DNA of 64,000 nucleotides from Aequorivita capsosiphonis DSM 23843 (GTDB lineage: Bacteria > Bacteroidota > Bacteroidia > Flavobacteriales > Flavobacteriaceae). The notes under the pieces are model-generated. The model had not been told where the DNA came from, did no database searches, and saw only the letters and a program-made list of their open reading frames with translations. Positions within the stretch are counted from its first letter, which is position 1, and every line of letters begins with the position of its first letter. The position numbers and the translations under genes are program-made. Below, piece by piece: positions 1-64,000 of this stretch. The stretch is from contig NZ_AUBG01000020.1 in the NCBI RefSeq assembly GCF_000429125.1, positions 1 to 64,000 on the forward strand. Reading direction: 5' to 3'.

Positions 1-138
1 TTTGAAGTTGGAAGTTATGCACATGCCATCCGGTTGGAACGAAAAATAAAGAGCCTGAAGAGCAGAAAATATATTATGAACCTTTCGAAATATCCGGAAC
101 TAAGGGAAAAGATCCTCAATGAGACCAAGAGCATCTGA
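1..138 (+). CDS. GIY-YIG nuclease family protein, C-terminal fragment
   Basis: The window opens inside this gene; 45 codons remain before a TGA at 136-138, and the 5' part lies outside. The surviving peptide carries the pattern SYAHAIRLERKIKSLKSRKY, which matches the conserved C-terminal helix of short bacterial GIY-YIG endonuclease-like proteins (the region following the catalytic Glu). The GIY-YIG motif itself is not in the window, so the assignment rests on this tail alone. Such small GIY-YIG genes are common and repeat-associated in Flavobacteria, and here the stop codon is followed within 5 bases by a perfect 18-bp palindrome. Confidence 0.6.
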   Translation, partial: FEVGSYAHAIRLERKIKSLKSRKYIMNLSKYPELREKILNETKSI

Positions 139-495
139 CTCTCCCGAAAGCTTTCGGGACAGGGGGTCCATGGTTCGAGCCCATCTGAAAATCAAATATT
201 TAAGACATAATACTTATAATTAGCCTTAAGAAGCATTTTAAAACCGTAAGTTTTTTGGCGAGAAGTTTATACTGAGCGAAGTCGAAGTGAGCCCATAGCT
301 TGGCCCGAATTTCCTCGGGATGGGACCATTTTTTCTTAAAAAACTTCGGAAAAAACCATTGTAGTTTATGCTAAAAGAACATTTTTTGTAGAATTAATAA
401 GATATTAGCAGGCAATGAGTTATTTTTTATTGAAGAATAAAAAATTTTATTACTTTAGACGCATAAATACGATTTCAAATCGTTAAACCATATAA
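139..495. other. Intergenic stretch with dispersed repeats
   Basis: No gene is visible in these 357 bases. The stretch holds a perfect palindrome at 142-159, a T-arm-like string GGTTCGAGCCC at 173-183, and a variant of the Bacteroidota repeat CTGAGCGAAGTCGAAGT near 272-288. The last 100 bases are very AT-rich and may hold the promoter of the next small gene, but no clear TAnnTTTG box was fixed. Confidence 0.5.
142..159. repeat. Perfect 18-bp palindrome
   Basis: TCCCGAAAGCTTTCGGGA equals its own reverse complement. It begins 3 bases after the GIY-YIG stop codon. It may act as a transcription end or be one copy of a dispersed palindromic repeat; no T-tract follows, so a repeat is more likely. 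Confidence 0.6.
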
Positions 496-693
496 ATGGC
501 ACCATTATTTTTTAACCTTATCCTTTTGGTTTTGCAAGATTCCAAAAATCTACCGGCTCCAAATAATAATCCGCCGCCGCCAAATCCGCAGTTGCCCATA
601 GATGATCATATTTGGATACTTTTAGTTGCAGGTCTTGTATTCGGTATCTATATGGTCTATAAAAGAAACAAAGCTACAAATAAGGCTTCATAA
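496..693 (+). CDS. Small single-pass membrane protein
   Basis: 65 residues. The N-terminus is hydrophobic (FFNLILLVLQ), followed by a proline/asparagine-rich linker (about residues 21-34), the motif PIDDHIW, and a second hydrophobic stretch ILLVAGLVFGIYMVY (about 41-55) with a KRNK stop-transfer tail. This layout, signal peptide or first TM, Pro-rich spacer, PID-H motif, TM, basic tail, is frequent among short unnamed Flavobacteria proteins. Its last 20 bases overlap the end of riboflavin synthase on the other strand (convergent). Function is unknown; it is probably real because of the organised membrane topology. Confidence 0.55.
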   Translation: MAPLFFNLILLVLQDSKNLPAPNNNPPPPNPQLPIDDHIWILLVAGLVFGIYMVYKRNKATNKAS

Positions 694-1261
694 GATTTTT
701 TACGTATTTACCTATAATATCAAACTCTAGGTTTACTTCATTCCCAACTTCAATTCCTTTAAAATTTGTATTTTCAAAAGTGTAGGGAATAATGGCCACG
801 CTAAAAGCTCCCTTTTTAGAGTTGACAACGGTTAAACTAACACCATTTACTGTTATGGAACCTTTTTCAACAGTACTGAATTCTTCATATTTGTATTCAA
901 AAGTAAAGCTCCAACTGCCGTCTGCCTCTTCAATATTGCTACATGTTGCAACGCCATCAACATGGCCTTGAACAATATGACCGTCTAGGCGATCGCCCAT
1001 TTTCATTGCTCTTTCTAGATTAATTAAAGCTCCTTCTTTTAAAGAATTTAAACTTGTTTTATCCAAAGTTTCCTTGATTGCCGTAACAACATAGGCATTT
1101 TCTTTTAGTTCCACCACAGTCAAGCAGACGCCGTTGTGAGATACACTTTGGTCTATTTTAAGTTCTGGAGCCAAAGTGCTTTTTATTTCTATATGGAGGT
1201 TTTCACCTTCTTTTGTAAGATGGGATATTTTGCCAAGGCTTTCAATAATTCCTGTAAACAT
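674..1261 (-). CDS. ribE: Riboflavin synthase, alpha subunit
   Basis: Catalyses dismutation of two 6,7-dimethyl-8-ribityllumazine molecules to riboflavin, the last step of vitamin B2 synthesis, in the cytosol. The protein has 195 residues and the diagnostic N-terminus MFTGII. Two tandem lumazine-binding barrels are visible: NGVCLTV at 43-49 in the first and NGVSLTV at 139-145 in the second, plus GHVDG at 99-103. The length is slightly below the usual 200-215. It stands alone, divergent from pdxA, and the 220-base divergent region shows no FMN riboswitch-like sequence, so regulation is not evident. Confidence 0.95.
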   Translation of the reverse strand: MFTGIIESLGKISHLTKEGENLHIEIKSTLAPELKIDQSVSHNGVCLTVVELKENAYVVTAIKETLDKTSLNSLKEGALINLERAMKMGDRLDGHIVQGHVDGVATCSNIEEADGSWSFTFEYKYEEFSTVEKGSITVNGVSLTVVNSKKGAFSVAIIPYTFENTNFKGIEVGNEVNLEFDIIGKYVKNLMKPYL

Positions 1262-1451
1262 TGCTCTATTTAATTAATACCCTTTTTTAGTATATTTTGA
1301 AAAGGTTTCTTCAATTATGCCTTTATAATAGCTAGTCGGACTACTGGAATAGTTTAGAAAATCTGCATTCTATCCTTTAAGAAAGGAGGAAAAGAAGAAA
1401 GACTTCGGCTTAATAATGGAAAATTTTAATCAAAATGCACCTTGGGTTCGT

Positions 1452-1459
1452 TACATTTG
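1452..1459 (+). promoter_or_regulatory. Candidate -7 box for pdxA
   Basis: TACATTTG matches the Bacteroidota -7 consensus TAnnTTTG and lies 24 bases upstream of the pdxA ATG. A matching -33 TTG at the right distance is not clear. Confidence 0.4.
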
Positions 1460-1483
1460 TAGTGCAAAAATAACAATTTAAAA

Positions 1484-2545
1484 ATGAGCAGAGCGGATAA
1501 AATAGTGGTCGGTATTTCAATAGGTGATATTAACGGAATTGGCAGTGAAATAATTCTGAAAACTTTCGAGGACACCCGTATGTTGGAATTTTGTACGCCA
1601 GTTATTTTTGCTTCGGTAAAGTTGATGTCATTCTTCAAAAAACATTTTGAAACAGATATTAATTTCCACGGAATAGATAAAATTGAAGATCTTGTTCCGA
1701 AAAAAATAAATGTATTGAATGTTTGGAAGGAACATGTTGATGTTGCTTTTGGCGAAGAAACTAAAACTGGCGGTGAATATGCCATAAAATCATTAAAGGC
1801 TGCAGTTACAGCTTTAAAGGAAAATAAAATTCAGGTCTTGGTTACCGCGCCAATCAACAAGTCTAATATTCAATCAGAAACTTTTAATTTCCCAGGTCAT
1901 ACAGATTATTTGGCGCAGGAACTGGAAGGAGATAGTTTGATGCTTTTAATTTCTGAGAATCTCCGCGTTGGGCTGTTAACAGATCACGTACCCGTAAAAG
2001 ATGTGGTAAAAAATATAACCCGCGAACGCATAGACAAAAAAATAATTACTATTCATCATACACTCATTGAGGATTTTGGAATAGAGAAACCAAAAATTGC
2101 CGTTTTGGGAATTAATCCACACAATGGAGATAATGGCGTAATTGGCGATGAAGATGATACACTTCTGCGTCCTGCGCTCGATAATATTCGCAAAAACGGG
2201 AAATTAGTGTTTGGTCCGTACGCGGCAGACAGTTTTTTTGGGTCTGGTAATTATAAAAACTTTGATGCTGTTATTGCATCCTATCACGACCAAGGTTTAG
2301 TCCCTTTTAAAACCTTGGCTTTTGGAAAAGGTGTGAATTTTACTGCTGGGCTTAACCGCATAAGAACCTCACCAGACCACGGAACAGCCTTCGATTTGGC
2401 TGGAAAAAATGAAGCTAATTTTGAATCTTTTCGCGAAGCGGTTTTTAGTGCCGTTTCCATTTATGAAACCCGAGAAGAATACAAGGAAATCTCCAAGAAT
2501 CCACTAGAAATAAGTAAGAAAAGAGCCTACTCAAAAAAGAAATAG
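1484..2545 (+). CDS. pdxA: 4-hydroxythreonine-4-phosphate dehydrogenase
   Basis: NAD-dependent enzyme of the DXP-dependent pyridoxal phosphate pathway; it oxidises 4-phosphohydroxy-L-threonine, and the product decarboxylates to the substrate of PdxJ. 353 residues, normal for the family (about 330-350). Family motifs are present: VTAPINKS (120-127), FPGHTDY (136-142), the metal-ligand histidines in TDHVP (H168), NPHNG (H213) and YHDQG (H268). The start is the ATG at 1484, within reach of a TACATTTG box. It stands between ribE (divergent) and the DUF177-rpmF pair, which has its own promoter. Confidence 0.96.
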   Translation: MSRADKIVVGISIGDINGIGSEIILKTFEDTRMLEFCTPVIFASVKLMSFFKKHFETDINFHGIDKIEDLVPKKINVLNVWKEHVDVAFGEETKTGGEYAIKSLKAAVTALKENKIQVLVTAPINKSNIQSETFNFPGHTDYLAQELEGDSLMLLISENLRVGLLTDHVPVKDVVKNITRERIDKKIITIHHTLIEDFGIEKPKIAVLGINPHNGDNGVIGDEDDTLLRPALDNIRKNGKLVFGPYAADSFFGSGNYKNFDAVIASYHDQGLVPFKTLAFGKGVNFTAGLNRIRTSPDHGTAFDLAGKNEANFESFREAVFSAVSIYETREEYKEISKNPLEISKKRAYSKKK

Positions 2546-2554
2546 AAAAACTAA

Positions 2555-2583
2555 TTTGCTATTAGATTATTTTTTTATCTTTG
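2555..2583 (+). promoter_or_regulatory. Promoter of the DUF177-rpmF unit
   Basis: A -33 TTTG (2555-2558) and a -7 TATCTTTG (2576-2583) are separated by 17 bases, a good match to the Bacteroidota sigma-ABfr consensus. It lies 45 bases before the ATG of the DUF177 gene. Confidence 0.7.
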
Positions 2584-2627
2584 CACCCGCCTTATCCGTA
2601 AGGTTAAGGTCTTAAATAGGTGTGGAA

Positions 2628-3173
2628 ATGAAGGATTTGAAAGAGTTTACAATCCCTTTCGTAGGGTTGAAATTAGGAAAACACCAGTTTAACTTTGAAT
2701 TAAAAAAAGCGTTCTTTGAGCATTTTGAGTATGACGAATTTAATGACGCTGCCATTAATATCGATGTATTGCTGGAAAAAATGAGCACATTATTAGAGTT
2801 CACATTAACATTTAATGGAACTGTAAATGTTGCTTGCGACACAACAAATGAACCCTATGATCAAGAGATCTCGGGTGAATATACTTTTGTGGTGAAGTTT
2901 GGTGATGACTACAATGACGAAAATGAAGATTTACTCATTTTGCCTCACGGAAGTTACGAAGTGAACATTCAGCAATTCATTTATGAATCTATTGTATTGG
3001 CTATGCCTTCACGAAAAGTTCATCCCGGTATTGAAGACGGTACATTAGAAAGTGATATACTCGATAAACTTGAAGAATTAAGTCTGAAAGCGATAGATGA
3101 AGAAGAAACGCCTGAAGACGACGATATTGATCCCCGATGGGATTCATTAAAAAAACTATTAACGGATAAATAA
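2628..3173 (+). CDS. YceD/DUF177 family protein (large-subunit rRNA accumulation)
   Basis: About 181 residues from the ATG at 2628; a GTG at 2622 is in frame but the ATG gives the usual MKDLKEF start. The DUF177/YceD family is required for normal 23S rRNA and L32 accumulation in other bacteria, and its gene is nearly always directly upstream of rpmF, as here (9-base gap). The C-terminus is acidic and ends with the Bacteroidota-typical DIDPRWDSLKKL pattern. A central acidic loop (DDYNDENEDL) is also typical. The family and neighbour argument is strong; the biochemical role is not settled. Confidence 0.88.
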   Translation: MKDLKEFTIPFVGLKLGKHQFNFELKKAFFEHFEYDEFNDAAINIDVLLEKMSTLLEFTLTFNGTVNVACDTTNEPYDQEISGEYTFVVKFGDDYNDENEDLLILPHGSYEVNIQQFIYESIVLAMPSRKVHPGIEDGTLESDILDKLEELSLKAIDEEETPEDDDIDPRWDSLKKLLTDK

Positions 3174-3182
3174 TAAATAGCA

Positions 3183-3380
3183 ATGGCACATCCAAAGAGA
3201 AAAATCTCGAAAACAAGAAGAGATAAGAGAAGAACGCATTACAAAGCTACTGCCCCAACACTTGCAATAGATCCAACAACAGGAGAGTCACATCTTTTCC
3301 ATAGAGCCCATTGGCACGAAGGAAAAATGTACTACCGTGGTCAAGTTGTGATTGATGCAACTGAGCAAGCCGAAGCATAA
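3183..3380 (+). CDS. rpmF: 50S ribosomal protein L32
   Basis: Small basic protein of the large ribosomal subunit, 65 residues. The N-terminus [17 protein letters not shown] is the conserved L32 signature, followed by HYKATAP and the HRAHW segment. No zinc-binding cysteine pairs are present, so this is the zinc-independent form usual in Bacteroidota. It is cotranscribed with the DUF177 gene and followed by a strong hairpin terminator. Confidence 0.97.
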
Positions 3381-3401
3381 CCTTACATATTATAAAAGCA
3401 A

Positions 3402-3433
3402 CTCTCACAGAGATGTGAGGGTTTTTTTGTTTT
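3402..3433 (+). terminator. Rho-independent terminator after rpmF
   Basis: CTCTCACA and TGTGAGGG pair around a GAGA loop and are followed by a run of seven Ts. It closes the DUF177-rpmF unit. Confidence 0.85.
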
Positions 3434-3550
3434 TTAACTTTGCAAAAAGTCAGAAACAACCTAATTAGTGCCGAATTTCAAGTAAAATTTAGTAATTTTC
3501 ACTCTTTTTAGAAGAATTTTTGTCTTTTAAGTGAAATCTAATACAGCTTT

Positions 3551-4549
3551 ATGAATACTATAACGGCAGCTATTACCGCTGTAGGAGGCTACGTTCCAGA
3601 TTACGTTCTCTCCAACAAAGTCTTGGAAACCATGGTTGATACCAATGATGATTGGATCACCAGCAGAACGGGAATTAAGGAGCGGAGAATTTTAAAGGAT
3701 AAAGATAAAGGCACTTCCTATCTTGCCATTCAAGCGGCAAAAGACCTTCTTCAAAAAAGCAACACAGATCCTGCTGAAATTGATTTGGTGATCATGGCAA
3801 CTGCTACACCAGACATGCCTGTTGCTGCAACAGGAGTATATGTTGCCACGCAAATTGGTGCCATAAACGCATTCTCTTATGATCTAGTCGCAGCCTGTTC
3901 CAGTTTTCTTTTTGGAATGTCAACGGCAGCTAGATATATAGAATCTGGAAAATATAAAAAAGTACTTCTTATTGGCGCAGATAAAATGTCGTCGATCATT
4001 GATTATACGGACAGAACCACTTGCATCATTTTTGGTGATGGAGCTGGTGCGGCGTTATTTGAACCCAATACAGAAGGATACGGAGTTAAAGATGAGTATC
4101 TTCGTTCTGATGGAATAGGAAGACCATTCTTAAAAATAGATGCAGGAGGCTCTTTGCTTCCCCCTACGTCAGAAACAGTAAACAATAGGCAACATTATGT
4201 TTTCCAAGAAGGAAAAACGGTCTTTAAATTTGCCGTTTCTAATATGGCAGATGTTTGCGAAAAAGTAATGCAGAAAAATAACCTAACTAGTGAAGAAGTG
4301 GACTGGCTCGTGCCACATCAAGCAAACAAACGCATTATTGATGCTGCTTCCTCACGAATGAATCTTCCAGATGAAAAGGTAATGATGAACATTCACAAGT
4401 ACGGGAATACAACTTCTGCGACCTTGCCGCTCTGTTTATATGATTACGAAAAACAACTCAAAAAAGGAGATAACTTGATTTTTGCTTCCTTCGGTGGAGG
4501 CTTTACTTGGGGTGCCGTTTATGTGAAATGGGCCTACGACTCAAAATAA
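3551..4549 (+). CDS. fabH: 3-oxoacyl-ACP synthase III
   Basis: Condenses an acyl-CoA primer with malonyl-ACP to start type II fatty acid synthesis. 332 residues, full length. The catalytic triad is visible: Cys116 in AACSS, His in VPHQANKR (near residue 256) and Asn in HKYGNTTS (near 286). GGGFTWG closes the protein, as in FabH. It is followed after 33 bases by accB and then accC, so the primer-condensing enzyme and the malonyl-CoA-making subunits are probably cotranscribed, a conserved Flavobacteria order. Confidence 0.97.
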   Translation: MNTITAAITAVGGYVPDYVLSNKVLETMVDTNDDWITSRTGIKERRILKDKDKGTSYLAIQAAKDLLQKSNTDPAEIDLVIMATATPDMPVAATGVYVATQIGAINAFSYDLVAACSSFLFGMSTAARYIESGKYKKVLLIGADKMSSIIDYTDRTTCIIFGDGAGAALFEPNTEGYGVKDEYLRSDGIGRPFLKIDAGGSLLPPTSETVNNRQHYVFQEGKTVFKFAVSNMADVCEKVMQKNNLTSEEVDWLVPHQANKRIIDAASSRMNLPDEKVMMNIHKYGNTTSATLPLCLYDYEKQLKKGDNLIFASFGGGFTWGAVYVKWAYDSK

Positions 4550-4582
4550 TTTATACCAACACAAAAGACTAAACTTTATACT

Positions 4583-5065
4583 ATGGATTTTAAGGACATT
4601 CAAAACTTGATCAAATTTGTGGCAAAAAGCGGTGCCAGCGAAGTAAAATTGGAAACTGACGATATAAAAATTACCATCAAGACAGGTTCTGATGATAGTA
4701 AAGGTGAAACTACTTATATCCAGCAGATTCCAAATATGCAAGCACAACCACAAATGCAGACACAGCCACAACAACCTGTTGCCACTGGAACGCCAGAAGC
4801 AAAACAGGAAGAAGCAGATTCAAAATTAATTACAATCAAATCGCCAATTATTGGTACGTTTTATAGAAAACCTTCTCCAGACAAGCCGGTTTTCGTTGAA
4901 GTAGGAACCACTATAAATACAGGTGATGTACTTTGCGTAATTGAAGCGATGAAACTTTTCAACGAAATTGAAAGTGAAGTTTCAGGAAAAATAGTGAAGG
5001 TATTGGTTGACGATTCTTCTCCAGTAGAATTTGACCAACCTTTATTTTTAGTAGATCCATCGTAA
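4583..5065 (+). CDS. accB: Biotin carboxyl carrier protein of acetyl-CoA carboxylase
   Basis: Carries the biotin cofactor between biotin carboxylase and carboxyltransferase in malonyl-CoA synthesis. 160 residues: an N-terminal helical segment (1-45), a Gln/Pro-rich flexible linker (about 46-80, with repeated QAQPQ/QTQPQ) and a C-terminal biotinyl domain with EAMKLFNE, Lys124 being the biotinylated residue. The start ATG is 33 bases after fabH. The 79-base gap to accC holds a repeat hairpin. Confidence 0.97.
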
Positions 5066-5071
5066 TTACAA

Positions 5072-5128
5072 ACTTCAAATTCCAAAATGCAAATTCCAAA
5101 ATTTTGGAGTCTGGAGTTTGGAATTTGT
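5072..5128. repeat. AAATTCCAAA-type repeat between accB and accC
   Basis: Two direct CAAATTCCAAA-like units (near 5076 and 5090) face a TTTGGAATTTG unit (5118-5128), allowing a hairpin. The same word occurs in the accC terminator (6518-6562) and near 18761-18860, so it is a dispersed family in this genome. Confidence 0.7.
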
Positions 5129-5144
5129 TATTTAAGGAAAAGTT

Positions 5145-6497
5145 ATGTTTAAAAAGATATTGATTGCAAATAGGGGCGAAATAGCACTGCGCATTATCCG
5201 CACCTGCCGCGAGATGGGTATTAAATCTGTTGCGGTATATTCTACTGCCGATGAAGAAAGTCTTCACGTTCGCTTTGCAGATGAAGCAGTTTGTATTGGC
5301 CCGCCAGCCAGTAATTTGAGTTACCTTAAAATGTCTAACATTATTGCAGCGGCCGAAATAACCAATGCAGACGCAATTCACCCAGGCTATGGGTTCCTTT
5401 CGGAAAACGCGAAGTTTTCAAAAATCTGTCAGGAACACAACATAAAATTTATTGGCGCCTCACCAGAAATGATTGAGCGCATGGGCGATAAAGCCTCGGC
5501 AAAAGCTACCATGAAGGCTGCTGGCGTACCAACCGTTCCCGGAAGTGAAGGAATTATAGAATCTTTCGAAAAATGTGAAAAGATTGCTGAAGAGACGGGT
5601 TATCCGGTCATGCTAAAAGCCACCGCTGGTGGTGGTGGTAAGGGAATGCGCGCGGTTTACAAAAAGGAAGAGCTTAAAAAAGCTTGGGACAGTGCCCGTC
5701 AAGAGGCTTCTGCTTCTTTTGGAAACGATGCCATGTATATGGAGAAACTCATAGAAGAGCCACGCCATATTGAAATACAGATTGTGGGTGATAGTACTGG
5801 AAAGGCTTGCCATTTAAGTGAACGCGATTGCTCAATACAGCGTCGTCACCAAAAACTTACCGAGGAAACGCCAAGTCCATTTATGACGAAGAAACTTCGT
5901 ACCGATATGGGTAACGCTGCCGTAAAAGCGGCCGAATACATTAAATATGAGGGAGCTGGAACCATAGAATTTTTGGTGGATAAACACCGTAATTTCTATT
6001 TTATGGAGATGAACACACGTATTCAGGTGGAGCACCCAATTACCGAACAGGTAATGAATTACGATTTGATCCGTGAGCAAATATTGGTTGCCGCAGGTAT
6101 CCCAATTTCTGGTAAAAACTATACGCCACAACTACACGCTATAGAATGTAGAATCAACGCGGAAGATCCATATAATGACTTCCGTCCTTCACCAGGTAAG
6201 ATCACGGTGCTACACGCTCCAGGAGGTCATGGCGTGCGTTTAGATACACATGTTTATGCTGGTTATACTATTGTGCCGAATTACGATTCCATGATAGCCA
6301 AGCTTATAACAACTGCACAAACACGTGAAGAGGCAATTAGCAAAATGAAACGCGCTTTGGACGAGTTCGTGATTGAGGGTATAAAAACCACTATTCCATT
6401 TCACCGTCAATTGATGGATGAACCGGATTATGTAGCTGGAAATTATACGACTGCATTTATGGATACGTTTAAAATGAACGAACCAGAGGAAGAGTAA
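5145..6497 (+). CDS. accC: Acetyl-CoA carboxylase, biotin carboxylase subunit
   Basis: ATP-dependent carboxylation of biotin on AccB, the first half reaction of acetyl-CoA carboxylase. 450 residues, the usual size. The N-terminal [24 protein letters not shown] (79-88), the ATP-grasp glycine loop GGGGKG (162-167), the catalytic-region [12 protein letters not shown] and [12 protein letters not shown] are all present. Third gene of the fabH-accB-accC set. A perfect 18-bp stem terminator follows, so the transcript probably ends here. Confidence 0.98.
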
Positions 6498-6517
6498 ACT
6501 TCAAATCCCAAAAAATT

Positions 6518-6566
6518 AAAGCACCAAATTCCAAAAAAGCTATCTTTGGAATTTGGTGCTTTTTTA
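6518..6566 (+). terminator. Terminator after accC built from a repeat
   Basis: An 18-bp perfect stem (6518-6535 with 6545-6562) with a 9-base loop and a T-run. The stem contains the CACCAAATTCCAAA word of the dispersed AAATTCC family, so a repeat appears to serve as the terminator. Confidence 0.85.
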
Positions 6567-6585
6567 ATTTGGATTTTTTTTTACT

Positions 6586-7719
6586 ATGAATCTCTCCTAT
6601 TGGGAACATAAAACGTGGTTATCAAACATCGATTTCGCTATAATTGGTAGTGGAATAGTGGGGCTGAATTGTGCTTTATCACTTCGGAAAAAACATCCAA
6701 GAAGTAAAATTGTTATTTTTGAACGTGGCCTGCTTCCCAGTGGTGCCAGTACTAAAAATGCAGGATTTGCTTGCTTCGGAAGTATTTCAGAAATATTGGA
6801 CGATCTAAAAAATCATACCGAAGCCGAAGTTGTTCAACTTGTTAAAAAGAGAGTTGAAGGTTTACAATTATTGCGAAATACGCTCGGTGATAAACAATTG
6901 GACTACCAAGAACACGGTGGATACGAACTATTTACAAAGTCCGATAACGAACTTTTTGAATCGTGCAGTGATAGTATCGGAAATGTAAACAATCTGCTAT
7001 ATCCAATATTTAATTCTGAAGTGTTTTCAGTAAAAGAGAATCATTTCGGTTTTAAAAATATTCAACCTAAACTGATTTACAGCAAGTTTGAGGGTCAAAT
7101 CGATACCGGAAAAATGATGTTGGGACTTATTAAAAGGGCTTCCGACGAGAATATTTTGATATTGAATTCTTCTGAAATAAGTAATATATCAGACAATGGT
7201 GAAACGGTTTCGCTTCAGATTAATTCTTTCCAACCCGGCGGACAGGCACAAGAGGTTTCGGTTAAAAAAGTTTTTATCGCGACCAATGGGTTCGCGAAGC
7301 AATTTTTAAAGGAAGATGTAAAGCCAGCCAGAGCGCAAGTTTTGATAACTAAACCGATTAATAATCTAAAAATTAAAGGGACTTTTCATTTAGATAAAGG
7401 TTATTATTACTTCAGAAACATCAACAATAGAATCCTTCTTGGCGGCGGAAGAAACCTTGATTTTAAAACCGAAGAAACCACAAAGATGCAACTGACGGAA
7501 CTTATTCAAAATAAGTTGGAGCAATTACTTAAAACCGTAATTTTACCTGGTCAATCTTTTGAAATTGACCAACGTTGGAGTGGAATTATGGGAATTGGAA
7601 CGCAGAAAAAACCAATTATTAAAGCGGTTTCGAAAAACGTGTTTTGTGGAGTTAGATTGGGTGGAATGGGCGTAGCAATTGGTAGTTCTATAGGGCAGCA
7701 ACTTTCTGAATTTGACTAA
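6586..7719 (+). CDS. FAD-dependent amino-acid oxidase-like oxidoreductase (DAO family)
   Basis: 377 residues. The dinucleotide-binding motif IIGSGIVGLNCALSL lies near residues 19-33, followed by the acidic FERG strand end and the PSGASTKNAGFACFGS segment typical of DAO-family flavoproteins. The C-terminal half has QRWSGIMGIG and GVRLGGMGVAIGSS, the second FAD-contacting region. Substrate cannot be read from the sequence; relatives oxidise amino acids or amines in the cytosol. It starts 20 bases after the accC terminator and is followed by a palindromic repeat, so it is likely a single-gene unit. Confidence 0.85.
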   Translation: MNLSYWEHKTWLSNIDFAIIGSGIVGLNCALSLRKKHPRSKIVIFERGLLPSGASTKNAGFACFGSISEILDDLKNHTEAEVVQLVKKRVEGLQLLRNTLGDKQLDYQEHGGYELFTKSDNELFESCSDSIGNVNNLLYPIFNSEVFSVKENHFGFKNIQPKLIYSKFEGQIDTGKMMLGLIKRASDENILILNSSEISNISDNGETVSLQINSFQPGGQAQEVSVKKVFIATNGFAKQFLKEDVKPARAQVLITKPINNLKIKGTFHLDKGYYYFRNINNRILLGGGRNLDFKTEETTKMQLTELIQNKLEQLLKTVILPGQSFEIDQRWSGIMGIGTQKKPIIKAVSKNVFCGVRLGGMGVAIGSSIGQQLSEFD

Positions 7720-7721
7720 AA

Positions 7722-7779
7722 CTCTGTGCACTTTGAGTCTCTGTGGTTTTTTCACCACGAAGACACGGAGAACACAGAG
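7722..7779. repeat. Long imperfect palindrome CTCTGTG...CACAGAG
   Basis: The two arms (7722-7746 and 7753-7779) pair around a T-rich loop at TGTGGTTTTTTCACCA. The words ACCACGAAGACACGGAG and CACAGAG form a dispersed repeat known to me from several bacterial phyla. It occupies nearly the whole gap between the flavoprotein and mtgA and could also terminate transcription. Confidence 0.75.
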
Positions 7780-7792
7780 GAAATAAAAATCT

Positions 7793-8503
7793 ATGATCAA
7801 AAAACTATTCAAATTTATTTTTAAGCTTTTCCTCTGGTTCATCGGGCTTTCTGTGCTTTGGGTGTTATTATATAAATTTGTTCCCGTTCCTTACACGCCA
7901 TTAATGGCAATTCGCTCCTTGGAAGGAGACAAGAATTATGAAACCCGCCACGATTGGGTGCCAATTGAGGATATTTCACCTTATCTTCAACTAGCTGTAA
8001 TCTCTGCCGAAGACCAAACTTTTCTTAGCCACAGCGGTTTTGATAGAAAAGCGATTGAAAAGGCGATAAAATATAATGAAAAGGGAAAAAAGGTTCGTGG
8101 AGGCAGTACCATTTCGCAACAGACGGCCAAGAATGTCTTTCTCTGGCCACAAAGAAGTTGGTTTCGGAAAGGTATGGAAGTCTATTTTACATTTCTTATA
8201 GAAACCTTATGGAGTAAAGAACGTATTTTGGAGGTGTATTTAAACAGCATAGAAATGGGCGATGGGGTATTTGGTGCTGAAGCAGCTTCGCAGTATTGGT
8301 TTCACAAATCTGCAAAGAATTTGCGTATTGAAAATGCTGCTGCAATTGCAGCTATTTTGCCAAGCCCGATACGCTACAGTGCAAATCCACCCGGGTCTTA
8401 CGTTGCAAGACGTACGCAATGGATTATGAAACAAATGCTTTATTACGGACCGTTTACATTAGAAAAACAAGAGAATAAAGGAGATAAAAAGAAAGTGAAA
8501 TGA
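7793..8503 (+). CDS. mtgA: Monofunctional biosynthetic peptidoglycan transglycosylase
   Basis: Polymerises lipid II into glycan strands on the periplasmic side of the inner membrane (GT51). 236 residues: cytoplasmic basic N-terminus, one TM helix (about 10-28), then the GT51 domain with catalytic Glu73 in SAEDQTFLSHSGFD, GGSTISQQTAKN (103-114), and the RKGMEVYFTFLIE and ILEVYLNSIEMG segments. No transpeptidase domain. It overlaps the next gene by 4 bases, which suggests translational coupling. Confidence 0.96.
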   Translation: MIKKLFKFIFKLFLWFIGLSVLWVLLYKFVPVPYTPLMAIRSLEGDKNYETRHDWVPIEDISPYLQLAVISAEDQTFLSHSGFDRKAIEKAIKYNEKGKKVRGGSTISQQTAKNVFLWPQRSWFRKGMEVYFTFLIETLWSKERILEVYLNSIEMGDGVFGAEAASQYWFHKSAKNLRIENAAAIAAILPSPIRYSANPPGSYVARRTQWIMKQMLYYGPFTLEKQENKGDKKKVK

Positions 8504-8958
8504 CTGTAGTAGGACTTAAAGCTCAATTGGTAGAACACTGCGATAGCCAGGTGGATGACCGTTATAAAAAAATAAGACGGACTATTGCCGGTATTGAGGA
8601 ATCTTTGTTCGAAGAATCTAAAAGTAGCGTTGGGGACAAACATGAAACGGCACGCGCCATGCTTCAGATTGACCGGGAAAATGCGGGGAGACAATTGCAT
8701 GAAATTGAAAAAGTAGCACAGCTTCTCAACAAGATTGATATAAAAGCTAAATCAGATTATGTACGCTTGGGCAGTTTGGTTTATACCGATAAATTTATAT
8801 ACTTCATTAGTATTTCTATAGGTACAGTTTCCGTAGAAAATACCGATTATCTCTGTGTAGCTCTAAACTCTCCTGTTGGATTACTTATTTCAGGAAAGAA
8901 GGAAGGGGATGAATTTGTACTAAATGGGATTCTGTATAAAATCAAGATCGTGAAGTAA
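8500..8958 (+). CDS. GreA/GreB C-terminal-like protein
   Basis: 152 residues. The first 85 residues are helical and charged (IGVE-type coiled pattern, with RRTIAGIEESLFEESKS), and the C-terminal half (VRLGSLVYTD ... LCVALNSPVGLLISGKKEGDEF) resembles the FKBP-like C-terminal domain of transcript cleavage factors GreA/GreB. Flavobacteria carry such short relatives, sometimes annotated misleadingly as 3-oxoacyl-ACP synthase. Whether it binds RNA polymerase is unknown. The ATG overlaps the mtgA stop by 4 bases. The last 17 bases overlap the convergent gene. Confidence 0.65.
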   Translation: MTVVGLKAQLVEHCDSQVDDRYKKIRRTIAGIEESLFEESKSSVGDKHETARAMLQIDRENAGRQLHEIEKVAQLLNKIDIKAKSDYVRLGSLVYTDKFIYFISISIGTVSVENTDYLCVALNSPVGLLISGKKEGDEFVLNGILYKIKIVK

Positions 8959-9439
8959 CATTGATCCACTCTTTTTCAGGTGTTGTTGCGTTCAGTATAT
9001 CCAGTTCCATAAAAATGGCGATATGATTAGCAACCTTAAAAGCATCATCCACATCATCACTCACATATGCTTCAATATGTTGATTTCGGTTATAAAATAA
9101 ATTAATTTTAAAAACTTCAAACCCCAGATTCGCTTCTGCTGCTATCACACGGGCGCGACTATTTTTAATTGTCTTGAAAACAGAGAGGTATTCTATTTCA
9201 GGCAAATTTTTCCATAAGCCAAAATTTACTTCAAAAATGGAATATACGTTGCGGTATCTCTTTTTTTCCAAATCCAATTCGAAACCCTCTCGCAATGAGA
9301 GTTTGAGCGCGGCACCCAACAAAATAAGTCCAAACAGCGTTCCTTCGAAAAATAGATATACAGAAAGTAAAGATAGAAGTATAGCAAAAATTATTTTCAC
9401 CTTTGCTACTGGCTGAAGATGGCGGATATTATGAGACAT
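8942..9439 (-). CDS. Hypothetical membrane protein
   Basis: Not recognised. From the ATG at 9439 it has 165 residues; an in-frame ATG at 9460 is possible but adds only a short basic leader. Hydrophobic segments IIFAILLSLLSVYLFFEG and LFGLILLGAALKL (about residues 16-46) form a helical hairpin, followed by a soluble domain with mixed strands (IEYLSVFKTIKNS, FEVFKINLFYNRNQHIEAYV) reminiscent of PH-like membrane-tethered proteins. The 3' end overlaps the GreA-like gene on the other strand by 17 bases. Confidence 0.7.
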   Translation of the reverse strand: MSHNIRHLQPVAKVKIIFAILLSLLSVYLFFEGTLFGLILLGAALKLSLREGFELDLEKKRYRNVYSIFEVNFGLWKNLPEIEYLSVFKTIKNSRARVIAAEANLGFEVFKINLFYNRNQHIEAYVSDDVDDAFKVANHIAIFMELDILNATTPEKEWINVTSRS

Positions 9440-9487
9440 AGACCTAGTTTTAAGTCTCAAATATAAAATTATAAATTCAGACTTGGT

Positions 9488-11707
9488 TTAGAATTGCGTT
9501 TCTCTTAAAACCTTTGGCATCTTTTCACTCATTGCCAGTAACCATTTCAATTGTTCGCGAACTAGATGTGCTTCTTCTAATTTTGAAACATATTCGTCGG
9601 TTTTTTGCGCTTTTTCATCTTCCGAGAACCTGATATTCTTCCCAAAAACAGCATCAAATATATCTTCAGAATTACCAACTTCTTCCTTTATTTCTGAATT
9701 GATTTCGTTATTCAAAATTGATTCTGCCATAGAAAGATTTTGAACTATTCTTGAGGCAATTAAGTTGAAGTTTTCAGAAGCGGGCGTAGTCGGATTGTTT
9801 ATAATGTATGTACTCAATGAGGCCAAAGACGATAAAAAAGTATGGTTTAACATCGCAATTTCATAAAACTTATCTAGATTTTTTTGTCTTGATTTTGGTT
9901 CCTGCGTCATTCGTTGGAATGCTGCACTGAGGTCTGACATTTCTAAAAAAGCCTTTTTTCTTGCTACTTTATATTCGTCGGATACTTCGCCTTTTTTATT
10001 ATAAAAATCGATAATGACCTCTAAATAAACCCGGTTAGCTTTTACTGTTTCTACAAGGGTATTTTGCATGCTTTGTACCTCCCAAGCGGGCCAAAGCAGC
10101 AAATTAGCGAATGTAGCCAATCCGGCACCAATAAGGGTATCGGTAACACGAAATTGAATTACACTAAAAATATCTGGTCGTATAAGTGCATAAATAAAAA
10201 CCACACTCAGGGTGATAAAAGTGGCCGAGGCCTTATAATTTCGCTGCACCATCGAAAATGCAATCACTAAAGATGTAATTGCTAAAATACCATAAACCGT
10301 GGTGTTTTGGGTGAGTAAAACAATTCCCACAGCTATCACCCCGCCAATAAGAGTGCCAATAGTTCTTTCTTTTGAACGCGTTTTGGTCAGGCCAAAAGTG
10401 GGTCGCATAATCACTATTAATGTAAGTAAAATCCAATATGGATTTTGAACTTCGAAAAGCATTCCCACGCCGTAGCCAATCATCGTCATGGTTGCCAAGC
10501 GCAGCGAATGCCTAAAAATATTGGAGTGTAGGTTGAAATTTTCTACTAAGACTTCTAAATCATAATTCTGTTTGGTCAAATATCTTTTGGCAACTTCACT
10601 TTTAATAAAAGAAATTTTTTGACGATCCGGATTGCTGAGTAACCATTCAATTTTTTCAATCTTTTTTACCTGCTGCTTTTGATATTTATAGAGATTCCGA
10701 AGCATCAATAAGTCTTCGTCATATATTTCTTCTGAAGTAAATATATCTTCCCTCACTTTTTCCAGGTATATTTCAATTGTTGTGCTTTCCGGAAGTCTTT
10801 TGAGATTTGAGAGATGAACCGAAATAGTATTTAACCTATCGCTCATTGCGAAAAGTAAATCTTGAAAATCTTTTAATTCTTCCGGTTTCTTTTCAAAAAG
10901 TATATCTGTTTTAGAATAATTTACTGGATGCGCCATGGCCAATTCAAGCATATCTACCAACTGCGCAAAAATCAGCATTCGCTTTCCTTCATACTCAGAT
11001 TTTCCAGAACCTGTTCTACTAGAAATTAAAATATCTCGTAAGGTTTCATGGGTTGCGGTAAGAGATGTCTGCGTATTTAAAAGACTTTTTAGAAGTTCTG
11101 TTCTATCTTTATTTTCTACCAGTTCGCCACGCGTTCGCAAATAATCTGCGGTAAGTCTAAGTGTTTTTGAAAGATAGTATTCCGTAGGTGCCTTCGGAAA
11201 AATAAAATGCCGAAGTAATGACAACGCTGCATACCAAAGTCCACCAAGCCCAATGAGCAGCATGCGTTCATAGGGTTGCAATCCACCAGAAACCTTTGAA
11301 AAACTAAGTACCAAGGCTAAAAGTCCCGAAAAACTGATTAGGGAAGCCCGAAACCCATAGATGGAGATATAGGAAATGAAAAACATTAAACCCCCTAGAA
11401 TTGGAAACAGAAGCCACAAAGAAAGATGTAAATAACTGCCAATAAAGCTAACCAGCATGGCCAGTAAAGTGGCGAAGAGAATCCCTGTTATTTTATTTCG
11501 AATGCTGCCGCTAACATCGCTAGGTGAAGCAAGCATGGCGCCAATGGTAATCGTGATTCCAATTTGAAGTTCGTCTAATTTAATGCCGACCAATATGGGT
11601 ATGGTGAGCGCAATTCCTAATAGAATAGCCTTAGAGAAATCGGTACTATTAAAGTATTCCGAAAGATCTTTAAGGGTTTCTTTGACTATGTTTTGAGAAG
11701 TTTTCAA
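9488..11707 (-). CDS. FUSC/YccS-family integral membrane protein
   Basis: 739 residues with two blocks of hydrophobic helices (about 28-175 and 405-545) separated by a soluble helical region and followed by a charged C-terminal tail. This duplicated arrangement, with PYWILLTLIVIMRPTFG and RTIGTLIGGVIAVG in the second block, is characteristic of the YccS/YhfK/FUSC group related to aromatic-acid exporters (AaeB). The transported substrate is unknown. It is monocistronic; the 240-base divergent gap to the next gene is AT-rich with no clear operator. Confidence 0.85.
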   Translation of the reverse strand: MKTSQNIVKETLKDLSEYFNSTDFSKAILLGIALTIPILVGIKLDELQIGITITIGAMLASPSDVSGSIRNKITGILFATLLAMLVSFIGSYLHLSLWLLFPILGGLMFFISYISIYGFRASLISFSGLLALVLSFSKVSGGLQPYERMLLIGLGGLWYAALSLLRHFIFPKAPTEYYLSKTLRLTADYLRTRGELVENKDRTELLKSLLNTQTSLTATHETLRDILISSRTGSGKSEYEGKRMLIFAQLVDMLELAMAHPVNYSKTDILFEKKPEELKDFQDLLFAMSDRLNTISVHLSNLKRLPESTTIEIYLEKVREDIFTSEEIYDEDLLMLRNLYKYQKQQVKKIEKIEWLLSNPDRQKISFIKSEVAKRYLTKQNYDLEVLVENFNLHSNIFRHSLRLATMTMIGYGVGMLFEVQNPYWILLTLIVIMRPTFGLTKTRSKERTIGTLIGGVIAVGIVLLTQNTTVYGILAITSLVIAFSMVQRNYKASATFITLSVVFIYALIRPDIFSVIQFRVTDTLIGAGLATFANLLLWPAWEVQSMQNTLVETVKANRVYLEVIIDFYNKKGEVSDEYKVARKKAFLEMSDLSAAFQRMTQEPKSRQKNLDKFYEIAMLNHTFLSSLASLSTYIINNPTTPASENFNLIASRIVQNLSMAESILNNEINSEIKEEVGNSEDIFDAVFGKNIRFSEDEKAQKTDEYVSKLEEAHLVREQLKWLLAMSEKMPKVLRETQF

Positions 11708-11948
11708 TCAGTTTTTTTCACTTGCGGCAAAGGTATTGACTACGCTCCGTAAGTTCGTTAATCTTTTCAGAAAAGAAAATTTGTTATTGTTTTATTAAAT
11801 ATATTATAGGCTGGCGTTATTAAATTTTAAACTTTTAAATTTATATGAATGGTAATTATGGTCCACTGAATTCTGAATTGAGAAAATCATTGTGTTGATT
11901 TTTTATTGACATATATCCTAATTCATCCATAAATTAAATCAATTTCTA

Positions 11949-12944
11949 ATGAATAAAATAATTTTACTGAAAAATCGTCCCACGGGAAAACCAACATTAA
12001 GTGATTTTGAATTTTCTGAAGAAGAAAGGCCGAAAGCAAAAGAAGGGGAGCTATTGTTGAAAGCAAAATACGTGTCTGTAGATCCGTATTTACGTGGTAG
12101 AATGCGTGATGAAAAATCGTATATAGAGCCTTTTAAAGTTGGTGAGCCTTTGGAGTCTGGTATTATCGCTGAAGTTGTTGAATCTAATAACAGGAACTTT
12201 AAAAGAGGTGAATTTGTAAATGGAACGTTGAAATGGAAACAATTTCAAACTTCAAATGGGAATGGTTTAAATAAAGTAGATCGCGAAAAAGCGCCTTTAA
12301 AAGCCTATTTGGGTGTTTTGGGACTGACCGGAATTACTGCTTATTTAGGTCTTGACAAGATAGGAAAACTGAAAAAAGGAGAAACACTTTTGGTTTCTGG
12401 AGCTGCAGGTGCTGTGGGAAGTGTTGCGGGACAAATAGGGAAAATAAAAGGGTGTACCGTAATTGGAATTGCCGGGACTGATGAAAAGACCGATCGTATT
12501 CAAGAGAAATTTGGCTTTGATGGCACAATCAATTATAAAACCTCCAAAGATATGAAGACGGCCATAAAAGAAGCTTGCCCCAATGGTGTAGATGTTTATT
12601 ATGATAATGTTGGTGGAGAGACCTTGGATGCTGCTTTGGCGAATATGAACAAATTTGGAAGAGTAATAAACTGTGGTGCTATTTCACTTTATAACGAAAC
12701 CAAAACACCAACCGGGCCTCGTGTTGAAAGCACACTTATTAAAAATAGTATTTTAATGCAAGGTTTTACGGTGCGAGATTATATTAAGGATTTTGGTCCT
12801 GCCCAAAACCAATTGGCCAAGTGGATGGAAGCAGATAAAATTAGCTATTTGGAAACCGTTGTCGAAGGTTTTGATAACATTCCGCAGGCATTTATTGACT
12901 TATTCGAAGGCAAAAACAAAGGAAAAATGATTGTGATAGTTTAG
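11949..12944 (+). CDS. NADP-dependent oxidoreductase (MDR superfamily, alkenal reductase type)
   Basis: 331 residues, typical of the zinc-free medium-chain dehydrogenases that reduce alkenals or prostaglandin-type enones with NADPH (CurA/PTGR-like). The N-terminus LKNRPTGKPTLSDF and the segment SVDPYLRGRMRD are hallmarks of this subgroup; the nucleotide-binding loop VSGAAGAVGSVAGQIGK lies near residues 149-165, and YYDNVGGETLDAAL follows. No zinc ligands are seen. It probably detoxifies reactive carbonyls. Single gene between the FUSC protein (divergent) and cls (convergent). Confidence 0.9.
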   Translation: MNKIILLKNRPTGKPTLSDFEFSEEERPKAKEGELLLKAKYVSVDPYLRGRMRDEKSYIEPFKVGEPLESGIIAEVVESNNRNFKRGEFVNGTLKWKQFQTSNGNGLNKVDREKAPLKAYLGVLGLTGITAYLGLDKIGKLKKGETLLVSGAAGAVGSVAGQIGKIKGCTVIGIAGTDEKTDRIQEKFGFDGTINYKTSKDMKTAIKEACPNGVDVYYDNVGGETLDAALANMNKFGRVINCGAISLYNETKTPTGPRVESTLIKNSILMQGFTVRDYIKDFGPAQNQLAKWMEADKISYLETVVEGFDNIPQAFIDLFEGKNKGKMIVIV

Positions 12945-12962
12945 CCTCGTAAAATGATACAA

Positions 12963-14423
12963 CTACATTAAAGGCGAAAACAAGCCAGCTAATTTTTCCA
13001 GAAGCTGAGTGAATTTGGAACGTGCTCTCCAGTTTTCAACATCTATTATAGTGGCATCTTTTAGATCTTCATAAAATGCTTGACTCAGTTCCTGTGCTAT
13101 TGCTTCGTCATATACCAGGGCGTTTACTTCAAAATTAAGATCAAAACTGCGAATGTCCATATTTGCGGTTCCCACCATTGCAAGTTGTTGATCTGCCACC
13201 ATTGTTTTAGCGTGTACAAATCCTTTTTGATAACGGTATATTTCTACTCCAGCATCCAAAAGTCGGCTGTAATAAGAGCGTACGGCATAATTTACTAATA
13301 ATGAATCTGAAATACCGGGCACCAATAACTTGACTTTTGTCCCGCTGGATGCCGCTATTACCAAGTTTTCTAAAATGCCTTCTCCAGGAATAAAATAGGG
13401 GGTAGTAATAAGTAATTCCTTCTTGGCTAGACTTATGGCCTGTACTAAAGTTTGTTGAATTAAAGGCGTATCAGAATCAGGCCCACTGGCAGCAATTTGA
13501 ACAATTTTATCTGAATTTGATTGATACGCTTCCTTTACTTCAGGGAAATATCTGGTTTCTGGCGCCAATTGCTCCCCAGCGCAATAGTTCCAATCTCCCA
13601 TAAAAATATATTGTAAGGTAGAAACCGAGGGCCCCTGAATCCTTAAATGCGTATCGCGCCAAAACAATGCATTTTTTTCTTCAGAGTTGTTTATATACTT
13701 ATCACTGACGTTGATGCCTCCTACAAACCCCAAAATGCCATCTATAACGATAATCTTTCTGTGGTTGCGATAATTCAATCTATTGGCCAAGGCGATGAGC
13801 TTTATCTTATAAAATGGAAATACAGCCACGCCGGCAGCTTTTAGTCTGGGCACTTGTTTTTTTCGTATTTCTCTACTTCCAAAGTCATCATACATAAAAC
13901 GAACCGTTACACCTTCTTTTGCTTTTTCAATCAGCAAGTCTATTATTTGACACCCAATAGCATCGGCTTCATAAATATAATATTCAATATGAATGTGATT
14001 CTTGGCATTTTTAAGCGCTTCTAGAACTTTTGGAAATTTGTTTTCTCCATTTAGCAATAAGGTCACATCGTTACCTTGTGTAATCGGACTTGAAGTTTGG
14101 GAAAGGATTAAATTAGCGAGTTTTTTAAAGGTATTGACTGATTCGGATCTAGTAGTGAAAATGGTTTGAGACATCTCTAGAATCCTTTTTCGCATAGCCA
14201 ACTCCATTTCGAGATTGTTGAATACCTTTTTACTGTACATTTTCCGCTTGCGGTAATTGATGCCAACGGAGAAATAGATAATCATGCCTACAAAAGGCAA
14301 AAAGATAACGGCAAGTAGATAGGCAAGGGTTTTGGTTGTGCTTTGGGTGTCATAGACAACCCTTGCGCAAACTAGGATAATGAGAATTATATATAAAATT
14401 TCAGCGAGGAGGATCCAGTTCAT
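12963..14423 (-). CDS. cls: Cardiolipin synthase (phospholipase D family)
   Basis: Makes cardiolipin from two phosphatidylglycerols at the inner membrane. 486 residues: two N-terminal TM helices (about 4-20 and 33-53), then two PLD domains with HxK motifs HRKIIVIDG (221-229) and HAKTMVADQ (near 403-411), each followed by the G-G-N / G-T-N-D pattern (FVGGINVSD, VGTANMDIRSF). Size and topology match bacterial ClsA. The gene is flanked by short gaps; no regulatory element is evident. Confidence 0.95.
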   Translation of the reverse strand: MNWILLAEILYIILIILVCARVVYDTQSTTKTLAYLLAVIFLPFVGMIIYFSVGINYRKRKMYSKKVFNNLEMELAMRKRILEMSQTIFTTRSESVNTFKKLANLILSQTSSPITQGNDVTLLLNGENKFPKVLEALKNAKNHIHIEYYIYEADAIGCQIIDLLIEKAKEGVTVRFMYDDFGSREIRKKQVPRLKAAGVAVFPFYKIKLIALANRLNYRNHRKIIVIDGILGFVGGINVSDKYINNSEEKNALFWRDTHLRIQGPSVSTLQYIFMGDWNYCAGEQLAPETRYFPEVKEAYQSNSDKIVQIAASGPDSDTPLIQQTLVQAISLAKKELLITTPYFIPGEGILENLVIAASSGTKVKLLVPGISDSLLVNYAVRSYYSRLLDAGVEIYRYQKGFVHAKTMVADQQLAMVGTANMDIRSFDLNFEVNALVYDEAIAQELSQAFYEDLKDATIIDVENWRARSKFTQLLEKLAGLFSPLM

Positions 14424-14504
14424 TTGTTGTATTGTTGAAGGAAGTGTCGTCTAAATTTAAGACTTTTAAACTTAGAAGGAATCCGAAATTAGGTTTTCTA
14501 TTTT

Positions 14505-15467
14505 TTAAGAAGTCAATTTAGTAGAATATGCAAGACTCAAAACCTTGTTGGTTTCGAGTGGTTCACCATGCTGAAAATAAATCTCCTGATTGTTCCAAAT
14601 ACCCTGAATCAAGTAATGACTCCCTTTAAAGTAACATTTCTGAACCTTTATTTCCAATTTGCTTTTTGCTTCAGAAATTTTAAGTTGATGTGGAAAAAAA
14701 ATACCATTTTCTGAAGTTTTTTTTTCTGAAAATAGATTCTTCGGAAGTAAATTCGCTTCACCGAAAAAACCAGCCTGATATTCGGTTGAAACATTTTTGT
14801 AGATAAATTCAGGAGTTCCTCTCATTGCTACCGAACCATCTTTCAGCATTATAATTTGATCAGAAAAAGCCAAAGCCTCTTCGCTGTCGTGGGTTGCGGT
14901 AATACAACTGATTTTTTTCTCCTTTAGATAACTGAAAATTTTTCGCTGTAGTTTATTTTTTCTGAAAGTATCAATATTGCTGAAAGGCTCGTCTAAAAGA
15001 AGGATTTTAGGTTCGTTTGCTAAAGCTTTTGCCAAAGCTACGCGTTGCTTTTGTCCGCCGCTGAGGTGTTTGACTAATGTATTTTTAAAATCTTCTATTT
15101 CAACTACTTTCAGCAGTTCTTCTATTTTTTGGGCATCCTTTTCTTCTTCAAGTCCAGAAAGATGCGATCCCAAGTTTTCTGCAACGGTAGTAAAGGGCAT
15201 AATATTGAACTCCTGGGCGACAAGCTTCATAAAAGGTTCTCCAGGAATAAGTGCTTTTGTAGGACCGAGGAGTTTATTTTCGTTGTAAAAGATGCTTCCA
15301 TTTTCTAAATGAAGCAAGCCGTAAACAAGATGTAGAAGAGTAGATTTTCCGCAGCCGCTTTCACCGAGAATACTAAGATGCTCACCAGGTTTTAAATTGA
15401 AGGCAACATCTTTTAAAATGGTTTTTTCGGAGTAGGAAAAGGAATCGATTTCAACTTTTAGCATCAC
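14505..15467 (-). CDS. ABC transporter ATP-binding protein, without adjacent permease
   Basis: 320 residues. The ATPase core shows Walker A GESGCGKS (35-42), signature LSGGQKQRVALAKAL, Walker B ILLLDEPFSN and the H-loop ATHDSEE, the pattern of importer-type ATPases (CysA/PotA-like). Beyond residue 230 there is an extra domain of about 90 residues that could be a TOBE-like regulatory fold. No permease or binding-protein gene is adjacent; instead two small genes (15474-15869 and 15872-16036) precede it with gaps of 4 and 2 bases. Substrate unknown. Confidence 0.88.
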   Translation of the reverse strand: MMLKVEIDSFSYSEKTILKDVAFNLKPGEHLSILGESGCGKSTLLHLVYGLLHLENGSIFYNENKLLGPTKALIPGEPFMKLVAQEFNIMPFTTVAENLGSHLSGLEEEKDAQKIEELLKVVEIEDFKNTLVKHLSGGQKQRVALAKALANEPKILLLDEPFSNIDTFRKNKLQRKIFSYLKEKKISCITATHDSEEALAFSDQIIMLKDGSVAMRGTPEFIYKNVSTEYQAGFFGEANLLPKNLFSEKKTSENGIFFPHQLKISEAKSKLEIKVQKCYFKGSHYLIQGIWNNQEIYFQHGEPLETNKVLSLAYSTKLTS

Positions 15468-15473
15468 AAAAAA

Positions 15474-15869
15474 TTACTTCGCTAATATTCCTTCATTTTC
15501 TAAAACAGGGATTTCTGTTACTTTCTCTTCAGAAATGCTGTTGGGCTCAAAAATAAATTTTCTTTCGAAGAGTTTATTTGCTGCAAAAAAAGTGACTAAA
15601 TATTCGTTGGTAAATTCTATAACGTCAGCGGTGATAAATTCAATTTTTTTTGAAGTTTTTGGCGCTAAATCGCCCATATCGTGTCTTAAGGTTGATGTTT
15701 TTCTGTCCTCACTATTTCCTCGTGACATTACTAGAACCATGGAAATTTCATCTTCGCGATTGTTCACTACATAAATATTCCATTGTTGGCCTGTAAATTC
15801 TTTATCCCATTCCATTACGGCAACAATATGCACGTTTTCTACTTTGGGTATTTCAATATCTTTTCGCAT
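15474..15869 (-). CDS. Conserved hypothetical protein
   Basis: 131 residues, no signal peptide or TM, predicted mainly beta (NVHIVAVMEWDKEFTGQQWNI ends with strand-like runs; LVTFFAANKLFERKFIFE). Not assigned to a named family by me. The middle gene of a tight three-gene set: the ATG follows the stop of the 54-codon membrane peptide by 2 bases and its stop is 6 bases before the ABC ATPase start. Neighbourhood suggests a shared transcript, but no function can be given. Confidence 0.75.
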   Translation of the reverse strand: MRKDIEIPKVENVHIVAVMEWDKEFTGQQWNIYVVNNREDEISMVLVMSRGNSEDRKTSTLRHDMGDLAPKTSKKIEFITADVIEFTNEYLVTFFAANKLFERKFIFEPNSISEEKVTEIPVLENEGILAK

Positions 15870-15871
15870 AG

Positions 15872-16036
15872 TTAATCTTCAATTTTCCACATAATCCAAA
15901 CTGCCAAAAGCGCAATGGCTGCGACACCAAGCAAAATGGAGCCAATAATTATTTTGATTGCTGCAATAATAAAAGTTAGATAAGCAACAGCTAAACCTAC
16001 AATAACGAGAAGGGCAATAACAAGATATTTTTTCAT
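15872..16036 (-). CDS. Small two-helix membrane protein (54 aa)
   Basis: A short gene: ATG at 16036, TAA at 15872-15874. The product begins MKKYLVIALLVIVGLAVAYL and continues through a second hydrophobic run (IIIGSILLGVAAIALLAVWI) to MWKIED. Two TM helices with basic N-terminus and charged C-terminus make a plausible inner membrane peptide. It is 2 bases upstream of the 131-aa gene and in the same orientation, so the three genes 16036-14505 look like one operon. Function unknown. Confidence 0.7.
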   Translation of the reverse strand: MKKYLVIALLVIVGLAVAYLTFIIAAIKIIIGSILLGVAAIALLAVWIMWKIED

Positions 16037-16073
16037 AATACATTTTTATTCATGAATATTAGGCTTTTGTTTA

Positions 16074-16160
16074 AGACCTACAAGGCCTCCATCGTCGGTA
16101 ATACACTTCGACAAGCTCAGAACGCTGCCTTGCAGGAATTCCCCTTTGGGGGCTAGGGGG
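16074..16160. repeat. Compound dispersed repeat downstream of pheS
   Basis: Three repeat words are nested: ACCTACAAGG (16076-16085) with its partner CCTTGCAGGAA (16128-16138), CTTCGACAAGCTCAG (16106-16120) between them, and the C/G-rich unit CCCCTTTGGGGGCTAGGGGG (16141-16160) that abuts the pheS stop codon. Each word recurs elsewhere in the window or is common in Bacteroidota intergenic DNA. Confidence 0.75.
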
Positions 16161-16161
16161 T

Positions 16162-17181
16162 TTATAGTACACTCTTAAACTGTTCCAAAAAGCGAACATC
16201 ATTTTCGCTGAACATCCTGATATCTGGAATTTGGTGTAACAACATCGCAATACGATCAATACCCACACCAAAAGCAAAACCAGAATATTCTTCCGGATCG
16301 ATGCCACAATTTGTAAGTACGTTTGGATCTACCATCCCGCAACCACCAATTTCTAGCCACCCTGTTCCTTTTGTGATTCTATGATCTGCTTCGGTTTCTA
16401 ATCCCCAATAAACATCAACTTCGGCACTTGGTTCTGTAAATGGAAAATAGGAGGGACGTAGGCGGATTTCAGATTTTCCGAACATCTCTGTGGTAAAATA
16501 CTGCAAAGTTTGTTTCAAATCTGCAAAGCTTACGCCTTTATCTACATACAATCCTTCTACTTGATGAAAAAAGCAATGAGAACGGGACGAAATAGCTTCA
16601 TTTCTATAAACACGACCTGGGGAAATGGTACGGATAGGCGGTTTGTTATTTTCCATATAACGAACCTGCACAGATGATGTATGCGTACGAAGCAAAACAT
16701 CTGGGTTTGTTTGAATAAAAAACGTATCCTGCATATCGCGAGCCGGATGGTATTCTGGAAGGTTTAATGCGGTAAAATTATGCCAATCGTCCTCCATTTC
16801 TGGTCCTTCGGAAACGTTGAAGCCAATACGTAAAAAGATGTCGATAATTTTATTTTTTACGATGGAAATAGGATGACGCGATCCCAACGGAATCACTTCT
16901 CCCGGACGGGAAAGATCACCATAAACACCTTTGGTTTCGGCACTGTTTTCAATAGCTTCCTTAAGAGAATCTACTTTTTCCTGCGCAGTGTTTTTAAGGG
17001 TGTTTATTACCTGCCCAAATTCCTTTTTTTGGTCGTTCGGAACGTTTTTAAAGTCGGCGAAAAAGCCATTTAAAATTCCTTTTTTACCTAAATATTTTAT
17101 GCGGAAGCTTTCTATTTCTTCTTTATTGGTTGAAGAAAAAGCTTCAACTTCGGCAATGTGTTTTTTTACTGTTTCTATCAT
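16162..17181 (-). CDS. pheS: Phenylalanyl-tRNA synthetase alpha subunit
   Basis: Catalytic subunit charging tRNA-Phe; works with PheT, whose gene is not in this window. 339 residues, normal. N-terminal helical arm (1-90), then the class II core: motif 1 region near PLGSRHPIS, DTFFIQTNP, motif 2 RVYRNEAISSRSHCFFHQVEG, and motif 3 FAFGVGIDRIAML. GGCGMVDPNVL marks the phenylalanine-binding pocket. The stop codon is directly followed by a compound repeat. Confidence 0.97.
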   Translation of the reverse strand: MIETVKKHIAEVEAFSSTNKEEIESFRIKYLGKKGILNGFFADFKNVPNDQKKEFGQVINTLKNTAQEKVDSLKEAIENSAETKGVYGDLSRPGEVIPLGSRHPISIVKNKIIDIFLRIGFNVSEGPEMEDDWHNFTALNLPEYHPARDMQDTFFIQTNPDVLLRTHTSSVQVRYMENNKPPIRTISPGRVYRNEAISSRSHCFFHQVEGLYVDKGVSFADLKQTLQYFTTEMFGKSEIRLRPSYFPFTEPSAEVDVYWGLETEADHRITKGTGWLEIGGCGMVDPNVLTNCGIDPEEYSGFAFGVGIDRIAMLLHQIPDIRMFSENDVRFLEQFKSVL

Positions 17182-17206
17182 TTCAGATATCTATTTTATG
17201 ATAATA

Positions 17207-18328
17207 CTAGTCTTTCTGATGGTTTATTATCAATTTCAATTCAGCCTTACTTGGTAGTACGGTTTTATATTTACTTGCAAAAATATGTTCATTTTTCTCA
17301 GGAAGCGTATATTTTACCACAGATTCACTCTTATCCTTGCAAAGTACGATTCCGATTGTTTTATTTTCTTCCTCCAATTTAATTTCTCGGTCATAGTAGT
17401 TCACGTACATTTGCATCTGGCCGAGATCTTGATGCTTTAATTCCCCGATTTTTAAATCTATTAGCACGAAGCATTTTAGAATACGGTTATAAAATACCAA
17501 ATCAATTCTGAAATGTGATTCATCAAAAGAAATTCTTTTTTGTCTAGCCACAAATGTAAATCCATTACCCAGTTCTAGCAAAAAATGTTCAAGTTTATCG
17601 ATAATTTCTTGTTCTAACTGACTTTCTGAATATTGAGAATATTCTGGAAGACCGAGAAATTCCAAGATGTAAGGATCTTTAATAGCGTCTCTGGGTTGTT
17701 CGAGAATCAGTCCTTTTTCTGAAAGTTCCTTAACCTTGTCTTTATTTCTACTTAGTACAAGACGAGTATAAAGTGCTGAATCGAATTGACGTTGCAATTC
17801 TCTTACACTCCAATTGTTTTTTTGGGATTCAATTTCGTAGAATTTTCGCTCATTTTCATCATCAATTCGCATTAGTTTTAAGTAGTGAGACCAGCTTAGA
17901 ATAAATTTGCTTTTTGTGAATTCCCGAGACGTTGTTTCGGAATTTGCTTTTGAAGAAATCCGAGACAGTGTTTCGGATTTTTCAGATATGTCAGACAGTG
18001 TCTGCCGTTTTTCTTTTGGTTCAGATTTCGACAACAGTGTTGACGATTTTCCATAAGCCAAATAAAAGCGTCTCATGTTTTCAAGGTTGTCGACCGAAAA
18101 TCCTTTACCAAACTCCCTTGTAAGGACTTTAGATAATCCTTTTAAGAGTTCTTTACCATATTCAGCACGTTCTTCTCCACCCTGTTCTTCTTCGACTAAC
18201 ATCTTACCTATCTCAAAGTAAGTGCGCACCATCGTTTGGTTAACAGTACGAACTACCTGACTTCTTGCTGATTGTAATAAATCAACAATTTGTGAATAGA
18301 ATTTGATATTTGCAGGTTTGTTGGTCAT
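17207..18328 (-). CDS. DUF1016 (YhcG-type) PDDEXK nuclease family protein
   Basis: 373 residues. The N-terminal DUF1016 domain (QIVDLLQSARSQVVRTVNQ ... TYFEIGKMLVEEE) is followed by a serine/glutamate-rich segment (about residues 96-142) and then LSWSHYLKLMRID, and by the C-terminal nuclease domain with FRIDLVFYNR and FVLIDLKIGEL containing the D...(D/E)xK catalytic pattern (here DLK). Relatives occur with restriction systems and recombination-promoting nucleases; this one has no methylase or other defence gene beside it. The linker contains three imperfect palindromic repeats at DNA level. Confidence 0.85.
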   Translation of the reverse strand: MTNKPANIKFYSQIVDLLQSARSQVVRTVNQTMVRTYFEIGKMLVEEEQGGEERAEYGKELLKGLSKVLTREFGKGFSVDNLENMRRFYLAYGKSSTLLSKSEPKEKRQTLSDISEKSETLSRISSKANSETTSREFTKSKFILSWSHYLKLMRIDDENERKFYEIESQKNNWSVRELQRQFDSALYTRLVLSRNKDKVKELSEKGLILEQPRDAIKDPYILEFLGLPEYSQYSESQLEQEIIDKLEHFLLELGNGFTFVARQKRISFDESHFRIDLVFYNRILKCFVLIDLKIGELKHQDLGQMQMYVNYYDREIKLEEENKTIGIVLCKDKSESVVKYTLPEKNEHIFASKYKTVLPSKAELKLIINHQKD

Positions 18329-18363
18329 TGTTTAGCAAATGAGCTAAATGTTTAAAATAGAAT

Positions 18364-18720
18364 CTAATTAATCACCTTCTTCTCCACAAAATACTGCACA
18401 ATAGCTTCCTTCATCAAAACGCTCTGTTCCCCAGCCTTTAAGGGAGGCAATTGTTCTAAAATAGTGTAGTGTGGCCATCCTTGTTCGTCAACATAATCAA
18501 ACTCGTAATATCCATAGGGCTCTAAAACCCTGCAAATGGCGATGTGCATCAAGTTTAATTTTTCGTCTTTCTTGAATTTTCTGTGTAATTGACCTAGTTC
18601 CTGTAAACCGATTAAATAGATAATTGCATCCAAATCTAATGTGTCACCATCAGCAAAACGGTTGCTCAGTAGTTTTACCACTGCTTCCCACTGTATTTTT
18701 AATTGTTCGTCGCGTGCCAT
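18364..18720 (-). CDS. Conserved hypothetical protein (Flavobacteria)
   Basis: 118 residues, soluble, helical. Recognisable features are LDLDAIIYLIGLQELGQ (residues about 28-44), the charged HRKFKKDEKLNLMHIAICRVLEPYGYYEF segment and an aromatic loop DEQGWPHYT. It resembles an uncharacterised protein found in most Flavobacteriaceae, but no function is known to me. The stop lies 35 bases upstream of the start of the DUF1016 gene on the same strand. Confidence 0.7.
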   Translation of the reverse strand: MARDEQLKIQWEAVVKLLSNRFADGDTLDLDAIIYLIGLQELGQLHRKFKKDEKLNLMHIAICRVLEPYGYYEFDYVDEQGWPHYTILEQLPPLKAGEQSVLMKEAIVQYFVEKKVIN

Positions 18721-18760
18721 TTTTCATAAATATATTAGTCTGCAAAGATACTGGTTTAAA

Positions 18761-18870
18761 ATTCCAAATAACAACAGGTGAAATTCCAAATAATAAAACC
18801 GAATTCCAGAAAAACGTTAGATATCCAAATCAGAAGCTTGGAATTTAGTGCTTGAAATTTTGAATTTCAT
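18761..18870. repeat. AAATTCCAAA-type repeat cluster
   Basis: Units AAATTCCAAAT (near 18769 and 18781), GAATTCCAG, and an opposed CTTGGAATTT (18837-18846) stand between two divergent genes. Same family as in the acc locus. Confidence 0.65.
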
Positions 18871-18893
18871 ATATTTATCAAAATTTTACAAAT

Positions 18894-19442
18894 ATGAACA
18901 CTATTGATATTGTTATAGGGATCATTCTCATAATCGCATTTTTCTTGGGTTTGAGGAAAGGACTTTTACAATCGCTCGCTTCGTTAATTGGTTTGGTTGT
19001 TGGCGTTTATTGCGCGATGTATTTTTCGGGTTATGTAAGAGTTTACATTGAAAATTGGTTTACTTGGAGTGAAGATCTGACCAGTATTGCTTCGTTTTTA
19101 ATAACTTTTTTCTTGATAATGTTGCTATTCAGTATATTGGGTAGAATCTTGACCAAAGTAGCCGACTTTGCGATGATGGGTATTATCAATAAACTTTTTG
19201 GTGGTGTTTTTAACGCGTTGAAATTTGCCTTTTTGATTAGCGTGGTTTTTATGTTTGTAAATGCATCAGAAGATTACAGAATCCTTTCACCCGAACAAAG
19301 GGCGGATTCAATTTTATATGCCCCAGTTGCCTCCTTAGCGCCTGCTATTCTTCCTGCAATAATGCAAGAGGTTGATGATTTAAACATTGACCTTCCAGAA
19401 ATAAATACGCCTACAGAAAGGGCTAAAGACAGTATAGAGTAA
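18894..19442 (+). CDS. CvpA family membrane protein
   Basis: 182 residues with four hydrophobic helices: IVIGIILIIAFFLGLRKG, LASLIGLVVGVYCAMYFS, SFLITFFLIMLLFSILGR and FNALKFAFLISVVFMFV, then an acidic soluble tail. The N-terminal pattern D-I-V-I-G-I-I-L followed by F-x-G-x-x-K/R-G-L matches the CvpA (colicin V production) family. In Flavobacteria this gene often stands next to pheS, as here within 2 kb. The role is not established. Its stop is 7 bases from the convergent batE stop. Confidence 0.88.
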   Translation: MNTIDIVIGIILIIAFFLGLRKGLLQSLASLIGLVVGVYCAMYFSGYVRVYIENWFTWSEDLTSIASFLITFFLIMLLFSILGRILTKVADFAMMGIINKLFGGVFNALKFAFLISVVFMFVNASEDYRILSPEQRADSILYAPVASLAPAILPAIMQEVDDLNIDLPEINTPTERAKDSIE

Positions 19443-19448
19443 CAAAAT

Positions 19449-20204
19449 TTAAAGCTGTTTTAGATCGGTAGCTGGAATCCAACCATCTTTTCCGTCCGCT
19501 AACGTGATGCGATACCAATTACCATCTTGCGCTGAGATTTGAACCTTGGTGCCTTCGTGAAGTGTAAATGCAACACTACTTCCCATAGATGGCTCGGTTT
19601 TTACTTCAATTTCGCTGGCAAAAATAATAGCGGGTTGTTTTTTTGTGAAATCGCCATAAGTTATAAATGCCATAGTTAAGGAAGCAACCAAGAATATCCC
19701 AACAAACATAGAACCTGCGAAAAGTAATCGTTTTCTTCTTTCAATAATGGAGAAGTAGTATAACAGAAATAAAATCACGAAAAATATTGAGAAAGCGACT
19801 GCCATAATAGCCCAACCATTAAAGGTGAAAACACTAGCAATGCTTTTATACCATTTTGAAAAAACAGTTTTTGGCAGCGGTTCTATAGCATCTATTCGCG
19901 CGTTTTCGGCAAAGGCGAGATTGTTTTTTATGTCTTCATCATTGGGTGAAAGTTGTAGCGCTTTTTCGTAATAATAAACACTGGGACCAATATGGTTCAA
20001 TTTGTATTGCGCATTTCCTAAGTTGAAATAAAGCGCGGCAGAATGCTCGTCTCTATCCAAAATCTGCATCCAAGCATTGATTGCTTGCTGGTATTTTCCG
20101 TTTTTATAAAGTTCCTTTCCTTGGTCGAAAAGCTCTGTGTTTTGAGCAAAACCTGAGAAAGAGATTAGTAAAATTAATATGTACAGCAACTTTTTCATAG
20201 TCAT
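19449..20204 (-). CDS. batE: BatE: TPR and SH3-like membrane protein
   Basis: Last gene of the Bat operon. 251 residues: signal peptide (FLLYIL-type, ends GFAQ near residue 21), two TPR-like repeats (ELYKNGKYQQAINAWMQILD ... NLGNAQYKLNHIGPSVYYYEKAL, about 25-95), two TM helices (about 124-150 and 160-185) and a C-terminal bacterial SH3 domain (EIEVKTEPSMGSSVAF ... DGKDGWIPATDL). This is the standard BatE architecture. The start ATG is 7 bases after the batD stop. Confidence 0.92.
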   Translation of the reverse strand: MTMKKLLYILILLISFSGFAQNTELFDQGKELYKNGKYQQAINAWMQILDRDEHSAALYFNLGNAQYKLNHIGPSVYYYEKALQLSPNDEDIKNNLAFAENARIDAIEPLPKTVFSKWYKSIASVFTFNGWAIMAVAFSIFFVILFLLYYFSIIERRKRLLFAGSMFVGIFLVASLTMAFITYGDFTKKQPAIIFASEIEVKTEPSMGSSVAFTLHEGTKVQISAQDGNWYRITLADGKDGWIPATDLKQL

Positions 20205-20210
20205 CTCCTT

Positions 20211-21986
20211 TTACTGTATTTGTTTATCAATATTCGAAATCACTTCTACTGCCTTTGTGTAATCGTGTTGTACACTAGCTTCGGAAGAAGAGGCATAACG
20301 GGCGAATTCACAGTTTTTAAGCAAATTGATGAAGTTTTCTACCACAGATTCTTCTACATTTCGCTCCAGCAACATTTTTGAGATAAGGCTCTTTTCCATT
20401 TCCGAAGTTTCAATATTCAATTGCGCTTTTAGATAATTGTGAAGTGCGCGTTCCAAAGATTCGTAAAAGACAACTGGGTTTGAAATATTCCGTTTTGCTT
20501 CAGAAAGGAATTTTTTAGCAAGTTTGTTGGCTCTACGCAGTTTATTTCCTTCCACATCATTCAATCGTGTTTTGCGTTTTTTCCCAGCGAGAATAAACAG
20601 CGGAATCAATAAAAACGGTCCACCCAAAAGTGACCAGAAAAGAGCCGATTGGAAGAAGGCTTCCTGAGCGATTGGCTTCAGATTGGGATCCAGTTTTATA
20701 TATTTGAAATTATCTTTTGAAAGTACTACCTGCTTCTTCCCGTCATTTCCAGAGGTGGTAGCTGTAGCAGCGGTAGAAACTGGTCCATTTTCAACATCAA
20801 TAGTAAACTCTTTGGAAGTGATAGTTTTATACTTTTCAGTTTTTGGGTCGAAATATGAAAATGTAATGGGATTTATTGGGTAGGTTCCTTTAAATTGAGG
20901 CACCACAGTATATGAATCACTTATGGAACCTTGCATTCCGCCAATTGTTGTGGTCACATTCTCGCTGTGTTCGGGTTCATAAACTTCCAAGGTATTCGGA
21001 AGTTTTACTGAAGGTGCTGTAAATAACTTTAAATTTCCTTTTCCAGATACCTTTACGTCTAATTGAAGTGCTTCGTCTGCGTTTAGTTTAGTTTTATCAG
21101 TTGTAACATCAAAAGTAAAATCGCCAACAGCGCCGTTAAATCCGTCAGGTTTTCCTTCAAGCGGAAGTGGTTTTACATTAATGGTACGGTTTCCAGCTGA
21201 AATCGTTCTGTTTACACGCTCCATCAATCTACGTCCAAAAATATCACGTCTGCTGCCTTGAACATCCACTGGAACATCGAGTGTTAGAGGTTCAATGTCG
21301 AGTTCACCTGTTTTTTGTGGATAAAGGACTGTGGTTCTTAAAATCACAAAGCGATAATCTTCTCCGTTATATTTTCCTTCGGAAACTTTAAAGTTGCTTT
21401 GGTTATCGATATTCTGACTCCAGAAATCGGCATATTTTGGAGTGTCAATTTCACGCCATTGGCTGGTAATGCTCACATCGTGCGAAACATATAATTTATA
21501 GGTTACGGTTATAGCTTCGTTTAAATACGGATTTGCATTTGAAACTTCTGCTACTAAATGTACGTTTTCACTTGCCACATATTCGGCATTATTTCCGTCT
21601 TTTGGAACATCTACTGCGCCGGTTACTTGCACTTCTACTGGGAGCGTTTTGTAGGTTTCGCCTTTTATTTCAATAGTGGCTTGGCCAATAGTAACGTTTC
21701 CACGTGTTTGCGGTGATAAAAAATAGGAATAGGTTTTTGAAAAACTTCGTTTTCCATTTATCCAAGAGTTGCTGATGGATTGATTTGGACCGCCAACGAC
21801 TCTAAAGTTTTCAAAATTTGGCGGTCTAAAATTGTCACCGTCTTGGTTCATTTCAAAATCTACTCGTAAACGTTCGTTTATTCCAAGTCTTTTTTTGCTC
21901 ACTTTGGCATCAAACTGAACTTGCGCTGTGGCGGCAAGACCGCACAACACAAAACTCAAAAGAAATAAAAAATTCTTCGTTTTCAT
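20211..21986 (-). CDS. batD: BatD: aerotolerance operon membrane protein
   Basis: 591 residues. Signal peptide ending near ATAQ (residue 22), then a long extracytoplasmic region of immunoglobulin-like strands typical of the oxygen-tolerance (BatD) family, with SAGNRTINVKPLPLEGKP and FNGAVGDFTFDV as landmark segments, one TM helix (SALFWSLLGGPFLLIPLFILA, about 445-465) and a helical cytoplasmic tail rich in basic residues. Cotranscribed with batC (3-base gap) and batE. The family is linked to periplasmic stress or oxygen tolerance in Bacteroides. Confidence 0.93.
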   Translation of the reverse strand: MKTKNFLFLLSFVLCGLAATAQVQFDAKVSKKRLGINERLRVDFEMNQDGDNFRPPNFENFRVVGGPNQSISNSWINGKRSFSKTYSYFLSPQTRGNVTIGQATIEIKGETYKTLPVEVQVTGAVDVPKDGNNAEYVASENVHLVAEVSNANPYLNEAITVTYKLYVSHDVSITSQWREIDTPKYADFWSQNIDNQSNFKVSEGKYNGEDYRFVILRTTVLYPQKTGELDIEPLTLDVPVDVQGSRRDIFGRRLMERVNRTISAGNRTINVKPLPLEGKPDGFNGAVGDFTFDVTTDKTKLNADEALQLDVKVSGKGNLKLFTAPSVKLPNTLEVYEPEHSENVTTTIGGMQGSISDSYTVVPQFKGTYPINPITFSYFDPKTEKYKTITSKEFTIDVENGPVSTAATATTSGNDGKKQVVLSKDNFKYIKLDPNLKPIAQEAFFQSALFWSLLGGPFLLIPLFILAGKKRKTRLNDVEGNKLRRANKLAKKFLSEAKRNISNPVVFYESLERALHNYLKAQLNIETSEMEKSLISKMLLERNVEESVVENFINLLKNCEFARYASSSEASVQHDYTKAVEVISNIDKQIQ

Positions 21987-21989
21987 AAT

Positions 21990-22868
21990 CTACCAATCTT
22001 TATCCGATTGCACTTTTGCGCCTTTTTGCTTCTCGGCATTCATCTTCTCTTGCGTTTTTTTCTCTTCGTTGTTCATCGCTTCCAAAAGACTTTTTACTTG
22101 TTGAGGCGAAAGTTGACCGGGAACAGGCTGCTGTTGTTGCGGCTTATCGCCTTCTTCGTCTTTGGGTTTATCAGGCTCGCCTTGATCTTTATCTTGATCA
22201 CCTTCCTTGTTCTCGTCTTTCTGGTCACCTTTGTCTTTATCTTCTTTTTTGTCGCCCTGATCGCCCTCTTTGTTTTTATCGTCCTGTTCTTGCTGATCTT
22301 TTTTGTCTTGATCCTTCTTGTCTTCGTTCTGATCCTTGTTTTTGTCGTTTTGATCTTCTGGTGGTGGCGGATTTTTATCTAATAAATCCTTTGCCAAAGC
22401 TAGATTATATCGAGTTTGATCGTCGTTTGGGTTATTCCGAAGCGCATTTTTATAGGATTCTACCGCTTCCGTATATTTCTTTTCATTCATATAGGTATTT
22501 CCCAAATTGTGAAAAGCTTTATGTTTCTCTGCTTTAGTGCTTGCTGTTTGGGCAGCTTGTTTAAAACGAAGCATTGCCTCAGCATTTTTCTCTTTTCCGT
22601 AGTAGGCTGTTCCTAAATTGTATTTTGCTGTTTCACTTTTCGGGTTTAAAGAAATGGCTTGTCTATAATCTGCTTCAGCATCAGTAAATTTTTCCTCTTG
22701 AAGCGATTGTTGGGCTTCACTCAGGAAGTTTTTTGCAGCTCTCAATTCCTTCCTTTGCTCTTTAGTCTGTTGCGGTTGGGCAAAAGTCAATATAGGAAGC
22801 ATCACCAAAACCAATACTATGGCTTTGCTGATTAGAGCTTTTATATTTTTTACTTCTGAAATTATCAT
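21990..22868 (-). CDS. batC: BatC: TPR protein with acidic-basic low-complexity tail
   Basis: From the ATG at 22868 the protein is about 292 residues, with a signal peptide ending FAQ near residue 31. Three TPR units follow (FTDAEADYRQAISLNPKSE, AEAMLRFKQAAQ, YTEAVESYKNALRNNPNDD), then about 90 residues made almost only of D, K, E, Q, N and G. In-frame ATGs at 22883 and 22913 would extend it, but that extension lies in a dispersed repeat (22887-22937), so the later start is favoured. Low-complexity tails of this kind are normal for BatC but this one is long. Confidence 0.9.
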   Translation of the reverse strand: MIISEVKNIKALISKAIVLVLVMLPILTFAQPQQTKEQRKELRAAKNFLSEAQQSLQEEKFTDAEADYRQAISLNPKSETAKYNLGTAYYGKEKNAEAMLRFKQAAQTASTKAEKHKAFHNLGNTYMNEKKYTEAVESYKNALRNNPNDDQTRYNLALAKDLLDKNPPPPEDQNDKNKDQNEDKKDQDKKDQQEQDDKNKEGDQGDKKEDKDKGDQKDENKEGDQDKDQGEPDKPKDEEGDKPQQQQPVPGQLSPQQVKSLLEAMNNEEKKTQEKMNAEKQKGAKVQSDKDW

Positions 22869-22886
22869 CTCTTCATTTATCATAGA

Positions 22887-22937
22887 CCTACAAGGTTTTA
22901 ATTTATCCGCCATAGGAGGAAAACCTTGAAGGAGGTT
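22887..22937. repeat. ACCTACAAGG...CCTTG repeat at the batC start
   Basis: ACCTACAAGGTTTT (22887-22900) faces AAAACCTTGAAGGAGGT (22920-22937). The unit belongs to the family also seen at 16076, 27097 and 27177 and lies in the batB-batC junction, overlapping the upstream candidate start codons of batC. Confidence 0.7.
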
Positions 22938-22948
22938 ATTGCAACCAC

Positions 22949-23989
22949 TTATTTTTTCACTTCATTAAACAAATTCAACTTTTTAAGCCAAGCTGTTTTT
23001 CTTTCCAATAGGAATACATCCAATACCAGCAAAAATAATGCCCCAGCCAAAAACCATTGGAACTGATCTTTAAAATCGGTGAATTGCTTCGCTTCAAATT
23101 CTTTTTTATCCATTCCACCCAAAATGGCTTTTACGCGGTCAACAACGGCTTTGGTATTTGCTCCATTAAGATACTCACCATTCGTGGTTTTTGCAATCTC
23201 TTTAAGAGTTTCTTCACCTAAACGGCTTATAACTTGTTCGTTGTTTTTATCGCGGAGGTAATATTGCAACACACCATTCTTCTTAATAGGAATGGGCCCT
23301 CCTTCCACAGTTCCAACGCCAATAGGAAATATTCGAATTCCTTTTTCTGCGGCTTCTTCGGAAATTTTAGCAATGTTTCCCCCGTGATCTTCTCCATCAG
23401 AAACCAGAAACATGACACGATTGGTCTGACTTTCATCATCATAAAAAGTCTGCGCCATTTCTATCGCCTGGGTTATTGCTGTTCCCTGTGATGAAACCAT
23501 ATCCGTATTCATCCCGTTTAGGAATAGTTTGGCAGCGGCAAAATCGGTTGTAATTGGCACCTGAGGAAATGCGCTACCGGCATAACCAATAATCCCGACT
23601 CTATCGCCTGAAAGATTGTTGATTATTTGAGTTATAAGCTGTTTGGCTTTGTCCAAGCGGTTAGGTGCAATGTCTTCAACGAGCATACTTTTTGAAACGT
23701 CTAAGGCGAAAACAATATCAACACCTTCGCGTTTTACAGTTTCCAACTTGGTCCCAACTTTTGGATTTACCAATGCAAAACTCAAACAAGCAATGGCCAA
23801 ACAAAGCACGAATACCTTTAAAATAGGTTTGAAAAGCGAACGATTAGGGCTCAACTTTTTCAACAGCTCCTTATCTACAAAGCGTTTTTGAACTGTCTTT
23901 TTCCAGACCAAAACCAATAGAAATAGCACCACAATCACCGGAATGGCAAAGAGGATGTAAAAGTATATGGGTTGTTCTAATTGGTACAT
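22949..23989 (-). CDS. batB: BatB: von Willebrand A domain protein
   Basis: 346 residues. N-terminal TM (about 9-28), a second TM (about 56-74), a VWA domain with the MIDAS motif DVSKS (97-101) and DGEDHGG, and a C-terminal TM (FLAGALFLLVLDVFLLE) followed by a basic tail. This topology places the VWA domain in the periplasm. BatA and BatB are thought to form a complex in the inner membrane. It is separated from batA by a 138-aa coiled-coil gene. Confidence 0.94.
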   Translation of the reverse strand: MYQLEQPIYFYILFAIPVIVVLFLLVLVWKKTVQKRFVDKELLKKLSPNRSLFKPILKVFVLCLAIACLSFALVNPKVGTKLETVKREGVDIVFALDVSKSMLVEDIAPNRLDKAKQLITQIINNLSGDRVGIIGYAGSAFPQVPITTDFAAAKLFLNGMNTDMVSSQGTAITQAIEMAQTFYDDESQTNRVMFLVSDGEDHGGNIAKISEEAAEKGIRIFPIGVGTVEGGPIPIKKNGVLQYYLRDKNNEQVISRLGEETLKEIAKTTNGEYLNGANTKAVVDRVKAILGGMDKKEFEAKQFTDFKDQFQWFLAGALFLLVLDVFLLERKTAWLKKLNLFNEVKK

Positions 23990-24004
23990 TTTTATTCTTT
24001 ATTG

Positions 24005-24421
24005 CTATTTTGTATTCTTTATTAGCTGGCTTTTCATATTCATTCTTTCAACAGAAAAGGATTTACTTTTATCATTTGCAAAATCTATCATCAGCAAAAG
24101 CTTGTTCGATAATTCCTTTATTTCAAAATCAAATTCAGTTTTAAATTCTTCTGATTTTTGAATTATTTGATATACAACTTCGATCAATTTTTCAAGATGT
24201 TCTTCGTGAAAATTTTTCACTTTCTCCATCAATTCTGAATTTTCGATCCTTGCTAATTCATCAAGGGATAAACCGAAAGATTCTTCTAATTTTTCATTAG
24301 TTTCAAAAACTACCGTTTTAAAAGTATTGGTATTTGATGAAGCTGTTTTATCAATCAACTTACTCAAAACCATTGCCAACTTTTCGATTTCACGTTTTAT
24401 ATAATCTTTTTCCTGTTGCAA
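24005..24421 (-). CDS. Hypothetical helical protein inside the Bat operon
   Basis: 138 residues, wholly helical and charged, no TM or signal. It begins MQQEKDYIKREIEKLAMVLSKLI, a pattern shared with small bacterial proteins (DUF6483-like) of unknown role, and continues with heptad-rich stretches (ELMEKVKNFHEEHLEKLIEVVYQ). It stands between batA and batB in the same orientation, with 15 bases to batB and 67 bases to batA, the latter filled by a palindromic repeat. Such a gene is not part of the canonical Bat set known to me. Confidence 0.72.
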   Translation of the reverse strand: MQQEKDYIKREIEKLAMVLSKLIDKTASSNTNTFKTVVFETNEKLEESFGLSLDELARIENSELMEKVKNFHEEHLEKLIEVVYQIIQKSEEFKTEFDFEIKELSNKLLLMIDFANDKSKSFSVERMNMKSQLIKNTK

Positions 24422-24463
24422 AACTTTTCATTTTCTTTAGACTTTCCCATTACGTCTGAGTTC

Positions 24464-24487
24464 TCCGCCGCGGCGGATTAGGGGGCC
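24464..24487. repeat. TCCGCCGCGGCGGA palindrome plus TTAGGGGGCC
   Basis: A perfect 14-base palindrome (24464-24477) continues into TTAGGGGGCC, the right arm of the C/G-rich family, and ends just before the batA stop codon. A close relative of the palindrome is inside the isoaspartyl peptidase gene at 37309-37324. Confidence 0.75.
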
Positions 24488-24488
24488 T

Positions 24489-25493
24489 TTACAGAAATCC
24501 ACGGAAAACCGTAGTTCGTAATATAAATTCAAGTCCAAGTAAAATCAATCCGAAAATCACCCAAGGACGGAACATTTCATCATAATTTGTGTATTTGAAT
24601 TCTTCAATATCGGTTTTTTCCAATTTGTTGATTTCATCATAAATCTCTTCCAGTTTTGTATTGTTCGTGGCTCGGAAATATCTTCCACCAGTTTTCTTGG
24701 CGATTTCTTTTAATAGTGCTTCGTCTATTTCCACGGGTACATTTCCGTATTGAAACCCACCATCTGGACGAATTCCTATTGGTGACATTGCCATTCCATT
24801 GCTTCCAATACCAATAGTATAAACCTTAATGCCAAATTCAACGGCCAATTCACTAGCAATTTTTGGATCGATAAAACCACTGTTGTTTACTCCATCTGTC
24901 AATAAAATGATCACCTTACTTTTGGCACGACTGTCTTTTAATCGGTTTACCGCCGTTGCCAATCCAGAGCCAATAGCAGTTCCACCTTCAATGGTTGTGT
25001 TGTAAGACATGCTTTTCAAGGAGGAAAGCACAACAGCTTTGTCGCTGGTTAATGGGGTTCTAGTATAACTTTCTCCGGCGTATTCCACCAGGCCAATTCG
25101 GTCATTTGGTCTGCTGTTTATAAAATGTGCTGCGACGGTTTTTAGAGCCTCTAAACGGTTTGGCTTTAAATCGCGCGCCAGCATACTTGCCGAAAGGTCC
25201 ATAGACATTACGATGTCAATACCTCGGGTTGTTTTGGTTTTTGTGGTTTCATCAACGGTTCTGGGTCGTGCCATGGCAATAATGATTGCAGAAAGTGCTA
25301 AAAGACGAAGTACAAAAAGCAGTGGTTTTATTTGTGCCAACCAGTTTCTTCCCGTCTTAAATCCTTGTACACTTGATATTTTTAAGGAAGCTGTTTGCTG
25401 ATTTCGCTTCCATAAATACCATAGCACAAGCACTGGAAGTATAAGAAACAACCAGAAATACTGCGGATTTACAAATTCGAAATTACTTCCCAT
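24489..25493 (-). CDS. batA: BatA: von Willebrand A domain protein
   Basis: 334 residues from the ATG at 25493 (MGSNFEFVNPQYFWLF, the usual BatA start); a TTG at 25511 is in frame but unlikely. TM helices at about 11-28 and 57-75, VWA domain with MIDAS DLSAS (99-103) and LTDGVNNSG, and a C-terminal TM (WVIFGLILLGLEFIL). It overlaps the stop of the upstream 558-codon gene by 11 bases, indicating translational coupling. Partner of BatB in the inner membrane. Confidence 0.94.
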   Translation of the reverse strand: MGSNFEFVNPQYFWLFLILPVLVLWYLWKRNQQTASLKISSVQGFKTGRNWLAQIKPLLFVLRLLALSAIIIAMARPRTVDETTKTKTTRGIDIVMSMDLSASMLARDLKPNRLEALKTVAAHFINSRPNDRIGLVEYAGESYTRTPLTSDKAVVLSSLKSMSYNTTIEGGTAIGSGLATAVNRLKDSRAKSKVIILLTDGVNNSGFIDPKIASELAVEFGIKVYTIGIGSNGMAMSPIGIRPDGGFQYGNVPVEIDEALLKEIAKKTGGRYFRATNNTKLEEIYDEINKLEKTDIEEFKYTNYDEMFRPWVIFGLILLGLEFILRTTVFRGFL

Positions 25494-27159
25494 CTTTCTC
25501 TGAAATTTCAAGCTCTATGGAAGCTTCAATTCGTTTTTTGATTTCTTCGGCGTATTTGCCGTCGTCTTGATACACTATCAAAACTTCCTGCAAACCATTT
25601 TCCTGCGCGAAAAGCAATAATTCATAAGTGCTTTTCTTTTTCAAAACCTTCTTGTCTGAAACCTGTACGTTGAATTCGCCGTAAGCTTTTAAGCCTTTTA
25701 TTCCTTTTTCAGTTTCGAAATCATCGCGTTTTACGATCATATTTTTAGCGCCATTTTGCCCGAGATCATCTAAAACGGCATCCAGCGCGTTTTCTAAAGC
25801 GATGTCTTGTTTTTGGCTAAACCGCGTGGTTGAAACCATAATATAAAGCGGAGACTTCATTTCGCCATAGGTGAAATAGTCTTTTCCACTAACCTTGCTT
25901 TTATCTGCATTTTTAACTGGTGGTTCTACTCTTACAAGTACTTTTGGAGTTTCTAAAATAACTGCGGGACTTCCATATTCGCTTTTTATCCAGCGGCCTT
26001 CTACAAGTTCACGAAGGTCGTTTCCTAGTACTTTATCTTTTAAATTATCGAAACCAGCAATACTTCCGTAGATCACTCCCGCTAAAATAACGGCTACAAT
26101 GACGCCCGAAATACCCAAAATCCATTTTCTGCGTTTACGTCTTTTCTCCAGTTTTTCTAAATACTCTTGGTTTTCCAAAAGCTCTTCTTCAGTAGGTTCT
26201 GGAATAACTTCGTGAGTTTCGTTAATGATTTCCTCAATGGTTTTTCTATCAACTTCCGCTTGACCAGAAAGTTGGTTCATTTTAGCGAACTTCACTAAAT
26301 CGGCCCGTTTGAAAATCAAGTCTAACCTTCGGATGGTTTCTAAATCGAAGTCAAAACTTCCTGCGTCTTTGTGCATCATCAAGCGTGTGATAAGCTCTTC
26401 ACTGGTGCTCTCTAGCGCAGATTCATCAACTTCACGGTCTAGGTATCGTTTTACAATTTCTGTTAGACTACTATAGTATTCTTTGCTCTTATTTTCTTTT
26501 ATTAGTTGGCTATTGTCTAATGTTTTCAGCGCCACGATTGCTTCTTCATAAGGTGGCAATTGCTTTTCGGCAGCGTCTCTTCGTTTTTTTCTTCGGAATA
26601 GAAAAATGGCAATTCCGATAATGAGAAGAATAGGAATGAGCCAAGTGAGGAGTAACTTCCAATCAAAAGGTGGGCCTTTAACTTCCACCGCAGGTTTTAT
26701 GTCGAACATTTTCTGCTTGGTAGTGTCAATAACAACGTCATTCACTTCCACCATTATGGAATCGGTCAAAAATGCTTTTTTGTTGATAAAAATACGCTGT
26801 GGAGGAATGGTGAAGTGGCCGCTGTCAAATTGCGTTAATCCGTATTTTTTGATAAGTCGATACTTTGCACCTTCATAAGTTGTATCAGTTTCATAAGCTT
26901 CAATCATTTCCAAAGGCGCAAAAGTCTGCTCTTCTGGAAAAATAACCACATCAGTAGAATCTGCCTGAACGTTTATGGTGTAAAGAATTTCCTCACCAAT
27001 TTTGATTTTTGTGGAATCGATGGAGGAATTTACTTGTGCGTTTGCGAAGAAAGAGGAAAGAAGAAAGAGAAAAGAGAAAAGTGCATGGATAGTATACCTA
27101 CAAGGTCTTGAAGACTTTGCAGGAAAACCAATATTAATTTGTTTTAAATCTATTATCAA
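25483..27159 (-). CDS. BatD-like membrane protein of the Bat operon
   Basis: 558 codons from a TTG at 27159. After the N-terminal hydrophobic stretch ALFSFLFLLSSFFANAQ come strand-rich extracytoplasmic residues (STKIKIGEEILYTINVQ), a TM (LLLTWLIPILLIIGIAIFLF, about 166-185), a cytoplasmic helical domain, a second TM (ILGISGVIVAVILAGVIYG) and a C-terminal alpha/beta domain. A gene of this type is standard between DUF58 and batA in Flavobacteria. The start is doubtful: no in-frame ATG exists and the first 25 codons run through a dispersed repeat. An out-of-frame ATG at 27086 would give a normal signal peptide if the following T-run were one base longer. Confidence 0.85.
   Translation of the reverse strand: MIIDLKQINIGFPAKSSRPCRYTIHALFSFLFLLSSFFANAQVNSSIDSTKIKIGEEILYTINVQADSTDVVIFPEEQTFAPLEMIEAYETDTTYEGAKYRLIKKYGLTQFDSGHFTIPPQRIFINKKAFLTDSIMVEVNDVVIDTTKQKMFDIKPAVEVKGPPFDWKLLLTWLIPILLIIGIAIFLFRRKKRRDAAEKQLPPYEEAIVALKTLDNSQLIKENKSKEYYSSLTEIVKRYLDREVDESALESTSEELITRLMMHKDAGSFDFDLETIRRLDLIFKRADLVKFAKMNQLSGQAEVDRKTIEEIINETHEVIPEPTEEELLENQEYLEKLEKRRKRRKWILGISGVIVAVILAGVIYGSIAGFDNLKDKVLGNDLRELVEGRWIKSEYGSPAVILETPKVLVRVEPPVKNADKSKVSGKDYFTYGEMKSPLYIMVSTTRFSQKQDIALENALDAVLDDLGQNGAKNMIVKRDDFETEKGIKGLKAYGEFNVQVSDKKVLKKKSTYELLLFAQENGLQEVLIVYQDDGKYAEEIKKRIEASIELEISEKDGK
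27097..27125. repeat. CCTACAAGGTCTT/AAGACTTTGCAGG palindrome
   Basis: Two arms meet almost without loop (ACCTACAAGGTCTTG, AAGACTTTGCAGGAA). It lies in the apparent N-terminal coding region of the BatD-like gene and separates its TTG start from the signal peptide. Confidence 0.8.
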
Positions 27160-27176
27160 AATTATAAATTTTAATA

Positions 27177-27239
27177 CCTACAAAATCTTATAGACCTTGC
27201 AGGAAACTCACGTTTTCCCCTTTCGGGGGTTAGGGGGCT
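27177..27239. repeat. Second ACCTACAA repeat followed by a C/G-rich unit
   Basis: ACCTACAAAATCTTATAGACCTTGCAGG (27177-27204) is a sibling of the copy 80 bases away; CCCCTTTCGGGGGTTAGGGGGC (27217-27238) follows and abuts the stop codon of the DUF58 gene, exactly as near pheS. Confidence 0.8.
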
Positions 27240-28103
27240 TTACCTTCTCTTAAAATACCCTAATAATTTTTTCACATAACTCTCGTCAACTCTAGAACTC
27301 AAAGCTCCTGCGCCACTTTTGGTAAAGGATTCTACGAAATAATCTACGCGTTCACGATGATAACCATAATATTGGTTCCGCACGCTTTTTGAGCCTGTAT
27401 TAACCAATAAAAGTTCTCCAGTTTCTTGGTCTTCCATCTGTATCATCCCCAAATTTGGTATGTTTTCTTCGGCTTTATCATAAACCCGTATTCCTGTTAA
27501 ATCGTGCTTTCTTGCGGCGATCTTCAAGGTGTTTCGGTAATCATCTGCAATAAAATCTGAAAGCACAAAAACAATGGCTTTCTTTTTCATAACACCGCTT
27601 AAAAACTTGAGTGCATTGGCAATATCGGTTTTGTTACTTTTTGGTTTGTGCTCCAGCAATTCTCGAATGATACGAAGGACATGCGATTTCCCTTTTTTCG
27701 GTGGAATATAAAGTTCGATTTCATCTGAAAAAAGAATCAATCCGGTTTTATCATTGTTTTGCATCGCCGAAAAAGCAAGGGTTGCGGCTATTTCAGTAAT
27801 TATTTCATTTTTGAACTGTTCTTGTGTTCCAAAATATTCGGAACCGCTAATATCAACCATCAGCATTAATGTTAGTTCACGTTCTTCTTCAAAAACTTTT
27901 ACAAAAGGTTCATTGTAGCGGGCAGTAACGTTCCAATCGATATTACGAACGTCATCGCCAAATTGGTACTGGCGTACTTCGCTAAACGTCATCCCACGAC
28001 CTTTAAAAGTACTGTGATACTCGCCACCAAACACGTGATCGCTCAAGCGTCGCGTTTTGATCTCGATCTTACGTACTTTTTTAAGAAGTTCTTTAGTATC
28101 CAT
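27240..28103 (-). CDS. DUF58 domain protein of the Bat operon
   Basis: 287 residues. Soluble protein with the DUF58 signature GRGMTFSEVRQYQFGDDVRNIDW (shown in part: FGDDVRNIDWNVTARY, 49-63) and an internal VWA-like fold with DISGS (84-88). It is the standard partner of the MoxR ATPase, whose gene lies upstream with a 101-base gap containing a repeat. DUF58 proteins probably link the ATPase to the membrane VWA proteins BatA and BatB. Confidence 0.94.
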   Translation of the reverse strand: MDTKELLKKVRKIEIKTRRLSDHVFGGEYHSTFKGRGMTFSEVRQYQFGDDVRNIDWNVTARYNEPFVKVFEEERELTLMLMVDISGSEYFGTQEQFKNEIITEIAATLAFSAMQNNDKTGLILFSDEIELYIPPKKGKSHVLRIIRELLEHKPKSNKTDIANALKFLSGVMKKKAIVFVLSDFIADDYRNTLKIAARKHDLTGIRVYDKAEENIPNLGMIQMEDQETGELLLVNTGSKSVRNQYYGYHRERVDYFVESFTKSGAGALSSRVDESYVKKLLGYFKRR

Positions 28104-28110
28104 TTCTTTG

Positions 28111-28142
28111 TAGTAGCCAGTTGGCAGTTGCAGTTGGCAGTA
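28111..28142. repeat. GCAGTTGGCAGT-type repeat
   Basis: AGCCAGTTGGCAGTTGCAGTTGGCAGT contains three direct CAGTTG words. A reverse-oriented relative is at 61792-61822. It sits between moxR and the DUF58 gene, together with ACTGCCTCCTGCTACTG nearby (28171-28187). Confidence 0.65.
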
Positions 28143-28204
28143 TAACAGATCGCTTTTAGTTAATTAGCTTACTGCCTCCTGCTACTGAACACTGCATACT
28201 TATT

Positions 28205-29209
28205 TTACGGTACTTCAATTACATTAACTATCTTATTGATAATTTCTTCGGAAGTGATGTTTTCAGCTTCGGCTTCGTAAGTAATACCGATTCTATGACG
28301 AAGCACATCGTGCACAACGGCGCGAACATCTTCAGGAATTACATACCCACGACGGCGGATAAATGCGTAGCATTTAGCGGCAATGGCGAGGTTGATACTT
28401 CCACGCGGAGAAGCACCAAAGTTGATAAGTGGTTTTAAATCTGCAAGACCGTAATTCTCAGGAGTTCTTGTAGCGAAAATGATATCGAGAATATATTTCT
28501 CAATCTTTTCATCCATATAAACTTCGCGAACAGCAGCTTGCGCTCTTAGAATTTGTTCAACTGAAGCAACAGGATTCACCTGCTCAAATCCTCCTTTTAA
28601 ATTTTGGCGGATGATCAATTGCTCTTCGGCGATTTGCGGATATTTTATGACTGTTTTCAGCATAAAACGGTCAACTTGCGCTTCGGGCAATGGGTAAGTT
28701 CCTTCTTGCTCAATTGGATTTTGGGTTGCCATTACTAAAAATGGTTGATCCAGTTTAAAAGTAGTTTCGCCAATGGTAACTTGCTTTTCCTGCATCGCTT
28801 CTAAAAGTGCTGATTGAACTTTGGCCGGGGCACGGTTAATTTCATCGGCAAGGACGAAATTGGCAAAAATTGGACCTTTCTTGATGGTGAATTCATTCAC
28901 CTTCATATTATAAATCATCGTCCCAACAACATCTGCGGGAAGCAAATCTGGGGTAAACTGTATTCTGCTAAAAGATCCGTGTACCGCTTTTGAAAGCGTG
29001 TTGATTGCCAGTGTTTTTGCGAGTCCAGGAACACCTTCCAAGAGAATGTGTCCTTGACCCAAAAGACCGATCATAAGTCGTTCCACCATATGTTTTTGGC
29101 CAACGATTACTTTATTCATTTCCATTGTTAGGATGTCCACAAAGGCACTTTCCTTTTCAATTTTTTCGTTTAACGCCCCAATGTCAAAGGTCGAATTTGT
29201 ATTTTCCAT
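28205..29209 (-). CDS. moxR: MoxR-type AAA+ ATPase
   Basis: 334 residues from the ATG at 29209 (an in-frame start at 29266 adds 19 unlikely residues). Walker A GVPGLAKT (59-66), Walker B and arginine region LADEINRAPAKVQSALLEAM, sensor 1 ATQNPIEQEGTYPLPEAQ. MoxR ATPases act as chaperones activating VWA-domain partners; here it heads the operon of DUF58, BatA and BatB. The 266-base divergent region to the SDR gene is AT-rich and should hold the operon promoter, but no unambiguous box was fixed. Confidence 0.96.
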   Translation of the reverse strand: MENTNSTFDIGALNEKIEKESAFVDILTMEMNKVIVGQKHMVERLMIGLLGQGHILLEGVPGLAKTLAINTLSKAVHGSFSRIQFTPDLLPADVVGTMIYNMKVNEFTIKKGPIFANFVLADEINRAPAKVQSALLEAMQEKQVTIGETTFKLDQPFLVMATQNPIEQEGTYPLPEAQVDRFMLKTVIKYPQIAEEQLIIRQNLKGGFEQVNPVASVEQILRAQAAVREVYMDEKIEKYILDIIFATRTPENYGLADLKPLINFGASPRGSINLAIAAKCYAFIRRRGYVIPEDVRAVVHDVLRHRIGITYEAEAENITSEEIINKIVNVIEVP

Positions 29210-29475
29210 ATTGTATTTAGATTCAATGTAGAATGCTTCTTTTAAAAGACGTTGCAAATTGTGCATTAATTGCCAAAAACCTTGTTAACAATTGGTTAAA
29301 TTAAGAACGCTTGAAACTTAAACTTTTCTTAGCGTTTGCAGGCATTTGTTAAGTTTTTTAATATTGGTGAAAAATGGGTCTTTCAAATATTTCAGAAATA
29401 GTACTTTTAATGAGTTTTTATAAATTAATAGATTATTAAAAATGTGTAATAAAAAATAAAAATAAAAAATAGAAA

Positions 29476-30234
29476 ATGAAAAAGACAGCATTTATCACCG
29501 GAGCAACATCTGGAATAGGAATGGCAACGGCGAAACTTTTCGCTAAAAATGGAGTGAAATTAATTCTCTGTGGAAGAAGGGGGGAGCGATTAAAAAATCT
29601 TTCGAAAGAACTTTCAGCTTCAACCGAAGTTTTTACGTTGAATTTTGACATTCGGAATAAAGAGGAAGTTTTCTCGGCGATAAACTCACTTCCGAAGAAC
29701 TTTTCAGAAATTGATATTTTAATAAACAATGCTGGGAACGCGCACGGCTTAGACACCATTGACCAGGGAAATACCGATGATTGGGATGCCATGTTGGACA
29801 TCAATGTGAAAGGTTTACTATATGTCTCAAAAGCAATCCTGCCAAAAATGCTTGAACGGAAACGCGGTCAAATTATAAATATCGGAAGCACGGCAGGAAA
29901 AGAAGTATATCCAAAAGGAAATGTCTATTGTGCCAGTAAGCACGCTGTTGACGCTATAAATCAAGGAATGCGATTGGATCTCAATGGCAAAGGAATTAAA
30001 GTGGGCGCAATAAATCCAGGTTTAGTTGAAACAGAATTCAGCGAAGTGCGTTTTAAAGGCGACGAGGACCGAGCCGAAAAAGTCTATCAAGGTTTTACAC
30101 CCCTAAAACCTGAAGATATTGCAGATGTAATTTGGTTTGCCGTAACGCGTCCGCCACACGTCAATATTGCAGATTTGACGGTTATGTGTTTGGATCAAGC
30201 GTCCTCGACGATTGTTAATAAAGTTACAAGTTAA
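29476..30234 (+). CDS. SDR family NAD(P)-dependent oxidoreductase
   Basis: 252 residues, classical short-chain dehydrogenase, closest in pattern to YdfG (3-hydroxy acid / serine dehydrogenase). TGATSGIG (8-15) binds the cofactor, NNAGNAHG follows strand 4, and the catalytic Ser and YxxxK are in IGSTAGKEVYPKGNVYCASKHA. LCGRRGERL after strand 2 suggests NADP preference through the arginine pair. NPGLVETEFS follows. Divergent from moxR; the next gene is preceded by an inverted repeat. Confidence 0.92.
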   Translation: MKKTAFITGATSGIGMATAKLFAKNGVKLILCGRRGERLKNLSKELSASTEVFTLNFDIRNKEEVFSAINSLPKNFSEIDILINNAGNAHGLDTIDQGNTDDWDAMLDINVKGLLYVSKAILPKMLERKRGQIINIGSTAGKEVYPKGNVYCASKHAVDAINQGMRLDLNGKGIKVGAINPGLVETEFSEVRFKGDEDRAEKVYQGFTPLKPEDIADVIWFAVTRPPHVNIADLTVMCLDQASSTIVNKVTS

Positions 30235-30241
30235 ATGTTGC

Positions 30242-30259
30242 AAGTTGCAGGTTGCAAGT
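30242..30259 (+). repeat. Left inverted repeat flanking the four-helix-bundle gene
   Basis: AAGTTGCAGGTTGCAAGT pairs with the reverse complement of 30684-30701 at 17 of 18 positions. It begins 8 bases after the SDR stop and ends 12 bases before the ATG of the enclosed gene. Confidence 0.75.
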
Positions 30260-30271
30260 AAATTAAACATT

Positions 30272-30661
30272 ATGAGTAAAATTGAAAGATTTGAGGATAT
30301 GGAAATTTGGCAATTAGCAAGAGAAATCTCTAAAGATGTTTGGGGTATAATTCAAAATACTTCGCTTCAAAAAGACTATAAACTTCGGGAGCAAATAAAT
30401 GGGGCTTCATGTTCTATAATGGACAATATAGCTGAAGGTTTTGAAAGAGATGGCAATCGTGAGTTTATAAACTTTTTAAGTATTGCAAAGGCGTCTTGTG
30501 GAGAAACACGATCTCAACTATATCGTTGCTTAGATAGAAATCATATAGATGAAGAGGCTTTTAAAATAATCTCGGAGAAAGCTATATTAAACAGCAGAAA
30601 GATTAAGTCGTTAATGGTGTATCTGAAAAATTCAGATAGGAAAGGCTCTAAATATGATTAG
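30272..30661 (+). CDS. Four-helix-bundle protein (23S rRNA intervening-sequence / S23 family)
   Basis: 129 residues from the ATG at 30272; an in-frame upstream ATG at 30212 would read through the inverted repeat and the SDR end, so it is rejected. The pattern FEDMEIWQLAREISKDVW ... REQINGASCSIMDNIAEGFER ... FLSIAKASCGETRSQLYR is characteristic of the S23/TIGR02436 four-helix bundle, the fold also used by Avd proteins of diversity-generating retroelements. No reverse transcriptase is nearby. Framed by 18-base inverted repeats. Function of the orphan family is unknown. Confidence 0.9.
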   Translation: MSKIERFEDMEIWQLAREISKDVWGIIQNTSLQKDYKLREQINGASCSIMDNIAEGFERDGNREFINFLSIAKASCGETRSQLYRCLDRNHIDEEAFKIISEKAILNSRKIKSLMVYLKNSDRKGSKYD

Positions 30662-30683
30662 AAAGCCCAGCCTTTAACTTTTA

Positions 30684-30701
30684 ACTAGCAACCTGCAACT
30701 T
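30684..30701 (-). repeat. Right inverted repeat flanking the four-helix-bundle gene
   Basis: ACTAGCAACCTGCAACTT is the inverted counterpart of 30242-30259. It ends 6 bases before the start of the AlbA_2 gene. Confidence 0.75.
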
Positions 30702-30707
30702 CTAATT

Positions 30708-31844
30708 ATGATCAACAAACGACTTCTTATCAAAAACCTTCTCGCCCATAATGACGAGAGCAGTTTCTATGATAAAAAGCGAAAAATTGATCTTGGGAGT
30801 AAGGAAGGAAAGGCGAAATTTTTAAAACATATTTGTGCGCTCAGTAATAGTAATCCGGCAAATAATTCATTTATAGTGATTGGGGTTGAAGATGAAACCA
30901 ATGAAATTAGAGGCGTGGATTTTTTTGATGATAGCAAGATTCAAAATCTCGTAAATGCCTACTTGTCAAATGCACCTTTAATAATCTATGAAAATGTGGC
31001 CTTTCCAAATTTACCTTCAGATAAAGTTGTTGGCTTAGTAACTATTCGTCCAAATGGAAAAATAACTTCCTTGCGGAAAAATATTTGGAAGTATTGGGGC
31101 GGCTCTATTTTTCTTCGGGATGGAAGTATTTCGATGCCCAAGGATTTCGACATTGAAATTAAGGATGTCAATTCCGAAATTGTAAAATCTATTGAAAATG
31201 CTGCCAAAAGTAATATTGAATTAACCCTTGATGGTGTAATGGACTTTATAAACAATCGGCATAAGGATCTGGAAAGCCATTATAAAGTTTATAAGGAACA
31301 GTTTGTGGTTTGCTGGGCTGGGAATCCAAAAAAAATAAGGGATAAGAAGTATTATTCCCGTGTTGATATCGAGCTTATCAACGAACAGGTACGGCTTTTT
31401 TATTCGGCGCAGGATGAAGTGAGCATTGAGTTTACTGATGATTATTTTAAAACGGTGGAATATGTGCATTTGGGATTGAATGAACAGTTCAAATATTATC
31501 CTTTGGAAGAGGTTATCATTCAGTTCAACGAAAACGGTTCCTATCAAATGGATTCCAAATTGTTATTTGAACCGCCACGTTTCAACAGAAAAACACTTTA
31601 CCATATATACAATGCAAACAATGCAGTAATGGAAAAGCTAAAAAAAAGGATTCCGCTTAATGCTTCCGAAGAAAAAGATCTTCGCAACCTGCCATCAACA
31701 TATTTGATTTGTTACTTAAACGATTTTGAGGAAGCAAAGGAAAAACTGCAAGAAGCCAAGGAGTTTTTAAGAGATTATCAGACTGAGGTGTATCAGCTTT
31801 CTAAGGAGGCATTGCGGATTTTGAGAAAAGTTAGTTATAATTAA
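30708..31844 (+). CDS. AlbA_2 (Schlafen-like) domain protein
   Basis: 378 residues. The N-terminal third fits the AlbA_2/divergent AAA-4 domain of ATP-binding, Schlafen-related proteins: ESSFYD, ICALSNSNPANNSFIVIGVED and RGVDFFDD (residues about 16-75), with the typical AxxN ... iGvxD pattern. The remainder (residues 150-378) has no family I recognise; it is charged and ends in a helical segment (EEAKEKLQEAKEFLRDYQ). The metallophosphoesterase gene starts 3 bases after its stop, so the two are likely coexpressed. Role unknown; RNA-directed or regulatory functions are possible. Confidence 0.75.
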   Translation: MINKRLLIKNLLAHNDESSFYDKKRKIDLGSKEGKAKFLKHICALSNSNPANNSFIVIGVEDETNEIRGVDFFDDSKIQNLVNAYLSNAPLIIYENVAFPNLPSDKVVGLVTIRPNGKITSLRKNIWKYWGGSIFLRDGSISMPKDFDIEIKDVNSEIVKSIENAAKSNIELTLDGVMDFINNRHKDLESHYKVYKEQFVVCWAGNPKKIRDKKYYSRVDIELINEQVRLFYSAQDEVSIEFTDDYFKTVEYVHLGLNEQFKYYPLEEVIIQFNENGSYQMDSKLLFEPPRFNRKTLYHIYNANNAVMEKLKKRIPLNASEEKDLRNLPSTYLICYLNDFEEAKEKLQEAKEFLRDYQTEVYQLSKEALRILRKVSYN

Positions 31845-31847
31845 AGT

Positions 31848-32573
31848 ATGAAAACAGTTGTAATAGGAGATATTCACGGAGGTTACAAGGCCTTAAAACA
31901 ATTGATGGAAAGGGCAAATCTTCCGTCAGGCACTAAGTATATATTTGTAGGAGATTATGTGGACGGGTGGAGTGAATCTGCTGAAGTAATTTCATATTTG
32001 ATTAATTTTTCTCAAGAAAACGATTGTGTTTTTCTCCGAGGAAATCACGATGAATTACTTTACAATTATTTGAAATCGGGTGAAAGTAACCCAATGTGGT
32101 TAAGGCAGGGAGGAGCGAGTAGCGTGGAGAGTTATTCAAAACTTTCTAAAACAGAAAAAGGAATACATCTTCGTTTTCTAGAGAATTTAATCAACTTTCA
32201 TAAAGACTCTGAAAACCGAATCTTTTTGCACGCCGGTTTTACCAATCAGCACGGTCCGGAGCATGAGTATTATCCAAATCTTGTTTATTGGGATAGAACC
32301 TTATGGGAAATGGTTTGTGCGATAGACAGCACTATTTCTAAAGACGATGATAGATATCCTAAACGTTTAAAACTTTTCAACGAAATCTACATAGGTCACA
32401 CGCCTGTTACGAGAATAGGATTTAACAAACCAGTCAGTTTTGCCAACGTCTGGAACGTTGATACTGGTGCGGCTTTTCGCGGAAAAATTTCAATGATGGA
32501 TGTAGATTCTAAGGAAATTTGGCAAAGCGATGAGGTGCATACATTATATCCTAATGAAAAAGGAAGGAATTAA
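31848..32573 (+). CDS. Calcineurin-like metallophosphoesterase (PPP type)
   Basis: 241 residues with the full set of PPP metal-binding motifs: GDIHGGYKAL (from residue 7), GDYVDGWSES, RGNHDEL, HAGFTN and GHTPVTRIG. The arrangement matches bacterial PPP-family serine/threonine or diadenosine-tetraphosphatase-like enzymes. Soluble, cytosolic. The 3-base gap to the AlbA_2 gene suggests a functional pair, but the substrate cannot be deduced. Confidence 0.9.
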   Translation: MKTVVIGDIHGGYKALKQLMERANLPSGTKYIFVGDYVDGWSESAEVISYLINFSQENDCVFLRGNHDELLYNYLKSGESNPMWLRQGGASSVESYSKLSKTEKGIHLRFLENLINFHKDSENRIFLHAGFTNQHGPEHEYYPNLVYWDRTLWEMVCAIDSTISKDDDRYPKRLKLFNEIYIGHTPVTRIGFNKPVSFANVWNVDTGAAFRGKISMMDVDSKEIWQSDEVHTLYPNEKGRN

Positions 32574-32607
32574 GACGACTTTATAATATATTCGGGCTTA
32601 CAGTTCT

Positions 32608-32615
32608 TATATTTG
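32608..32615 (+). promoter_or_regulatory. Candidate -7 box of the desaturase gene
   Basis: TATATTTG fits TAnnTTTG exactly and lies 26 bases before the ATG at 32642. The -33 element is not clear. Confidence 0.45.
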
Positions 32616-32641
32616 TGGTTACTCCGAAAACTAAAAACACC

Positions 32642-33631
32642 ATGGCACTTAAAAACATACGACTAGAAGTAATGCAAACCTTGGAAAAGGAAGTTGATAG
32701 CTATATTGATCAATACCTTATACCTCCTGAAAAAATTTGGCAACCGACTGATCTTCTGCCGGACTTTCAGAAAGAGAATTATATGGATGAAGTGACGCAA
32801 CTTCGTGAAGAGGCCAAAGAATTGGGCTATGATTTTTGGATAGTCCTAGTAGGCGATATGGTTACAGAAGAAGCATTGCCAACTTATGAAAGTTGGTTGA
32901 TGGATATGGAAGGGATAGACCAACATGGTCGTAATAGCTGGAGCACATGGATTCGACAGTGGACAGGCGAAGAAAATCGACATGGCGACACATTGAATAA
33001 ATATTTATATTTATCTGGAAGGGTGAATATGAGAGAAGTAGAAATAACCACACATCATTTAATCAACGACGGTTTTGAAGTAGGAACAGGTCGCGATCCT
33101 TATAGAAACTTCATCTATACAAGTTTTCAAGAACTTGCGACGAATGTTTCGCACAGTCGGGTGGGGAAAATAGCCAAAAAACAAGGAAATAAATCGCTTG
33201 CTAAAATGTGTAATCTTATTGCTGGAGATGAAATGCGTCATCATTTGGCATATCGTCACTTCGTAAAAACCATTTTTGAATATGACGCTAGTGAAATGAT
33301 GATTGCTTTTCAAGATATGATGCAGAAAAAAATTATCATGCCAGCTCAAAATCTACGTCAGAGTGGGGGGAAAATGGCTTCAGCTTTTGATGATTTTAGT
33401 AATGCAGCACAGCGTTTAGGGGTTTATACTACATACGATTATATTGATATTCTTGAAAAATTGAACGCTCATTGGGAAATTTCAAAAATTACTAATCTTA
33501 CAGATGAAGCTGAAAAAGCGCGTGATTATTTAGTTAGATTACCATCAAGAATGCTTCGAATTGCAGACCGTATTAAGATTCCAGAAGATGCGAATCGTTT
33601 TAAATGGGTTGAACCGAACGGGGTAGTGTAA
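32642..33631 (+). CDS. Acyl-ACP desaturase (ferritin-like diiron)
   Basis: 329 residues from the ATG at 32642 (a GTG at 32615 coincides with the promoter box and is rejected). Introduces a double bond into an acyl chain on ACP (stearoyl/palmitoyl-ACP desaturase family). Diiron ligand motifs are EENRH (110-114) and DEMRHH (near 199), both in helices as in the plant enzyme. Suits the need for unsaturated lipids in a cold or marine habitat (inference). Followed by a C/G-rich repeat and a bidirectional terminator. Confidence 0.93.
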   Translation: MALKNIRLEVMQTLEKEVDSYIDQYLIPPEKIWQPTDLLPDFQKENYMDEVTQLREEAKELGYDFWIVLVGDMVTEEALPTYESWLMDMEGIDQHGRNSWSTWIRQWTGEENRHGDTLNKYLYLSGRVNMREVEITTHHLINDGFEVGTGRDPYRNFIYTSFQELATNVSHSRVGKIAKKQGNKSLAKMCNLIAGDEMRHHLAYRHFVKTIFEYDASEMMIAFQDMMQKKIIMPAQNLRQSGGKMASAFDDFSNAAQRLGVYTTYDYIDILEKLNAHWEISKITNLTDEAEKARDYLVRLPSRMLRIADRIKIPEDANRFKWVEPNGVV

Positions 33632-33654
33632 GCCCCCTAACCCCCGAAGGGGGA
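33632..33654. repeat. C/G-rich palindromic unit
   Basis: GCCCCCTAACCCCCGAAGGG plus GGA starts on the base after the desaturase stop codon. It is the reverse orientation of the unit at 27217-27238 and 39938-39959. Confidence 0.85.
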
Positions 33655-33680
33655 ACTTATAATGGAAACTATTATAATAT

Positions 33681-33718
33681 AAAAAACCTCAAAGATCTTA
33701 GAGACCTTTGAGGTTTTT
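33681..33718. terminator. Bidirectional terminator between desaturase and ALDH genes
   Basis: AAAAAACCTCAAAG and CTTTGAGGTTTTTT form a long stem with short central loop and have A/T tails on both sides, serving the convergent genes. Confidence 0.85.
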
Positions 33719-33729
33719 TATATTACCGT

Positions 33730-33759
33730 CGCCTCCCCTTCGGGGAGGTCGGGAGGGGA
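33730..33759. repeat. CCTCCCCTTCGGGGAGG unit at the ALDH stop
   Basis: A variant of the C/G-rich family (palindrome 33732-33748, then TCGGGAGGGGA). It abuts the TAG stop of the aldehyde dehydrogenase, the same placement seen for pheS, DUF58 and batA. Confidence 0.8.
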
Positions 33760-35319
33760 CTACAAATCAAACTTAATACCCTGCGCTAAAGGAAGCTCAG
33801 TAGTATAATTGATTGTATTTGTTTGTCTACGCATATAAACTTTCCAAGCGTCGCTTCCGCTTTCGCGGCCGCCACCGGTTTCTTTTTCACCGCCAAAAGC
33901 TCCGCCAATCTCGGCTCCAGAAGTTCCGATGTTTACGTTTGCAATACCGCAATCAGATCCTTCTACAGATAAGAAACGTTCTGCTTCGCGCAAGTTATTC
34001 GTCATAATTGCAGAAGATAAACCTTGCTTTACACCGTTTTGTAAATCCAACGCATTTTGCAAATCGCCTTTGTATTTCATGATGTATAAAACAGGGCCAA
34101 AGGTTTCGTGTTGTACAATATCATAATGGTTTTCTGCTTCGGCAATTGCTGGTTTTACGTAGCATCCGCTTTCGTAACCTTCGCCTTCCAGCACGCCACC
34201 TTCAACCAAAATCTTTCCGCCTTCTTTTACCACTTGCTCCAAGGCTGTTTGGTAATTTTTGACTGCATCTTTATCAATTAATGGCCCAACGTGGTTGTTT
34301 TCGTCTAAAGGATTACCGATCTTAATTTGCTTATAAGCAGCTACAATGGCATCCGTTACTTTATCATAAATGTCTTCGTGAATAATCAATCGGCGCGTAG
34401 AAGTACAACGCTGACCACAAGTTCCGACCGCTCCAAAAACGGCACCAATTACAGTGTTTTTAACATTAGCATCTGGAGTAACGATAATTGCGTTATTTCC
34501 ACCAAGTTCCAATAAAGATTTTCCTAAACGTGCCGCAACCGCTTGTGCTACAATTTTTCCCATTCTAATAGATCCAGTTGCGGAAATTAATGGTACACGA
34601 ACGTCGTTGGTCATCATTTCGCCAACTTTATAATCACCAGTTATCAAGCAAGATAATCCTTCTGGCAAACCATTTTCGGCAAATACTCTTGCTGCAATAT
34701 TCTGACAGGCAACGCTCGTTATCGGTGTTTTTTCAGATCCTTTCCAGATACAAGCATCTCCACAAACCCATGCTAAAGCTGTGTTCCAAGCCCAAACCGC
34801 TACTGGGAAGTTAAATGCTGAGATTATTCCAACAACTCCAAGTGGATGGTATTGCTCGTACATTCTATGACCTGGACGTTCAGAATGCATAGTCAACCCG
34901 TGTAACTGTCTTGAAAGACCAACAGCAAAATCACAGATATCTATCATTTCTTGAACTTCGCCCAACCCTTCTTGGTAAGATTTTCCCATTTCATAAGAAA
35001 CCAATTTTCCAAGTGGTTCTTTTAAGCGGCGTAATTCGTCATTAAACTGTCTAACTATTTCTCCACGCTGTGGTGCTGGCATGGTGCGCCATTCTTTAAA
35101 AGCACTGGTTGCCGTGGTAATTACTTTTTCGTAATCTTCCTTTGAAGTAGATTTTACTTTTCCTATTAAAGCATTATCAACTGGAGAATAAGATTCAATG
35201 ATATCTCCGTTCCCAAAAAAATCTTTTCCGGTAGAAGTACCATGGTTTACATCCTTATTTAGGCCTAACTCTTCTAGGGCTTTATCAATTCCAAATTTTT
35301 TTGCAATTTCACTCATCAA
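33760..35319 (-). CDS. Aldehyde dehydrogenase, ALDH7-type (aminoadipate semialdehyde-like)
   Basis: 519 residues. NAD(P)-dependent oxidation of an aldehyde; catalytic Cys in GTCGQRCTSTRR and general base Glu in LLELGGNNAII. The ELGGNN and GACGQRCT-type segments and the C-terminal GGGRESGSDAWKVYMRRQT are typical of the ALDH7 (antiquitin / piperideine-6-carboxylate dehydrogenase) group, so lysine or pipecolate catabolism is possible. The neighbour haaO, 58 bases upstream, suggests instead or in addition a tryptophan/kynurenine role. The start could be either of two adjacent ATGs. Confidence 0.9.
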   Translation of the reverse strand: MMSEIAKKFGIDKALEELGLNKDVNHGTSTGKDFFGNGDIIESYSPVDNALIGKVKSTSKEDYEKVITTATSAFKEWRTMPAPQRGEIVRQFNDELRRLKEPLGKLVSYEMGKSYQEGLGEVQEMIDICDFAVGLSRQLHGLTMHSERPGHRMYEQYHPLGVVGIISAFNFPVAVWAWNTALAWVCGDACIWKGSEKTPITSVACQNIAARVFAENGLPEGLSCLITGDYKVGEMMTNDVRVPLISATGSIRMGKIVAQAVAARLGKSLLELGGNNAIIVTPDANVKNTVIGAVFGAVGTCGQRCTSTRRLIIHEDIYDKVTDAIVAAYKQIKIGNPLDENNHVGPLIDKDAVKNYQTALEQVVKEGGKILVEGGVLEGEGYESGCYVKPAIAEAENHYDIVQHETFGPVLYIMKYKGDLQNALDLQNGVKQGLSSAIMTNNLREAERFLSVEGSDCGIANVNIGTSGAEIGGAFGGEKETGGGRESGSDAWKVYMRRQTNTINYTTELPLAQGIKFDL

Positions 35320-35376
35320 TTTTTATTTTTTTCTAATTAATAATCAACCGATTGCGAAATTAATAAAAATCAATGG

Positions 35377-35919
35377 TTATTCCTCGTCAGAAACGAAACG
35401 TTTGTCGGCTTCCATTACCGTACCGCATTTGTTGCAAGTGCGTAAATCTTCGCTTGCGTAGAAGTGTTTAAAATGTTTTAGAAAGTCTGTTTCAATATTA
35501 CTGAGGGGAAAGTAAACTTCATATAATTTATTATTGCAATTGTCGCAAAACCACAGTAAACCATCTTCTCCTTTTAGGTCGGTTCGCTTTCTTTCAATTA
35601 CAAGGCCAATAGAACCTTCACTTCTTGCAGGGGAATGGGGTACCTTTCCAGGATGTAGATACATATCACCAGGACCCAGTTTCATTACTTTTTTCTCACC
35701 ATCTTCTTGGATGGCCACTTGAATGTTTCCTTCCAATTGATAGAAAAGTTCTTCGGTTTCATTGTAGTGATAATCCTTTCGCGCATTGGGCCCAGCAACA
35801 ATCATCACGATATAATCGCCAGAATCCACATATAAGTTTTTATTGCCAACAGGTGGTTTTAATTTATCGCGATTTTCCTCTATCCACTTGTTTAAATTGA
35901 AAGGTTTTTTAATAGCCAT
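35377..35919 (-). CDS. haaO: 3-hydroxyanthranilate 3,4-dioxygenase
   Basis: Ring-cleaving iron enzyme of the kynurenine route to quinolinate/NAD or of tryptophan degradation. 180 residues from the ATG at 35919 (MAIKKPFNLNKWIEENR); an upstream in-frame start at 35958 is unlikely. Cupin segment DYHYNETEELFYQLEG carries the metal ligands, followed by GDMYLHPGKVPHSP, and the C-terminus has the extra rubredoxin-like cysteine pairs CDNC and CNKC found in bacterial enzymes. No other kynurenine gene is in the window. Confidence 0.95.
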   Translation of the reverse strand: MAIKKPFNLNKWIEENRDKLKPPVGNKNLYVDSGDYIVMIVAGPNARKDYHYNETEELFYQLEGNIQVAIQEDGEKKVMKLGPGDMYLHPGKVPHSPARSEGSIGLVIERKRTDLKGEDGLLWFCDNCNNKLYEVYFPLSNIETDFLKHFKHFYASEDLRTCNKCGTVMEADKRFVSDEE

Positions 35920-35987
35920 GGCCGTATTTTTTTGTGTTTCCACGTAAAAATACGGCAATTTAGGCTAATAGAAAAAGGGATGTGGGG

Positions 35988-36497
35988 TTACTTTCTATAA
36001 AAGAGTTGGGTGAAATAGCTACGATCCTTATCACTCTTCATCACACCAAAACCTGTGTGAGTGTAATTACCTTCAATAATAGCTTTATGTCCTGGACTTT
36101 GGAGCCAAGCTTCAACAACTTTTTCGGCGGTTTCATATCCATATGCAACGTTTTCACCTACCACTTGGGCATTATCGTGAAATTTTATTTCTTCAGATCG
36201 ATATCCAAAATTGTCGTGATTTATGTATTCTTTTTCAATCATATACTGGGTATGCTTCACCGCAAAAGCTGAGGTGTATTTATTGTCAGCTTTAAGAACA
36301 GGAAGTCCTAACAACACGCGATGGTCATTTATTAGACTCAAAATTTCAGATGACATTTGACTGTCATTTTTTTGAGCAAGCGCTAAATCAATATCATATT
36401 TAGCAGCTTCAACTTCAACAGAATCCTCTTTTGAGCAAGAGGTGATTAATAAGCAAATAAGTAGCCCAGCAAGTAGGTTACTTTTTAGTAGGTTCAT
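35988..36497 (-). CDS. CAP-domain (SCP/PR1) lipoprotein
   Basis: 169 residues. Lipoprotein signal with lipobox LITSC (Cys near residue 21), so the protein is anchored in a membrane facing the periplasm or outside. The rest is a CAP domain: LSLINDHRVLLGLPVLKADN, the H...E pair in NHDNFGY and VGENVAYGYE, and WLQSPGHKAIIEG. Bacterial CAP proteins have no agreed function. Single gene, divergent from the isoaspartyl peptidase. Confidence 0.92.
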   Translation of the reverse strand: MNLLKSNLLAGLLICLLITSCSKEDSVEVEAAKYDIDLALAQKNDSQMSSEILSLINDHRVLLGLPVLKADNKYTSAFAVKHTQYMIEKEYINHDNFGYRSEEIKFHDNAQVVGENVAYGYETAEKVVEAWLQSPGHKAIIEGNYTHTGFGVMKSDKDRSYFTQLFYRK

Positions 36498-36702
36498 ATT
36501 TAGGGCACATCAAATTTGGGGCATGATGTTAAGCTAAAGATATAAAAAAAATTGAATGAAAATGTATTTGGTCGAAAAAATATTACACTTAATCGGAAAA
36601 ACAAGAAATAAATCGTGATTTAGATGCTAAGGTAAAAACAGTTTAACCACTGTAAACATTATAAATTTCACGTATATTGGTCGTAACTTAAAATCCACTG
36701 CC

Positions 36703-37809
36703 ATGGTTAAAACTTTAACATATTTATTTGCGATATTTCTTCTTTTTGGATGTAAAAACGAAGAAAAACGCTCTTCTAAGGAGCCAATTTCTTCTGAAAA
36801 TTCAAAAAATACTGCTGAAAACTTCGGAATAGTCATTCATGGAGGTGCGGGAACCATCCTTAAAAAAAACATGAGCGATTCGCTGGAAGATGCCTATAAA
36901 GCAAAATTAAAAGAAGCCATTTCCGTAGGACATGAAATATTAAAAAATGGCGGATCTTCGCTAGAAGCGGTTACAAATACAATTAATGTGATGGAAGATT
37001 CTCCACTTTTTAATGCGGGAAAAGGAGCGGTATTCACGCATGATGGTTCCAATGAGCTCGATGCTTCCATTATGGATGGAGCTACACTCAACGCCGGCGC
37101 AGTGGCTGGAGTAAAACACGTTAAAAACCCGATAGATCTTGCCCGCGATGTAATGCAAAAAAGTGAACACGTCATGTTGTACGGCTCGGGAGCAGAAGAA
37201 TTTGCGCAAACTTTGGGCTATAAAATGATGGATACTTCCTATTTCTATACTCAAAATAGATATGAGTCTTTACAAAGAGTTTTGGAGAAGGAAACGGCCC
37301 TTCAATACGTCCGCCGCGACGGACACTCAGGGACCTTAGCCAAGTCAGAAATAAATGACTTTGAAGACCCATATATCAAAAACTCAAAATTTGGAACTGT
37401 GGGTTGTGCAGCCCTCGATAAACATGGAAATCTTGCCGCAGGAACTTCAACTGGAGGAATGACTAACAAACGCTGGAACAGAATAGGCGATGCCCCAATA
37501 ATTGGTGCGGGAACGTATGCCAATAACGCTACTTGCGCGGTTTCGTCAACTGGTTGGGGAGAGTTTTTTATCCGTTCCGTGGTGGCTTATGATATTTCTG
37601 CCTTAATGGAATATAAGGGAATGAGTTTACAAGAGGCCGCAAGGGAAGTAATTCAGAAAAAAGTTCCTGCGCTTGGTGGCGATGGTGGCATTGTCGCAAT
37701 TGATAAAGATGGAAATGTGGCGATGGAATTCAATACGGCTGGAATGTATCGAGCAACGATGAACTCCGACGGGGAGTTGGTGATTGGGATTTATAAGGAG
37801 AACGAATAA
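36703..37809 (+). CDS. Isoaspartyl peptidase / L-asparaginase (T2 family) lipoprotein
   Basis: 368 residues. Lipobox LLFGC near residue 17 predicts a periplasmic lipoprotein. N-terminal nucleophile hydrolase: IVIHGGAGTI starts the alpha chain and autocleavage should occur before Thr232 in KFGTVGCAALD; GNLAAGTSTGGMTNKRWNRIGD and GAGTYANN complete the active site. It removes isoaspartyl residues from peptides or hydrolyses asparagine. In the linker before the cleavage site, residues 203-208 (VRRDGH) are encoded by a near-perfect palindrome of a dispersed repeat. Confidence 0.94.
   Translation: MVKTLTYLFAIFLLFGCKNEEKRSSKEPISSENSKNTAENFGIVIHGGAGTILKKNMSDSLEDAYKAKLKEAISVGHEILKNGGSSLEAVTNTINVMEDSPLFNAGKGAVFTHDGSNELDASIMDGATLNAGAVAGVKHVKNPIDLARDVMQKSEHVMLYGSGAEEFAQTLGYKMMDTSYFYTQNRYESLQRVLEKETALQYVRRDGHSGTLAKSEINDFEDPYIKNSKFGTVGCAALDKHGNLAAGTSTGGMTNKRWNRIGDAPIIGAGTYANNATCAVSSTGWGEFFIRSVVAYDISALMEYKGMSLQEAAREVIQKKVPALGGDGGIVAIDKDGNVAMEFNTAGMYRATMNSDGELVIGIYKENE
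37309..37324. repeat. In-frame palindrome inside isoaspartyl peptidase
   Basis: GTCCGCCGCGACGGAC is a 16-base inverted repeat with one mismatched pair. It resembles TCCGCCGCGGCGGA at 24464-24477 and is read in frame as VRRDG. Confidence 0.6.
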
Positions 37810-37867
37810 ATACAAATTGCAAACCTCTCCTATTTCCTTTACTTTTAAAACTTCCAAAATTTCCTAT

Positions 37868-40800
37868 ATGAAAATTCTTCAGCGCCTAATACTTATATGT
37901 TTAGTGATTTTTATCGCTTCTTGTAATGATAAAGACAAGCATTCCGCAACCGATAACCTCTTTAAATTTAAAGATTACATTTCTTATAATACTTATGGAA
38001 ACAAATCTATAACCACAGACATTCGTATTGAACTAGCAAAACCATTGGATCAATTTGAGATGACTCAGGAACTCTCTGCTGAGGATTATTTTAGTATTTC
38101 TCCGAAAACGACGGGTAAATTGGTGGTTGAAAACGGGAAAACTTTAATTTTTCAGCCTTCAGAAAATCTAAAACCAGATACCGAATATTCGGTCACCGTT
38201 AAGTTAAACAAGTTATACGATGATATTTCAAAGGAATTTAAAACCTATACTTTCAGTTTTCATACAGTAGCGCCAAATTTTAAAGTGACCCTTGGCAAAC
38301 TGCAATCTTACAGCAAGCAAAAGCAATATATAGATGCAGACTTAGAAGCATCGGATGTTATTTCTTATGAAAAAGCGACGCAATTAGTTTCTGCGACTCA
38401 AGATGGAAAAAACCTGAAATTGAAATGGGCTTCTAAAGACAATGATGCGCGATATTATAATTTCACAATAGACAGTATTGATCGAAAACTGGAAGATTCC
38501 GAAATTTTAATCAAATGGGACGGCAAACCCATTGGCGCCGAAAATAAAGGCGAAAACACTTTTAAGATTCCAGGACAAAGTAATTTTACAATCGTTGACA
38601 TTAGTAGCACTTTAACGCCTGCGGCACTTTTAAGCATTAATTTTTCTGATCCACTAAAAGAAAATCAAGATTTTGCGGGCTTGGTAACTATTGAAAAAAC
38701 AAATAATCTGCGATATGAGGTTGACGGAAACGTGTTGAATGTTTATCCGCCAAATAGAATTGTAGGCAACGTAAAAGTCACTGTTTTTACGGGAATTAAG
38801 AACACAGAAGGAATCGGTTTGAAAAAGGAATTTTCAGAATTGGTTTCTTTTGAACAATTAAAGCCTGCCGTTAGAATGATTTCTAAAGGCGTAATTCTTC
38901 CAAATTCTGCTTTATCCCCGGTTTATTTTGAAGCAGTAAATCTTTCAAAAGTTGATGTTCGGGTGATTAAAATTTATGAGAATAATGTGCTCCAATTTCT
39001 TCAAAACTATGATCTAAACGATCCCAACACCTATGATATTCGTCGTGTTGGAAGGCGAATTGCCAAAAAAACCATCGAACTCAAAAACGTCGATTTAAGT
39101 GATAATGGAAGCTGGAAAGCTTATGCCATTAATCTTTCGGAATATTTTAAGGCAGATCCTGGCGCCATTTATCAGTTGGAGCTTAGTTTTAAACAAGATT
39201 ATATTACCTATGATTGTGCTGAGACCGCTTCCACAGAAAATAGCAATGAAGAAGAGGATGACTATTATGATTATCAACAGGACTCTTACTATACCGATGA
39301 CTCTTCAGAAGAAGAAATCCGTGAACAGCGCTATTGGGATAATGAAATTTACCGATGGCGAAACTACTCTTATAATTGGGAACAACAGGACAACCCGTGC
39401 AATCTTGCTTATTACAACAGTGATCGTATAGTTACCGCAAATATTTTAGGATCGGATTTAGGACTAATCGTAAAAAAAGGGAATAATAAATCGTATCAGT
39501 TTTTTGCTACCAATCTTATTTCGGCAAAACCAGAAGGCGGTGTAAAAATCAAGCTTTTCAATTTTCAGCAGCAATTGATTGAAACCGTAACTACTGAAGG
39601 CGATGGATCAATTTTATATGATAGTGATATAAATGCTGCTTTTGCAGTGGCGCAGAAAGGAAACAACTTTGCGTATGTAAAATTGGAAGACGGAAATGCG
39701 CTTTCAATGAGCAATTTCGATATTTCTGGAAAAGAACTTCAAAAGGGATTAAAAGGATACACTTATACTGAACGTGGCGTTTATCGTCCTGGCGATAGTA
39801 TTCACTTAACTTTTGTGCTAAACGACATTGCAAACCCACTACCCAAAAATCATCCCGTTACACTTTCAGTTACAGATGCCCGCGGAAAATTAGTGCAGCG
39901 CAGTGTATTAAACACAACTAATTCCGCAACAGTGGTTCCCCCTTCGGGGGTTAGGGGGCTGGAGGGATTTTACTATTTCCCAATCTCCACAGATCCATCC
40001 GCTCCAACTGGAAATTGGAATGCCACAATCACAGTTGGAGGTGCGCAGTTTAGCCACACCTTAAAAGTGGCAACAATAAAACCAAATCGTTTAAAAATTA
40101 AACTTGATTTTAATGACGAAATTCTCGACGCTACAAAACCGGTAAAAGGAATGGTAAGTGCGATGTGGCTTCACGGTTCTCCTGCTCGTAATCTTAAGGT
40201 TGATATGACGGCGACACTTCGTGCAAGCAATTCGGCTTTTCCAAAATTTCCAAAATACAATTTCATTGATCCAATTAGAAGTTTTAATGAGGTGGAAATC
40301 CCTGTTCTGGATACGCAACTTTCTACGGAAGGCAGCACTTCTTTTAGTAAGAATCTAGAAGTTGGGAAAAACGCGCCGGGAATGTTGAAAGCTACTTTTC
40401 TGACGAAAGTATACGAAGGTGGCGGTGACTTTTCAATGGATATATTTTCGAAGGATCTAGCGCCGTTTTCACATTTTGTGGGGTTGAGGTCGCCTGAAGC
40501 TGGGCGTTACGGTTCTTATTTTACAGATGAAAACACAACTTTTGATGTTATTTCTGTAGATGCACAAGGAAATCCCACCGCTAATCGAGATCTTGAGGTA
40601 AAAGTTTTTCAGATTGAATGGCGTTGGTGGTGGAATCGCGGTTCAGACAATCTTTCCTCTTATGAAAATTCAACCGTTCACAAGCCAGTGAAAGAATTCA
40701 ACATAAAAACCGATGCCAGCGGCAAGGGAAAATTCACTGTTAATATTCCAGAAGAGGAAGGAGGAAGATATTTAATTAGAGTGATCGATAAACAATCTGG

Positions 40801-43471
40801 TCACGCTACAGGGCGAACCACTTATTTCTATAGAAACTGGTCGCAGCGACCAAGTGATGGAGATTCAGAAAGTGCGAAAATGCTCGTCTTTTCTGCAGAT
40901 AAAGAAAAATATAAAGTTGGTGACGAAACCGTTATAACTTTTCCTTCGGGAAGCGATGGGCACGCTTTAATTAGCGTGGAAAATGGAACTGAAGTTTTGG
41001 AAACACATTGGATTGAAACTCAAAAAGGCGAAACCAAAGCTACTATTAAACTTACTAAGGAAATGTCACCGAATGTTTATGTGAATATTTCGCTACTTCA
41101 GCCACACAATCAAACAAAAAACGATTTGCCTATGCGTCTTTATGGCGTTATTCCAATTACTGTCGAAGATCCTTCAACCATTCTTCACCCAAAAATCTCG
41201 ATGCCTGATGTGTTGAAACCTGAGGAGAAATTCACCGTAAAAGTTTCCGAAGAAAACAAGAAAGCTATGACCTATACTTTGGCAGTTGTAGATGAAGGTT
41301 TGTTGGATTTAACCCGTTTTATGACTCCTGGAATTCACGAGGCTTTCTACATTCGGGAAGCCCTAGGCGTAAAAACTTTTGATATGTTCGATTATGTAAT
41401 TGGTGCGTATTCTGGCAGCGTGGATAATATTTATGCAATTGGCGGTGGCGATGCGGCTTTGGGCGCAAAGAATAGAAAAGCCGACCGATTTAAACCAGTT
41501 GTAAGATATCTAGGTCCCTTCCATCTTGCCGCTGGAAAAAGCGCAACTCACGATATTTTGATGCCGAATTATATTGGTTCAGTTAGAACGATGGTAATTG
41601 CCGGCGATAATTCAAAAAGCGCTTATGGAAATGCTGAAAAAACTACACCTGTACGTACACCTTTAATGGTACTTGCTTCACTTCCACGGAAATTATCTCC
41701 GGGGGAAACAGTTACATTACCCGTTACCGTTTTTGCGATGGAGAACAAAGTTAAAAATGCTACCATTACTGTGAAAACAGGCGAAGCCTTGAAGCCGATC
41801 AATGGTTCTTCAAAAACTGTTACTTTCAGTTCTCCAGGGGAACAAATTGTAAATTTTGAATTCGAAGTGCTTCCAACTGATAACTTTCAAACTATTGAAG
41901 TTACAGCTTCTGGAAACGGAGAAAAAGCGAGCTATAAAGTGGAAATTGATGTGGAAAATCCAAATCCTATTTCACGAAAGTCAACTAATTATACGCTGGA
42001 CTCAAATGCTTCGGAAACCATAAATTTTGAAACTTTTGGCGTTCCGGGAAGTAATACTGCAATGCTTGAGTTTTCGACTTTACCGCCGATGGATTTTGGG
42101 AAACGAATGGAGTTTTTAATCCATTATCCGTATGGATGTTTGGAACAGACTACGTCTACCGCATTTCCGCAATTGTATTTAGCTGATATTTTTGATATTC
42201 CATTTGATAAAAAGCAGAATATTGAGAAAAATGTAAAGGCCACTATTGAACGTTTGGGAAGATTTCAACTGTCCAACGGCGGACTTTCCTACTGGCCAGG
42301 AGAACGTGAGGCTGATGAATGGAGCACTACCTACGCAGGTCATTTTATGTTGGAAGCCAAACAAAAAGGTTATGCGTTGCCTATAAGTTTTGAAAACAAT
42401 TGGCTTATGTATCAGCAGAATACTGCGCGGCAATGGCGAAATAGTTATGCGGTTTACAACTCCAGTTTAACTCAGGCATATAGACTTTACACCTTGGCCT
42501 TGGCTGGAAAACCGGAGCTGGCTGCAATGAACCGCCTTCGTGAAAGCAAGGAATTGAGCAACGATGCCAAATGGCGTTTGGCCGCAGCTTATGCTTTGGC
42601 AGGAAAGAAAAATGTTGCTGAACAGATTGCACAAACGGCGAATATAAATTTTGTTCCACAGAAATCTGATTATTACAACTATGGTTCCCCATTTAGAAAT
42701 CGTGCTATGGCTTTGGAAACCTTGGTCTTATTGGATAATGCGAAACAACGTGATTTAGCATTGTCGGTCGCAAAAGATTTATCATCTAGCCGCTGGTATA
42801 GTACGCAGGAAACATCGTATGGGTTAATTGCCTTGGCCAAAATGGTTGAGAAAAATGGAGGAAAAGCAATGGACCTTACCTTTACAAATGGTGGAAAATC
42901 GGTTACCGTTAAAACCGACCGTGCCATTGCACAGCGCGATATTTCGTTTGTGATGGGAGGCAATTCTGTTTCGGTGAAAAATAATAAGGCCAATGTAGTT
43001 TACCTAACACTATCGCAACAAGGAAAATTACCATTAGGCGAAGAACTTGCCGAACAACGGAATCTTTCTATAAAATCGCAATATCTGGATGGCGCTCGAA
43101 AGCCAATTGATGTTACAAATTTGCGACAAGGAACGGAGATAATTGCAGAAGTGAGTATTACCAATACTTCTAACGATAGGATAAACAATGTAGCCTTGAC
43201 GAAAATATTCCCAAGTGGTTGGGAAATCGTAAACACCAGTTTTAGTGAATTGGGCGGTGGTGCAAAAAGTGACGCGCGTTATACGGATATTCGCGACGAC
43301 CGTGTGAATTTCTTTTTCGATTTAAATAGAAATGAAACGAAAATTTTCACAATAAAATTGAATGCTTCCTATTTAGGAACCTATTATTTACCGGGAACTC
43401 AGGTTGAGGGAATGTATGACAACTCGTATTATACGCGAAACAAAGGAATGTGGGTAAGGGTTGAATTATGA
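37868..43471 (+). CDS. Alpha-2-macroglobulin family lipoprotein with thioester
   Basis: 1867 residues from the ATG at 37868 (an earlier in-frame ATG at 37784 overlaps the previous gene and lacks a signal). Lipobox IFIASC (Cys near 18). Domains: N-terminal MG-like strands, MG2 around residue 620 (GYTYTERGVYRPGDSIHLTF), bait-region/MG middle part, and a thioester domain with GCLEQTTS, Cys1424 to Gln1427 forming the thioester. Such proteins (YfhM type) trap proteases in the periplasm and normally pair with PBP1C. Here pbpC is the fourth gene downstream. A C/G-rich repeat encodes residues 691-698. Confidence 0.95.
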   Translation: MKILQRLILICLVIFIASCNDKDKHSATDNLFKFKDYISYNTYGNKSITTDIRIELAKPLDQFEMTQELSAEDYFSISPKTTGKLVVENGKTLIFQPSENLKPDTEYSVTVKLNKLYDDISKEFKTYTFSFHTVAPNFKVTLGKLQSYSKQKQYIDADLEASDVISYEKATQLVSATQDGKNLKLKWASKDNDARYYNFTIDSIDRKLEDSEILIKWDGKPIGAENKGENTFKIPGQSNFTIVDISSTLTPAALLSINFSDPLKENQDFAGLVTIEKTNNLRYEVDGNVLNVYPPNRIVGNVKVTVFTGIKNTEGIGLKKEFSELVSFEQLKPAVRMISKGVILPNSALSPVYFEAVNLSKVDVRVIKIYENNVLQFLQNYDLNDPNTYDIRRVGRRIAKKTIELKNVDLSDNGSWKAYAINLSEYFKADPGAIYQLELSFKQDYITYDCAETASTENSNEEEDDYYDYQQDSYYTDDSSEEEIREQRYWDNEIYRWRNYSYNWEQQDNPCNLAYYNSDRIVTANILGSDLGLIVKKGNNKSYQFFATNLISAKPEGGVKIKLFNFQQQLIETVTTEGDGSILYDSDINAAFAVAQKGNNFAYVKLEDGNALSMSNFDISGKELQKGLKGYTYTERGVYRPGDSIHLTFVLNDIANPLPKNHPVTLSVTDARGKLVQRSVLNTTNSATVVPPSGVRGLEGFYYFPISTDPSAPTGNWNATITVGGAQFSHTLKVATIKPNRLKIKLDFNDEILDATKPVKGMVSAMWLHGSPARNLKVDMTATLRASNSAFPKFPKYNFIDPIRSFNEVEIPVLDTQLSTEGSTSFSKNLEVGKNAPGMLKATFLTKVYEGGGDFSMDIFSKDLAPFSHFVGLRSPEAGRYGSYFTDENTTFDVISVDAQGNPTANRDLEVKVFQIEWRWWWNRGSDNLSSYENSTVHKPVKEFNIKTDASGKGKFTVNIPEEEGGRYLIRVIDKQSGHATGRTTYFYRNWSQRPSDGDSESAKMLVFSADKEKYKVGDETVITFPSGSDGHALISVENGTEVLETHWIETQKGETKATIKLTKEMSPNVYVNISLLQPHNQTKNDLPMRLYGVIPITVEDPSTILHPKISMPDVLKPEEKFTVKVSEENKKAMTYTLAVVDEGLLDLTRFMTPGIHEAFYIREALGVKTFDMFDYVIGAYSGSVDNIYAIGGGDAALGAKNRKADRFKPVVRYLGPFHLAAGKSATHDILMPNYIGSVRTMVIAGDNSKSAYGNAEKTTPVRTPLMVLASLPRKLSPGETVTLPVTVFAMENKVKNATITVKTGEALKPINGSSKTVTFSSPGEQIVNFEFEVLPTDNFQTIEVTASGNGEKASYKVEIDVENPNPISRKSTNYTLDSNASETINFETFGVPGSNTAMLEFSTLPPMDFGKRMEFLIHYPYGCLEQTTSTAFPQLYLADIFDIPFDKKQNIEKNVKATIERLGRFQLSNGGLSYWPGEREADEWSTTYAGHFMLEAKQKGYALPISFENNWLMYQQNTARQWRNSYAVYNSSLTQAYRLYTLALAGKPELAAMNRLRESKELSNDAKWRLAAAYALAGKKNVAEQIAQTANINFVPQKSDYYNYGSPFRNRAMALETLVLLDNAKQRDLALSVAKDLSSSRWYSTQETSYGLIALAKMVEKNGGKAMDLTFTNGGKSVTVKTDRAIAQRDISFVMGGNSVSVKNNKANVVYLTLSQQGKLPLGEELAEQRNLSIKSQYLDGARKPIDVTNLRQGTEIIAEVSITNTSNDRINNVALTKIFPSGWEIVNTSFSELGGGAKSDARYTDIRDDRVNFFFDLNRNETKIFTIKLNASYLGTYYLPGTQVEGMYDNSYYTRNKGMWVRVEL
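39938..39959. repeat. C/G-rich repeat in frame inside alpha-2-macroglobulin
   Basis: CCCCCTTCGGGGGTTAGGGG plus GC is the same unit as at 27217-27238, read here as PPSGVRGL (residues 691-698). It lies between the strand-rich NATVV-like segment and FYYFPISTD, in a probable surface loop. Confidence 0.85.
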
Positions 43472-43781
43472 ATTCAGAATTATGAATTCTGGAAAAAGCT
43501 CCTTCCCCTTTTTCAGATGAAGGTGGATTTTCAAAACTGCCATAAAGCAGTTTTGAAAAGACGGAAGGGGTTTTTGCTCTAACCGTAAAATTCATATAAA
43601 ATTTGCTATTCAACCGGCAAATTTCATATAAAGTAATGAATTGAGTTCGAAAAATTGAATGCTCTTTTTACTAACGAGTCACATAGGAACAAAAGAAATG
43701 TTGATTTTAAAACTACTCAAGCAGTTTTAAAAAGAGAGAAGGGATAAATCCTTATATTTACTTTAATAAAATCAGTGGATA
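43472..43781. other. Intergenic stretch between A2M and the toxin-antitoxin pair
   Basis: 310 bases with no gene but several repeats: GAATTATGAATTC twice (43463-43488, overlapping the A2M stop), a hairpin 43499-43572 whose arms are CTCCTTCCCC and GGAAGGGG with an inner palindrome AAAACTGC/GCAGTTTT, a relative of the inner part at 43708-43745, and AAATTTGC/GCAAATTT (43599-43624). A weak TATATTTA box near 43754 may serve the antitoxin gene. Confidence 0.65.
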
Positions 43782-44036
43782 ATGAACATTGCTGAAAGAA
43801 AAATAAAATTGGTCGAGAAAATTCTTCGCTTAGTAAACGCTGAAAATGTTGCACGTTTTGAAGAGATATTGGAAAATGAATCTTTAGAAAGTTCCACCGT
43901 AGTTGCACACACCGTTAATGAGCGAGAAATTACACTAAAAGAATATCGTGAAAAAAATGAACGAGCGGAGACTAGTTATGCAGAAGGAAAATTCAAAACA
44001 TCGGAAGAGATAAAAGATAAATTTAAGTCCAAATAA
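43782..44036 (+). CDS. Putative antitoxin of a type II toxin-antitoxin pair
   Basis: 84 residues, charged, helical. The N-terminus MNIAERKIKLVEKILRLVN and the C-terminal half (EITLKEYREKNERAETSYAE ... TSEEIKDKF) match the short antitoxin-like proteins that accompany RelE/ParE toxins in Flavobacteria; the toxin gene follows after 9 bases. No DNA-binding domain is certain. It should neutralise the toxin and perhaps repress the pair. Confidence 0.75.
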   Translation: MNIAERKIKLVEKILRLVNAENVARFEEILENESLESSTVVAHTVNEREITLKEYREKNERAETSYAEGKFKTSEEIKDKFKSK

Positions 44037-44045
44037 GAGGAAGCA

Positions 44046-44354
44046 ATGAATGACAGGGTAAAAAGCATTCATTGGTCTTTTGAAGCAGATGCAGATCTAA
44101 GTGAAATTTTTGAATATTATTTAAAACATGCTCCGGATAACGCATCAAAGAATATATTGGATTTGATTTCCGAAACTGAAAAAATAGTTTTCACTAAACA
44201 ATGGCAAGTTGATGAATTTGATTCTACGTGTAGAAGAATAATTATTAAAAGAAAATTTCGTGTGGTTTATAAAATTATTGATGACGTAATTTTGATTACC
44301 GCCGTTTATCCCACCAAGAAAAATCCTGAATATTTTAGAAAATCCAAGCAATGA
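44046..44354 (+). CDS. RelE/ParE family toxin
   Basis: 102 residues. The pattern IHWSFEADADLSEIFEYYL (N-terminal strand and helix), TCRRIIIKRKFRVVYKIIDDVILITAVYPTKKNPE (antiparallel strands with the R/K-rich core and final aromatic) is that of the RelE/ParE superfamily. It could act as an mRNA interferase or gyrase poison; the sequence alone does not distinguish these. The gene is 9 bases behind its antitoxin and overlaps the DUF6624 gene by 4 bases. Confidence 0.88.
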   Translation: MNDRVKSIHWSFEADADLSEIFEYYLKHAPDNASKNILDLISETEKIVFTKQWQVDEFDSTCRRIIIKRKFRVVYKIIDDVILITAVYPTKKNPEYFRKSKQ

Positions 44355-45265
44355 AATTGGCTTTACTTCCTCTTCTTCTTTTTGTTCTTTTCAGTTGTTC
44401 GGTAAACAAAAAATCAGAATGTAATTATATTACAGATTACTATCAAACAATTTATAAAGCAGATTACGAGTTTGAAACTGGTAATTATCAAAAAGCATTT
44501 GATCTATATCAATCTGCTTTTAATTCCTGCGAACCCATAACAACGTTGGGTTATAACGAAATTGCAAATTTCGCAGAAACAACTTCCGTTCTAAAAAAGT
44601 ACGATTTGACTTTTGAGTATTTGAAAAAATCAATTCTGGAAGGTTCAAAATTAAGTAGGTTTCAAAATAATACAAATTTTGAGGAATTTATGGTTTCAAA
44701 ATATGGAAAGCAATTAGAAGAGGAATACGACACTTTACACAGTCAGTTTATGGATAACATTGACTTAAAGCTGAGGAACGAGTTAATTTTAATGCGGTAT
44801 GCCGATCAAGGAGTTAGGAGCAAAGGTTCTGAGGCGGATTGGACAAAAGTTGACAGTATTGACAAATTACACGAAAAAAGATTAATCGAGCTTTTTGAAA
44901 ACCAGGGTTTTCCTAATGATGACATGGTTGGTCCGCCTTCATTAGACGGTAGACAAATCGATATTGGCCCTTTGTTGCTCCATACAGCTGACAGCATTCG
45001 TTTGAATTATTTCGTGCCCAAAGTCAGGGAATTTGTGCGAAAAGGAAAGGCATCACCACATTATATTGGTATTATGATTGACCAATATTATTTATATAAT
45101 AAGGAACCCCAAATCTATGGTACTTACACAACACAAAGTGGTGGATATGCAACCATGATAAAGGATTTAAAAAAAGTGGATAGCAATAGAATTTCTATTG
45201 GTTTAGCACCTTTGGAATTAAAACAAAAAAAGGATAGTTTAATTAAAATTAAGTACGGATTTTAG
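44351..45265 (+). CDS. DUF6624-type lipoprotein
   Basis: 304 residues. Lipobox LFSCS (Cys near residue 16). The first half has TPR-like helices (YEFETGNYQKAFDLYQSAFN), and the second half matches the DUF6624 pattern: LRNELILMRYADQGVRSK, VDSIDKLHEKRLIELFENQGFP, LLLHTADS and QIYGTYTTQ. The fold is of unknown function and is often found in small accessory gene groups. Start overlaps the toxin stop by 4 bases, so it may be transcribed with the toxin pair. Its position directly before pbpC is unusual. Confidence 0.8.
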   Translation: MKLALLPLLLFVLFSCSVNKKSECNYITDYYQTIYKADYEFETGNYQKAFDLYQSAFNSCEPITTLGYNEIANFAETTSVLKKYDLTFEYLKKSILEGSKLSRFQNNTNFEEFMVSKYGKQLEEEYDTLHSQFMDNIDLKLRNELILMRYADQGVRSKGSEADWTKVDSIDKLHEKRLIELFENQGFPNDDMVGPPSLDGRQIDIGPLLLHTADSIRLNYFVPKVREFVRKGKASPHYIGIMIDQYYLYNKEPQIYGTYTTQSGGYATMIKDLKKVDSNRISIGLAPLELKQKKDSLIKIKYGF

Positions 45266-45289
45266 AAAGGAGACCAATGTGAGAATAGT

Positions 45290-47647
45290 ATGAATAATAA
45301 AACCGTCTCTTTTTTAAAAACCCATAAAATAAGACTGAGCATCCTACTGATTTTATTTCTGGCTTGGCTATTCTGTTTGCCCTCTCCATTATTCAACGTT
45401 CCCACTGCAACCGTTGCAGAAAGCAGCAGCGGAGAAATGCTCGGCGCGCGAATTGCCGACGATGGCCAATGGCGATTTCCAGAAATGGATTCCGTGCCGG
45501 AACGTTTTGAAAAATGTATTCTATATTTTGAGGATGAGCATTTTTATTGGCATCCCGGCTTTAATCCAGTTTCCATTTCCAAGGCACTTTGGAATAATCT
45601 TACCACTAAATCACGTCGCGGTGGAAGTACAATAACGCAACAGGTAATCAGACTTTCCCGAGAAAATAAAGGTCGGACGTATTTTGAAAAGCTAATTGAA
45701 ATCTTTCAGGCCACGAGATTGGAAGTGGGTTATAAAAAGAAATCCATTCTTAATTTATACGCTTCGTATGCACCCTTTGGTGGAAATGTGGTGGGATTGG
45801 AAACCGCTTCGTGGCGCTATTTCGGACTTCCAGCCAGTGAATTGAGCTGGGGGCAATCTGCAGCTTTGGCGGTGCTTCCAAATGCGCCATCGCTAATTTT
45901 TCCCGGTAAAAATGAAGCTATTCTTAAGAAGAAAAGAGATGTGTTATTGCTAAAACTTTTTCAGAATAAAGTAATTGACAAAACAACTTATCAATTGGCA
46001 TTGGACGAAAAGCTACCTGGAAAACCACTGCCACTTCCTGAATTCGCGCCACATTTAACTGAAAAAATTAGAAAAGAACATCGCGGGAAACGTATTGAAA
46101 CCACCATTGATTTTTCGCTTCAACAAAAGCTCAATAATATTGTTAAAGAACATCATTATTTATTGCGTCAAAATCAAATTCATAATATTGCAGTATTGGT
46201 GATGGACGTTGATACGCGTGAAGTTTTGGGTTATGTGGGTAATTCCCCAACTAATAGTGAGCATAATAATTATGTCAATATTATCGAGAGATCACGAAGT
46301 ACGGGAAGTATTCTAAAACCATTTCTTTTTGCATCGGTATTGGATGCTGGAGAGATTCTTCCCAATACATTGGTTGCGGATATTCCCACAACGGTAAATG
46401 GTTACAGTCCAGAAAATTTCGACAAGAAGTTTAATGGTGCGGTGCCTGCAAGTTCAGCCTTATCACGTTCCTTGAATATTCCGGCAGTTAGAATGTTACG
46501 AGACTTCGGACTTCAACGATTTTATAATATTTTGAAGAAAACCAATCAAAAAGCTATCGATAAGCCTGCAGATTATTACGGCCTGTCGATGATTCTTGGG
46601 GGTGCGGAAAGCAGCTTGTGGAATCTAACTAAAGCCTATGCCGGAATGGCTTCAACATTAAATTTCTTCAATACTTCGTCTAGTGAATATCGACAGAATG
46701 AATATATGGAACCTATTTATGTGAAAGATTCTGAAGAACTCTCATTTGGAAAAACTAGTCAAAAACCCTCAGTTTGGAATGCTGGAGCCATTTATGAAAC
46801 TTTCGATGCGATGCAAAACGTAAACCGACCAATGGGTGAAGAAAGCTGGGAATTTTTCAATAGTAGTCAACCTATTGCTTGGAAAACCGGAACAAGTTAC
46901 GGATTTAAGGATGCCTGGGCCATTGGAGTTACCCCAAAATACGCCATCGGAATTTGGGTAGGAAATGCCAGTGGCGAAGGCCGACCGGGATTAACGGGTT
47001 TACAAGCTGCGGCACCTATTTTGTTTGATGTTTTAAATGTGCTACCAAAAAGTGGGTGGTTCCAAATTCCTTATGACGAATTGGTAGAAGCCGAAATTTG
47101 TGCCAAAAGCGGACATCTCGCCGGACTTTTTTGCGAAGAAACAAAGATGGAATGGATTCCAAAAAACGGTATTCGAACTGAAGCCTGTCCGTATCATCAA
47201 ACCGTATTCTTAAACGCTTCAGAAAATCATCGAGTAAATTCTTCCTGTTATCCGCTTTCAGAAATGAAGCAGAAAAATTGGTTTACACTGCCGCCGGTTA
47301 TGGAATATTATTACGCCTCACTTCATCCAGAATACAAACCTTTACCTCCTTTTGCGCCAGATTGTTTAAAAGCTGGGGAAAGCTTGATGGCGTTTATTTA
47401 TCCGAAGAAGAATGAAACCGTTTTACTTCCGAAAAACTTTGATGAAAATGTGAATGAAGTGATATTTAAACTTGCACATCGTTCCCCTGAAAATACGGTG
47501 TATTGGTATCTGGATTCCGAATATATAGGAAAGACAGAAACCTTCCACGAATTGGCTGTTTCACCTAAACCTGGCAACTATATCTTAACGGTTGTGGACA
47601 GCGAAGGAAATGAAATAAAGGAGAAGATTGAGGTTGAAAGGTTATGA
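45290..47647 (+). CDS. pbpC: Penicillin-binding protein 1C
   Basis: 785 residues. Signal anchor (about 15-32), GT51 domain with Glu81 in YFEDEHFYWHPGF and GGSTITQQVIRLSRE, transpeptidase domain with Ser340 in TGSILKPF (SxxK), SRSLN (SxN) and WKTGTSYG (KTG), and the C-terminal BiPBP_C domain (about 690-785). It polymerises and possibly crosslinks peptidoglycan; with the alpha-2-macroglobulin it is proposed to repair the wall after damage. The usual direct adjacency of the two genes is broken here by three genes. Confidence 0.96.
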   Translation: MNNKTVSFLKTHKIRLSILLILFLAWLFCLPSPLFNVPTATVAESSSGEMLGARIADDGQWRFPEMDSVPERFEKCILYFEDEHFYWHPGFNPVSISKALWNNLTTKSRRGGSTITQQVIRLSRENKGRTYFEKLIEIFQATRLEVGYKKKSILNLYASYAPFGGNVVGLETASWRYFGLPASELSWGQSAALAVLPNAPSLIFPGKNEAILKKKRDVLLLKLFQNKVIDKTTYQLALDEKLPGKPLPLPEFAPHLTEKIRKEHRGKRIETTIDFSLQQKLNNIVKEHHYLLRQNQIHNIAVLVMDVDTREVLGYVGNSPTNSEHNNYVNIIERSRSTGSILKPFLFASVLDAGEILPNTLVADIPTTVNGYSPENFDKKFNGAVPASSALSRSLNIPAVRMLRDFGLQRFYNILKKTNQKAIDKPADYYGLSMILGGAESSLWNLTKAYAGMASTLNFFNTSSSEYRQNEYMEPIYVKDSEELSFGKTSQKPSVWNAGAIYETFDAMQNVNRPMGEESWEFFNSSQPIAWKTGTSYGFKDAWAIGVTPKYAIGIWVGNASGEGRPGLTGLQAAAPILFDVLNVLPKSGWFQIPYDELVEAEICAKSGHLAGLFCEETKMEWIPKNGIRTEACPYHQTVFLNASENHRVNSSCYPLSEMKQKNWFTLPPVMEYYYASLHPEYKPLPPFAPDCLKAGESLMAFIYPKKNETVLLPKNFDENVNEVIFKLAHRSPENTVYWYLDSEYIGKTETFHELAVSPKPGNYILTVVDSEGNEIKEKIEVERL

Positions 47648-47650
47648 AGG

Positions 47651-47782
47651 TTGGGCTAAAGCCCAATTTAAAATGCTGTCTTTTTAACCCCGGGCTAAAG
47701 CCGCGGGGTAATTTTTGAGAGAATATCCCCCAGCTTTAGCTGGGGGATAATTATGATATAAATGAATCGGGCTTTAGCCCAA
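47651..47782. repeat. Cluster of REP-like GGGCTAAAGCCC palindromes
   Basis: Four palindromes in 132 bases: TTGGGCTAAAGCCCAA (47651-47666), CCCCGGGCTAAAGCCGCGGGG (47688-47708), ATCCCCCAGCTTTAGCTGGG extending to 47748, and TCGGGCTTTAGCCCAA (47767-47782). Alternating orientation of GCTAAAGC/GCTTTAGC resembles the REP/RAYT type. No transposase gene is near. Relatives at 60905-60989. Confidence 0.85.
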
Positions 47783-47820
47783 TAGTTAGATTCACTAATC
47801 AGTCTTTGACAATTTAGGAC

Positions 47821-47855
47821 AAAAAAAAGAGGCTACCAATTAAGGCAGCCTCTTT
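47821..47855. terminator. Bidirectional terminator pbpC / T9SS gene
   Basis: AGAGGCT (47828-47834) pairs with AGCCTCT (47847-47853), extended by ACC/GGC, with A- and T-runs on the two sides; suits both convergent genes. Confidence 0.8.
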
Positions 47856-47877
47856 ATTATGATGAATTCTGAAGGAA

Positions 47878-49368
47878 TTATTTTTTTACAAAACGCACAA
47901 CGTTTGTTTTGTTTTCAGAATTTAGTTTTAATAGATATGTTCCTTGAGCCAAAGCTGAAACATCAATGTTACCTGATTTTTGAATTTCTGAGGTGTAAAC
48001 TTTTTTACCTAGAACATCAAAAATTTCAAGTTGATAAGTTGGTGAAGCATCACTTAATTCAACAGTAATTTGTTCGTTTGCAGGATTTGGGTAAAGACGG
48101 AATTCTACATTTTGAAAATCTTCAGTTCCTACCATTCCATCATTTAGGAAACGGGTAACCACAAATTCTGATTCGGTTCCGGAAAAAGTATAAAAATCAC
48201 CAGCCAAGATTATTTTTTCATCTGCCTGAAGTGCAATAGCTCGTCCATAATCTTCAAGACCCACATTGTCTATACTTACCATTCCCTCATCTCCAAAGCT
48301 AAAATCTGGGAAACCATCTGTGGTAAATCTAACCATGGCCATTTTATATTCCCCATTAAATGTAGTAGATCCAACTAAAATTGGTTTCTCATCGGCCTGC
48401 AAAACCATACCAGAAGTATAATTAGCACCATCTACCAATCGTGCAGTACCCGCACCATCATTTCCATAAGAAGTATCAATACTACCATCCGTATTCAATC
48501 TTGCTACAAAAAAATCGTGTCGCTGTTGGGCGTTTGCGATCCATTTATGGCCCGCAATCAAGATTTTTCCATCACTCTGAATGGCAAGACTTTCACCAAA
48601 ATCGTTCCAGGCACCTACATTAAATATCACCTTCCCATTTATTCCGAAGGAATTATCTGCAGAGCCATCCATATTAAGTCTTGCAGCAGTTACTTGAAAA
48701 CGATTGTTGCCATTAAGTCCAAAGCCAGAGATTACAATTTTTCCATCATTTTGAACGGCCATATCTGTAGCATAACCCGATGCATTATCAAATGTAAGAA
48801 CAGACCATCCATCAACACCAAAAGTAGTATCTACGCTACCATCTGCATTAAATTTGGCTACCGTAAAATTTTCATTTCTATAACCAGTCATCAATATTTT
48901 ACCATCGTCTAATAATGACATTGCTTCTGCCACATCATTTTCTGCCGTGGTGATATAAGAAACTCCGTTTATGCCGAAGGTATCATCAAAACTACCATCT
49001 TCATTAAGCCTAACGAGAGCAAAGTTTCCTGAAACATCGTCCCAAGTACGTCCGCCTATAATGATTTTTCCATCGGGTTGTTGTACAAGATCCATAATAA
49101 AGGATTTAAGTGGGCCCACATTGAAGCGTAAAGTTCCGGCATCACCGAAAGTCGAATCTAAAGAGCCATCTGTATTGTATCTGGCAATCGTCATCTGATA
49201 AGTTGATGGGGTTCCGGCATCACCGGCAACTAAAATTTTTCCATCGGCTTGAACTATGGTAGTTGATACATTATTATACTTTGGGGAGATTGCCGTTGTA
49301 ACAATTCCATCAGTTCCAAAAGTTGGATCCAAAACGCCAGATTGCGCGTTGGTAATTGTAACTGACAT
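47878..49368 (-). CDS. Delta-60 repeat protein with T9SS type A sorting domain
   Basis: 496 codons from the ATG at 49368. At least seven repeats of about 55 residues with the hallmark D-x-x-FG-x-x-G (LDPTFGTDG, LDSTFGDAG, FDDTFGING, VDTTFGVDG) and QPDGKIIIGG strands; then a C-terminal sorting domain, FRLYPNPANEQITVEL ... GTYLLKLNSENKT, for secretion by the Por (T9SS) system. The N-terminus is defective: the ORF begins at SVTITNAQ, the end of a signal peptide; the missing part (MNK-like) is in another frame upstream at 49403. Secreted or surface protein; function unknown. Confidence 0.88.
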   Translation of the reverse strand: MSVTITNAQSGVLDPTFGTDGIVTTAISPKYNNVSTTIVQADGKILVAGDAGTPSTYQMTIARYNTDGSLDSTFGDAGTLRFNVGPLKSFIMDLVQQPDGKIIIGGRTWDDVSGNFALVRLNEDGSFDDTFGINGVSYITTAENDVAEAMSLLDDGKILMTGYRNENFTVAKFNADGSVDTTFGVDGWSVLTFDNASGYATDMAVQNDGKIVISGFGLNGNNRFQVTAARLNMDGSADNSFGINGKVIFNVGAWNDFGESLAIQSDGKILIAGHKWIANAQQRHDFFVARLNTDGSIDTSYGNDGAGTARLVDGANYTSGMVLQADEKPILVGSTTFNGEYKMAMVRFTTDGFPDFSFGDEGMVSIDNVGLEDYGRAIALQADEKIILAGDFYTFSGTESEFVVTRFLNDGMVGTEDFQNVEFRLYPNPANEQITVELSDASPTYQLEIFDVLGKKVYTSEIQKSGNIDVSALAQGTYLLKLNSENKTNVVRFVKK

Positions 49369-49635
49369 TAAAAATAGAATCAGTAGGGATAAAGTTTGTT
49401 CATGTTAAGTTTTTTTAAAATTATTTGTGCGAAGTTATTCCTTTTCTAATCCTATCCTACTAATTTATAGGGTTAAACATATTAAGAATAAAAACCGCCA
49501 CAAGTTGAATAATTTGGTATTTATAAGAATTTATTAATTAGTAAATACGGAATCTGAGAAAATATCATAAAATTTTAAACAATTCTACCTTTTTAATGTA
49601 GATGCTTCCATCTGATAAAAAATAAATTTATTTAA

Positions 49636-49677
49636 CAAACATTTAATATCTGTTTGGTTCGGTATTTTGCGAACCGA
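49636..49677 (+). promoter_or_regulatory. Putative operator: stacked inverted repeats
   Basis: CAAACA (49636-49641) pairs with TGTTTG (49651-49656), and GGTTCG (49656-49661) pairs with CGAACC (49670-49675), extended by TCGGT/ACCGA. They lie directly upstream of and next to the -7 box at 49681, as expected for an autoregulatory site of the GbsR/MarR-type protein encoded next. Confidence 0.6.
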
Positions 49678-49680
49678 TAG

Positions 49681-49688
49681 TATCTTTG
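49681..49688 (+). promoter_or_regulatory. -7 box of the efflux operon
   Basis: TATCTTTG matches TAnnTTTG and is followed by GC, typical of strong Flavobacteria promoters. A TTTG at 49653-49656 could be the -33 element with a 24-base spacing, longer than usual. Confidence 0.65.
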
Positions 49689-49710
49689 CGGCCTGATTAA
49701 AATAAATACT

Positions 49711-50199
49711 TTGGACAGAAAGAACAAATTAATAGAAAAAATGGGAGTGCATCTGGAGCACAAAGAACAATTAGCTCCTTTGGCGGCCCGCATTCTTGCG
49801 GATCTCGTTCTTAAAGGAAAAAAGGGAGAGACTTTTGAAAATCTCGTTTGTGACCTCCAGGCAAGTAAAAGTACGATTTTCACACACCTTACCACATTAC
49901 AAGCTTCCAATAGAATTACCTACTATACAAAACCGGGTGACCGTAAAAAATATTTTATTTTAAGTCCGAATGCCTTAATCCACTCTATGGATGAGATGAT
50001 ACAGAATTGGAATGAGGAGTGCGATATTCACCGAGAGATTGTTAAGTATAAAAAAGAAATAAACGAGAGTTTTCCAGATGATTCTGATGAGAAGTTTGAC
50101 TTAGACTTTCATCACGAATATTTAAATTACTTGGAACAGGCTACTGGTCTTATGCAAAACCTTCGCACAAAATTAATTGAAAACCATAAAAACGACTAA
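49711..50199 (+). CDS. GbsR/MarR-family transcriptional regulator
   Basis: 162 codons from a TTG at 49711, or 152 from the ATG at 49741; the TTG start gives MDRKNKLIEKMGVHLE, typical for this family, and sits 22 bases after the -7 box. Winged helix: LAARILADLVLKGKKGETFENLV, then the recognition helix LQASKSTIFTHLTTLQAS and the wing RKKYFIL. The C-terminal half is a dimerising coiled coil. It precedes the RND efflux genes by 11 bases and probably represses them by binding the inverted repeats upstream. Confidence 0.88.
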   Translation: MDRKNKLIEKMGVHLEHKEQLAPLAARILADLVLKGKKGETFENLVCDLQASKSTIFTHLTTLQASNRITYYTKPGDRKKYFILSPNALIHSMDEMIQNWNEECDIHREIVKYKKEINESFPDDSDEKFDLDFHHEYLNYLEQATGLMQNLRTKLIENHKND

Positions 50200-50210
50200 T
50201 TACATATAAA

Positions 50211-51347
50211 ATGAAAAAAATACAACTCACTTATTTGCTTCCCAGCTTGATGGGCGTCTGCTTATTATTTGCAAGCTGTGGCAATGATAAAGGTCAAGCA
50301 CAAGGTCAAGGTGCTCCACAAGCAATGCCATTTCCCGTAGTTACTATACCTTCAGAAACGGTTACTGCTTATGCTACCTATCCAACCAGTTTGGAGGGTA
50401 TTATAAATAGTGAAGTGCGAGCAAAAGCTTCCGGTTATATTACGAACGTTTTAGTGGACGCAGGTCAAAAGGTAAGAAAGGGACAAACGCTTTTTAAATT
50501 AGAGACCCAATCGTTAAGTCAAGACGCCAGTGCCGCACAAGCAAATGTGAATGCTGCACAAGTTGAGGTGGATAAACTAAAACCTTTAGTTGAAAAAAAT
50601 ATTATTAGTAGTGTTCAATTGGAAACGGCCAAGGCAAAATTGGCTCAAGCTCAAAGTGGTTATAATTCAATTGCAGCAAATATTGGATACGCGACTATAA
50701 AAAGTCCAGTTGATGGTTATGTAGGTGCAATTCCATTTAGAGAAGGAGCTTTGATTAGCCCTACTTCGCAAGTGCCTTTGACTACTGTGGCAGATATAGA
50801 TAAAATATATGCTTTCTTTTCTTTAAATGAAAAGGATTACTTGGATTTCATAGAAACTAATGAGGGCGAGACCTTAGAAGATAAAATAAAGAATTTACCA
50901 AAAGTTCGTTTGATTCTTGCCAATGGAAGTCTTTATGGTCAAGAAGGAACCATTGAAACTATTAATTCTCAAGTAGATCCTTCTACTGGAACTGTTTCTT
51001 TTAGAGCTGTTTTTGATAATCCTAATCATATTCTTTCCAGTGGATACAGTGGAAAAATCCAACTTCCAAAAGTATATACAGATGCAACGGTAGTACCGGC
51101 TTCTTCCACTTATGAAAGACAAGGAGTAACTTATGTATATAAGGTTCAGGGTGATACTTTGGCCGTTTCAAATTCCATAAATATTTTGGATCAAGTGGAT
51201 AATATCATAGTTGTAAAAGACGGTGTGAAACCAGGCGATAAAATTGTTGCCAAAGGCGTTGGAAAATTAAGAGATAAAACACCGATTGTTCCGCAACCAA
51301 TGGAATTTGACAGTATTGCAAAAGGATTAGAAAAAGTATTCAAATAA
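50211..51347 (+). CDS. RND efflux periplasmic adaptor (AcrA/MexA family) lipoprotein
   Basis: 378 residues; lipobox LLFASC (Cys near residue 23), Gln/Ala-rich spacer, lipoyl-like half (GIINSEVRAKASGYITNVLVDAG), a coiled-coil hairpin (SQDASAAQANVNAAQVEVDKL ... AKAKLAQAQSGYNS in part), second lipoyl half (IKSPVDGYVGAI), beta barrel and membrane-proximal domain. Connects the inner membrane pump to the outer membrane channel. Second gene of a four-gene operon (regulator, adaptor, pump, channel), with 9 bases to the pump gene. Confidence 0.95.
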   Translation: MKKIQLTYLLPSLMGVCLLFASCGNDKGQAQGQGAPQAMPFPVVTIPSETVTAYATYPTSLEGIINSEVRAKASGYITNVLVDAGQKVRKGQTLFKLETQSLSQDASAAQANVNAAQVEVDKLKPLVEKNIISSVQLETAKAKLAQAQSGYNSIAANIGYATIKSPVDGYVGAIPFREGALISPTSQVPLTTVADIDKIYAFFSLNEKDYLDFIETNEGETLEDKIKNLPKVRLILANGSLYGQEGTIETINSQVDPSTGTVSFRAVFDNPNHILSSGYSGKIQLPKVYTDATVVPASSTYERQGVTYVYKVQGDTLAVSNSINILDQVDNIIVVKDGVKPGDKIVAKGVGKLRDKTPIVPQPMEFDSIAKGLEKVFK

Positions 51348-51356
51348 GAAGAAACT

Positions 51357-54300
51357 ATGATCAGAAAGTTTATTGAACGACCCGTTCTATCGAGCGTTGT
51401 TTCCATTATCATATTAATTTTGGGAGTGTTAGGGATAACTGCCCTACCTACTACTCAATATCCAGAAATTGCCCCGCCTACCGTTCAGGTTTCTGCCACT
51501 TATCCTGGTGCAAACGCAGCGACGGTTCTTGAGAGTGTAATTATACCTATTGAAGAACAAATCAATGGTGTTGAAGGGATGACCTATATTACCTCAACTG
51601 CCAGTAACAATGGTAGTGCCAGCATCAATGTGTTTTTTGATCAAGATGTAGATCCAGATATTGCAGCGGTGAATGTACAGAACCGTGTGGCACGTGCAAG
51701 TGCATTGTTGCCATCAGAGGTAACCCAATCTGGGGTAATTACCCAAAAACAACAGACGAGTGCTTTGATGTTCCTTACGGTGTATTCCGAAAACGAAGAT
51801 TATGACGGTACGTACATCCAAAACTATTTGAATATCAACGTGCTTCCTGAATTAAAAAGGATTAATGGTGTTGGGGGTGTAAACGTATTTGGAAGTAAGG
51901 ATTACGCGATGCGTATTTGGCTAAAACCAGAGAAATTGGCCGCCTATAAATTGGAGCCATCAGATATTACTGCCGCGATTAAAGAGCAAAGTAGAGAAGC
52001 TGCAGCTGGTTCTTTGGGACAAAATGACGCCCAATCTTTTGAGTATGTACTAACTTATAGTGGTAGATATAAAGAAGCTTCACAATATGAAGATATCGTA
52101 ATTAAATCTTTAGGAAATGGAAAATTCCTTACTCTTAAAGATGTGGCTGATGTAGAATTGGATGCCCAAAACTATGGTTCTATTTCATATACCAACGGAA
52201 ATCCAGGTGTAAGTTTGGCTATTTATCAAACTGCCGGTTCGAATGCACAGGAAATTATCCGCACCGTTCACGAGAAGTTTGAAGAGTTAAACAAGGACTT
52301 CCCTACAGGAATGAAGTACATTGTAAACTTCGATACCAATGAGTTTTTGGAAGCCTCCATTAGCAAAGTAATTACAACACTTATTGAAGCCTTTATTTTG
52401 GTTTTTATAGTGGTATTTATTTTCTTACAGGACTTTAGATCTACCCTAATTCCGGCAATTGCAGTTCCGGTTTCAATTATTGGAACGTTCTTTTTCCTAA
52501 ACCTTTTTGGATATTCCATTAACTTACTTACACTTTTTGCTCTTGTATTGGCAATTGGTATTGTGGTGGATGACGCCATTGTGGTCGTGGAAGCAGTCCA
52601 CGCCAAACTCGAGGAAGGGGAGAAAAATGCTTTAAAAGCTACACATTCTGCGATGGATGAGATTACTGGGGCTATTATTTCTATTACTCTAGTGATGGCA
52701 GCTGTATTTATTCCGGTAACCTTTATTACAGGGCCCACTGGTGTTTTCTATGAACAGTTTGGGGTCACACTTATTGTCGCAATTGTAATTTCAGCGGTAA
52801 ACGCACTTACCTTGAGTCCGGCATTATGTGCCATTTTCCTTAAATCGCACGATGAAGAGGTCAAGAAGAAGAATTTGATGGGTAGATTTTTCAGTAAATT
52901 TAATACCGCATTTACTGTCACTACCAATAAATACGTAAAATCCTTAGGTTTTTTATATAAGCACAAATGGATTAGCGTGGTTTTCCTTGTAGTATGTGTG
53001 GTTGGAATTGTCTGGGCATCCAATACAACTCCAACAGGTTTCGTACCGGATGAGGATAGAGGGCTAATCTTTGCAAATATTGAATTGCCACCAGGAGCTT
53101 CTTTAGATAGAACAGTAGCAGCAACGAATGAATTAGGTGAGAAGATAAAAGACATCCCTGGAATTAGTGACTTTTCCCTTGTAAATGGTTTTAGTATTAT
53201 TAGCGGTTCTGGTAGTAACTACGGGATTAGTTTTATAAAACTTGATAATTGGGCCGATAGAAAGGATGATGACAAATCTGTGGAAGCGATTACGGGAAAA
53301 CTTTTCCAAGCTGCCGCAACAATTCCTGATGCTAAGATTCTCTTCTTTCAACCGCCGAGTGTTCCAGGTTTTGGAATTTCATCCGGATTTGAAATGAAGG
53401 TCTTGGATAGAACAGGAGGTAGTTTTAATGATCTTAGTGCCGCAACACAAACCTATCTGCAGGAACTTATGCAGCGGCCAGAAATTATGTATGCGCAATC
53501 TTCCTTCAACACAGATTATCCACAATATGAAATAGATGTTGATATTGATAAAGCGAAAGAGGCAGGAATTAGCGTGAGTTCTATTCTTACGACCTTACAA
53601 GGATATATCGGAAGTATTTATGCAGCTGATTTCTCCAGATATGGAAAGCAATACCGCGTCTTTGTTCAAGCATTACCTGAAGATAGAGCTACCGTAGGAA
53701 GTTTGAATCAAATGTTTGTGAGAAACGCACAAAACGAAATGGCGCCGATAACAGAATTTATTAGCTTAAAACGAGTTTACGGACCACAATCGGTAACGCG
53801 ATTCAACCTTTTCAACTCTGCGAGTGTAAACGGGGCAGCGGCTCCTGGGTATTCTTCTGGAGATGCTATTGCCGCGGTGCAGGAGGTAAGTAAAAATTTA
53901 CCTCAAGAGTATTCTATTGCATTCTCAGGGCTTACACGTGAGGAAATTTCAGCAGGTAATCAAACCACGTTTATTTTTATTCTGGTTATTATATTTGTGT
54001 ACTTTATTCTAGCTGCACAATATGAAAGTTATCTGATTCCATTTTCAGTAATCCTTTCGGTACCAATTGGGGTTTTTGGTGCCTATGTTGTCACAAAATT
54101 CGCTGGGTTGGAAAACAACGTTTTCTTCCAAATTGCCCTCATAATGCTTATAGGACTCCTTGCGAAGAACGCGATTCTTATTGTGGAGTTTGCACTGCAA
54201 AGGCGAAGACACGGGTTTACACGTATGGAGGCCGCTTTTGAAGGTGCCAAAGCGAGACTTCGACCTATCTTAATGACATCCCTAGCATTTATTGTAGGAT

Positions 54301-54500
54301 TGTTACCACTAGTATTTGCCTCTGGAATTGGGGCACGAGGTAACAGAGCTATTGGTACGGGTGCCGTTGGTGGTTTGTTGATTGGTACTATATTCGGAGT
54401 ATTTGTTATTCCTATTCTGTATATCTTTTTTCAATATCTACAGGATAAAATGAACAAAACGCCAGATAAATTGGAAAAAGTAGCTGAAGATGAAAACTAA
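51357..54500 (+). CDS. RND efflux pump permease (HAE1/AcrB family)
   Basis: 1047 residues, the AcrB size. Proton-driven drug exporter of the inner membrane. N-terminal FIERPVLSSVVSIIILILGV is TM1; the two large periplasmic loops and twelve TM helices are present in order. The TM4 proton-relay pair is in GIVVDDAIVVVEA, and GLLAKNAILIVEFA is the conserved TM10 segment. Substrate class (hydrophobic drugs) is inferred from family. Overlap of the pump stop with an upstream start of the channel gene suggests coupling. Confidence 0.96.
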   Translation: MIRKFIERPVLSSVVSIIILILGVLGITALPTTQYPEIAPPTVQVSATYPGANAATVLESVIIPIEEQINGVEGMTYITSTASNNGSASINVFFDQDVDPDIAAVNVQNRVARASALLPSEVTQSGVITQKQQTSALMFLTVYSENEDYDGTYIQNYLNINVLPELKRINGVGGVNVFGSKDYAMRIWLKPEKLAAYKLEPSDITAAIKEQSREAAAGSLGQNDAQSFEYVLTYSGRYKEASQYEDIVIKSLGNGKFLTLKDVADVELDAQNYGSISYTNGNPGVSLAIYQTAGSNAQEIIRTVHEKFEELNKDFPTGMKYIVNFDTNEFLEASISKVITTLIEAFILVFIVVFIFLQDFRSTLIPAIAVPVSIIGTFFFLNLFGYSINLLTLFALVLAIGIVVDDAIVVVEAVHAKLEEGEKNALKATHSAMDEITGAIISITLVMAAVFIPVTFITGPTGVFYEQFGVTLIVAIVISAVNALTLSPALCAIFLKSHDEEVKKKNLMGRFFSKFNTAFTVTTNKYVKSLGFLYKHKWISVVFLVVCVVGIVWASNTTPTGFVPDEDRGLIFANIELPPGASLDRTVAATNELGEKIKDIPGISDFSLVNGFSIISGSGSNYGISFIKLDNWADRKDDDKSVEAITGKLFQAAATIPDAKILFFQPPSVPGFGISSGFEMKVLDRTGGSFNDLSAATQTYLQELMQRPEIMYAQSSFNTDYPQYEIDVDIDKAKEAGISVSSILTTLQGYIGSIYAADFSRYGKQYRVFVQALPEDRATVGSLNQMFVRNAQNEMAPITEFISLKRVYGPQSVTRFNLFNSASVNGAAAPGYSSGDAIAAVQEVSKNLPQEYSIAFSGLTREEISAGNQTTFIFILVIIFVYFILAAQYESYLIPFSVILSVPIGVFGAYVVTKFAGLENNVFFQIALIMLIGLLAKNAILIVEFALQRRRHGFTRMEAAFEGAKARLRPILMTSLAFIVGLLPLVFASGIGARGNRAIGTGAVGGLLIGTIFGVFVIPILYIFFQYLQDKMNKTPDKLEKVAEDEN

Positions 54501-54513
54501 AAGAAATCATACT

Positions 54514-55905
54514 ATGAAATTTATAAAAGGAGTTGCATTAACTCTAGTCTTCTTGTCGCTTCAATCTTGTTTTGTTGCAAAAGAATACACAAGACCCGAA
54601 ACGGTTGTTGAATCACAGAATTTCCGAACAGACCAGTTGCCACAAGACAGTTTGTCTATGGCAACAATGTCTTGGAAGGAGATATTTACAGATCCTATTC
54701 TTCAAAATTATATAGAAGAAGGCCTTAATAATAATATGGATATTCGCATTGCATTGCAACAAATAGCAATTGCCGAAGCATACGTGAAGCAAGGCAAAGC
54801 AGGATATTTTCCTACCTTAAATGGAACCGCAACAGCAGCCCATCAAGAGTTTTCAGCTAGCAGTCAATATGCTGGACAGACTTCTTCAGCAAATCAATTT
54901 GAAGTTGCCGGTGGACTTTCTTGGGAAGCAGATATTTGGGGAAAAATACGAAGTACAAAACGCGCTTCAGATGCTACTTATTTGCAATCTGTTGCAGCCC
55001 ATCAAGCCGTAAAGAGTAGATTGGTAGCAAATATTGCGTCAACCTATTATCAGCTTTTGGCTATAGACGAACAGATTCGCGTTACTGAAGAAACGATAGA
55101 AACTCGCTCAAAAGGGTTGGAAACAACAATAGCATTAAAAGACGCTGGTAATGTTACTGAAGTAGGGGTAAAACAAACCGAGGCGCAACTTTATACAGCT
55201 CAAGCTATTTTAATAGATTTAAAAACCCAAAGTCGCCTAGTTGAAAATACGTTGTCTATTCTTTTAGGAAGTGCTCCGCATAATATTACCAGAAGTAGTT
55301 TAGAAGAGCAAAGTATCGATATTCCGTTGAAAACTGGTTTTCCATCACAATTGTTGAGTAACAGACCTGATGTTATTGCTGCAGAATACAGTTTGGTAAA
55401 TGCTTTTGAACTTACAAATGTAGCGCGAAGTAGTTTTTATCCTTCGCTTACGCTTAATGCAAATGGCGGATTTCAAAGTTTGGAGTTAGATAAACTTTTT
55501 AATGTGAATTCATTATTCGCATCTGTTGTTGGTGGGTTAACACAACCTATTTTCAACAGTAGAAAGATAAGGACGCAGTATGAAGTTTCTCAAGCACAAC
55601 AGGAACAGGCTTTGTTGCAATTTAAATACGCCTTGTTGGTTGCAGGCAAAGAAGTCTCAGATGCTATGTATTCCATAGAAGCGGCTTCAGAAAAGATAAC
55701 AGTTAAGGAAAGCGAGAACGACGCCTATAATTTGGCTACAGATTATTCCCAAGAATTATTGGATAATGGTTTGGTAAATTATTTGGAAGTTTTGACCGCT
55801 CAAGAACGCGCATTAAGTTCTAACCTAGATTTGGTTGCAGCAAAAAATAATCGCCTACAGGCCATCGTAGATTTATACGAAGCCCTTGGTGGCGGTTGGA
55901 GATAG
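54514..55905 (+). CDS. Outer membrane efflux channel (TolC/OprM, NodT family) lipoprotein
   Basis: 463 residues from the ATG at 54514, giving a compact lipoprotein signal with Cys at residue 19 (LSLQSC); an ATG at 54490 overlapping the pump stop is an alternative. Two OEP repeats: long coiled-coil helices (about residues 95-255 and 300-450), with GLSWEADIWGKIRS and LSNRPDVIAAEYSL as landmarks of the NodT group. Forms the outer membrane duct of the tripartite pump. A strong terminator follows. Confidence 0.94.
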   Translation: MKFIKGVALTLVFLSLQSCFVAKEYTRPETVVESQNFRTDQLPQDSLSMATMSWKEIFTDPILQNYIEEGLNNNMDIRIALQQIAIAEAYVKQGKAGYFPTLNGTATAAHQEFSASSQYAGQTSSANQFEVAGGLSWEADIWGKIRSTKRASDATYLQSVAAHQAVKSRLVANIASTYYQLLAIDEQIRVTEETIETRSKGLETTIALKDAGNVTEVGVKQTEAQLYTAQAILIDLKTQSRLVENTLSILLGSAPHNITRSSLEEQSIDIPLKTGFPSQLLSNRPDVIAAEYSLVNAFELTNVARSSFYPSLTLNANGGFQSLELDKLFNVNSLFASVVGGLTQPIFNSRKIRTQYEVSQAQQEQALLQFKYALLVAGKEVSDAMYSIEAASEKITVKESENDAYNLATDYSQELLDNGLVNYLEVLTAQERALSSNLDLVAAKNNRLQAIVDLYEALGGGWR

Positions 55906-55942
55906 TAACTTTTTTCATTTTGGTTAATTAGTTGGTTGATTG

Positions 55943-55976
55943 ACTGCCTTGGCGTTTTTGCTGAGGCAGTTTTTTT
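55943..55976 (+). terminator. Terminator of the efflux operon
   Basis: ACTGCCT pairs with AGGCAGT (55943-55949 with 55964-55970), extended inside by GC/GC around a T-rich loop, followed by a run of seven Ts. Confidence 0.85.
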
Positions 55977-56026
55977 ATGTCTATATGTTTTATAGCTACT
56001 GAAGACTTATTTCCTATTTTCGTGAA

Positions 56027-58528
56027 ATGAAAAACCTGTCATTTCTACTTATTGTTTTATTAGTTATTTTTATTTCTTGTGAAGAATCTGCCAATGAAAC
56101 CATTTTACTAAATGATGGCTGGCAATTTTCAGAAATTGAAACCAACGAATGGCAAGCTGCCGAAGTGCCAGGAACAGTTCAAGCAGACCTATTGCGATTG
56201 GGTAAAATTCCAAATCCATTTTTGAAAAATAACGAAGACTCCATCCAATGGATTTCAACCAAAAACTGGCAATTCAAAAAGAGCTTTTCTATTTCAGATG
56301 AAATTTTAAAAAAGCAAAAACATCTTCTGAATTTTGAAGGATTGGATACCTATGCCAAAGTTTTTTTAAACGACAGCCTTATTCTTTCCGCCAACAACGC
56401 TTTCAGAACTTGGGAAGTTGAAGTAAGCAAACTACTAAAACCTGAAAACCAACTTTTGGTGGTTTTCACAAATATCGATTCCGTAGAAAAAGAGAAAGCT
56501 TCCGACCTCGATTATAAACTACCGGATGATGCCCGCGTTTTCAGTAGAAAACCACAATATCAATCCGGTTGGGATTGGGGACCGATTATAAAAACAATGG
56601 GAATTTGGCGTGAAATTTATCTCACAAGTTACAATGAAGCAAGAATTAATGATGTCTTTCTTCAAACAAAATCCATTTCTGATTCAATTGCTGAGGTTGT
56701 TGCCAAGTTTGAAGTAGATGTTTTAGGCGAAGAAGAATTCACTATTAAAATCACCAATAAAAGGACTGGAGAAAGTTTTTCTGAAACCTTTGAAACAACG
56801 CCAAATCAAAAGCAATACAAGATTCCCTTCAGCATAAAAAACCCTAAACTTTGGTGGACGCATAATCTAGGCGAAGCATTTCTTTATGACATTCAAGTTG
56901 AGTTGATCCATAATGGAACTGTTTTAGAAACCCATTCAAAAAAACTGGGAATTCGATCTATTGAATTGATCACCGAAAAAGATTCCATAGGCGAAAGTTT
57001 CTATTTTAAATTAAATGGAAAACCTGTTTATATGAAAGGCGCCAACTACATTCCGCAGGAAATGATGGAAACTAAGCTTAATCGTCAAAAATATGCTGAT
57101 CTTATCGATGATGCGGTTTTAGCTAATATGAATATGCTTCGCGTTTGGGGCGGTGGGATTTACGAAGATGATTATTTCTATGACTTATGTGATGAAAACG
57201 GAATTTTAATCTGGCAGGATTTTATGTTCGCCGGTGGAATGTATCCAGGTGATAAAGCGTTTCTAAGCAACGTAAAGCCTGAAGCGATAGATAATGTAAA
57301 ACGTCTGCGAAATCACGCGAGTATCGCGCTATGGTGTGGTAACAACGAAATCAGCGAAGGTTGGGCGCGTTGGGGTTGGCAAGATGGAAAAGAGGAAGCT
57401 CATAAGGAGGAAATCGCACAAACCTATAAAACCATTTTCAACGAAATATTACCGCAAGTAGTGGATAGTTTAAACCCAAGCATCAATTATTGGGAAAGTT
57501 CTCCAAAATACGGTCGTGGCGACAAACGCTACCAATTTGAAGGCGATGCCCACGACTGGTGGGTTTGGCACGATGGCTATCCATTTGAACATTTTGAAGA
57601 GGAAGTGCCACGATTTATGAGCGAATTCGGATTTCAATCTTTTCCGGATATTGAAACTATTGAATATGCCACGGGCAGGGATTCTGTTATTATGAATGAT
57701 TCTCTTTTTGCAAACCATCAAAAACACAAAAGAGGATTTCAAATTATCGACGAATATATGGCGCGGGATTTTCCAGTTCCAAAGAATGGCGAAGATTACG
57801 TTTATATGAGCCAAGTTCTACAAGCCTATGGCATCACAAAAGGAATCCACGCCCACCGCAGAGCAAAACCCTATAATATGGGCACGCTTTATTGGCAATT
57901 GAATGACCTTTGGCCGGTTGTTTCTTGGTCGAGTATAGACTATTTAGGAAATTGGAAAGCCTTGCATTACCACGTAAAAAAGTCATTTGAAAATGTTTTG
58001 ATTTCTGCGGAAGAGAAAAATGACTCCCTAGACATTTTTGTCATAAACGATACATTTAAAAGCATATCGGATACACTTTCCATCGAATTGATAGATTTTT
58101 ATGGAAATCAAATTTTTCAAAAGAAGATCCCAGAAGTAAGTTCTGAAAACAGCAGTGAAATTCTATTTTCACTTCCCTTGAAAAACTTGAAGTTTGACCA
58201 AGCAGCAAGTGTTTTAAAAGTGAATTTTGGAGAAAGTGAGTATTTGCATTATTTTGTAAAGCCGAAGGATTTGAAACTCGGCGAAGATGAAGTTGAAGTC
58301 GAAGTTCAAGATGAAATTAAAACCGAAATTAAGAAACATATTTTCAAAATCACTCTTTCTTCAAAAACCCTTCAAAAAAACGTATTTCTTAGTGCAGAAA
58401 GCGAGGGAAAGTGGAGTGATAATTATTTTGATTTGTTGCCCAACCAACCCAAAACCATTTACTTTTATACCAACAGCACAACCCCACCAAAGTTGCAGTA
58501 CAAAACCTTAAACCAATTTATAAAATAA
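56027..58528 (+). CDS. GH2 beta-mannosidase lipoprotein
   Basis: 833 residues; lipobox VIFISC near residue 18. Domain order: jelly-roll sugar-binding (30-200), Ig-like domain, TIM barrel with acid/base Glu441 in WCGNNEISEG and nucleophile Glu533 in MSEFGFQSF, and C-terminal Ig-like domains. GGGIYEDDYFYDLCDENGI and WQDFMFAGG are typical of beta-mannosidases of family GH2. It removes terminal beta-mannose from glycans. The next gene (GH20) starts 2 bases after its stop, so the pair probably degrades N-glycan-like or chitobiose-mannose material together. Confidence 0.93.
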   Translation: MKNLSFLLIVLLVIFISCEESANETILLNDGWQFSEIETNEWQAAEVPGTVQADLLRLGKIPNPFLKNNEDSIQWISTKNWQFKKSFSISDEILKKQKHLLNFEGLDTYAKVFLNDSLILSANNAFRTWEVEVSKLLKPENQLLVVFTNIDSVEKEKASDLDYKLPDDARVFSRKPQYQSGWDWGPIIKTMGIWREIYLTSYNEARINDVFLQTKSISDSIAEVVAKFEVDVLGEEEFTIKITNKRTGESFSETFETTPNQKQYKIPFSIKNPKLWWTHNLGEAFLYDIQVELIHNGTVLETHSKKLGIRSIELITEKDSIGESFYFKLNGKPVYMKGANYIPQEMMETKLNRQKYADLIDDAVLANMNMLRVWGGGIYEDDYFYDLCDENGILIWQDFMFAGGMYPGDKAFLSNVKPEAIDNVKRLRNHASIALWCGNNEISEGWARWGWQDGKEEAHKEEIAQTYKTIFNEILPQVVDSLNPSINYWESSPKYGRGDKRYQFEGDAHDWWVWHDGYPFEHFEEEVPRFMSEFGFQSFPDIETIEYATGRDSVIMNDSLFANHQKHKRGFQIIDEYMARDFPVPKNGEDYVYMSQVLQAYGITKGIHAHRRAKPYNMGTLYWQLNDLWPVVSWSSIDYLGNWKALHYHVKKSFENVLISAEEKNDSLDIFVINDTFKSISDTLSIELIDFYGNQIFQKKIPEVSSENSSEILFSLPLKNLKFDQAASVLKVNFGESEYLHYFVKPKDLKLGEDEVEVEVQDEIKTEIKKHIFKITLSSKTLQKNVFLSAESEGKWSDNYFDLLPNQPKTIYFYTNSTTPPKLQYKTLNQFIK

Positions 58529-58530
58529 CG

Positions 58531-60849
58531 ATGCGAAATCTACCTATCCTAATTCTATCGATTTTCTGTTTCAGCGGATATTCACAAACTCAAGAAGTAG
58601 TTCTCATTCCAAAACCACAACAAATGGAAGTTCACAACGGAACTTTTATTCTTGATAAAAACACAAGTTTCTTTTTTGAAACTGAATTTGAAATCGCCGG
58701 AAACTTCTTTCAGAAATTTCTTCAAAATGGCGCTGGATTTCAGCTTTCTAAGAAATCAAAAAACAAGGCTCAGATAGTTATTGAAAAAGATGCAAGTCAG
58801 CCTTCAGAAGGTTATTCTTTAGAAATTTCAGATTCAAAAATTGGTATTAAAGCAAGTGATGCCAGCGGTGCATTTTATGCTATTCAAACTTTAAGACAGT
58901 TGCTTCCACCAGAATTGGAAAAACAAAGCCCCCTAACCCCTAATGGGGGAAATAAAAATTTGTCAGTTCCACAATTGACCATTACCGATTTTCCAGAATT
59001 CCAATACCGTGGAATGCATTTGGACGTTGCCAGACATTTTTTCGATAAAGAATTCGTAAAGAAGTACATCGCAAATCTCGCGCTTTTAAAAATGAATACG
59101 TTTCATTGGCATCTTACGGATGACCAAGGTTGGCGTATCGAAATTAAACAATATCCAGAGTTAACAAAAAAAGGTGCTTTTCGTGAGGAAACACGAATTG
59201 GCCATTACGAAGACAAACCAGAAACCTATGACGGCAAGCGCTACGGTGGATTTTATACGCAAGAAGACATAAAGGAAGTAGTTGCTTTTGCCGCCACACA
59301 AAACATAACCATCATCCCAGAGATCGAAATGCCAGGTCACGCGCAAGCTGCTATCCATTCGTATCCTGACTTGGGCTGTACTGGCGAGCAGATTCCGGTA
59401 GCTACAACTTGGGGCGTATTTGAGGATATTTTTTGCCCGAAGGAAGAAACTTTCACCTTTTTGGAAAATGTTTTAAGTGAAGTTATGCCTTTGTTTCCTG
59501 GGGAATATATTCATATTGGCGGCGATGAAGCTCCAAAATTAAGATGGAAAAATTGTGAACATTGTCAACAATTGATAAAGGATAAAAATTTAAAAGATGA
59601 AAATGGTTTGCAGAGTTATTTCATCCATAGAATTGAAGAATTTGTAAACAGCAAAGGCAAGAAAATTATAGGCTGGGATGAGATTTTGGAAGGTGGTCTC
59701 GCACCAAATGCAACAGTAATGTCTTGGCGCGGAATGCAAGGCGGCATTGATGCTGCCAAGCAAAAACACGATGTGATTATGACGCCGGTTTCCCACGCTT
59801 ATTTCGATTATTATCAAAGTGAAAATTTGGATGAACCTACAGCAATTGGCGGATTTCTTCCCTTGAAAAAAGTGTATTCGCTAAATCCAATTCCGCACGA
59901 ATTGACTGAAGAAGAAGGAAAATATATTCTCGGCGCCCAAGCCAATTTATGGACAGAATACATTCCAACCGAAAAACAAGTGGAGTATATGGTTTTTCCG
60001 AGAATCCTTGCAATGAGTGAGGTTGTGTGGAGCGGTCCTTCCCAAAATTTTGACAAGGATTATCCCGATTTCTTTTCTCGAGTGGAAGTTTTTATGAAGC
60101 GTTTGGATGCTTTGGATATCAATTACGCCAATTATTTATACGAAGTTGAAGGCAAAATCCTGAAAAAAGATGGCAAACCTGCCGGCCGGACAGGCGGGGT
60201 TTATTACGAAATGACCACACCTACTAAAGGAAAGGAAATAAGATATTCCCTAAATAATTCTGAACAAAAAAAGTATTCCCAGCCAATTTTAATTGAAAAA
60301 GATTCCAAGATTACCGCAAACGTGTTTAAAGATGGCAAAAAATTGGGGCGTGACTTTTCCGAAGCAATAAAATATCACAAAGCAATTACAGGGAAAATTG
60401 CAATCAACGTTGAACCAAATCCGGCGTATGCGGCAGGTGGAAAAGAAGCCTTAATCAACGGAATTTCAGGAAGCGACAAACGCTACGGCGATAAGGAATG
60501 GTTAGGATTTTGGGGTGATGATTTGGAAATAACAATCGATCTGGGAAAAGACACAGAAGTGAAATCTTTAAAAACCCGATTCTTCAATTCGCCAGGAGTA
60601 TGGGTTTATTCCCCGAATGAAATGATTGTCTCCTACGAGAATTCCAAAGGAGAAGAAGTTTCCATTTCAACAAAAATAAAAGCTGAAAACGATAATTTAA
60701 TATACGTGGAGGTAGATTTAGCGAAGAACAAAAATTTGAAACCTAGATATATAAAATTGACCATTCCAAGTTACGGAATGATTCCTGATGGCTTGCAAGG
60801 TGCGGGTCATAATGCTTGGACGTTTATAGATGAAATAGTTGTTGAATAA
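58531..60849 (+). CDS. GH20 beta-N-acetylhexosaminidase
   Basis: 772 residues; signal peptide ending YSQTQ near residue 20. GH20b domain (25-150), catalytic TIM barrel with Asp332-Glu333 in HIGGDEAPK, FHWHLTDDQGWRIEIK and EIEMPGHAQAA, and C-terminal CHB/F5-8-type beta domains. It hydrolyses terminal GlcNAc/GalNAc. Two dispersed repeats are read in frame: codons for residues 133-140 (SPLTPNGG), between the GH20b and catalytic domains, and 550-557 (PAGRTGGV), after the barrel. Translation probably coupled to the mannosidase gene. Confidence 0.95.
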   Translation: MRNLPILILSIFCFSGYSQTQEVVLIPKPQQMEVHNGTFILDKNTSFFFETEFEIAGNFFQKFLQNGAGFQLSKKSKNKAQIVIEKDASQPSEGYSLEISDSKIGIKASDASGAFYAIQTLRQLLPPELEKQSPLTPNGGNKNLSVPQLTITDFPEFQYRGMHLDVARHFFDKEFVKKYIANLALLKMNTFHWHLTDDQGWRIEIKQYPELTKKGAFREETRIGHYEDKPETYDGKRYGGFYTQEDIKEVVAFAATQNITIIPEIEMPGHAQAAIHSYPDLGCTGEQIPVATTWGVFEDIFCPKEETFTFLENVLSEVMPLFPGEYIHIGGDEAPKLRWKNCEHCQQLIKDKNLKDENGLQSYFIHRIEEFVNSKGKKIIGWDEILEGGLAPNATVMSWRGMQGGIDAAKQKHDVIMTPVSHAYFDYYQSENLDEPTAIGGFLPLKKVYSLNPIPHELTEEEGKYILGAQANLWTEYIPTEKQVEYMVFPRILAMSEVVWSGPSQNFDKDYPDFFSRVEVFMKRLDALDINYANYLYEVEGKILKKDGKPAGRTGGVYYEMTTPTKGKEIRYSLNNSEQKKYSQPILIEKDSKITANVFKDGKKLGRDFSEAIKYHKAITGKIAINVEPNPAYAAGGKEALINGISGSDKRYGDKEWLGFWGDDLEITIDLGKDTEVKSLKTRFFNSPGVWVYSPNEMIVSYENSKGEEVSISTKIKAENDNLIYVEVDLAKNKNLKPRYIKLTIPSYGMIPDGLQGAGHNAWTFIDEIVVE
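58928..58950. repeat. C/G-rich repeat in frame in the hexosaminidase gene
   Basis: GCCCCCTAACCCCTAATGGG plus GGA is the inverse orientation of the unit at 39938-39959, with an altered loop (CCTAATGG instead of CCCGAAGG). It encodes PLTPNGG. Confidence 0.85.
60178..60199. repeat. CCTGCCGGCCGGACAGGCGG repeat in frame in the hexosaminidase gene
   Basis: A different palindromic family from the C/G-rich one, encoding PAGRTGGV. A relative (CCTGCCGGCAAGGCAGG) lies in the hairpin at 63012-63028. Confidence 0.7.
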
Positions 60850-60904
60850 TCCAAAACCACTTTAAACCACACTTATTATTTGGATTAGATTTATTTTTCA
60901 ATAG

Positions 60905-60989
60905 CCACGGGTTTCAGCGCGTGGTAAAAGAAGCTCTTGACCTTGGCTTTAGCCGAATGATTAGAAATATCCATTTTGGCTAAAGCCTT
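60905..60989. repeat. REP-like repeats between hexosaminidase and cutC
   Basis: CCACGGGTTTCAGCGCGTGG (60905-60924), TTGGCTTTAGCCGAA (60943-60957) and TTTGGCTAAAGCC (60975-60988). Same GCTAAAGC core as the cluster at 47651-47782. A TATCTTTA box (60994-61001) follows directly. Confidence 0.75.
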
Positions 60990-61055
60990 TTAGTATCTTT
61001 ACGATCCCCGGGATTATTATTAAAGTTCGAATTATCTAAAGATTTTAGAAAGTTT

Positions 61056-61790
61056 ATGATTATGAAAATTGAAATCTGCGCCAATAGCTTTGCAAGTGCC
61101 AAAGCCGCTCAAGATGCGGGAGCTGACCGTATTGAACTTTGCACCGAACTTTCTGTAGGTGGCCTAACTCCTTCCCTTGGATTAATTGAGAAAGTAATTA
61201 TTGAACTGAATATTCCAATTCACGTTTTGATTAGGCCAAGAAGTGGGAATTTTACCTATTCAGAAGAAGAATTTGATGTGATGTTGAGAGACATTAATTT
61301 CTGTAGTGAAATAGGTTGTACAGGAATTGTTAGCGGGGTTTTAGATCATCATCTGGAAGTTGATGTGAAACGCACAGCACAATTGATCAAAGCTGCTAAA
61401 GGAATGGAATTTACGTTTCACCGAGCTTTTGATTGGGTTCAAAATCCTTTGGAGGAACTTCAAAAGCTAATGGATTTAAAAGTGGATAGATTGCTATCAT
61501 CAGGACTTGAATCTAATGCTTTTGAGGGAATTTCACTCTTGAAACAACTGAAAGAACTATCAGAAAGCAAACTTGAAATTATGCCCGGCGGCGGTATTAA
61601 TATTCAAAATGTCCAAGCTTTTAAAGATGCGGGTTTTACGAGCATCCACTTTTCTGCAACCGATAAAAAGCAAACACTCTATAAAAAACCAAAAGTATTA
61701 ATGCATAGTGATGCTTTTTTTGAAGAAGGAATCGTCGCTACTTCCAACAAAGAAACAATTCAAAAAGTAATTCAGCTTATATCACAGTGA
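61056..61790 (+). CDS. cutC: CutC family protein
   Basis: 244 residues; MKIEICANSF (from the second Met at 61062) with AAQDAGADRIELC, GGLTPSLG, IRPRSGNFTYSEEEFDVM and FHRAFDWV is the full CutC signature, a TIM-barrel protein first linked to copper homeostasis. The copper role is disputed and the biochemical activity is unknown. Preceded by REP-like repeats and a TATCTTTA box at 60994-61001, a plausible -7 element. The stop is followed within 2 bases by a repeat that also ends the CYTH gene. Confidence 0.94.
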   Translation: MIMKIEICANSFASAKAAQDAGADRIELCTELSVGGLTPSLGLIEKVIIELNIPIHVLIRPRSGNFTYSEEEFDVMLRDINFCSEIGCTGIVSGVLDHHLEVDVKRTAQLIKAAKGMEFTFHRAFDWVQNPLEELQKLMDLKVDRLLSSGLESNAFEGISLLKQLKELSESKLEIMPGGGINIQNVQAFKDAGFTSIHFSATDKKQTLYKKPKVLMHSDAFFEEGIVATSNKETIQKVIQLISQ

Positions 61791-61791
61791 T

Positions 61792-61822
61792 ACTGTCAAC
61801 TGCAACTGGCTACTGCCACTTA
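61792..61822. repeat. ACTGTCAACTGCAACTGG repeat at the CYTH stop
   Basis: Inverse relative of the unit at 28111-28142 (shared ACTGCCAACTGCAACTG pattern). It supplies the last two codons and TAG stop of the CYTH gene. Confidence 0.6.
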
Positions 61823-62280
61823 TTATATGGCTTCTTGCTTAGATTTGAATTGTAATATTTAATATCTCCCGTAACTTCTTTTCCCAACCATTCCGGTTCC
61901 ACAAAGGGTTCGTTTTCAGCTTTCAATTCTACTTCGGCAACTATGAGACCATCATTGTTACCCATAAACTCATCCACTTCAAAAATGTGTTCCCCGCTTT
62001 GGACTTCGAAACGTGTTTTTTCAATTATTCCAGGCTCACAAAGATGGATAAGCTCTTCGGCTTCAGCAAGTGAAATCTGTTTTTCCCATTCAAATCTTGA
62101 TAGGCCGGAATTATTTGACTTTCCTTTCACCGTTATAAATCCATCGTTTCCACGAATTCGAATCCGTACCGTGCGTTCAGGATGAGTATTTAAAAACCCC
62201 TGAACAATATGAGTTCTCTTAAAAGCTTCACTTTTAAAAGCGTCGGAAGTGACCAAAAATTTTCGTTCTATTTCTTGCAT
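61810..62280 (-). CDS. CYTH domain protein (triphosphate tunnel metalloenzyme)
   Basis: 156 residues. The ExExK motif is EIERKFLV (3-10). Further tunnel strands are present: RTVRIRIRGNDGFITVKGK, RFEWEKQIS, KTRFEVQSGEHIFEVDEF and IVAEVELKAENE. Close to the class of short bacterial CYTH proteins acting on inorganic triphosphate or similar substrates. The terminal residues (KWQ) and stop codon lie in a dispersed repeat, so the natural C-terminus may have been changed. Confidence 0.92.
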   Translation of the reverse strand: MQEIERKFLVTSDAFKSEAFKRTHIVQGFLNTHPERTVRIRIRGNDGFITVKGKSNNSGLSRFEWEKQISLAEAEELIHLCEPGIIEKTRFEVQSGEHIFEVDEFMGNNDGLIVAEVELKAENEPFVEPEWLGKEVTGDIKYYNSNLSKKPYNKWQ

Positions 62281-62308
62281 TTTTTTTTATTTTTTAGACC
62301 TCACAGAA

Positions 62309-62333
62309 GTCATTGCGAGGCACGAAGCAATCT
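62309..62333. repeat. GTCATTGCGAGGCACGAAGC repeat
   Basis: A 25-base word (to CAATCT) widespread as a dispersed repeat in several bacterial phyla. It is enclosed by AGACCT (62296-62301) and AGGTCT (62343-62348), the latter overlapping the stop codon of the next gene. Confidence 0.7.
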
Positions 62334-62340
62334 AAACCGG

Positions 62341-62988
62341 TTAGGTCTTAGCAATTTCCTTTATTTTTTCTGAAGTAATTATTTTTTCAGAATACCCTTT
62401 TTTTGCTAAAATCTGCATCGCATCAGCAATGGTTTCGCCTTTTATCATCTTGTATTTCTTCGGAATTAAAAACCCGAAAATTTTCATAAAAAATTCAGCT
62501 GCATTTTCTCCAAAACGAGATTCTTTTCGATTGCCAACTATTAATGATGGTTGTAAGATATAGGTATTTTCAATATTTCGGCTTAACACATCGCGTTGCA
62601 TTTCACCTTTTGTTTTATTGTAAAAAACGCTGCTGTTTTCGTCTGCACCCAAGGCTGAAATTGAAATGAAAATTTTGATTCCATTCTCTTTTCCCAGTTT
62701 TGCAGCCGTAACAGGAATTCCGTAATCAATCTTTTTATAGACTTCCTTATCGGGAGTTTTTGCTTTTGTGGTTCCTATGCAGCAGAAAACTACATCCGCT
62801 GTAAAGACTTCAGAAAATTTTTCCAAATTGAACATATCTATTAGATGTTCTTCAATTTTCGGATTTGTTATTTCAACTGAACTCCGAGAGAATAGTTTTA
62901 TTTTTTTAAAAGAAGGATCGTTTAAAAGCTTTTCTAAAAGCAAGCTTCCCGTTAATCCGGTTGCACCTAAGATGATTGCTGTTTTCAT
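62341..62988 (-). CDS. NAD(P)-binding Rossmann-fold protein (SDR atypical, oxidoreductase-like)
   Basis: 215 residues. GATGLTGSLLLEKLL (8-22) is an atypical SDR cofactor loop; VVFCCIGTTKAKT, FISISALGADENS and YNKTKGEMQRDV (YxxxK variant) and ILQPSLIVGNR follow. This set marks the HTATIP2/TIP30-like or YwnB/semialdehyde-type small reductases. The catalytic role is unknown. A repeat is right after the stop codon. Divergent from dinB across a hairpin-rich 149-base gap. Confidence 0.87.
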   Translation of the reverse strand: MKTAIILGATGLTGSLLLEKLLNDPSFKKIKLFSRSSVEITNPKIEEHLIDMFNLEKFSEVFTADVVFCCIGTTKAKTPDKEVYKKIDYGIPVTAAKLGKENGIKIFISISALGADENSSVFYNKTKGEMQRDVLSRNIENTYILQPSLIVGNRKESRFGENAAEFFMKIFGFLIPKKYKMIKGETIADAMQILAKKGYSEKIITSEKIKEIAKT

Positions 62989-63000
62989 AGTATAAATATA

Positions 63001-63109
63001 CTACAAGCTTGCCTGCCGGCAAGGCAGGTTTTGAAAAGCTTGTAGGAAGTTAATAAAACCCCGAAGGTTTTCTTCCTTCGGCGGATAAATGAAAACCTTT
63101 GGGGTTTGG
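63001..63109. repeat. Nested hairpins between the Rossmann gene and dinB
   Basis: CTACAAGCTT (63001-63010) pairs with AAGCTTGTAG (63036-63045) around CCTGCCGGCAAGGCAGG; then AAACCCCGAAGGTTTTC (63057-63073) pairs with GAAAACCTTTGGGGTTT (63091-63107). These are repeat-family members; a divergent promoter region is not expected to hold terminators. Confidence 0.7.
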
Positions 63110-63137
63110 AATCCATTAAAGGTAGTATTTTTACACT

Positions 63138-64000
63138 ATGTTCCAAGAACACCAAAACCGCAAAATAATCCACATAGATATGGATGCTTTTTATGCTTCC
63201 GTAGAGCAGTTGGATAATCCTGAACTTCGGGGGAAGGCTCTCGCCGTTGGAGGCAGTGAAAAGCGTGGTGTTGTGGCAGCAGCAAGTTATGAAGCCCGAA
63301 AATTTGGTGTCCGCAGCGCAATGAGTGGAATGGCGGCTAAACGAAATTGTCCAGATCTTATATTTGTTCCGCCTAGATTTGATAGATATAGGGAAGTTTC
63401 GAAACAAATCCGTGAAATATTTTTTGAATATACAGATTTGGTAGAACCGCTTTCACTGGACGAAGCCTACCTTGATGTAACCGAAAATAAAAAGGGAAAT
63501 CCCAGCGCCTCGATGATTGCCGAGGAAATTCGGAAGAAAATAAAAGAAAAAACTGGCCTGAATGCTTCCGCAGGAATTTCCATCAATAAATTTGTCGCAA
63601 AAATTGCGAGTGACATCAATAAACCAAACGGCCAAAAAACCATTGTTCCGGAAGAAGTAGTTCCTTTTTTAGAAACCTTGGACGTAAAAAAATTCTTCGG
63701 CGTTGGCAAGGTGACCAAGGAGAAAATGTATCGTTTAGGGATATATACCGGAATTGATTTAAAGAATCAGTCGTTGGAATTTTTAAATGAAAACTTCGGA
63801 AAGAGCGGAAATCATTACTTCAACGTGGTTCGCGGAATTCACAATAGTAAAGTAAAACCATCCAGAACGCAGAAGTCATTGGCTTCGGAACACACTTTCA
63901 CGGAGAATATTTCTTCGGAAATTTTTATGATGGAGCGTTTAGAGGAAATCGCCAATGAAGTGGAACAGCGTTTGCTCAAAAGAAAACTGGCGGGAAAAAC
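63138..64000 (+). CDS. dinB: DNA polymerase IV, partial (runs off the window)
   Basis: Y-family translesion polymerase, error-prone bypass of damaged templates. The ATG at 63138 opens a frame that continues to the end of the window, 287 complete codons. HIDMDAFYASVEQ (12-24) and SLDEAYLDV (106-114, catalytic Asp108-Glu109) are the metal-binding motifs; GVRSAMSG, AGISINKFVAKIASD, PNGQ and FFGVGKVT follow. The little-finger domain begins (RTQKSLASEHTF) but is incomplete. The gene was cut by the window edge, not truncated in the genome. No LexA-type site was seen upstream. Confidence 0.97.
   Translation, partial: MFQEHQNRKIIHIDMDAFYASVEQLDNPELRGKALAVGGSEKRGVVAAASYEARKFGVRSAMSGMAAKRNCPDLIFVPPRFDRYREVSKQIREIFFEYTDLVEPLSLDEAYLDVTENKKGNPSASMIAEEIRKKIKEKTGLNASAGISINKFVAKIASDINKPNGQKTIVPEEVVPFLETLDVKKFFGVGKVTKEKMYRLGIYTGIDLKNQSLEFLNENFGKSGNHYFNVVRGIHNSKVKPSRTQKSLASEHTFTENISSEIFMMERLEEIANEVEQRLLKRKLAGK

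Follow-up and report, generated by a model that had tools for sequence, protein, structure and literature searches.

The window, a 64,000-nucleotide (64-kb) stretch of Aequorivita capsosiphonis DSM 23843 (contig NZ_AUBG01000020.1), contains an alpha-2-macroglobulin (A2M) gene at 37784..43471 on the forward strand. The ORF comprises 1895 aa from TTG, with the likely start at ATG 37868, and its Pfam domains are bMG3, MG2, bMG5, bMG6, A2M_BRD, A2M, TED_complement and bMG10. According to Pfam and an AlphaFold model, the MG2 domain (residues 657-762; 39752..40069, +) contains a loop with an insert. Here a palindromic 25-base stretch, TTCCCCCTTCGGGGGTTAGGGGGCT (39936..39960, +), of which positions 39938-39959 read CCCCCTTCGGGGGTTAGGGGGC, runs in frame and encodes PPSGVRGL. 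The initial annotation placed this peptide at residues 691-698 with the frame kept, which holds with the ATG 37868 start and corresponds to residues 719-726 from TTG 37784.

The same annotation proposed that the insert occupies a surface loop. In the AlphaFold model of residues 545-770 (mean pLDDT 71.7 and pTM 0.46, with an alignment of 25 rows only) the loop 168-182 (segment numbering) has pLDDT<50 and lies between the strands 159-166 and 185-191, with PPSGVRGL at 175-182. In the alignment to the solved YfhM (4rtd), 13 query residues stand opposite gaps at the loop, in two pieces. The low-confidence loop between MG2 strands and the YfhM gaps fit the proposal, while the exposure of the loop is presumed rather than proved. 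The ordinary function of A2M is probably retained, with the insert being tolerated rather than used.

The palindrome is dispersed over the window and the genome. Exact copies of the 21-mer CCCCTTCGGGGGTTAGGGGGC stand at 39939-39959(+) and 33632-33652(-), and a copy with a single mismatch at 27218-27238(+). The second exact copy (33632..33654, -) lies directly after the stop codon of the ORF 32615-33631, and the third copy (27215..27240, +), with its mismatch in the 21-base core, lies outside ORFs of at least 80 aa. Two weaker copies, absent from the initial annotation, have three mismatches each: the one at 16141-16161(+) is again outside ORFs of at least 80 aa, and the one at 58928-58948(-) is read in frame as SPLTPNGG in the GH20 hexosaminidase ORF 58531-60849(+). 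None of 100 dinucleotide shuffles of the window gives a match. Thus the recurrence of the 22-base unit at 27217-27238 and, inverted, at 33632-33654, from which the initial annotation started, is confirmed, the 27217-27238 copy differing once within the 21-base core. The genome-wide scan that it proposed gives two exact copies and 30 copies at up to three mismatches in the own genome (4.04 Mb, 26 contigs), some of them within genes and in frame; a backward-pattern control gives 0 matches.

Other repeats are seen nearby. A second palindrome of similar build, CCTCCCCTTCGGGGAGGTCGGGAGGGG, is located at 33731-33757, near a terminator-like inverted repeat at about 33680-33721. Positions 27100-27215 contain a short repeat of another kind, ACAAGGTCTTGAAGACTTTGCAGGA / ACAAAATCTTATAGACCTTGCAGGAA, which is hinted at also next to the 16141 copy. 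No Rfam family matches the window at the gathering score.

The consensus A[AG]TTCCCCCTTTGGGGGTTAGGGGGCTT is based on 105 distinct copies with 25-base flanks: the 30 of the own genome plus copies in 60 regions of five congeners (G006 13, G018 9, G026 9, G021 27, G016 2), chosen among the matches listed, with G016 only sampled. The element is built as C5-TTY-G5-TTA-G5-C, where both G5 runs are possible pairing partners of the C5 run. Stop codons stand in forward frame 3 and reverse frame 1 of the consensus, which leaves four of the six frames open. Forward frame 1 translates as PPxGxRGL and reverse frame 3 as xPLTPxGG, so that two open frames give mild, turn-like peptides, PP(S/L)G(V/A)RGL and SPLTPKGG.

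The genus carries 383 A-type matches, searched with a close variant of the consensus and summed over 28 Aequorivita genomes (24 positive, 0 to 73 matches per genome, with 73 in A. todarodis), with 0 matches of the backward-pattern control in the same 28. Across the family Flavobacteriaceae, 23 of 199 genomes contain matches with no more than two mismatches, 21 of 197 outside the genus. By place, the 105 copies comprise 46 intergenic, 34 overlapping an ORF 3' end, 7 at a 5' end and 18 internal ones, where ORFs of at least 120 aa were considered and the longest was taken, so some of these ORFs may be spurious. The 52 copies from 40 regions of six other genera, two of which (G073 and G099) were only sampled, divide into 30 intergenic, 9 at 3' ends, 6 at 5' ends and 7 internal. 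In both samples the element is mostly intergenic or near gene 3' ends. Some copies are paired in inverted orientation at a spacing of about 50-150 bases, as at G006:C2:42325/42429. In a region of another genus (G099:C21:63700-66700), same-direction clusters are spaced by about 100-280 bases, in contrast to the scattered copies elsewhere.

This placement raises the explanation that the element is kept for a role in DNA or RNA, such as a terminator, an mRNA end, a pausing site or a protein-binding site, and that the coding copies are by-products. Besides the 34 copies at ORF 3' ends, 17 of which supply an Ala-Pro-stop protein ending by manual count, it is favored by positions that are partly common between species: for 14 of the 30 copies in the own genome, the congener sample shows a counterpart at roughly the corresponding place under a lenient test (within 90 bases). 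However, the predicted A-type hairpin (z -0.5 and -1.5) is no stronger than those of shuffles, and its stem is not followed by a T run in the A-type consensus. The z values for the B and C types found in A2M loops (see below) are -0.4 and -1.8, and only the composite loop L041, with -2.6, stands out. The orientation of the copies inside genes is mixed, and the family carries the element patchily, which speaks against an essential role. We therefore regard such a role as unlikely.

The A2M loop was compared over the genus. The 56 A2M loci reduce to 37 distinct genes, and 25 genus genes have a readable loop; by script it is not readable in L056, L060, L088 and L090, the first two of which belong to other genera and show no element. 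A palindromic element is present in the loop of 16 of the 25 Aequorivita genes. Five carry the A type (L031, the window's own gene, L032, L033, L038, L044), three the B type (L043, L045, L048), five the C type (L035, L050, L051, L052, L053) and three are composites (L037, L041, L049), with nine element-less loops (L034, L036, L039, L040, L042, L046, L047, L057, L059). The A2M loops read in other genera and lineages contain no element; those of L078 and L082 are longer and unrelated.

The window allele LNTTNSATVVPPSGVRGLEG (20 residues) is 9 residues longer than the element-less LSSQNSAVSKG of L034 (11 residues), with the difference at the repeat and with similar flanks. An insertion of 8-12 residues at the repeat, absent in relatives, had been foreseen, and the 9 extra residues, the nine of 25 genus genes without an element and the element-less loops of other genera agree with it. 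None of the repeat-free homologues read has the same residues at this place, which had been named as the observation that would speak against insertion. On a gene tree made without the loop (29 rows, five labels) the loop type changes at least 14 times; the bootstrap of this tree is unsettled, with 12 of 26 inner branches drawn open, and the outgroups L054, L055, L058 and L085, which have no element, are left out of it. Insertion into coding DNA is thus supported, but a single fresh insertion is unlikely, since elements are present already on deep branches of the genus. For the same reason the A2M insert seems to have arrived long ago and to have undergone exchange, replacement or loss in the meantime.

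The DNA of the C type is itself dispersed, with 28 matches in 17 of the 28 genomes, 7 inside A2M by position and 21 outside. No B-type loop occurs outside A2M in the loci examined, so that the B types may be altered A types. Two further observations concern single genes. The A2M of L057 (G010:C2:251122-256757) is in two pieces (query residues 11-1128 and 1151-1894), by a frameshift or an assembly error. In A. viscosa (L051; G009:C18:53399-53752) the A2M match is preceded, at a distance of about 330 bases upstream, by a match to a Y1 transposase.

A2M is one of many host proteins. The copies sampled include 17 in-frame internal placements, with orthologous sites counted once and with two of the placements close together in one LeuRS loop. 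The two mild frames, sorted by eye, are used at 15 of the 17 (binomial P 0.001 vs one half). One of the two placements outside them is in an ORF of 171 aa (L197) that may be spurious. Ten host ORFs were profiled: AspRS, LeuRS, IleRS, MnmE, MetH, GH92, HisH and HisB score above the curated cut-off, and an E2 acyltransferase and a histidine kinase below it. The Pfam-scanned hosts are A2M, GH20, an HI0933-like flavoprotein, NamZ and a HisH-like glutaminase. Several in-frame copies may stand in one protein, at least three in the MetH of G021 and three, perhaps four, in the LeuRS of G193.

In these other proteins, as far as the alignments tell, the element often replaces native residues with little net change in length, and copies lie at the same site in different genes. 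The HI0933-like flavoprotein has PP(L/S)GVRGL in 7 of 27 genes, while a native tip like DAKGKTILESNG, of near-equal length, is found in most others. On its tree the element rows are not one clade, a single clade is not rejected (P 0.26), and the sequence changes only locally. One of its genes (L177) carries a different palindromic composite. In the GH20 hexosaminidase of the window (58531-60849) the element is present in 4 of 10 rows, of which the own gene and L140 are close and L134 and L136 have 4-5 changes by eye; L133 shows a worn element.

AspRS demonstrates how the element can be carried with a domain. A CPLTPxGG-type sequence is found in 6 of 27 genus genes and in 4 of 28 genes of other genera, where most others have GELNxVAQHKD; the 28 come from the best 30 of 149 matched family genomes, two of them genus members, and are not a random draw. 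All 10 element rows (L318-L322, L344, L288-L290, L292) are mosaic genes with a foreign-type GAD segment, common across genera, on a native core: identity to native congeners is 45-69% in this segment and 75-98% elsewhere. The element forms the left edge of the exchanged segment. On the core tree Aequorivita is one clade (100), the element rows are scattered with nine changes and their union in one clade is rejected (P 5e-5). On the tree of the GAD segment (92 columns) the ten element rows group together as a clade (98), but Aequorivita does not (P 0.001). This disagreement indicates that the element moved between genera together with the domain. Independent insertions at the same site in different genera, suspected because the genes are only ~82% identical, were dropped as an explanation, since the GAD segment is shared along with the element. 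In the solved AspRS 6wom, a similar GAD segment has HELNDLVKGKDF in place of the element, hence the element is not part of that GAD type as such.

In A2M the loop alleles are also exchanged between species by recombination, which explains part of the changes of loop type. The genes of A. xiaoshiensis and A. sinensis (L044 and L049) agree at 97% of positions, but at 65% within the loop window, with smaller dips elsewhere (87 and 91%), and the differing tract ends at a repeat common to both. L045 and L048 are alike at 84% overall, yet share 159 identical aligned bases spanning the loop. By window (39 in total), the mean pair identity at the loop is 70%, the lowest apart from the first window (61%), the others having 77-87%.

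It could be that protein segments are swapped at the palindrome as at a joint, which either serves as a recombination end point or marks one, with the repeat at the seam. The AspRS element at the edge of a GAD segment that is one clade on a scattered core and the L044/L049 tract that ends at a common repeat speak for this reading. The left/right agreement of pair distances with 100- and 150-base windows also points this way, since it is lowest in A2M at 80-100 bases upstream of the loop. At the loop, however, the agreement (partial genes excluded) is at the 10th percentile with these windows and at the 23rd-33rd with longer ones, and the step statistic, with three partial genes still included, is at the 30th percentile. 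The 29 identical tracts of at least 80 bases are spread over the whole A2M gene and one of them lies over the loop, which speaks against a recombination hotspot there, though the minimum just upstream leans the other way. Moreover, L044 and L049 differ more than usual in other windows too, the HI0933 change is only local, and 6wom combines a similar GAD segment with another sequence at its edge. We consider it improbable that the palindrome serves as or marks such a joint. The broader claim, that Flavobacteriaceae exchange loops and domains (A2M loops, the AspRS GAD) with end points at the palindromes or promoted by them, is likewise improbable; if it is true, a short dispersed repeat shapes modular protein evolution.

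How the element might move was considered as well. Neither a target-site duplication nor a mobilising gene was found. A strict REPIN or REP moved by a RAYT (Y1) transposase would account for the size, the dispersal, the location at gene ends and some inverted pairs. Y1 transposase genes are present in 19 of the 28 genus genomes, with 55 matches. However, none of the 33 Y1 loci examined among these (about 1.5 kb on each side where the contig allows) has an A-type copy, the copy number per genome does not correlate with Y1 genes (Spearman 0.12, P 0.55), and a GTAG or CGTC tag is absent from the base frequencies of the 105 copies and their 25-base flanks. On these loci and counts the Y1 transposase was rejected as the mover, and a strict REPIN is a very unlikely identity of the element. 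One Y1 locus (L109) has a bare CCCCCTTCGGGGG hairpin. The counterparts of 14 of the 30 own copies in congeners, under the lenient test, suggest that movement is slow or ancient and that inheritance and recombination account for much of the present pattern.

It is most improbable that the A2M loop is selected for variety through exposure to proteases, phages or hosts, with the repeats merely supplying new sequence, since the low pair identity of the loop and the exchange of different alleles between species, which favor this, are set against AspRS, LeuRS, MnmE, MetH and the HI0933-like protein, expected cytoplasmic enzymes that carry the same elements in the same way and make an outside pressure unnecessary.

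We suggest that a short palindromic family has spread in Aequorivita and, patchily, in other Flavobacteriaceae, that its copies are tolerated in loops and that the A2M loop has been rewritten repeatedly; we hold this reading as a whole to be highly probable. The family, built as C5-TTY-G5-TTA-G5-C, presumably once moved as an element. Its copies would survive inside genes at loops or linkers, as four of the six frames are open and two give mild, turn-like peptides, and their effect there is likely neutral. Early in the genus the element was probably already present in the MG2 loop of A2M. Later on, other elements, losses and homologous recombination across species boundaries have rewritten the loop.

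In-frame palindromic inserts are best known from obligate intracellular Rickettsia. Intragenic palindromes are described both there (RPE) and as REPs, including cases in tRNA synthetases and stop codons at gene ends (PMC3733652). Like the Aequorivita element, RPEs are dispersed palindromes read in frame inside many unrelated protein genes. The host phylum is different, however, and, compared by description only, the Aequorivita core has 25 bases (8 residues), while RPE-1 is described as longer. The GTAG/CGTC REPs (Di Nocera et al. 2013) are 20-40 bp palindromes, mostly intergenic and near 3' ends, which supply stop codons; PMC3733652 also reports some in-frame copies within enzymes, tRNA synthetases among them, a same-site case (recB), and CGTC repeats in Bacteroidetes. 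The Aequorivita element resembles these REPs in being a short palindrome with many dispersed copies, a bias to intergenic positions and 3' ends, stop codons and some in-frame copies. Compared with intragenic REPs as described there, it differs by having neither the GTAG/CGTC tag nor, where tested, a link to Y1, and by different elements in one loop of congeners, near length-neutral replacement and carriage with an exchanged domain. Since both tag and RAYT link are absent where tested, we do not file it as a GTAG/CGTC REP.

REPIN/RAYT systems, as outlined in PMC8049555, likewise show short dispersed palindromes and some inverted pairs, but for the Aequorivita element no RAYT association is found at the 33 Y1 loci. 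In the REPIN model given there, a gene entered by a REPIN is taken as destroyed. PARCELs (PMC2996958) also comprise coding DNA with dyad symmetry and a patchy distribution; they are tandem 25-residue amphipathic repeats, whereas the Aequorivita elements are single units of ~8 residues or short composites. Two Flavobacterium genomes are stated to have thousands of predicted REPs, of kinds left unspecified in the passages of PMC12306157 that deal with them. Among the titles and abstracts listed from the open PMC literature, none concerns coding repeats of such a kind in Flavobacteriaceae, and neither the turnover of different elements in one loop nor travel with an exchanged domain was met in the parts of that literature surveyed. 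Repeats inside genes are thus already known from other bacteria, and the Aequorivita family and its turnover in one loop seem to be undescribed.

The repeats add a new sequence family of in-frame palindromic inserts, in Flavobacteriaceae and so outside Rickettsia. For annotation, genes that end in Ala-Pro-stop or start with a PPLGARG-like sequence may have repeat-derived ends. The acceptance of the same short peptides by AspRS and LeuRS shows where foreign peptides are tolerated. Last but not least, the A2M loop offers a natural series in one loop of one genus, with no insert, three simple classes and composites, from which gain, replacement, loss and transfer can be read.
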